The notes under the pieces are model-generated. The model saw only the letters and a program-made list of their open reading frames with translations. It had not been told where the DNA came from and did not search any database. DNA of 22,947 nucleotides, from positions 1 to 22,947 of IMG/VR virus record IMGVR_UViG_3300027728_000099; one strand, 5' to 3'. Positions 1-22,947 of this stretch are shown piece by piece. Numbering within the stretch: position 1 is the stretch's first letter; the number at the start of each line of letters is the position of its first letter. A program made the translations under genes and the position numbers. The DNA comes from a virus.

Positions 1-426
1 TGGATATAATTCTTTACCAGCATGTCCTAACATTGCTGCCATTACTTTTAATTTTTCTCTGATTAAAGATGCCGGTACAAATTCTTTTACAAATATAAAT
101 ACATGCGCTCCACCTGATTTTGATTTAAAAACTATTAATGGTAAATTTTTATTTTTTATTTTAGTTACTAATTCTTTATGGTCTAAATCATAAACATCAA
201 TATCTAAACAACCCCATTTAGACTTACTATCTTGTTTGATTGGTACAATTCCAAGTGCAGGAAATTCACCTCTTAAATGTTTTTGCCATAATTCATCAGT
301 TACAGGTTTATGTACAACTGTGCATTCTGCTTCATTCTTTCCATCATCCCTGATCTCTCCAGTCATTATTGTTTGACCGTAAGCAGTTTCAAGACCAGCA
401 AATATATTCTTAAATCTTTCTAACAT
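1..426 (-). CDS. DNA primase, archaeo-eukaryotic (TOTE-type AEP) family, N-terminal part
   Basis: This gene runs off the left edge, and 142 residues from the ATG at 426 are visible. I translated it by hand. The segment around residues 72-80 (CLDIDVYDL) has the paired acidic residues D75 and D77 of the archaeo-eukaryotic primase metal site. SGGAH at 104-108 is the following small-small-His motif (H108). This order and spacing match the primase domain found in TOTE-type proteins and in many phage primases, which start replication by making short primers. It is the last visible gene of a minus-strand early operon with the genes at 475-1197 and 1201-1779. Its only Shine-Dalgarno-like sequence is GGGTGG, three bases before the ATG, and this can be sequestered by an upstream hairpin (430-466). 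Family assignment is fairly sure. Whether a helicase domain follows cannot be seen. Confidence 0.8.
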   Translation of the reverse strand, partial: MLERFKNIFAGLETAYGQTIMTGEIRDDGKNEAECTVVHKPVTDELWQKHLRGEFPALGIVPIKQDSKSKWGCLDIDVYDLDHKELVTKIKNKNLPLIVFKSKSGGAHVFIFVKEFVPASLIREKLKVMAAMLGHAGKELYP

Positions 427-429
427 TTT

Positions 430-466
430 CCACCCATGTTGTTGTGGGTGGTGTTGCCACCACCCA
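430..466 (-). promoter_or_regulatory. Mutually exclusive hairpins before the primase start
   Basis: In the minus-strand RNA, UGGGUGGUG (466-458) pairs perfectly with CACCACCCA (453-445) around a GCAA loop, which is a GNRA tetraloop (9-bp stem). The 3' arm can instead pair 7 bp with UGGGUGG at 436-430, the Shine-Dalgarno-like sequence immediately before the primase ATG (loop 444-437). The two hairpins cannot coexist. The upstream hairpin begins 8 bases after the stop codon of the preceding gene, so a terminating ribosome could disturb it. The pairing is seen directly; a regulatory role is inferred. Confidence 0.5.
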
Positions 467-474
467 TTATTTAT

Positions 475-1197
475 TTATTTAGTTGCTAAACTTTCGTAAA
501 ACGATTTAGCTCTTTTATATATTTTTTCATCTGCTACAGGGCCAATTTTAGATATATTATATCCATACCATTGGTTTCCTTTCCCAGAATTCAAAACTGT
601 ACTTAATTTGTACATGTGACTAAATGAAGGTGGAGTATAAGATCCTTTTTGACCCTCCAAAACGATTGACATCATCATGGAATTCCACTTCTTACTTATT
701 TTGCCTTGAGATGAACTCATGCAAATTAAAGAAGTTTCAGTGTTATCTCCGTCTACAATCAAAACAAAATGATTTCCAACTGTAAGAATATAATTACCAT
801 TTGGCAATCTATCTTTACCTGAAGGATCTTCTGTTGTTTTTGATTTTATATCAGAAGTATCTGGATAGATTTTTTCAGGTCTTCCTGAACCTGTTCCAAA
901 ATCTGACCATTCTTGATACTCTAACTTATAATGACATGGAATAACTGTTATTCCATTTGCTCCATCATACAATTTTTTTGTAACTGTATTGAAAAGCATT
1001 CCAGGTTCAGCACCTTCAACATAATTTTGATTACGTTTTTGTGCTTCTCCTGAACCGTTTTGTAATAGTTTTAAAATAGGTAAAGCCATACTTTCTTGCT
1101 TTACATTTTCAAAACCTTGATGCGCATCATTCTCAAACAATATTGAGGAAGGTAATGGCGCAGCTTTTTTTGGTGCTACTTGTTTTCCTGTTTCCAT
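475..1197 (-). CDS. Conserved phage protein of unknown function, early operon (240 aa)
   Basis: A 240-residue soluble protein without signal peptide or membrane segment. The N-terminus is Lys/Pro-rich (residues 5-14), followed by a stretch around ALPILKLLQNGSG (39-51) and EGAEPGMLFNTVT (about 61-73), a pattern I recall from uncharacterised proteins near replication genes in other podoviruses. The start at 1197 is supported by AAGGAG 6 bases upstream. It lies 3 bases after the coiled-coil gene at 1201-1779 and before the primase, so all three probably share the promoter at 1831-1803. Position suggests DNA metabolism, for example single-strand binding or recombination, but no diagnostic motif is visible and I do not assign a function. 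Confidence 0.75.
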   Translation of the reverse strand: METGKQVAPKKAAPLPSSILFENDAHQGFENVKQESMALPILKLLQNGSGEAQKRNQNYVEGAEPGMLFNTVTKKLYDGANGITVIPCHYKLEYQEWSDFGTGSGRPEKIYPDTSDIKSKTTEDPSGKDRLPNGNYILTVGNHFVLIVDGDNTETSLICMSSSQGKISKKWNSMMMSIVLEGQKGSYTPPSFSHMYKLSTVLNSGKGNQWYGYNISKIGPVADEKIYKRAKSFYESLATK

Positions 1198-1200
1198 TTT

Positions 1201-1779
1201 TTATCTCCTTGTTATTTTTGTACTGTTACCTGCGTAAGTTTTAAATAGATCAGAGGGCATATCCTGTCCAGATTCGATACGCTCTCTGACCACTGCCTTG
1301 AGTGTCTGGGAATGAACATTTTCCTTCTGGACTGGTTCAAAACCCTGACCTCGTGCAAGGACAGCATATTGTGCCGCCTTGTTATCTTCGCCTCGACCAA
1401 AGGTAACGGTGATGTCATTTTTAATGATGTCACCTAAGCCGTTATTACGAAGCCATGTAAAAGCTTGTTCTTTTCTTAGAACATAATCTGAATCAGTCTC
1501 ATTCATTCCTTGTGCTAGTGAAGCGGAATAATAAGGTTTTATTTCAACTGATTCACCATCTTTCAGCTTTAATTTTGTAATGTGCATTTCCTGCATCATG
1601 CTAGGAATTTCTACTTGAGAAAGTATTTGAGCTTGTTCTTTTAATCTTTTTATACTTTCTTCTGCGTTAGCAATCTCGTCTTCTAAATCTTTTAATTTTA
1701 AAACTTTATCTGATAAAGTTTTTGCAGCATCAATTTGTGTAACTGATTCTACTCTGTCTTGTTCAAAATTTATTGTCAT
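1201..1779 (-). CDS. Coiled-coil phage protein of unknown function (192 aa)
   Basis: First gene of the early minus-strand operon. Residues about 20-60 have a heptad-like, charged pattern (LKLKDLEDEIANAEESIKRL) typical of a coiled coil. A compact region follows, containing an FTWLRNNGLGDIIKN segment (about 107-121) and a short beta-rich ITVTFGRGEDN stretch. Similar proteins occur in many podovirus replication regions without known function. The predicted transcription start is at 1796, giving a 17-base leader with AAAGGT six bases before the ATG, which fixes the start. The DNA for residues about 114-173 (1261-1440) is 48% G+C by my count (86 of 180), far above its surroundings, so the 3' half may have a different history. 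Confidence 0.75.
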   Translation of the reverse strand: MTINFEQDRVESVTQIDAAKTLSDKVLKLKDLEDEIANAEESIKRLKEQAQILSQVEIPSMMQEMHITKLKLKDGESVEIKPYYSASLAQGMNETDSDYVLRKEQAFTWLRNNGLGDIIKNDITVTFGRGEDNKAAQYAVLARGQGFEPVQKENVHSQTLKAVVRERIESGQDMPSDLFKTYAGNSTKITRR

Positions 1780-1802
1780 ATTATTACCTTTCTATTCTGT
1801 AT

Positions 1803-1831
1803 ATTATAATCCCTTAAATTACGTTTGTCAA
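1803..1831 (-). promoter_or_regulatory. Perfect-consensus sigma70 promoter, early operon
   Basis: On the minus strand TTGACA (1831-1826) is followed after exactly 17 bases by TATAAT (1808-1803). Both hexamers and the spacing match the bacterial housekeeping consensus. The predicted start at 1796 gives a 17-base leader containing AAAGGT six bases before the ATG at 1779. The -35 overlaps the stop codon of the gene at 1828-2184. This points to transcription by host RNA polymerase of the coiled-coil protein, the 240-residue protein and the primase. Confidence 0.85.
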
Positions 1832-2184
1832 GTGCTTGTTTCAGATTTTTGATACAAGTCAATTTCAATTGGATAATATCTCCTTTCTTGTTTATCCCAT
1901 TTTAATAATTTATACTTGCCGTTAGTAATATCAGATACAACTGAACATGCAACACCAATTATTGCAGGATCACCTGTAAGTAGTAAATAATCTTCTGAAG
2001 TGTAATCTTTTAGCAACTGTCGTAACTTAAATACAACAGGTCCTGCACTTAATATAATTTGTGCATTTTCTGGAAGCAGAACTTTTAGTGAACCATATTG
2101 AGAAGCACCAATAATATTTATTTTTGGTCTTCCTTCTCTTGTACCCGGTACATCTTGTATTACGTAAACTTTATTTTTTTCCAT
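1828..2184 (-). CDS. Small phage protein of unknown function (118 aa)
   Basis: An 118-residue protein with alternating beta-type segments, a DYLLLTGDPAIIGVACSVVSD stretch (about residues 65-85) and KLLKWDKQERRYYPIEIDL near the C-terminus. Comparable small proteins sit near replication genes in marine podoviruses and are uncharacterised. It is divergent from the helicase at 2245. A weak minus-strand promoter can be drawn (TTGATT 2222-2217, 17 bases, TACAAC 2199-2194), which would leave almost no leader. No clear Shine-Dalgarno precedes the ATG, so the exact start is less certain. No function assigned. Confidence 0.7.
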   Translation of the reverse strand: MEKNKVYVIQDVPGTREGRPKINIIGASQYGSLKVLLPENAQIILSAGPVVFKLRQLLKDYTSEDYLLLTGDPAIIGVACSVVSDITNGKYKLLKWDKQERRYYPIEIDLYQKSETST

Positions 2185-2186
2185 TC

Positions 2187-2216
2187 TTGACTTGTTGTAT
2201 ATTAATGTGTTATACT
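2187..2216 (+). promoter_or_regulatory. Sigma70 promoter with extended -10 for the helicase
   Basis: TTGACT (2187-2192), an 18-base spacer and TATACT (2211-2216), with TG at 2208-2209 forming an extended -10. The predicted start is near 2223, leaving a 22-base leader before the ATG at 2245. It lies in the 60-base divergent gap with the gene at 1828-2184, its -35 only two bases outside that reading frame. Confidence 0.7.
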
Positions 2217-2244
2217 AATCAATAGAAAGAACTAAATATTATAT

Positions 2245-3678
2245 ATGCATTATAAGTTTAAGACAAAGCCATTTGCACATCAATTAAAGGCATTAGAAAT
2301 GTCTTGGGATAAGAAAGTATTTGCTTATTTTATGGAAATGGGGACCGGTAAGTCTAAAGTATTAATAGATAATATGTCAATGCTTTATGATAAAGGCCTT
2401 ATAAATGGCGCCTTAATTATAGCTCCTAAAGGTGTTTATAAGAATTGGTTTGACTCTGAAATACCTACTCACATGGCAGATCATATAGAAAAAACCATGG
2501 TGTTATGGGAATCAACAACAAGTAAAACAAAAGAAAAAGAATTAAATACATTATTTAAATCTAGTTATGATCTTCATATTTTAATTATGAATGTTGAAGC
2601 ATTATCTACTAAAAAAGGAAAACAATTTGCAGAAAAGTTTTTAAGTTGTCATAAAACTTTAATGGCAATAGATGAATCAACTACTATTAAAAACCCAGGT
2701 GCCGCAAGAACAAAAAATATAATAACTTTGGGTAAACATGTTTTATATAAAAGAATATTAACGGGATCACCTGTAACTAAATCTCCATTAGATTTATTTA
2801 CACAATGTTGGTTTCTTGACCCCTGGTTGTTAGATCAACAATCTTATTATAGTTTTAGAAATAGATATGCGTTAATGAAAAAAATAATGGTAAGTGGAAG
2901 ACAAATAGAAATTGTAGTTGGTTATAGAAATCTTGCAGAACTTTCAGAAAAAGTAAAACCATTTTCACATAGAGTTTTAAAAGATGATTGTTTGGATTTA
3001 CCACCTAAAACTTATATGAAAAGAACTATTCAATTAACCGAAGAACAAAGTAAAGTTTACAAACAGATGAAAGAAATTGCACTTGCAACATTAAATGGAA
3101 AATTAACCACAACACATAATGTTATAACTCAATTAATGAGATTACATCAAATAACTTGCGGTCATTTTAAATCTGATGATGGACAAACACAAAAAATTGC
3201 AAGTAATAGATTAGATGAATTAATGGATGTTTTATCTGAAATGGAAGGTAAAGCAGTTATCTGGGCCCACTATAGATATGATATAGAAGTTATCGTTGAA
3301 GCTATTAAAAAAGAATATGGAGATAATTCTGTTGTAACTTATTATGGTGATACAACCACAGATGACAGACAAAAAGCAATTAAATTAATTCAAGATCCAA
3401 ATAGTCCTGTAAGATTTATTGTTGGAACACCCCAAACAGGTGGATATGGAATTACATTAACAGGTGCATCTACTATGATTTATTATTCTAATGGATATGA
3501 TTTAGAAAAGAGACAACAATCAGAAGCACGTATTGATCGTATAGGACAAGAGAAACCAATGACTTACATTGATATCATTGCAGAAGGAACTGTAGATGAA
3601 AAGATTGTAAAAGCTTTACGAACTAAAGTTGATATTGCAACTCAAGTTATGGGAGAAGAGTTGAAGGAGTGGATATAA
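2245..3678 (+). CDS. SNF2-like superfamily 2 DNA helicase/translocase
   Basis: A 477-residue superfamily 2 ATPase with both RecA-like halves. Walker A is EMGTGKS at 31-37 (K36), motif II is DEST at 143-146, motif III LTGSP is at 172-176, and motif VI SEARIDRIGQ is at 426-435 with the arginine finger. The RIGQ ending and the following YIDIIAEGTVDEKI are typical of the SNF2/Rad54-like branch. Phage members of this size (about 450-550 residues) are thought to remodel forks or unwind DNA with the phage primase. It is the only plus-strand gene in the left half. It has its own promoter (2187-2216), weak ribosome binding, and a stem-loop over its stop codon. Function class is clear; exact role inferred. 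Confidence 0.9.
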   Translation: MHYKFKTKPFAHQLKALEMSWDKKVFAYFMEMGTGKSKVLIDNMSMLYDKGLINGALIIAPKGVYKNWFDSEIPTHMADHIEKTMVLWESTTSKTKEKELNTLFKSSYDLHILIMNVEALSTKKGKQFAEKFLSCHKTLMAIDESTTIKNPGAARTKNIITLGKHVLYKRILTGSPVTKSPLDLFTQCWFLDPWLLDQQSYYSFRNRYALMKKIMVSGRQIEIVVGYRNLAELSEKVKPFSHRVLKDDCLDLPPKTYMKRTIQLTEEQSKVYKQMKEIALATLNGKLTTTHNVITQLMRLHQITCGHFKSDDGQTQKIASNRLDELMDVLSEMEGKAVIWAHYRYDIEVIVEAIKKEYGDNSVVTYYGDTTTDDRQKAIKLIQDPNSPVRFIVGTPQTGGYGITLTGASTMIYYSNGYDLEKRQQSEARIDRIGQEKPMTYIDIIAEGTVDEKIVKALRTKVDIATQVMGEELKEWI

Positions 3679-3690
3679 ATTTCCACTCCT
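3665..3690. terminator. Stem-loop between convergent helicase and Hsp20 genes
   Basis: AGGAGTGGA (3665-3673) and TCCACTCCT (3682-3690) form a perfect 9-bp stem with an 8-base loop that contains the helicase stop codon (3676-3678). It lies between convergent genes, where a bidirectional terminator would be expected. Neither side is followed by a clear T-run, so it is not a textbook intrinsic terminator. It could instead protect 3' ends. Confidence 0.5.
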
Positions 3691-3708
3691 CCTCGTTGTA
3701 AGGGAACA

Positions 3709-4131
3709 TTATTTAATATCTACTTTGATACCTTCAACTTCTTTTGGTTCTTTATAACCAAGTTTAATTTTAAGTAGACCATCTTTCATTTCAGCTTCAT
3801 CAACTACTACATCTTTAGCTAATTCAAACTGTTTGAAAAATTTTCTAAATGCAAGACCTTGTTTAACATAGTCTACATTTTTATTATCTACTTTTCCTTC
3901 TACTGTTAAGATACCATCTTTAACTTCTACAAGTACGTTTTCTTTATTGTAGCCAGCTAAACCGATTTCCAATCCGTATTTACCTTTTGAGTATTTTACT
4001 ACGTTATAGAAAGGGAATGATTGTACTTTTGACCATGTGTCAAAAATATTTTCAAAAGATTCATCAAAAAACTTTGTTGATCCATTGAATAATTGTTTGC
4101 TTAAATTATTGAAAACTTCTAGGTTTGTCAT
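3709..4131 (-). CDS. Hsp20 / alpha-crystallin small heat-shock protein
   Basis: A 140-residue small heat-shock protein. The alpha-crystallin domain spans about 39-127, with the typical NVLVEVKDGILTVEG strand pair (66-80). The conserved A-x(4)-G-(L/V)-L motif appears as AEMKDGLLKIKL (113-124), and a short IKVDI tail (135-139) resembles the IxI anchor used for oligomer assembly. These ATP-independent chaperones hold partly unfolded proteins. Hsp20 genes are common in marine cyanophages and pelagiphages, where roles in host stress or virion assembly are proposed but unproven. The start is fixed by AAAGGAG six bases before the ATG. It is the last gene of the long late operon, 81 bases after the SpeD-like gene, and faces the helicase. 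Confidence 0.92.
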   Translation of the reverse strand: MTNLEVFNNLSKQLFNGSTKFFDESFENIFDTWSKVQSFPFYNVVKYSKGKYGLEIGLAGYNKENVLVEVKDGILTVEGKVDNKNVDYVKQGLAFRKFFKQFELAKDVVVDEAEMKDGLLKIKLGYKEPKEVEGIKVDIK

Positions 4132-4212
4132 AATTATCTCCTTTTAAAGCAAGTTAATTGGTCCATCCACATGATGCAACCTAGGAGATATATAATGATT
4201 TATTTTAAAATT

Positions 4213-4842
4213 TCAATAACCTAATTCATCATAATTTTCATTTTTATTTGATGAATTTTTAATGTTATTGTTATTATCTATATTTGATTTTTCTCTTTTA
4301 ATATGACCAAGAACTGTTCCTTTATGAATGCCTTCTTTAATAACATAACCAGAAGTTCCATTACCATTAATTTCAACTTCTTTACGGCTTTTCATTAATA
4401 TATTATTTTTCTTTTCTATTTCTTTATTTTCATAATTTTTAACAATTGGATCTGTATATGTTAAAGTATGTATTTCTTGTAATTCATGTTCTCTATCTAA
4501 AAATTTATATTCTATTTTTGTTGTATTAAAATCTTTCTTTATCTTATTGCATATTGTTTCAGGATCAAATTCGCCGCAGGAATAAACATCAAACTGCAGC
4601 AAGGCGGGGTCAGGTTCATCCCATACATGCATTACAATGTGAGATGTTTCTATGATTGCAGCTCCGGTAATTCCACGATTACCAACCATATTGGAATATT
4701 TAATATAAGGACCCATCATAACTTTCATTCCAATTTCGTTTATAAATTTTTGAAACCATTTGCGAAGAACAGCTACATCCATTGGAGGATTTTTTGCTTC
4801 TGCTCTTATAATAAGATGTTTGTGTACTAAAACTTTATTCAT
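4213..4842 (-). CDS. SpeD-like pyruvoyl-dependent decarboxylase, AdoMet decarboxylase family
   Basis: A 209-residue protein whose first ~135 residues match the bacterial/archaeal SpeD fold. S67 and H68 (TSH at 66-68), H72 and C89 in YSCG (87-90) line up with the processing serine, neighbouring histidine, processing histidine and catalytic cysteine of SpeD. The serine-to-histidine spacing of 5 is conserved; serine to cysteine is 22 instead of 20 because of a PDPALLQF insertion. SpeD cleaves itself before this serine to make a pyruvoyl cofactor, then decarboxylates S-adenosylmethionine for spermidine synthesis. The usual Glu before the serine is Thr here, and a ~75-residue Asn-rich tail (to NNNNIKNSSNKNENYDELGY) is added. 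Some SpeD relatives are arginine or ornithine decarboxylases, so the substrate is open. No spermidine synthase is nearby. Confidence 0.8.
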   Translation of the reverse strand: MNKVLVHKHLIIRAEAKNPPMDVAVLRKWFQKFINEIGMKVMMGPYIKYSNMVGNRGITGAAIIETSHIVMHVWDEPDPALLQFDVYSCGEFDPETICNKIKKDFNTTKIEYKFLDREHELQEIHTLTYTDPIVKNYENKEIEKKNNILMKSRKEVEINGNGTSGYVIKEGIHKGTVLGHIKREKSNIDNNNNIKNSSNKNENYDELGY

Positions 4843-4881
4843 AAACGCCTAATATAGTTTTTTAAAACTATAATCAATAGT

Positions 4882-5103
4882 TTATTTAATTAAATTAAAA
4901 GCTAGTGTGAGTAGAAGTGCTATGGTTGACCCCAATCCTCCGATGATCCACCAAGTCAATTTATCAAATTTACTTTCAAATTTAGAATGCATTTGAGAAG
5001 ACTCGTCTCTAAGTTCTCTTAAATCTCTTTTTACGCCAGTTATGTGGCCATAAAGGGCTATAATATGTTCTCCTGTTGTCTTTGGGTCTCTACCGTTTGC
5101 CAT
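4882..5103 (-). CDS. Small membrane protein, holin/XhlA-like
   Basis: A 73-residue protein with a hydrophilic, coiled-coil-like N-terminal part (about 18-48: ITGVKRDLRELRDESSQMHS and onward) and a single C-terminal membrane segment (about 51-71, WWIIGGLGSTIALLLTLAFN). This build matches XhlA-type haemolysin/holin accessory proteins and the small holin candidates of pelagiphages. Its start codon shares one base with the stop of the 1313-residue virion gene (TAATG), so it is translationally coupled and expressed late, which fits lysis. No endolysin is visible in the window. Membrane topology is clear; the holin role is inferred. Confidence 0.6.
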   Translation of the reverse strand: MANGRDPKTTGEHIIALYGHITGVKRDLRELRDESSQMHSKFESKFDKLTWWIIGGLGSTIALLLTLAFNLIK

Positions 5104-8100
5104 TATGCTAATCCTCTTTGCTTTAATCTTATTCTTTGTTCTTCAGGACTTAATAATGCACTTTCTACTGGTGTCAATCCATTTTGTAATCCTGCTACCT
5201 GTTGCGGAGGAGGAGTTAAAAGTGAAACATTAGGCATTGGTTGAATTGGTAATGGAGGTGTTTCTATTAAAGGCTCTTCTTCAAATAAATAATCTTTTAT
5301 ATCAATATAGTCGTTAATGTTCTCTGTAAGTGGAATAGAAAATAAAGTTCTAGTTAATTGTTGAATAGCACCTAATGCTTGCGTAAATGGATTAGCAATA
5401 CCTGTTTTTTGAGATATTTGTTCTAACTCTCTTAATATATTTGCGGATGGTACATAAGGTGTAAATTTATTATTTTTTATTTTTCTATAATCAGTATTAA
5501 GTTTTCTATCAGAAAATTCTCTTAAAATTAAAGATGAATTAGTTCCTAAAGTTTCAGCTGCATCAATATCCTTTTTTAAATTTTTTATAGTTTCAAATTT
5601 TGCTTTATTTGCTGCTATAAATCTTTTAATAACATCATTAGGTGTTTTAGGACCTCCTTTTAAAAGACTTTCTTCTCCGCCAGTAAATAATTGTCGTGAC
5701 TCCCTTATTCCTCTTTGATAATCAGCTAATTTAAACCCTAAAGATTTTAAAGGATCTACTTTAACAGCTCTATAACCAAAGAATCCTAATAATTCATCCG
5801 GCAACTCAAACTTTTCACCTCTTTCGGATGGTTTATCTGCAGCAGCTTGGTAAAGTCTAGTTAATTGTGGATATGAAAAAGGCAACATTGATTCAGCTAA
5901 GTGTTCTATTGAATTTTTAATTACAGTTCCAGGCTCAGTATTTAATTGAGTTTCAGTCCAAATAGGTCTTCCTTCTCTAGTTCTACCACCTCTTATAAGC
6001 AGATCAGCAAGAGCTTCTGTATAAATTGCTTCTGTTATAAAAGGAGAAGCAAGTTCTCCTGCAGCTTGAGTAATTCCTTTTAAAAAATCTCCCATTAAAG
6101 CTTTTTCATCAGTAATTCCATTTTGAACATTATTTAACAATGTTTGAAGAGGTCTAACTACAGTGTCATAAGCATTACCATGGCTAAAATCTATGTATTT
6201 TAATTCACCAGTATTTTCATCTCTAATTGGTAATATAGTAGAATTTTTAGACCATTCAGGTAAATATCTTCTAAGTGCATTCATTTCTTCATTATTTACA
6301 TCATAAAGAGCTTGGAAACCTGTTTGTAAACCTATTGGAGCTCCAACTAATACAGTAGTTAGACCAAGTAATCTTTTATATCCGATATTTCTTAAAGCAG
6401 GATCCTGTATTTCTTTTATTGCTCTAGAAGCAATATTAGTAGTTGTTCTTAATATCTCAGATGGAAATGACATAAAAGTTCCAAGAGGAAGCCTTCTTAA
6501 TGCTCTAACCGTATCCGACACATATGCATAATTAGGCACTGTATTTCTTACAATGTTTGCAGCTTCTTGATCTAAAAATTGTTCTGTTACTTCTCTTCCT
6601 GCATTTAAATAAGCATTTTTTAATCTAAGTCTTTCAACTGCAAAATTTGTTATTTTAAATAAATCATCTTCCGCAGTATATAAATCTTCAGCAAATTTTT
6701 GTCCTTTCTTTAATCCTCTAGTAGTTAAACCAAATAACTTTTGTCCCATTGAGTTTAATGGTTTATCAATATTTAAATCGCTTCCAAATTTTAAATCTTT
6801 TAAAAGATTTTTAACATCTCCTAATTGAACTTGTGAGTTAACCACTCCCAATTCTAAAAGTTGTCTATACCTTGCGTTAGCTTCTACTGTTCTTGTTCCA
6901 ACTTGTAATACTCCAAAAGCATCTTTAAAAGCTTCGGCTACCACTCTTGGATTTTCAAAAAATATACCATTTGAAGCAGAAAACGCTGTTGCAGAAAATA
7001 AATTTCTAAAATGCGTAACAGGTGCTAAAACAGTTTTAGCTACTTGTGCAAAACCTTTTGGAGCTAAAATTAAATTTCTATAGGCCCATGTTCCAGCTTT
7101 TTCTGCTGCAGTAGCTCCAGCTCTTGGTTCAAATAAAAATTTAAATGCTTTTGATGAATCACCTAAAGCTTCTGCTATTGGTTTAGAAGTATACAATCCT
7201 TGTAATGGATTAACTGCAAACTCATCTTTAAAGAACGGAGTTAAATAATCATCTAATGCAACTATTTCTTGATTAGGTAATGCTCTTTCCGCTGTTAAAT
7301 TTTTTACTTCATCTGCAGTAAAGAAAAACCCTTTTTGTCCAGGAACTCCTGCTTTTACACCTGAAGCAACTTGTTGTTTTATAACATCATCATTTTTAGC
7401 TAAATTTTCTAAAAGTTCATTTCTTCTTGCAACAGCAGATAGTCTTGATACTCCGGTATAAATAGAAAATCTGGGGTCTTCTATTTTTCCAAATAAGTCA
7501 TTAAATATTTTACTACCTTCACCAATAACTTCGTCTACTTTTTTATTATCAATATCTCTAGTAACAATTCGTTTAAAGAATTTTTTACTAGTTACATCAT
7601 CAGAGGCAGGGGTTAAATTAATATATTTTGTAAATGATAATTGTTTTGGAGATTTTGCTTCCACTGCATTTTTTAAAACATTACTAACTAAAGTATCTGC
7701 TTCTTGATCTGTAAGTGCATTTTTAATAGGATCAAAATTAGGATTATTTCTATTAGCAAACCTATGATATCTTTTAAATAATTCTTTTGTTTTATTAATA
7801 ACTTCATCAGATGGTTTATAATTTGAGAAAGGAATAATTGATTTGTCTTCAAATATTCTATAAGTATTTCCTAAATAATCTTTTACCCTAGTTCCTAATA
7901 AATTTTTTAAGTTATCAATATCTTTAGGTGCATTAGAACTTGTTTCAATTAATTGAGTAAATTTTCCTCTAGCTAAATCTATACTTTGAAATAAATTATT
8001 TATATTCTCTTGTGGTAATCCTTTAGCTTCTAAAGTATTAGTTAATTTTTGTCTTGTTTCAAGAGGCATTACTTCATCTAATTTACCAGAAAACATTGCA

Positions 8101-9044
8101 TCATTTATTTCTTTTAATACTTGTGTTTTTTCTTTTTCAGTAGATTTATTAAAAGCTGATTTTAAAGATGGAAACATTCTATCTACATCACTATCTATTC
8201 TTTTAACAATTTCCATTGCACTATTAACATCTGCAGCAGTAGCTCCTTTTTCAAACATTTTAGCTTCAAATATTTCTTGAGGTTTAGCTCCTCTTGCTCT
8301 GAATGCAGAAAAAATTTGATTAAAGGTTTTATCTAATTGAGAATTACTATATTCTAAACGTTCACCTCTAGTTGCAGCAGCTTTAATACCTTTACCAACA
8401 CCATATATAAATGGAGTAATTAATAATGATTCTGAACCAAATTTAAGCCTATTTAATAATTTTCTTCCAGCGTCTTCTCTTCCACCTTCATCTGTTACAT
8501 CTTCTAATTGTGTAGGTCCTGCTTCAAACATATCTCCAATAGTTCCAAGATCTTCTACATCAGCTACAAAAGCTTCTCCCGCTGCACCTCCTACAACGCC
8601 CGCTGAAAATCTTTGTATTTTAGCTTTGGAATTTAATTCTTCTGCTCTTCCTAATGCTTTCATAACATTTGGACTTTTTAAATTAGCATAGGCCCCTGCT
8701 TTTCTTGCTTTAATAGCTTTATCAGCTAAACCAGCCGCTGCCTTAAATCCAACAGTTCCAGGTATTGCAATTGAAGTTAATGCTTCTGTTATTTTTCCAA
8801 TTGCCCTTTCTTTTGCAACTTCTTCAAATGGATTAATTTTATCAAAAAATTTTTCTACATCAGCGGCTTTGTCTGTGTCTAAACCTAAATCTATTAATTC
8901 AGCAGCTAATGAAAAAATACCTTCTGGTATTTTTAATAACCCAGAAGCAATACCTGCTGCCCCTGCAATAAAAGCATTTGTTTCACTTCCTTGTTCAAAA
9001 GTTTTTAAACTTATAGGACGTAATTTAATATCTTCCTCTTCCAT
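5103..9044 (-). CDS. Very large virion-associated protein, probable internal/ejection protein (1313 aa)
   Basis: At 1313 residues this is the largest gene here, the size of podovirus internal virion proteins such as T7 gp16. It is mostly helical. A hydrophobic, glycine-rich region near the N-terminus (about 23-55) and further hydrophobic helices near 645-690 and 855-930 (including GTFMSFPSEILRTTTNIASR) could contact membranes during DNA ejection. The C-terminus (about 1250-1313) is proline- and acid-rich. No transglycosylase motif was recognised. The start is fixed by AGGAG five bases before the ATG. It follows three repeat-rich virion genes and overlaps the holin-like start by one base. Structural/ejection role is inferred from size, order and composition; a polyvalent enzyme module cannot be excluded. 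Confidence 0.6.
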   Translation of the reverse strand: MEEEDIKLRPISLKTFEQGSETNAFIAGAAGIASGLLKIPEGIFSLAAELIDLGLDTDKAADVEKFFDKINPFEEVAKERAIGKITEALTSIAIPGTVGFKAAAGLADKAIKARKAGAYANLKSPNVMKALGRAEELNSKAKIQRFSAGVVGGAAGEAFVADVEDLGTIGDMFEAGPTQLEDVTDEGGREDAGRKLLNRLKFGSESLLITPFIYGVGKGIKAAATRGERLEYSNSQLDKTFNQIFSAFRARGAKPQEIFEAKMFEKGATAADVNSAMEIVKRIDSDVDRMFPSLKSAFNKSTEKEKTQVLKEINDAMFSGKLDEVMPLETRQKLTNTLEAKGLPQENINNLFQSIDLARGKFTQLIETSSNAPKDIDNLKNLLGTRVKDYLGNTYRIFEDKSIIPFSNYKPSDEVINKTKELFKRYHRFANRNNPNFDPIKNALTDQEADTLVSNVLKNAVEAKSPKQLSFTKYINLTPASDDVTSKKFFKRIVTRDIDNKKVDEVIGEGSKIFNDLFGKIEDPRFSIYTGVSRLSAVARRNELLENLAKNDDVIKQQVASGVKAGVPGQKGFFFTADEVKNLTAERALPNQEIVALDDYLTPFFKDEFAVNPLQGLYTSKPIAEALGDSSKAFKFLFEPRAGATAAEKAGTWAYRNLILAPKGFAQVAKTVLAPVTHFRNLFSATAFSASNGIFFENPRVVAEAFKDAFGVLQVGTRTVEANARYRQLLELGVVNSQVQLGDVKNLLKDLKFGSDLNIDKPLNSMGQKLFGLTTRGLKKGQKFAEDLYTAEDDLFKITNFAVERLRLKNAYLNAGREVTEQFLDQEAANIVRNTVPNYAYVSDTVRALRRLPLGTFMSFPSEILRTTTNIASRAIKEIQDPALRNIGYKRLLGLTTVLVGAPIGLQTGFQALYDVNNEEMNALRRYLPEWSKNSTILPIRDENTGELKYIDFSHGNAYDTVVRPLQTLLNNVQNGITDEKALMGDFLKGITQAAGELASPFITEAIYTEALADLLIRGGRTREGRPIWTETQLNTEPGTVIKNSIEHLAESMLPFSYPQLTRLYQAAADKPSERGEKFELPDELLGFFGYRAVKVDPLKSLGFKLADYQRGIRESRQLFTGGEESLLKGGPKTPNDVIKRFIAANKAKFETIKNLKKDIDAAETLGTNSSLILREFSDRKLNTDYRKIKNNKFTPYVPSANILRELEQISQKTGIANPFTQALGAIQQLTRTLFSIPLTENINDYIDIKDYLFEEEPLIETPPLPIQPMPNVSLLTPPPQQVAGLQNGLTPVESALLSPEEQRIRLKQRGLA

Positions 9045-9052
9045 TTAATCTC

Positions 9053-9889
9053 CTATGGTGAAGAACTATCAAACGAGGTATATCCTTCAGCTTCTGTTTT
9101 TGTTCTTTGTTTTTTTGCTAATTCTTCATTAATATAGTCTCTATAAGATTGTTGTGATATCATCTGTTTTTCTGGTTTTATAACATCTTGAACACTATCT
9201 CCTATAATAGGAGTTCCTGATTTAATTTTAACATATTTTTTATTTCTAGGATCATAGTAAATTCCTTCTGGCATATTTTTAACACCCGCAACTTCATATT
9301 TTCCGTTTTTAAAAGTTAAGGATAAAGGAGCAGAAGATACTGGAAGACCTACTGTTTTACCTATAGTATTTGCTTGATTTAAAAAATTTTGAAAATCATT
9401 TGCTTCAGTATAATTTATTTCATACTGTTGCATTAATTCTTTTTTTCTTTGTTCTTGTTCTTTGCCCATTTCAGCACCATATTTCATTTTTGCAAGTTTC
9501 ATTGCTTCATCAGAACTTATTGCTTGAGTCGCTGCAGATAGTCTAAGTTGTCTTTTAAATGCATCTTCCCCAGACCTTGCTTTTGAAAATGCTTGATAGG
9601 GTTCTCTATAAGATTCTGCAATTGCACCTAATGTTCCTCTACCTGCACCTCTTCCAGACATTAAATTTAAACCACCTGAAATTAATAAATCTCCAAGATC
9701 ACTATATGTACTAGGACCGGCACCAGCAAGTTTTTCTAATACTCTAGCATATTCTTCCGCTGATTTAGTTATTCTTTCTTCATCAGATGATCCTCCTTGA
9801 TAATTTTTTCTAGGAGCTGCCATGGACATAATTCCATCATTAGCAGAGCCACCGATTCTAAACATTGGTCTTTTAAGTATTCTAGACAT
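9053..9889 (-). CDS. Pelagiphage-type virion-associated protein, unknown function (278 aa)
   Basis: A 278-residue protein starting MSRILKRPMFRIGGSANDGI, a Met/Gly/Arg-rich opening (RPMFRIGG) that I recognise from many uncultured marine phage genomes in the same position. The middle is charged and helical (about 85-165), with KMKYGAEMGKEQEQRKKELM around 130-150, and the end is Ser-rich. It sits 8 bases upstream of the 1313-residue gene and 2 bases after the Q-rich gene, suggesting a shared role in the virion interior or tail. No enzymatic motif is visible. Function unknown; the structural role is inferred from context. Confidence 0.6.
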   Translation of the reverse strand: MSRILKRPMFRIGGSANDGIMSMAAPRKNYQGGSSDEERITKSAEEYARVLEKLAGAGPSTYSDLGDLLISGGLNLMSGRGAGRGTLGAIAESYREPYQAFSKARSGEDAFKRQLRLSAATQAISSDEAMKLAKMKYGAEMGKEQEQRKKELMQQYEINYTEANDFQNFLNQANTIGKTVGLPVSSAPLSLTFKNGKYEVAGVKNMPEGIYYDPRNKKYVKIKSGTPIIGDSVQDVIKPEKQMISQQSYRDYINEELAKKQRTKTEAEGYTSFDSSSP

Positions 9890-9891
9890 TA

Positions 9892-10758
9892 TTATTTACC
9901 AAATAATGGAGCAGGATTAAATTTACTGTAAATACCTGCAAGTGTTGATCCAATACCTAATATATTTTGTAATGGACTTGGTGAAGGTGTTATAGAAATT
10001 TGTTCTCTTCCTGGATAACCAGCTATTAAAGGAGTAATACCAGCTCCATATCGTTCTGCGATATTTAAAGGTTGATAAGCTTGTTGTTGAGCAAGTTGTC
10101 TTTGAGCTTCTAATAAAGCTTGTTGTTGAGAAGTTTCTCCAGCCCCTAATGTTGTAAGTCCTGCAATTTGTGTTCCTAATAATCCTTGTCCAGCTTGTCC
10201 TAATCCTAACTGACCCTGACTAAGTTGTAATTGATTTAAAATATTTTGTTGTGCAAGTTGTTGAGCTTGACCAAATCCTGACTGTTGTAATTGTGCTAGT
10301 AAAGCAGCTCTGTTTCTATCACTTTGTGATTGATATTCTGCTCTTTGAACACCTTCTCTTCCACCACCAAATGCACCTGCTTGTATTGCTTGTGCTGCAA
10401 GCATAGGTAAACCTTTTTGTGCTTGAACATCAAATTCTTGTAAAGTTGTATCAATAACTGCTTGTTGATAAGGAGACATGTATTGTTGATATGCTTGTGG
10501 CCCTGTGCCTGCAGCAGCTGCTTGTTGAAATTGTTGTGCACTTTGTAAATAAGGTTGATAACCACCAAGACCGGAAGATAACGTTCTTGCTTGTTGTGTA
10601 AGTGCAGATTCAGGTGCTACAAATTGTTGTCCATAAAATTTTGTTAAATCAACACCTCTTGCAGCTCCGATACCTTTTGCTAAATCTTCAAGATATACTT
10701 TACTTGCTGCTTCTATATGGGGTGCGGGTAATATTTGTTGTTGTTGTAATTCAGCCAT
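9892..10758 (-). CDS. Gln/Ala-rich virion protein, candidate ejection protein (288 aa)
   Basis: A 288-residue protein extremely rich in Gln, Ala, Leu and Gly. The core (about 60-225) is a long helical, low-complexity stretch with segments such as QQFQQAAAAGTGPQAYQQYM and NQLQLSQGQLGLGQAGQ, plus the motif AGAFGGGREGVQRAEY (about 127-142) that recurs in marine-phage structural proteins. The composition resembles the small T7-like ejection proteins (gp14 type), which also precede large internal proteins in gene order. Its ATG shares one base with the stop of the 541-residue gene (TAATG). Shadow frames here are open only because of the CAA/TTG repeats. Role inferred. Confidence 0.6.
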   Translation of the reverse strand: MAELQQQQILPAPHIEAASKVYLEDLAKGIGAARGVDLTKFYGQQFVAPESALTQQARTLSSGLGGYQPYLQSAQQFQQAAAAGTGPQAYQQYMSPYQQAVIDTTLQEFDVQAQKGLPMLAAQAIQAGAFGGGREGVQRAEYQSQSDRNRAALLAQLQQSGFGQAQQLAQQNILNQLQLSQGQLGLGQAGQGLLGTQIAGLTTLGAGETSQQQALLEAQRQLAQQQAYQPLNIAERYGAGITPLIAGYPGREQISITPSPSPLQNILGIGSTLAGIYSKFNPAPLFGK

Positions 10759-12383
10759 TATACTACACCACCAGCTTCAAGTTGTTTCATTAATCCGTAC
10801 ATTCTTTGTGCTCCTTTATTAACATTGCCTTCTCCTGCATTTCTTACAGCGTCAGCGGTAAATACAAATTCATTATTAGATAACATAGCAGGTATATCAT
10901 CTGCTTTTTCTTTTATACCAATTGGTGGAACAAATCCACCTTTTGCTCTATAATCTAATTCCATAATACCTGCAGGATTTCTTCTTGGTTCTCCCATTGG
11001 CATTGATCCATACTCATATCCAATTCTACCACCATTAGCAGCTTGAACTCCACGGATTCCTGTTCTATATAAATCTTCAAATCTAGCTACTTCAGCATTA
11101 CGATTTGTTAAATATCTTTGATAATCTTCATCGGATTCATCTGCAGCTTGAGGTCTAATACCTGCTCCTAATGCAGTACCAATTGAAAGTGGTACTATAT
11201 TTTCTTTTGCACTTTGATAAATAGAAGATCCAACATTTCCAAGTGTTTTCAATGGATCAGTCATTAAATTAGTTCCAAAATCTTTAATACTTGTTATTCC
11301 TTTTTCAAATGGATTTGGTTGGGGTGTTCCTACATTAACTACAGGAGAAGTCGGTGACACTTCATATCCAAGACTTGGAAATGTACCTGCAGCAGTTGTG
11401 GGTGGATTATAAACCATTGAACCAGGTAAAACTTGTCCAGCTAAAGAAGAATCAACTGGAAGAGACGTTACCGGAGTTAATCCTTGTTCTACGCCTGATA
11501 CAAGTATATCTGATCCAGGTATACCTGCACCACCTGCATTTAAAGTTCCTGCATCTACACCCGTAGTATTAAATCCTTGACTAATTCCAGACAAAGCACC
11601 ACCGGCTGCTGCAGCTAATAAGGCTTGTTTAGGATTTATTTTACCTGTTGTAATTCCTTGAATTGCTAAATTAGATATACCTGCTCTTAACGCAGCTCCC
11701 ATAATTCCAGTTCCACCAAGTGTTGCAAATGCTGGAAACATTGCACCAATTGCATAAGGTGCTGCAACAGCCAAAGCAATTTGTCCTATTGGAGATTTAG
11801 CAATTGACTTAACTGCCTTACCTACTCCTTTAACTGCTTTACCAATACTTTTAACAACTCCTTTTATAAAAAATCCTTGTCTTGGATATAAATTATTAAT
11901 ACCACCACCTGCCATCATGGTTCTGTCTTCCGACATTCCTTCTTCTTGTTCTAATTGATTTGCAAATTCTTCAACTGCTGGTGCACCACCCTGATTAAAT
12001 ACTTGTAATATTTGCATTGCAAGTTCTTGAGCCTGTTCTGGTGGAACTCCTTGTTCTATTAATAATTGTATAATTGTAAGTAATGCAGTTTGTTCCGTGC
12101 CACCTTCCTGCATCATGCCGCCTGCTTCCGGTTGCATGGCTCCTGGCATTGCATTCATAATTCCTTCTGGCTGTGACATAGCTATATCACCTTCTTGATA
12201 CCCCATTCTTCCACCACCCGCCATCATCATAGGCATTCCACTATAATAAGTATTTTCTAAAGGTGTATACATTGCTGATTGCATTGCTGGCTGCATGGCA
12301 GGTTGCATAGGAGATAGTGATTCTATTCCCATTCCACCCATTTGATATAATTGTCTATACATTTGTGCTCTTGATATTGTCAT
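10758..12383 (-). CDS. Met/Gly-rich virion protein with GGGRMGY motifs and a tape-measure-like C-terminal motif
   Basis: A 541-residue protein. Residues 1-91 hold 19 methionines and a short repeat (QPAMQPAMQSAM, 27-38), then AGGGRMGYQEGD (55-66). A related NGGRIGYEYGS motif lies near 450. A basic repeat, KGVVKSIGKAVKGVGKAVKS (174-193), is followed by an Ala/Gly-rich hydrophobic segment (about 200-260), the kind of pattern expected in membrane-inserting ejection proteins. The last 66 residues (AKGGFVPPIG... DDIPAMLSNNEFVFTADAV) resemble a motif at the C-end of many tape-measure proteins (GG-x-PG...D-x-PAML-x-x-GEFV). It precedes the Q-rich protein with a TAATG overlap. The family is frequent in uncultured marine phages; molecular function unknown, structural role inferred. 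Confidence 0.65.
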   Translation of the reverse strand: MTISRAQMYRQLYQMGGMGIESLSPMQPAMQPAMQSAMYTPLENTYYSGMPMMMAGGGRMGYQEGDIAMSQPEGIMNAMPGAMQPEAGGMMQEGGTEQTALLTIIQLLIEQGVPPEQAQELAMQILQVFNQGGAPAVEEFANQLEQEEGMSEDRTMMAGGGINNLYPRQGFFIKGVVKSIGKAVKGVGKAVKSIAKSPIGQIALAVAAPYAIGAMFPAFATLGGTGIMGAALRAGISNLAIQGITTGKINPKQALLAAAAGGALSGISQGFNTTGVDAGTLNAGGAGIPGSDILVSGVEQGLTPVTSLPVDSSLAGQVLPGSMVYNPPTTAAGTFPSLGYEVSPTSPVVNVGTPQPNPFEKGITSIKDFGTNLMTDPLKTLGNVGSSIYQSAKENIVPLSIGTALGAGIRPQAADESDEDYQRYLTNRNAEVARFEDLYRTGIRGVQAANGGRIGYEYGSMPMGEPRRNPAGIMELDYRAKGGFVPPIGIKEKADDIPAMLSNNEFVFTADAVRNAGEGNVNKGAQRMYGLMKQLEAGGVV

Positions 12384-12431
12384 AATTTAATAGTTAATAT
12401 GGCAGGCACAAAGTCCTGGAAATAGTAGACT

Positions 12432-13304
12432 TTACTTGTTTTTATCTAATTCGTCAATCTTTGTCATGTAATTTAACTCATCTCTAAATCTACCTGAATA
12501 TTGATATTCTCCTACATGAGTAATAAATCTGTTTATATAACAATAACATTTACCACCAATATCTCTCCATTTTTGACAGAATCCAAAGTCTTCTCCATAA
12601 TATTTTTTAGATTCTAAATCATGGAAGGTATCAAAAAAATTATACATATTACTAGTTTTAGTTTCTTCACCATTTAATATGTTTGGTTGATTTATTTCTA
12701 AATGAGGATATTTTTCAATCATTTTATCAAATACCTGTCTTTTAATTAACATACATCCCGTGGGCGCATGCGTGACTTCCATAACATTATTTTGAACAAT
12801 TATATTACTAGTATCAGCTACTTTAATTGGATAAGTAAATCCAAGTGTTGAAAGCTCTGTTGGGTTTTTATACTTAAGTTGCTTACTTAGTTTATCTATT
12901 TTTTCCCAACTTATTGTTTTCATTGGATAAGGTATTGCTATAACTTCTTTATCTAAATCAATCATTTCAAATATACTTTCTGGTGAAAAATTAATATCTG
13001 AATCTATGAATAATAAATGAGTATATTTATGTTCTGCATTTAAAAAATTAGCTACACATAAATTTCTACCTTGTGTGACTAAAGAAGATTTTAAAATAAC
13101 AAAACTAACCAATATATTTTTTAACATACAAACTTTTTGAAATTCTAATAAAGCTTGTGTGTAATGCATGGATACTTCAGAATGAACTGGAGTGCAAACC
13201 ATGATAGAAATATTACTTGGTCCTAAATTAATATCTTTATTACTTACGTTAATATTTATTTCTTCAGGTTTATTAAACCATATAGGCTTACTTGGATCTT
13301 GCAT
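12432..13304 (-). CDS. GT-A-fold glycosyltransferase
   Basis: A 290-residue soluble enzyme of the GT-A (Anp1/Mnn9-like or family 2-like) type. ISIMVCTPVHSE (32-43) is the nucleotide-sugar strand and loop, and LLFIDSDINFSP (97-108) carries the DxD metal motif (D101, D103). HAPTGCMLIKR (179-189) and GEDFGFCQKWRDIGG (237-251), with acidic residues E238/D239, are the acceptor-side motifs, and H263 in ITHVG is the late metal-side histidine common in these enzymes. It would move a sugar from a nucleotide donor onto an unknown acceptor. AAGGAG precedes the ATG, and its start overlaps the GT4-like gene by 17 bases, so the two are co-translated inside the late structural operon. Confidence 0.8.
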   Translation of the reverse strand: MQDPSKPIWFNKPEEININVSNKDINLGPSNISIMVCTPVHSEVSMHYTQALLEFQKVCMLKNILVSFVILKSSLVTQGRNLCVANFLNAEHKYTHLLFIDSDINFSPESIFEMIDLDKEVIAIPYPMKTISWEKIDKLSKQLKYKNPTELSTLGFTYPIKVADTSNIIVQNNVMEVTHAPTGCMLIKRQVFDKMIEKYPHLEINQPNILNGEETKTSNMYNFFDTFHDLESKKYYGEDFGFCQKWRDIGGKCYCYINRFITHVGEYQYSGRFRDELNYMTKIDELDKNK

Positions 13305-14220
13305 TCAATGCTCCTTCTAAAAATTTAGTCCAGGCATATCCAATTTTATTCCAGTTATAAAATCTATTTGTATAATCTATTTGCATATCTAAATGTTGTC
13401 TTATTGCCGGATGATCTAAAGTTTTCGCTGCATGCTCAATGGCATAAGCAAACTTGTGCGCTAAACTTGTAAATGATTTCTCGTACGGAACATATGTAAT
13501 AAACTCTGCTCCTGTTTCATATAGAGCACCATAGTCAGTTGTAATACAATATAGTCCAGCTGCCATTGCTTCTAATGCAGATATACAAAATGTTTCTTCC
13601 CAGATACTTGGAAATGCAAAGATATGATATTTATGTAAGTTCTCTCTAATATATTCATGTGGTTTATAACCAATATAATTTACATTAGAAAGTTGTTTTG
13701 CTTGATCGTATAATTCTTTATAGGCATCATCGTTAGCTTGTTTAAAAGCATCTCCATAAACTTGCGTTGAAGAATAAACATCTAAACTAACAAGAGGATT
13801 TTTAACAAGTTGCATTGCAGCAAGTATTACATTTAACCCTCTCCATGGAGTTGGATGAAATATTAATTTAATGGGTTCCCCCTTAACATGCCTTGTTCTT
13901 GGTACAATGGGCACTACACCATTTTTAATAACAATAGATTTATGCGTTGGAATATCAAAGTAATATCTAAACTTTTCATAGTTCCAATGAGAATTGAATA
14001 CATACCAATCATATTTATTGTGATTTGATTTGTCTTTAAACCAAGGCGCTAAATTTGGTTGATCGTAAGAATTCTTTTGCCAAAGGATGTTTAATTTAGT
14101 TGGATGTAATGGAACTTTACCAGGAACAGATGTGCAGATTTGTACTTGATCTAATAATTCTTTAGAGACATGTTTTTCTAAAAATTCAAATTGTAATTCG
14201 GTTCCACCTCTAGGTTTCAT
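13288..14220 (-). CDS. GT-B-fold glycosyltransferase, family 4-like
   Basis: A 310-residue GT-B enzyme. The N-terminal GGTELQ (5-10) is the glycine-rich acceptor-side loop. IKLIFHPTPWRGLNVILAAM (117-136) starts the donor-binding half, with the usual Lys-Gly replaced by Arg-Gly. FPSIWEETFCISALEAMAAG (203-222) contains the E-x7-E signature (E209, E217) of retaining family 4 enzymes. It is shorter than typical GT4 proteins (350-400) because the N-terminal domain is reduced. The start overlaps the 64-residue upstream gene as ATGA, and its stop lies 17 bases inside the next glycosyltransferase. The pair suggests at least two successive sugar additions, to host surface glycan, virion protein or DNA; the sequence does not say which. 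Confidence 0.82.
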   Translation of the reverse strand: MKPRGGTELQFEFLEKHVSKELLDQVQICTSVPGKVPLHPTKLNILWQKNSYDQPNLAPWFKDKSNHNKYDWYVFNSHWNYEKFRYYFDIPTHKSIVIKNGVVPIVPRTRHVKGEPIKLIFHPTPWRGLNVILAAMQLVKNPLVSLDVYSSTQVYGDAFKQANDDAYKELYDQAKQLSNVNYIGYKPHEYIRENLHKYHIFAFPSIWEETFCISALEAMAAGLYCITTDYGALYETGAEFITYVPYEKSFTSLAHKFAYAIEHAAKTLDHPAIRQHLDMQIDYTNRFYNWNKIGYAWTKFLEGALNARSK

Positions 14221-14411
14221 TTATCATTCATGAATTTCTTAAACAATTCTAGTCCTTTATTAGTTACTTTCACTACAACATCACAACTAATATCATTAGG
14301 GTCAATGTTTGCAGCTTTAAGTTCTTCCTCGTCTTTATAAACGTATCCTGTTTTTTTATTCTTTATTATAGTTACTGTCTCAGTCTCTATTTGATATTCT
14401 TTCTTATCCAT
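14217..14411 (-). CDS. Small phage protein of unknown function (64 aa)
   Basis: A 64-residue charged protein: beta-type N-terminus (YQIETETVTIIKNKKTGYVY), an acidic helix (KDEEELKAANIDPND) and a basic tail. Its stop overlaps the GT4-like start by four bases (ATGA) and its ATG is 8 bases after the 113-residue gene, so it belongs to the late operon. Similar small proteins occur next to tail genes in marine podoviruses; I know no function. Confidence 0.65.
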   Translation of the reverse strand: MDKKEYQIETETVTIIKNKKTGYVYKDEEELKAANIDPNDISCDVVVKVTNKGLELFKKFMNDK

Positions 14412-14419
14412 TTTATTTT

Positions 14420-14761
14420 TTAACCGTTTTCTTGTGACCTATCTATTAACAAATAACTAATAACACCTTTTACACTATTAGCAGTTTCTGCTTGAGCTTT
14501 TATACCATCTCCTGCCTCTAAATTCAAGACTTGTCCTGCTGCTTGTTCTGTAGTATCTGCGGACATATCTTTGTGAAAAAATTCATAATCTACTGCTGCT
14601 GAAGAATCTCTTAAATATAGTTCTACTAAATTATTACTATTATGTTCATTAGTTATGTTAATGCTTTTAACAATTGCAACTGAACTTGTATTAATTGTTA
14701 AAACTGTTGTTAAATTTGAAGTTGTTAAAATAAAACCTTGATTTTTGTATATGTTAGTCAT
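14420..14761 (-). CDS. Small beta-rich virion-associated protein (113 aa)
   Basis: A 113-residue protein made of beta-type segments: TTVLTINTSSVAIVKSINIT (about 18-37), NLVELYLRDSS, and a C-terminal VKGVISYLLIDRS. The middle QAAGQVLNLEAGDGIKAQA resembles the loop of small phage structural proteins that carry one beta-sandwich (head-tail connector or decoration type). Its ATG shares one base with the stop of the 54-residue gene upstream (TAATG), and it follows the P22 gp10-like gene in transcription order, which supports a tail or connector role. No specific family could be named. Confidence 0.6.
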   Translation of the reverse strand: MTNIYKNQGFILTTSNLTTVLTINTSSVAIVKSINITNEHNSNNLVELYLRDSSAAVDYEFFHKDMSADTTEQAAGQVLNLEAGDGIKAQAETANSVKGVISYLLIDRSQENG

Positions 14762-14925
14762 TAACTAAGAAACCACTCCATTCTTGATAATTCATCACTC
14801 AACTCTTTTTGATAAGAAAAATTTAATTGATCTTTTAATGTCTCAAGTGCTTGTAGTACTTGTCTTTGATTTTCAGAAGAGTATTCTGCACTTGGTTCAG
14901 GTATATAAGTTGTAATTTTTGCCAT
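14761..14925 (-). CDS. Small unannotated protein, 54 aa, coupled on both sides
   Basis: A short gene read by hand: ATG at 14925, stop at 14763-14761. The product is MAKITTYIPEP followed by a helical, Gln/Glu-rich stretch (about 14-44, including QRQVLQALETLKDQLNFSYQ) and ends SRMEWFLS. Both ends are TAATG one-base overlaps, with the stop of the 716-residue tail gene and the start of the 113-residue gene. It fills the only gap in this part of the operon exactly, which is strong evidence that it is translated. The length and helical content would suit a tail or connector accessory peptide; function unknown. Confidence 0.7.
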   Translation of the reverse strand: MAKITTYIPEPSAEYSSENQRQVLQALETLKDQLNFSYQKELSDELSRMEWFLS

Positions 14926-17075
14926 TATCTTCTTCCGTCTTGTTGAATATCTACTCTAAATAATCCATATCTCCAATTTTCATCAGTTGCTTCATTTTCA
15001 ACTTTAATACTCATTAATCTATTTCTTGCTCTTGTATCTATTTTAGTTGTAGATGAGGTTACTGTATAAGGTCCTAACATCTGACTATTTTGTGTTTGAG
15101 ATGGATAATCTCTTAACAATAAAGTTACTTTAGCATTTCCTGTAAGGATTTTAAAGTCTGGAATAAATCTATTTATCTTCATTAAATATTGACCATCTCC
15201 TTCAATATCTAAATCAAAATCACCCGATTCAATATAAGCGGGTATTGCTGTTTTAACTCCTGTTGCACTTACATCATTAACTCCTGTTTCATGTTCATAA
15301 TATTCAGAAAAACCTGAAGTATTAGTTACACCATTGATAGTTGGAAAAGTTGGAGTGCCGGTTAGTAAATATTTTGTAGCATATGGTAAATCAAATGTTT
15401 GTGCATCTGAATAAGTTGTTCTAGCTAAAGACATGGTTGTCCAAGTGTTTTCAAGGAAATTATAAACTACAGATCTATTAATTTGTTGTTCTCCTGCAGT
15501 TGGATAAAACCAAATAACTTCATTAAATAAACTATTATGAGATGCATAAATAATATCTGCTGCACCATAATTAATACCTAAATTAGTGCCTCCTGTTGTA
15601 AATACAAAGTCTTCAACTAAAGATGGTAATTGTTTAACAGTTCCATCATATGCGAAGAAACCACCACCAAATCCCATCCAAAATACAGTACCTTGAGCAA
15701 AGACAATTGAATGTTGACCAATACATCCGCAGTTTGTTCCAACTTGTCTTATTGAAAATACAAAAGGAGGGCCAACAAATTGCATTACATAAGCTGCTTG
15801 ATCCGTTAAAATAAATATATAATCTTTTCCTTGTACAGCTCCTACGATCCTGTTTCCTGTATCCAGTCTAAAGGTTCCTGCAGTATTCGTTGCGGTTGGA
15901 ATCCAAGTATTAAAATCCTCTTGATTTGCAAATCTTATAAACATCGGATCTTGAGTTGAAGTTGATCCAATAGTTGTCTCTGTTCCAAGTGCAATTAAAT
16001 GTCGATCTCGATCAGATACAATAGTCATTGTGGAAGCTGTCGGGCAGCCACTAATAACAGTTGCTCTAACTGTTAATGGGTTAGCGGTAGCAGGGTTCCA
16101 TGAAAATGTTTTACCATCTTTAATTGTTGCAACTAAAATTTCACCAAAATTATCTAATGACCAGTTTCCTGGAGATAAAGTAACAACAGAAGAAGAACTA
16201 GCTTGTCCCCAAGCTACCCAATAAGTAGATTCTGTTACAACTGCATTATCTGAGTGAGATGCAGCAGTGGTGCCTCCTGTTCCTCTGACACAACCTGTAA
16301 ATGTGGTAGAAGTTTTTCCAGTATAAGTAATTATTTCATTATCTATTTTAATAGATCCTGCCGAAGTAAAACCTGTTGTTGAATCTACAGGAATAGTTAC
16401 AACTATATTATCAATTGCACTACTTAATTGATTAGTTACAGCAGGCACAACGGTGCCTCCATAATAAGCAGTACCCCAACCAAAACCAGAAGTCTGTGCT
16501 GAAGGACCTACATTTTCATAAGGAGAAATAGATAATGTTCCTCCAGCTGTAACACCTGTTCCTGCTTCATTAACAGGCATGGTGATTGTAAAAGTACTTG
16601 TTGTTGGAACAGTTAAAACTTCAAATATGTTTGTTGTAAAATTAGCAGCGGTAAAACTTGTTGTAGGACTTCCAGGAGTTGAAGCTGAATTAACTTTAAT
16701 ATAATCATGAACTTCTAATCCATGATTTGCTTTATTAATAGTAACGGTTGCAGATCCTGTTGTTGATGTATAAGTGCAAGAAGTTAAAGCTGCTCCAAGT
16801 GGAGTAATATCATAAAAAGCACCATCAAAATAAATAACTAATAATTTATTAGTTCCAATAGCTGCATATTTATTTCCACTTAAATCAGTCCAAGTATGTT
16901 GAGCTCTTGCTGCACCTGCTAATTCTTTATTTAAAATCTCTCTCCAGCCACCTATTTTTTCAGGATATCCATAACGAAATCGTACAAAATCCCCATCAAT
17001 CCACTGACCTTCAGCGGCAGTTGCGGTATCTTGTTTATTAAATCCAGCTTTTAGTGGTATTTTCTTTAGTGGCAT
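14925..17075 (-). CDS. P22 gp10-like packaged-DNA stabilisation / tail hub protein
   Basis: A 716-residue, almost entirely beta-type protein. The N-terminus (MPLKKIPLKAGFNKQDTATA, then WIDGDFVRFRYGYPEKIGGW at about 24-43) matches the opening of a family widespread in marine podoviruses that I associate with P22 gp10-type tail accessory proteins, which close the portal and hold packaged DNA. Inserted Ser/Thr/Gly-rich beta modules (about 85-185 and 225-275) look like repeated Ig-like or propeller blades. The C-terminal part includes ARNRLMSIKVENEATDENWRYGLFRVD. It is the promoter-proximal gene of the late minus-strand operon. The promoter at 17110-17082 would start transcription on the A of its ATG, and no Shine-Dalgarno is visible, so the message may be leaderless. 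Structural role is fairly sure; the gp10 label less so. Confidence 0.7.
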   Translation of the reverse strand: MPLKKIPLKAGFNKQDTATAAEGQWIDGDFVRFRYGYPEKIGGWREILNKELAGAARAQHTWTDLSGNKYAAIGTNKLLVIYFDGAFYDITPLGAALTSCTYTSTTGSATVTINKANHGLEVHDYIKVNSASTPGSPTTSFTAANFTTNIFEVLTVPTTSTFTITMPVNEAGTGVTAGGTLSISPYENVGPSAQTSGFGWGTAYYGGTVVPAVTNQLSSAIDNIVVTIPVDSTTGFTSAGSIKIDNEIITYTGKTSTTFTGCVRGTGGTTAASHSDNAVVTESTYWVAWGQASSSSVVTLSPGNWSLDNFGEILVATIKDGKTFSWNPATANPLTVRATVISGCPTASTMTIVSDRDRHLIALGTETTIGSTSTQDPMFIRFANQEDFNTWIPTATNTAGTFRLDTGNRIVGAVQGKDYIFILTDQAAYVMQFVGPPFVFSIRQVGTNCGCIGQHSIVFAQGTVFWMGFGGGFFAYDGTVKQLPSLVEDFVFTTGGTNLGINYGAADIIYASHNSLFNEVIWFYPTAGEQQINRSVVYNFLENTWTTMSLARTTYSDAQTFDLPYATKYLLTGTPTFPTINGVTNTSGFSEYYEHETGVNDVSATGVKTAIPAYIESGDFDLDIEGDGQYLMKINRFIPDFKILTGNAKVTLLLRDYPSQTQNSQMLGPYTVTSSTTKIDTRARNRLMSIKVENEATDENWRYGLFRVDIQQDGRR

Positions 17076-17077
17076 AC

Positions 17078-17106
17078 TTGAATTATATACGCCTTTTTGC
17101 TATTAT
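17078..17106 (+). promoter_or_regulatory. Sigma70 promoter of the plus-strand oxygenase/carbamoyltransferase island
   Basis: TTGAAT (17078-17083), exactly 17 bases, then TATTAT (17101-17106). The predicted start at about 17113 gives a 25-base leader before the ATG at 17138. It overlaps the minus-strand promoter at 17110-17082 almost completely, so the two should compete for polymerase. Confidence 0.6.
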
Positions 17107-17110
17107 ACAA
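17082..17110 (-). promoter_or_regulatory. Sigma70 promoter of the late operon, predicting a leaderless message
   Basis: On the minus strand TTGTAT (17110-17105), 17 bases, then perfect TATAAT (17087-17082). The usual 7-base distance places the transcription start at 17075, the first base of the ATG of the gp10-like gene. The nearest purine-rich stretch, AAGGCG, is 14 bases upstream of the ATG and upstream of the predicted start. Confidence 0.6.
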
Positions 17111-17137
17111 CGCAGAAATTTAAATGATAAAGATAAA

Positions 17138-17740
17138 ATGTCAATTATTTTAGATGAAATAAAGCAAGAAGAAAATTATTCCCATAGTTTAATTGTTACT
17201 TATCCAAGAACAATTCAAATATCACATGGTGTTTATGACAATGTAATAGATATGCATAATATGTGTATGATGATTTCTCAAAATTTAGATACAACAGAAT
17301 TAACTAATGTTTATGGTGGTAAAACTCCATGGGGATTTTTTAATAATAAGCCAGAGTTTACCAGATTTATAGATTATGTTGTTCAAAAACATCAAACTTC
17401 AAATCCATTTTTCAATAAACAAAATTGGTATAATAAAAATATATCTTTTGATTCTTGGGGTAATGAAATTAAAAAAGGAGATAGTGTTGCAATGCACACC
17501 CACAAAGATCATCATTTAATTTTATATTTAACTGAAGGAGCTCCATTAATACTTCCTGAACTTAAAATGACAATTATGCCTAAAAGAGGAGCTTATTATA
17601 TATTCCCACCCAATGTATTACATGGGGTTGGTAAAGTTGAAGAAGAGACTAAAACAAGATATTGTTTAGTAACCAATCTTATAGAAGGAACTGATTGGAA
17701 GAAAAATAAATTAATTAAAGAGGTATCGGATGCAAAATAA
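17138..17740 (+). CDS. 2OG-Fe(II) oxygenase-like protein (cupin fold), first gene of the island
   Basis: From the ATG at 17138 this is 200 residues. The C-terminal half is a double-stranded beta-helix: AMHTHKDHHLILYLTEG (118-134) with metal-type histidines H120/H122, GAYYIFPPNVLHGVGK (151-166) with the distal histidine H162, and TRYCLVTN with R174 in the 2-oxoglutarate-binding position. The HxH rather than HxD/E pattern recalls the phage 2OG-FeII_Oxy_5-type family. It would couple 2-oxoglutarate to hydroxylation of an unknown substrate. A longer GTG start at 17054 lies upstream of the promoter and inside the opposing gene, so I prefer 17138. Its 3' end overlaps the carbamoyltransferase start by 11 bases and contains the first copy of the 27-bp direct repeat. 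Confidence 0.7.
   Translation: MSIILDEIKQEENYSHSLIVTYPRTIQISHGVYDNVIDMHNMCMMISQNLDTTELTNVYGGKTPWGFFNNKPEFTRFIDYVVQKHQTSNPFFNKQNWYNKNISFDSWGNEIKKGDSVAMHTHKDHHLILYLTEGAPLILPELKMTIMPKRGAYYIFPPNVLHGVGKVEEETKTRYCLVTNLIEGTDWKKNKLIKEVSDAK
17709..17735 (+). repeat. 27-bp direct repeat, left copy
   Basis: Identical to 19762-19788 over 27 bases. The repeat holds an AT-rich arm, the core AAAGAGGTATCGGATG with Shine-Dalgarno and start codon, and CAA. In this copy it is also coding sequence for the last residues of the first oxygenase (KLIKEVSDAK) and gives the carbamoyltransferase its ATG at 17730. The two copies lie 2053 bases apart and flank exactly the carbamoyltransferase and the second oxygenase. 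Confidence 0.9.
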
Positions 17741-19250
17741 AATTTTTATAGGTTTAAATTTAAGAAGTCACGATGCTAATATTTCTTATAGTAATGGAAA
17801 AAAAGTAAAATATATTAAGTTTGAAAGAGAATTTGGTATAAAACATTATGGTAACACTGATTACCATTTGTTAGAGTATGCCCTTAATAAATGGAAAATT
17901 GATTATAAAAAAATAAATGCTATAGCATATTTAGGTGATATGAATTATCCTGATTTATCTTCTAATACACCGAATTCATGGTTAAATAGTGACGCCCTTT
18001 TTGAAGAACATAAACCAAAAAGTTGGTATTTTGAAAAATTTAAATGTCCTTTTTTTAGAATAGATCATCACTATGCTCATCATCTAAGTATATGGCCAAT
18101 AAAAAAAATAGAAAAAACAGATATTAGTTTTGTAAATGATGCACTTGGTGATTTAGAAGATACTTATTCTGTTTTTTTAAATAATAAAAAAATTAAAAAA
18201 TTTGAAAGAGAAGAAGCAGCTTCTTTTGGAGCTTGTTTAAATAATCAAGCACATAGATTAAATGTTTCAGGTCTTTGGCAAGACTTAGCAGGAAAATTAA
18301 TGGGTCTTAAATCTTTTGGAAAAATTGACTATGAATATTGTGATTTATTTAAAGATGACATAAAACAAATGAGTAGTTTATTTAATGAAAGAAAATATTA
18401 TAGATCAAAAACAAATTTAGAAAAAAATGAATTAACAAGACTAGCATCTTGCCATTTTAAAGCAGAAAAAATGATTTTTAATCATTTTAAAAATTATGCG
18501 GATAAAAATAAAAAAATATTATATACAGGGGGTGTTTCACAAAATTGTGTGTTAAATACATTATTAAATAATAATTTTACCAATTTATATATTCCACCAC
18601 ACGGAACTGATGATGGTCTTTCTTTGGGTGCAATTGAATTTTTAAGACAGTATTATAAAGAAGATTATTTTGATAATGAAAATTTTCCTTTTTGGCAAGA
18701 TGATTATTCTCCTCAAAGAGGACCTTCTGATAAAACTATTTTAAAAACAGCAGAATGGTTAGCTCAAGGTAAAATAGTAGGATGGTATCAAGGTAATGGA
18801 GAATTAGGACCTAGAGCTCTTGGGAACAGATCAATTTTAATGGATCCAAGGGTTAAAAATGGTAAAAATATATTAAATAATAAAGTTAAAAAAAGAGAAT
18901 GGTTTAGACCTTTTGGAGCGTCTATTTTAGAAGAACAAGTAAAAAATTATTTTAATTTTAATGGAAAAAGTGATTATATGTTACTACTTTCAGAAATAAA
19001 AGAAAAAATTAAATTTGAAGCTATAACACATGTGGATAATACATGTAGAATACAAACAGTTTCTAATAATATTGTTTTTAAAAAATTAATAGATAGTTTT
19101 TTTAAATTAACTGGGATACCTATGCTATTAAACACTTCATTAAACGTTAATGGCAAACCATTAGCTTCAAATGTTATTGATTGTTTTGATTTATTTAAAA
19201 ATAGCGAATTAGACATATTAGTAATAGGAGATGAAATTTATTTAAAATGA
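17730..19250 (+). CDS. Carbamoyltransferase, NodU/CmcH/TobZ family
   Basis: A 506-residue enzyme with both domains of the family. N-terminal Kae1-like domain: IDHHYAHH (111-118) for metal and carbamoyl-adenylate, GGVSQNC (267-273) and PHGTDDGLSLGAI (290-302) for nucleotide binding. C-terminal YrdC-like region: GELGPRALGNRSIL (357-370), REWFRPFGASI (389-399) and LNTSLNVNGKPL (467-478). All canonical motifs are present, so it should be active. Such enzymes use carbamoyl phosphate and ATP to put a carbamoyl group on a hydroxyl of sugars, antibiotics or Nod factors; related enzymes are also reported in phage DNA hypermodification clusters. The neighbouring oxygenases could create the hydroxyl. 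Its ribosome binding site and ATG lie in the left direct repeat, and its 3' end overlaps the next gene by ATGA. Substrate unknown. Confidence 0.92.
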   Translation: MQNKIFIGLNLRSHDANISYSNGKKVKYIKFEREFGIKHYGNTDYHLLEYALNKWKIDYKKINAIAYLGDMNYPDLSSNTPNSWLNSDALFEEHKPKSWYFEKFKCPFFRIDHHYAHHLSIWPIKKIEKTDISFVNDALGDLEDTYSVFLNNKKIKKFEREEAASFGACLNNQAHRLNVSGLWQDLAGKLMGLKSFGKIDYEYCDLFKDDIKQMSSLFNERKYYRSKTNLEKNELTRLASCHFKAEKMIFNHFKNYADKNKKILYTGGVSQNCVLNTLLNNNFTNLYIPPHGTDDGLSLGAIEFLRQYYKEDYFDNENFPFWQDDYSPQRGPSDKTILKTAEWLAQGKIVGWYQGNGELGPRALGNRSILMDPRVKNGKNILNNKVKKREWFRPFGASILEEQVKNYFNFNGKSDYMLLLSEIKEKIKFEAITHVDNTCRIQTVSNNIVFKKLIDSFFKLTGIPMLLNTSLNVNGKPLASNVIDCFDLFKNSELDILVIGDEIYLK

Positions 19251-19771
19251 TTAGAGATTTTATTCATATTAAAAATAATTTTTTAACCAAAGAAGAAGCA
19301 GAAAAAATAATAGATATTTTTATAAATCATACCGATCAATATTATCAAATAGGAGGATTTTCTTACTATGATATTGAAAATAATTTAAAGTTATTAAATT
19401 TTGAAAAATTAGATTTTTTAAAAGGAAGAATTCAAAAAGAATTAGATTTTTATTTAACATTGTATCCAGAAGCAAGGATACCTATGACACTTAAAGAACA
19501 AAAATTTAAACATTGGAAACCTGGAACTTCTTTTGAAGTTTGGCATTCTGAAGTAAATAGTAAAATAAATATGACCAGAATTTTAAATTTTATGATATAT
19601 TTAAGCTCTCATAATTGCGGTACACAATTTTTTAATAAAAAAATAATATTATCTGAAGTAGGTAAGTTAGTTATGTTTCCTAGTTATTTTACACATACTC
19701 ACAGAGGCCAAGCATGCCCAGACAATAAGGATAGATATATTTTAAGTGGTTATTTTAATTTAATTAATTAA
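19247..19771 (+). CDS. 2OG-Fe(II) oxygenase, second of three
   Basis: A 174-residue oxygenase of the prolyl-4-hydroxylase-like superfamily. WHSE (99-102) gives the HxE iron pair H100/E102. MTRILNFMIYLS is the core strand, and GKLVMFPSYFTHTHRG (139-154) carries the distal iron histidine (H152 preferred). R163 in DRYILSGYF binds 2-oxoglutarate. The N-terminus (IKNNFLTKEEAEKIID) is the helix seen at the start of this family. It shares ATGA with the carbamoyltransferase stop, so the two are coupled, and together they fill the interval between the 27-bp repeats. Likely hydroxylates a small molecule, sugar or protein; the substrate is not evident. Confidence 0.82.
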   Translation: MIRDFIHIKNNFLTKEEAEKIIDIFINHTDQYYQIGGFSYYDIENNLKLLNFEKLDFLKGRIQKELDFYLTLYPEARIPMTLKEQKFKHWKPGTSFEVWHSEVNSKINMTRILNFMIYLSSHNCGTQFFNKKIILSEVGKLVMFPSYFTHTHRGQACPDNKDRYILSGYFNLIN

Positions 19772-19788
19772 AGAGGTATCGGATGCAA
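19762..19788 (+). repeat. 27-bp direct repeat, right copy
   Basis: Second copy of the repeat at 17709-17735, identical over 27 bases and diverging immediately on both sides. Here it spans the last codons of the second oxygenase (stop at 19769-19771) and supplies Shine-Dalgarno AAAGAGGT and the ATG (19783) of the third oxygenase. Confidence 0.9.
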
Positions 19789-20388
19789 GAGAGAAAAAGT
19801 AGTATTAAAGACTTTATTGGTGTTTATGATGGTTATATTCCAGATGAAGCATGTGACCAGGCTATAGAGTTATTTAAAAAATACGAAAGTTTTAATAAAA
19901 CATGGACCAGATTTTCAAGCGAAAATGCAACTCAAGATCGAAAACAAGATAAACAATTATTTTGTGAACCAGACGTTTTAACAGATCAAAAATTTAACAT
20001 TATTAAATTAAAATTATTAATGGTTAATTTTGACATAGCTTTAAAACACTATTATACAGAAACCAATATTAGGAAATATTGTGATAGCGCTGAATTAATT
20101 ACAGAACATGTAAAAATACAAAAAACATTACCTACAGAAGGTTATCATATATGGCATGTAGAACATGGTAAGGGTTTTGATTGTGAAAAAAGAGTTTTGG
20201 TTTATTCAATATATTTAAATACTGTTGAAGAAGGTGGTGAGACAGAATTTTTATATCAATCTCAAAGAGTAAAACCTGTTAAAGGTAGAATTGTAATATG
20301 GCCAGCTGCATTTCCATATGTACATAGAGGAAATCCCCCACTAAGTGGAGAAAAATATATTGTTACTTCTTGGATCAATTATAAATAA
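19783..20388 (+). CDS. 2OG-Fe(II) oxygenase, third of three (PKHD-like)
   Basis: A 201-residue oxygenase of the type common in T4-like and marine phages. YHIWHVEH (121-128) gives H125/E127. VLVYSIYLNTVEEGGETEFL (138-157) is the core with the EGGETEF signature, GRIVIWPAAFPYVHRGNPP (168-186) has the distal histidine H181, and K191 in GEKYIVTSW sits where the 2-oxoglutarate-binding Lys/Arg is found. All key residues are present. It differs strongly from the second oxygenase, so it is not a recent duplicate. Its ribosome binding site is in the right direct repeat, and its stop codon directly abuts the stop of the opposing gene at 20389 with no base between. Confidence 0.88.
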   Translation: MQERKSSIKDFIGVYDGYIPDEACDQAIELFKKYESFNKTWTRFSSENATQDRKQDKQLFCEPDVLTDQKFNIIKLKLLMVNFDIALKHYYTETNIRKYCDSAELITEHVKIQKTLPTEGYHIWHVEHGKGFDCEKRVLVYSIYLNTVEEGGETEFLYQSQRVKPVKGRIVIWPAAFPYVHRGNPPLSGEKYIVTSWINYK

Positions 20389-20733
20389 TTAAGGTCTTGG
20401 CCCTAATCTTGTAATTTTTTGTTCTCTAGTTTCACCCTGAACATTGTTGTTATCCCAAGAAAGTTGAGATTGATAAGTTTGCTCAGTTAAATTAAATCTA
20501 TCAATAAATTTTTGAACAATTGAAATATCTGTAATAACAACATCTTCTCTTGGATTTTTATATTCAATTTGTTTTAGTCCATCTGAATGATATTGAATAG
20601 CAAGTATTCTAGGATCTACATTATTCCAAAATTCCTGGTCATTATCAATAATGTGACAACGTCTATTTGGATATTGTGTATCTGATGTTTCTAAATAAAT
20701 TTGTTTATCTGATGGTATAACTGTTAAGTGCAT
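20389..20733 (-). CDS. Small protein of the tail-fibre module, unknown function (114 aa)
   Basis: A 114-residue protein with a beta-type N-terminus, the segment VDPRILAIQYHSDGLKQIEYKNPRED (about 39-64), and a polar, Gln/Asn-rich C-terminus (SQLSWDNNNVQGETREQ). The ILAIQYH...IEYK pattern resembles small proteins found beside tail-fibre genes in cyanophages and pelagiphages, but no function is established. AAAGGT precedes the ATG. It is the last gene of the tail adhesion cluster, 9 bases after the collar protein, and converges stop-to-stop with the third oxygenase. Confidence 0.6.
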   Translation of the reverse strand: MHLTVIPSDKQIYLETSDTQYPNRRCHIIDNDQEFWNNVDPRILAIQYHSDGLKQIEYKNPREDVVITDISIVQKFIDRFNLTEQTYQSQLSWDNNNVQGETREQKITRLGPRP

Positions 20734-20742
20734 AAATTACCT

Positions 20743-21309
20743 TTAAGTTTTGATAATATAAATTAATACTAAATATGGTTGTAAAACTGAATTAGCTGAA
20801 CCTGTGAAGTTAGCTGATAAAGTATGGTCATGAGATTGACCACCACCGGTGCTACCAGTGTTTCCCATGGCATTCGCTGCAACACTCGGTACATCTGAGG
20901 CCTGGGCAGCTGACATACCCATGGCTGCTCCACTATGAGCATGAGACGCTATTTGATTTGTAGTTAAAGTTGTACTTCCAGTCGAGCCTGAGATGTTTCC
21001 TGTTGGCGTCACGGTATTTGCTCCGCCAGTTTGTGCCAAATTTTTTGTATTTGATTTATTTACAACTGTTCTATCTGTTAAATCTGGTACGTTAAATGTA
21101 GTAGTTGTATCTCCAGCTCCATATGTAGTTCCAATAACTGCAAACAAAGCTGCATAAGTTGATCTTGATACGGCAGCACCATTACATTCCAAAAATCCAG
21201 ATGGAATGGATGCTGAACCCCAAGGAACAACTATTCCAGTATTCACACCTTGAATTCCTGTTAGGAAAGCTCCGTCAAAATCGTATCTTGTTGCTTCGTA
21301 ATTTGGCAT
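20743..21309 (-). CDS. Tail-collar domain protein, tail tip / receptor-binding candidate
   Basis: A 188-residue protein with a phage tail-collar domain at about 27-78: VPWGSASIPSGFLECNGAAV (28-47), TYAALFAVIGTTYG, and the hallmark GDTTTTFNVPDL (66-77). The C-terminal half is Gly/Ser/Thr/Ala-rich with two H-x-H sites (SHAHS 122-126, SHDHT 159-163), as in T4 gp12-type short fibres where histidines bind metal in the trimer, and ends in a hydrophobic LQPYLVLIYIIKT. Likely the distal adhesive tip. The DNA for the histidine-bearing part (20821-20940) is 55% G+C by my count (66 of 120), against 28% just before it. Family is sure; receptor unknown. Confidence 0.88.
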   Translation of the reverse strand: MPNYEATRYDFDGAFLTGIQGVNTGIVVPWGSASIPSGFLECNGAAVSRSTYAALFAVIGTTYGAGDTTTTFNVPDLTDRTVVNKSNTKNLAQTGGANTVTPTGNISGSTGSTTLTTNQIASHAHSGAAMGMSAAQASDVPSVAANAMGNTGSTGGGQSHDHTLSANFTGSANSVLQPYLVLIYIIKT

Positions 21310-21311
21310 AA

Positions 21312-22016
21312 TTATTTATCCCTATATGTCCAACCAACTGTTGCATCACCTGAATACACTAGTGTAAAACCAGCGCCTTCTGTGCTTACAACTAAATTAG
21401 CTGCTGAGTTAGCTATATTACTAGAATTTCTTCCCATAGTCAAAGGTTTGGTATCAAATGTATAACCTGCATCAACTACCGATACTATATCTCCTGCTGC
21501 AGGAGAAGCTGGTAATGTCAATGTAAATGAAGTTGTAGCTGTATTTGCTAGTATTGCAGATCCAGGTTGAACTGTTGCTGCTGCAGAAACTGCTCTCCAA
21601 GTTTGTTCCATACTAATTAAATTTACATTAGTTCCATCTGCATAAATTACATAACGATTACCTTGTGCTAATTTAATTCCAGTTCCTGAACTTGTTTTAA
21701 ATGTTAAAGTATTAGTTCCCATAGTTACTTGATTGTTTACTAAATAAGTTTTTTCAATTGCATCTGGTACAGTTACGTTTACGTTTCCAGTTAAAGTTCC
21801 TGTTAAATTTAATACAGCGTTTTTACCTGTTGATATAACTCCATCTGTAAATAAAAGAGTAAGACCTGTTGTTGCGTTTACTGCAAGTGATTGATAACCC
21901 GCAATAGCTTGTTGAATAACATAAAGGTTACTATTTGTAATTTGACCCCATGTACCGGCGTTTTCGCCTGTTGCTTGAATAGATAGTTTAAGGTCCGATG
22001 AATATATTGTTGGCAT
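21312..22016 (-). CDS. Fibre-associated structural protein of marine phages (234 aa)
   Basis: A 234-residue beta-rich protein beginning MPTIYSSDLKLSIQATGENA, then GTWGQITNSNLYVIQQAIAG (22-41). The GxNxGTWGxxTNxNL...I signature recurs in fibre-linked structural proteins of cyanophages and pelagiphages, where it is seen in virions but its role is undefined. The rest is Thr/Asn/Gly-rich strands with no enzymatic motif. TAAGGA lies before the ATG, and a TTGACA element is present further upstream (22066-22061). It is transcribed between the repetitive fibre and the collar protein, so a role in fibre assembly or as a baseplate-side adaptor is likely but inferred. Confidence 0.75.
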   Translation of the reverse strand: MPTIYSSDLKLSIQATGENAGTWGQITNSNLYVIQQAIAGYQSLAVNATTGLTLLFTDGVISTGKNAVLNLTGTLTGNVNVTVPDAIEKTYLVNNQVTMGTNTLTFKTSSGTGIKLAQGNRYVIYADGTNVNLISMEQTWRAVSAAATVQPGSAILANTATTSFTLTLPASPAAGDIVSVVDAGYTFDTKPLTMGRNSSNIANSAANLVVSTEGAGFTLVYSGDATVGWTYRDK

Positions 22017-22030
22017 ATTTAATTCCTTAT

Positions 22031-22066
22031 TTTGTTATAATTAATATATTTGTTCATATATGTCAA
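22031..22066 (-). promoter_or_regulatory. Possible sigma70 promoter before the fibre-associated gene
   Basis: A perfect TTGACA (22066-22061) on the minus strand is followed by a very AT-rich stretch. The -10 is ambiguous: AATTAT at 18 bases, or TATAAC at 21 bases. The gap between the partial fibre stop (22076) and the next ATG (22016) is the largest in this operon, which fits an extra promoter, but the spacing is poor. Confidence 0.35.
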
Positions 22067-22075
22067 ATTCAATAT

Positions 22076-22947
22076 TTATGCAGCAACATCAGTCCATACT
22101 ATAGATTGTCCAGTATCTACTGGTGTCCAAGCGGTAACATATAATTGACCTGTAGTTCCTGTCAAGCTAAATCCTGTAATATTAACAGTTACATCTATTA
22201 CGTTAGATATTGACCCTAAATTAATGGTTAAATTTTGACCTGTTATGTTTACAGGAGTGTTTAAATCTATGGTTACAGAGTTTAGTGTAGCAGATAATAA
22301 TTCAGCTGTTACTACACCAGATATTGATATATCTGCAGTTACACTTCCTTGTGCTAAAGTTAATAATTGACCTGTTACTTCTGCATCAGGAGCAGGGTCT
22401 ACATCTCCTTCTGTTAATGTTAAATTTTGACCTGTTAATAAAATATCAACATCTATAATTGATGTAACTGAACTTAAAGCTATTGTTAAATTTTGTCCCG
22501 TTAGAGTAAGATTAGAATTTCCTGTGATAGATACTGAATTTAAAGAAGTATTTAATAATTGTCCTGTTAATACTACAGGTGTATCTAATTCAATTGTAGT
22601 ATTTCCCTCAGAAGTAGTTAATCCAATATTTTCATTCCAACCAAGTTGACCCCAACTATTTGATCCCCACGTTGTAAGTGTCCCTGGAGCATTTACAGGA
22701 ACATCTATTCCTGGAATTCCTCCAACACTATTTAAAGTTAAATTTGCTAATTCTCCAGTTAAAGAAAGATTTGCGTCTCCTGTTATTGAAACAGAATTTA
22801 TATTTGTAGATAAACTTTCTCCTGTTAATATAACAGAACCATTAATTGAAAGAGATACTGAACTTAAAGATGTTGTTAAATTTTGACCAGTTATTTCAAC
22901 AGTAGGACTTGCAGTGTTAGTTCCCCAACCAGTTAGTCCCCAACTAA
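22076..22947 (-). CDS. Repetitive tail fibre, C-terminal part (truncated by window edge)
   Basis: The last 290 codons of a protein that enters from the right edge, read by hand; the stop is at 22078-22076. It is built of imperfect ~22-residue beta repeats with the core (V/I)-x-(I/L)-TGQ-x-L-T-x-x-L-x-SV, for example VEITGQNLTTSLSSV and ITGNSNLTLTGQNLTIALSS. These alternate with Trp-Gly modules (WGSNSWGQLGW, and SWGLTGWG at the edge). The end is QLYVTAWTPVDTGQSIVWTD followed by VAA. Such Thr/Ser/Val-rich repeats are typical of pelagiphage tail fibres, forming long beta-helical or trimeric shafts. It is followed by the fibre-associated and collar genes. N-terminus and full length not visible. 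Confidence 0.75.
   Translation of the reverse strand, partial: SWGLTGWGTNTASPTVEITGQNLTTSLSSVSLSINGSVILTGESLSTNINSVSITGDANLSLTGELANLTLNSVGGIPGIDVPVNAPGTLTTWGSNSWGQLGWNENIGLTTSEGNTTIELDTPVVLTGQLLNTSLNSVSITGNSNLTLTGQNLTIALSSVTSIIDVDILLTGQNLTLTEGDVDPAPDAEVTGQLLTLAQGSVTADISISGVVTAELLSATLNSVTIDLNTPVNITGQNLTINLGSISNVIDVTVNITGFSLTGTTGQLYVTAWTPVDTGQSIVWTDVAA
22227..22893 (-). repeat. In-frame DNA repeats inside the tail fibre
   Basis: A 19-base motif, GTTAAATTTTGACCTGTTA on the plus strand, occurs at 22227-22245 and 22419-22437, and with one to two changes at 22485-22503 and 22875-22893. Spacings of 192, 66 and 390 bases are all multiples of 3, and 66 equals the 22-residue repeat. Each copy encodes the TGQNLT core. 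Repeats of this kind allow fibre length to change by in-frame recombination. Confidence 0.7.

Follow-up and report, generated by a model that had tools for sequence, protein, structure and literature searches.

The passages on 2OG-Fe(II) oxygenases in a study of HTVC023P-type pelagiphages describe eight distinct families of these enzymes, often encoded close together (PMC9599517). The DNA analysed here is a 22.9-kb fragment record (the whole stretch is referred to as the window) from a marine relative of the SAR11 phages. Among cultured phages, the nearest relative found was Pelagibacter phage HTVC027P, with syntenic homologues around the island of interest (tail, collar, glycosyltransferase, ox1 and ox3). 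The locus resembles the HTVC023P-type clusters in that HTVC027P has the same ox1–ox3 pair of oxygenase genes beside homologous tail genes. It differs in that the passages of PMC9599517 include no junction, repeat or cassette such as those described below, and the term 'carbamoyltransferase' is absent from the text of that paper.

The locus also resembles the insertion of morons or auxiliary genes, as extra genes lie between two conserved genes, are missing in relatives and form a reshuffled cargo; the island genes fall into the PHROG category 'moron, auxiliary metabolic gene'. Here, however, the cargo appears to have borrowed a resident start signal and to have left a 27-bp duplication, and the promoter-like leader is part of the island, not of the cassette. 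The mobile regulatory cassettes of T4-type phages known as PeSLs, reportedly described by Arbiol et al. in 2010 as repeated intergenic regulatory DNA tied to gene shuffling, share with our locus the association of repeated DNA with gene shuffling. Although PeSLs consist of a promoter and a stem–loop, a consensus scan revealed no promoter-like site overlapping the 27-bp repeat on the + strand, and the RNA folding of the two repeat copies was not beyond that of shuffled sequences (z 1.53 and −0.01). In Cluster K mycobacteriophages, 13-bp start-associated sequences precede many genes per genome (PMC3203893). They have in common with the present repeat that a short repeated sequence with a Shine–Dalgarno motif lies just 5' of start codons, whereas here there are two copies, apparently from one duplication, and none in other contexts.

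The island consists of four + strand genes (ox1, cbt, ox2 and ox3; Table 1) flanked by − strand virion and tail genes. In the cbt product both the N- and the C-terminal Carbam_trans domains exceed the Pfam cut-off, and the protein matches TobZ and GdmN in the PDB. Reading the genes as a defence system gave generic 2OG matches only. As a hydroxylating enzyme adjoins an O-carbamoyltransferase, the gene content suggests that the cargo may first hydroxylate and then carbamoylate a shared substrate. A 5-hydroxymethylcytosine carbamoyltransferase is known from metagenomic DNA-modification work; it acts on 5hmC and co-occurs with thymidylate-synthase-type genes (PMC8670742). No gene of the latter type came to notice in the window, which is only a fragment.

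Table 1. Features of the + strand island in the window
Feature	Position	Strand	Description
Promoter-like leader of the island	17078..17137	+	TTGAAT, 17 nt, TATTAT, then ...ACAACGCAGAA; consensus scan
ox1	17138..17740	+	2OG-Fe(II) oxygenase/cupin-like protein; Pfam 2OG-FeII_Oxy_5 weak, below cut-off; PHROG 81
Left repeat copy	17709..17735	+	ox1 terminal codons; Shine–Dalgarno and ATGCAA of the carbamoyltransferase
cbt	17730..19250	+	NodU/TobZ-type (Nol-like) carbamoyltransferase, 506 aa; Pfam Carbam_trans_C and _N; PHROG 1601
Cassette sequence	17736..19761	+	2026 bp; missing from every empty-site relative
ox2	19247..19771	+	2OG-Fe(II) oxygenase-like, 174 aa; Pfam 2OG-FeII_Oxy_3 weak, below cut-off; PHROG 61
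Right repeat copy	19762..19788	+	ox2 end; Shine–Dalgarno and ATGCAA of ox3
ox3	19783..20388	+	2OG-Fe(II) oxygenase, 201 aa; Pfam 2OG-FeII_Oxy_3 above cut-off; homologue of HTVC027P gp73

The 27-bp repeat and the empty sites of relatives

The preliminary description of this DNA had reported identical 27-bp repeats, each with a Shine–Dalgarno motif and an ATG. Both copies of AATTAATTAAAGAGGTATCGGATGCAA are indeed exact and lie 2053 bp apart. This is the longest exact repeat of the window and is beyond chance: in order-3 Markov simulations of the window composition, the longest repeat had a mean of 15.7 and a maximum of 21 (100 runs). No third copy was detected in the window at up to three mismatches (0 expected in shuffles). 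Each copy contains AGAGG, a spacer of 6 nt and then ATG, with the Shine–Dalgarno at 17719–17723 and the carbamoyltransferase ATG at 17730 in the left copy, and the Shine–Dalgarno at 19772–19776 and the ox3 ATG at 19783 in the right copy. The terminal codons of ox2 (LIN-stop) fall within or beside the right repeat, whose first ~10 bases double as coding sequence for this end (L-I-N-stop). As these first bases (AATTAATTAA) also encode the ox2 end, some of the 27 bp may reflect microhomology instead of duplication, and the true duplication could fall slightly short of 27 bp if the cassette ends matched junction bases by chance.

A search of 2.9 million viral contigs (IMG/VR) with the 18-base core of the repeat found two copies in contig L002 and one copy each in L001, L005 and L007. 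L002 is a sister contig with both repeat copies and 99.7% identity across 10.4 kb; a single-assembly artefact is unlikely, as this separate contig (0.3% differences) has the same structure. In L001, L005 and L007 the same flanks enclose one repeat and no cassette, a form of relative for which the preliminary description had proposed a search: the ox1 end lies on the left and the ox3 start on the right with nothing in between, and ox1 runs into ox3 with an 8-base overlap. When the two repeats of the window were collapsed in silico, exactly the carbamoyltransferase and ox2 were removed and ox3 stayed intact. The C-terminus of ox1 changed from ...SDAK-stop with the cassette to ...SDAREKK-stop, and DAREKK-stop is the natural ox1 end in L001 and L007. 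The collapsed window equals the L007 junction from GATTGG to GAAAAAGTA. Recombination between the copies had been proposed to remove the cassette while ox1 ends in frame and ox3 keeps its start, and the collapse agrees with this in reproducing the junction of natural relatives.

The exact 8-base ox1/ox3 overlap was present in 25 distinct junction sequences, compared with one cassette allele (the window and L002); the empty state is therefore ancestral and the carbamoyltransferase–ox2 pair a derived insertion. In the ox1 tree, 28 rows are empty and nine have inserts, with nine changes of state. The ox1 and ox3 homologues of HTVC027P (gp74 and gp73; 43% and 58% amino acid identity respectively) also overlap, and the cassette is absent. 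These junctions, the empty sites and the repeat collapse uphold the earlier suggestion that the repeats are the duplicated edge of an insertion into an ancestral one-copy junction. The bases immediately 5' of ATGCAA differ among relatives, whereas the two window copies agree with one another and with those of L001 and L007; the duplication thus looks young and local.

Origin of the cassette insertion

Taken together, we consider it likely that a single gain of genes left the repeats as its scar, namely as the duplicated edge of a two-gene insertion. In the ancestor, ox1 and ox3 would have had 8 bases in common, and their junction, ...AATTAATTAAAGAGGTATCGGATGCAA..., would have encoded the ox1 end and carried the Shine–Dalgarno and start of ox3. 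A segment with the carbamoyltransferase and ox2 would then have been joined with its left end after ATGCAA, and its right end would have re-entered resident DNA 27 bases upstream, so that the junction was duplicated. In this event ox1 would have retained its body with the loss of three residues, the carbamoyltransferase would have adopted the Shine–Dalgarno and start of ox3, ox2 would have come to terminate within the resident AATTAATTAA, and ox3 would have retained its own signals via the second junction copy. For the recombination step itself, we infer that illegitimate recombination or template switching during replication, or end-joining, would be likeliest, directed by a small number of bases in common (CAA/AA at the left end and AATTAATTAA at the right). 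The insertion would have been retained by selection, since all four genes remain translatable. In the window, the duplicated junction supplies the last codons of ox1, the Shine–Dalgarno and start of cbt, the last codons and stop of ox2, and an intact ox3 start.

The cassette is known from just one allele (two near-identical contigs), and the event is therefore reconstructed from a single outcome. Donor searches with ox2 and with cbt found no case of the two genes side by side outside this allele, and the ox2 search found no close relative of ox2 outside it. As the native cassette ends are not given by any donor with adjacent cbt and ox2, microhomology is inseparable from duplication. A literature search for a matching mechanism returned nothing specific.

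The junction has accepted at least nine different insert alleles. Other genes lie between ox1 and ox3 in eight phages (L020, L023, L031, L034, L042, L055, L056 and L065). Left of its insert, L034 keeps a 47-nt ox3 5' end, 40 of the 47 positions being identical (0 of 300 shuffles as good). A 16-nt ox3 5' remnant precedes the insert in L042 (15 identical; P 0.02) and in L031 (14 identical; P 0.13, weak alone), and L055 has a probable 27-nt remnant (21 identical; P 0.05). The remnants of L031, L034 and L042 begin exactly at the ancestral ox3 ATG position, and chance is less likely than the P values indicate because of this shared register. In L023 the insert ATG occupies the former ox3 ATG position behind the same Shine–Dalgarno. 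Left edges overlapping the old ox3 start thus recur in L034, L042, L031 and probably L055, suggesting that the left joint often lies in or at this start with variable length. That three or four other inserts keep partial ox3 5' ends of varying length points to illegitimate insertion, guided by microhomology, at a boundary between genes that tolerates it, within an auxiliary-gene island. Only in the window (and L002) is the Shine–Dalgarno duplicated as well; in the eight phages with other inserts at this junction no repeat covers it, and none of their inserts carries the 27-mer.

The preliminary description went further in seeing a portable ribosome-binding-site repeat as a general route by which phages add genes, with the repeat serving as a recombination handle. 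Each copy does hold a good Shine–Dalgarno and start, and start regions are involved elsewhere, as the window ox1 has the start of another island gene, oxA, and the L023 insert sits behind the ox1/ox3 Shine–Dalgarno. However, the 27-mer is confined to the ox1/ox3 junction and the other inserts are without it, so that we regard a portable repeat as very unlikely. Among the 2.9 million contigs, the 18-base core otherwise occurred in three contigs with unrelated flanks, apparently as chance matches, and a relaxed repeat pattern added further ox1/ox3 junctions and matches in unrelated sequence, but nothing else. In a scan of ~45 related islands, repeats at both gene starts were found solely in this allele and, without the Shine–Dalgarno, in L034.

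A target-site duplication made by a transposase or another dedicated mobile element would likewise give an exact direct duplication bounding the cassette and relatives with a one-copy empty target, as in L001, L005 and L007. Yet the cassette carries just cbt and ox2, with no transposase or integrase, and terminal inverted repeats are absent, the best end-to-end inverted match being 6 bases. The left-over pieces of other inserts vary in length (47, 27, 16 and 0), whereas such a duplication would be of fixed length. A transposon origin was rejected on these grounds (enzyme, inverted ends and left-over lengths) as extremely unlikely. It is even harder to credit that the cassette is ancestral and that the empty sites are deletions between the repeats: such a deletion yields exactly the empty sequence, but empty junctions are widespread and varied (down to 43–58% amino acid identity), and the cassette allele is one tip of the tree.

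Homologous exchange of whole segments also occurred between these phages and could have brought the cassette, as ox1 is 93% identical between them compared with 67–81% for the flanks. An unsampled donor would have had cbt–ox2 followed by the ox1-tail/ox3 junction, and crossovers in ox1 and ox3 would have imported the block, so that the repeat would be older and belong to the donor line. The strong mosaicism fits this, since in addition to the contrast between ox1 and its flanks the similarity of ox3 alternates from ~66% to 95% per 100 bases, and the island content is reshuffled among relatives. We nevertheless judge it unlikely, as the two copies do not differ from each other and share their junction type with L001 and L007, the closest relatives, in a stretch that varies in most others; moreover, such an exchange merely shifts the insertion event to another phage.

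The finding is a refinement of ordinary phage mosaicism, unusually well resolved, and not a new type of system. It is a clean case in which the empty site, the filled site and the duplicated edge of a phage cargo insertion are all readable, and it shows how genes may enter an overlapping operon with both neighbours unbroken. With at least nine insert alleles, in an island whose promoter-like leader is widely conserved, the junction is a natural test bed for auxiliary-gene swapping in SAR11-type phages. The repeat is also predicted to ease loss of the cassette by recombination between the copies. A broader reading, that gene boundaries in the island are preferred recombination points with start-codon hand-over, and that the scar allows reversible excision of the cargo, with cassette-bearing and empty forms side by side in a single phage population, seems unlikely to us.

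Leader and cargo of the island

A 30-base leader core, present once in the window, was found exactly in 32 viral contigs ahead of several different first genes. The leader at 17078–17117 of the window (TTGAAT, 17 nt, TATTATACAACGCAGAA) is near-invariant in many relatives, and the gene behind it varies (oxA, an F5 oxygenase, sulfotransferase-like genes or ox1); L007 and L032 have a different leader. The promoter-like site at 17078–17106 is conserved, and the cassette itself contains only weak promoter matches at shuffle frequency. The island's true fixed regulatory element may be this leader.

In the window, ox1 lies directly behind the leader, and a comparison of starts showed that its first codons, ATGTCAAT, are common to the start of oxA. 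At 17128–17160 the ox1 start ATGTCAATTATTTTAG combines the oxA start with the ox1 body, as though through loss of oxA together with the genes that follow it, or through a move of ox1 up to the leader. With this ox1/oxA swap, the operon shows a second exchange of start regions. Homologues of cbt (~60% amino acid identity) occur elsewhere in the island, in the orders leader–cbt–ox1 (L231), oxB–cbt–ox1 (L051) and oxC–cbt–oxB–ox1 (L040). Their native start is located ~3 codons further in, where the window has no matching ATG, which fits a moved gene on a borrowed start.

In L033 (5176–6034), L021 (6209–6741) and L022 (4760–5017), ox3 is followed by + strand pieces of the tail-collar gene in inverted orientation with respect to the main collar gene; those of L033 have exact direct repeats of 53–76 bases in common. 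The inverted pieces are possibly spare receptor-binding segments. In L044, L045, L047–L049 and L051–L053, an ox3 homologue follows ox1 on the opposite strand. Two small genes of ~128 and 115 aa (families F7 and F8) are found as a pair, on either strand, in several islands (L025, 2893–6196; L029, 1881–6704; L034, 573–3766).
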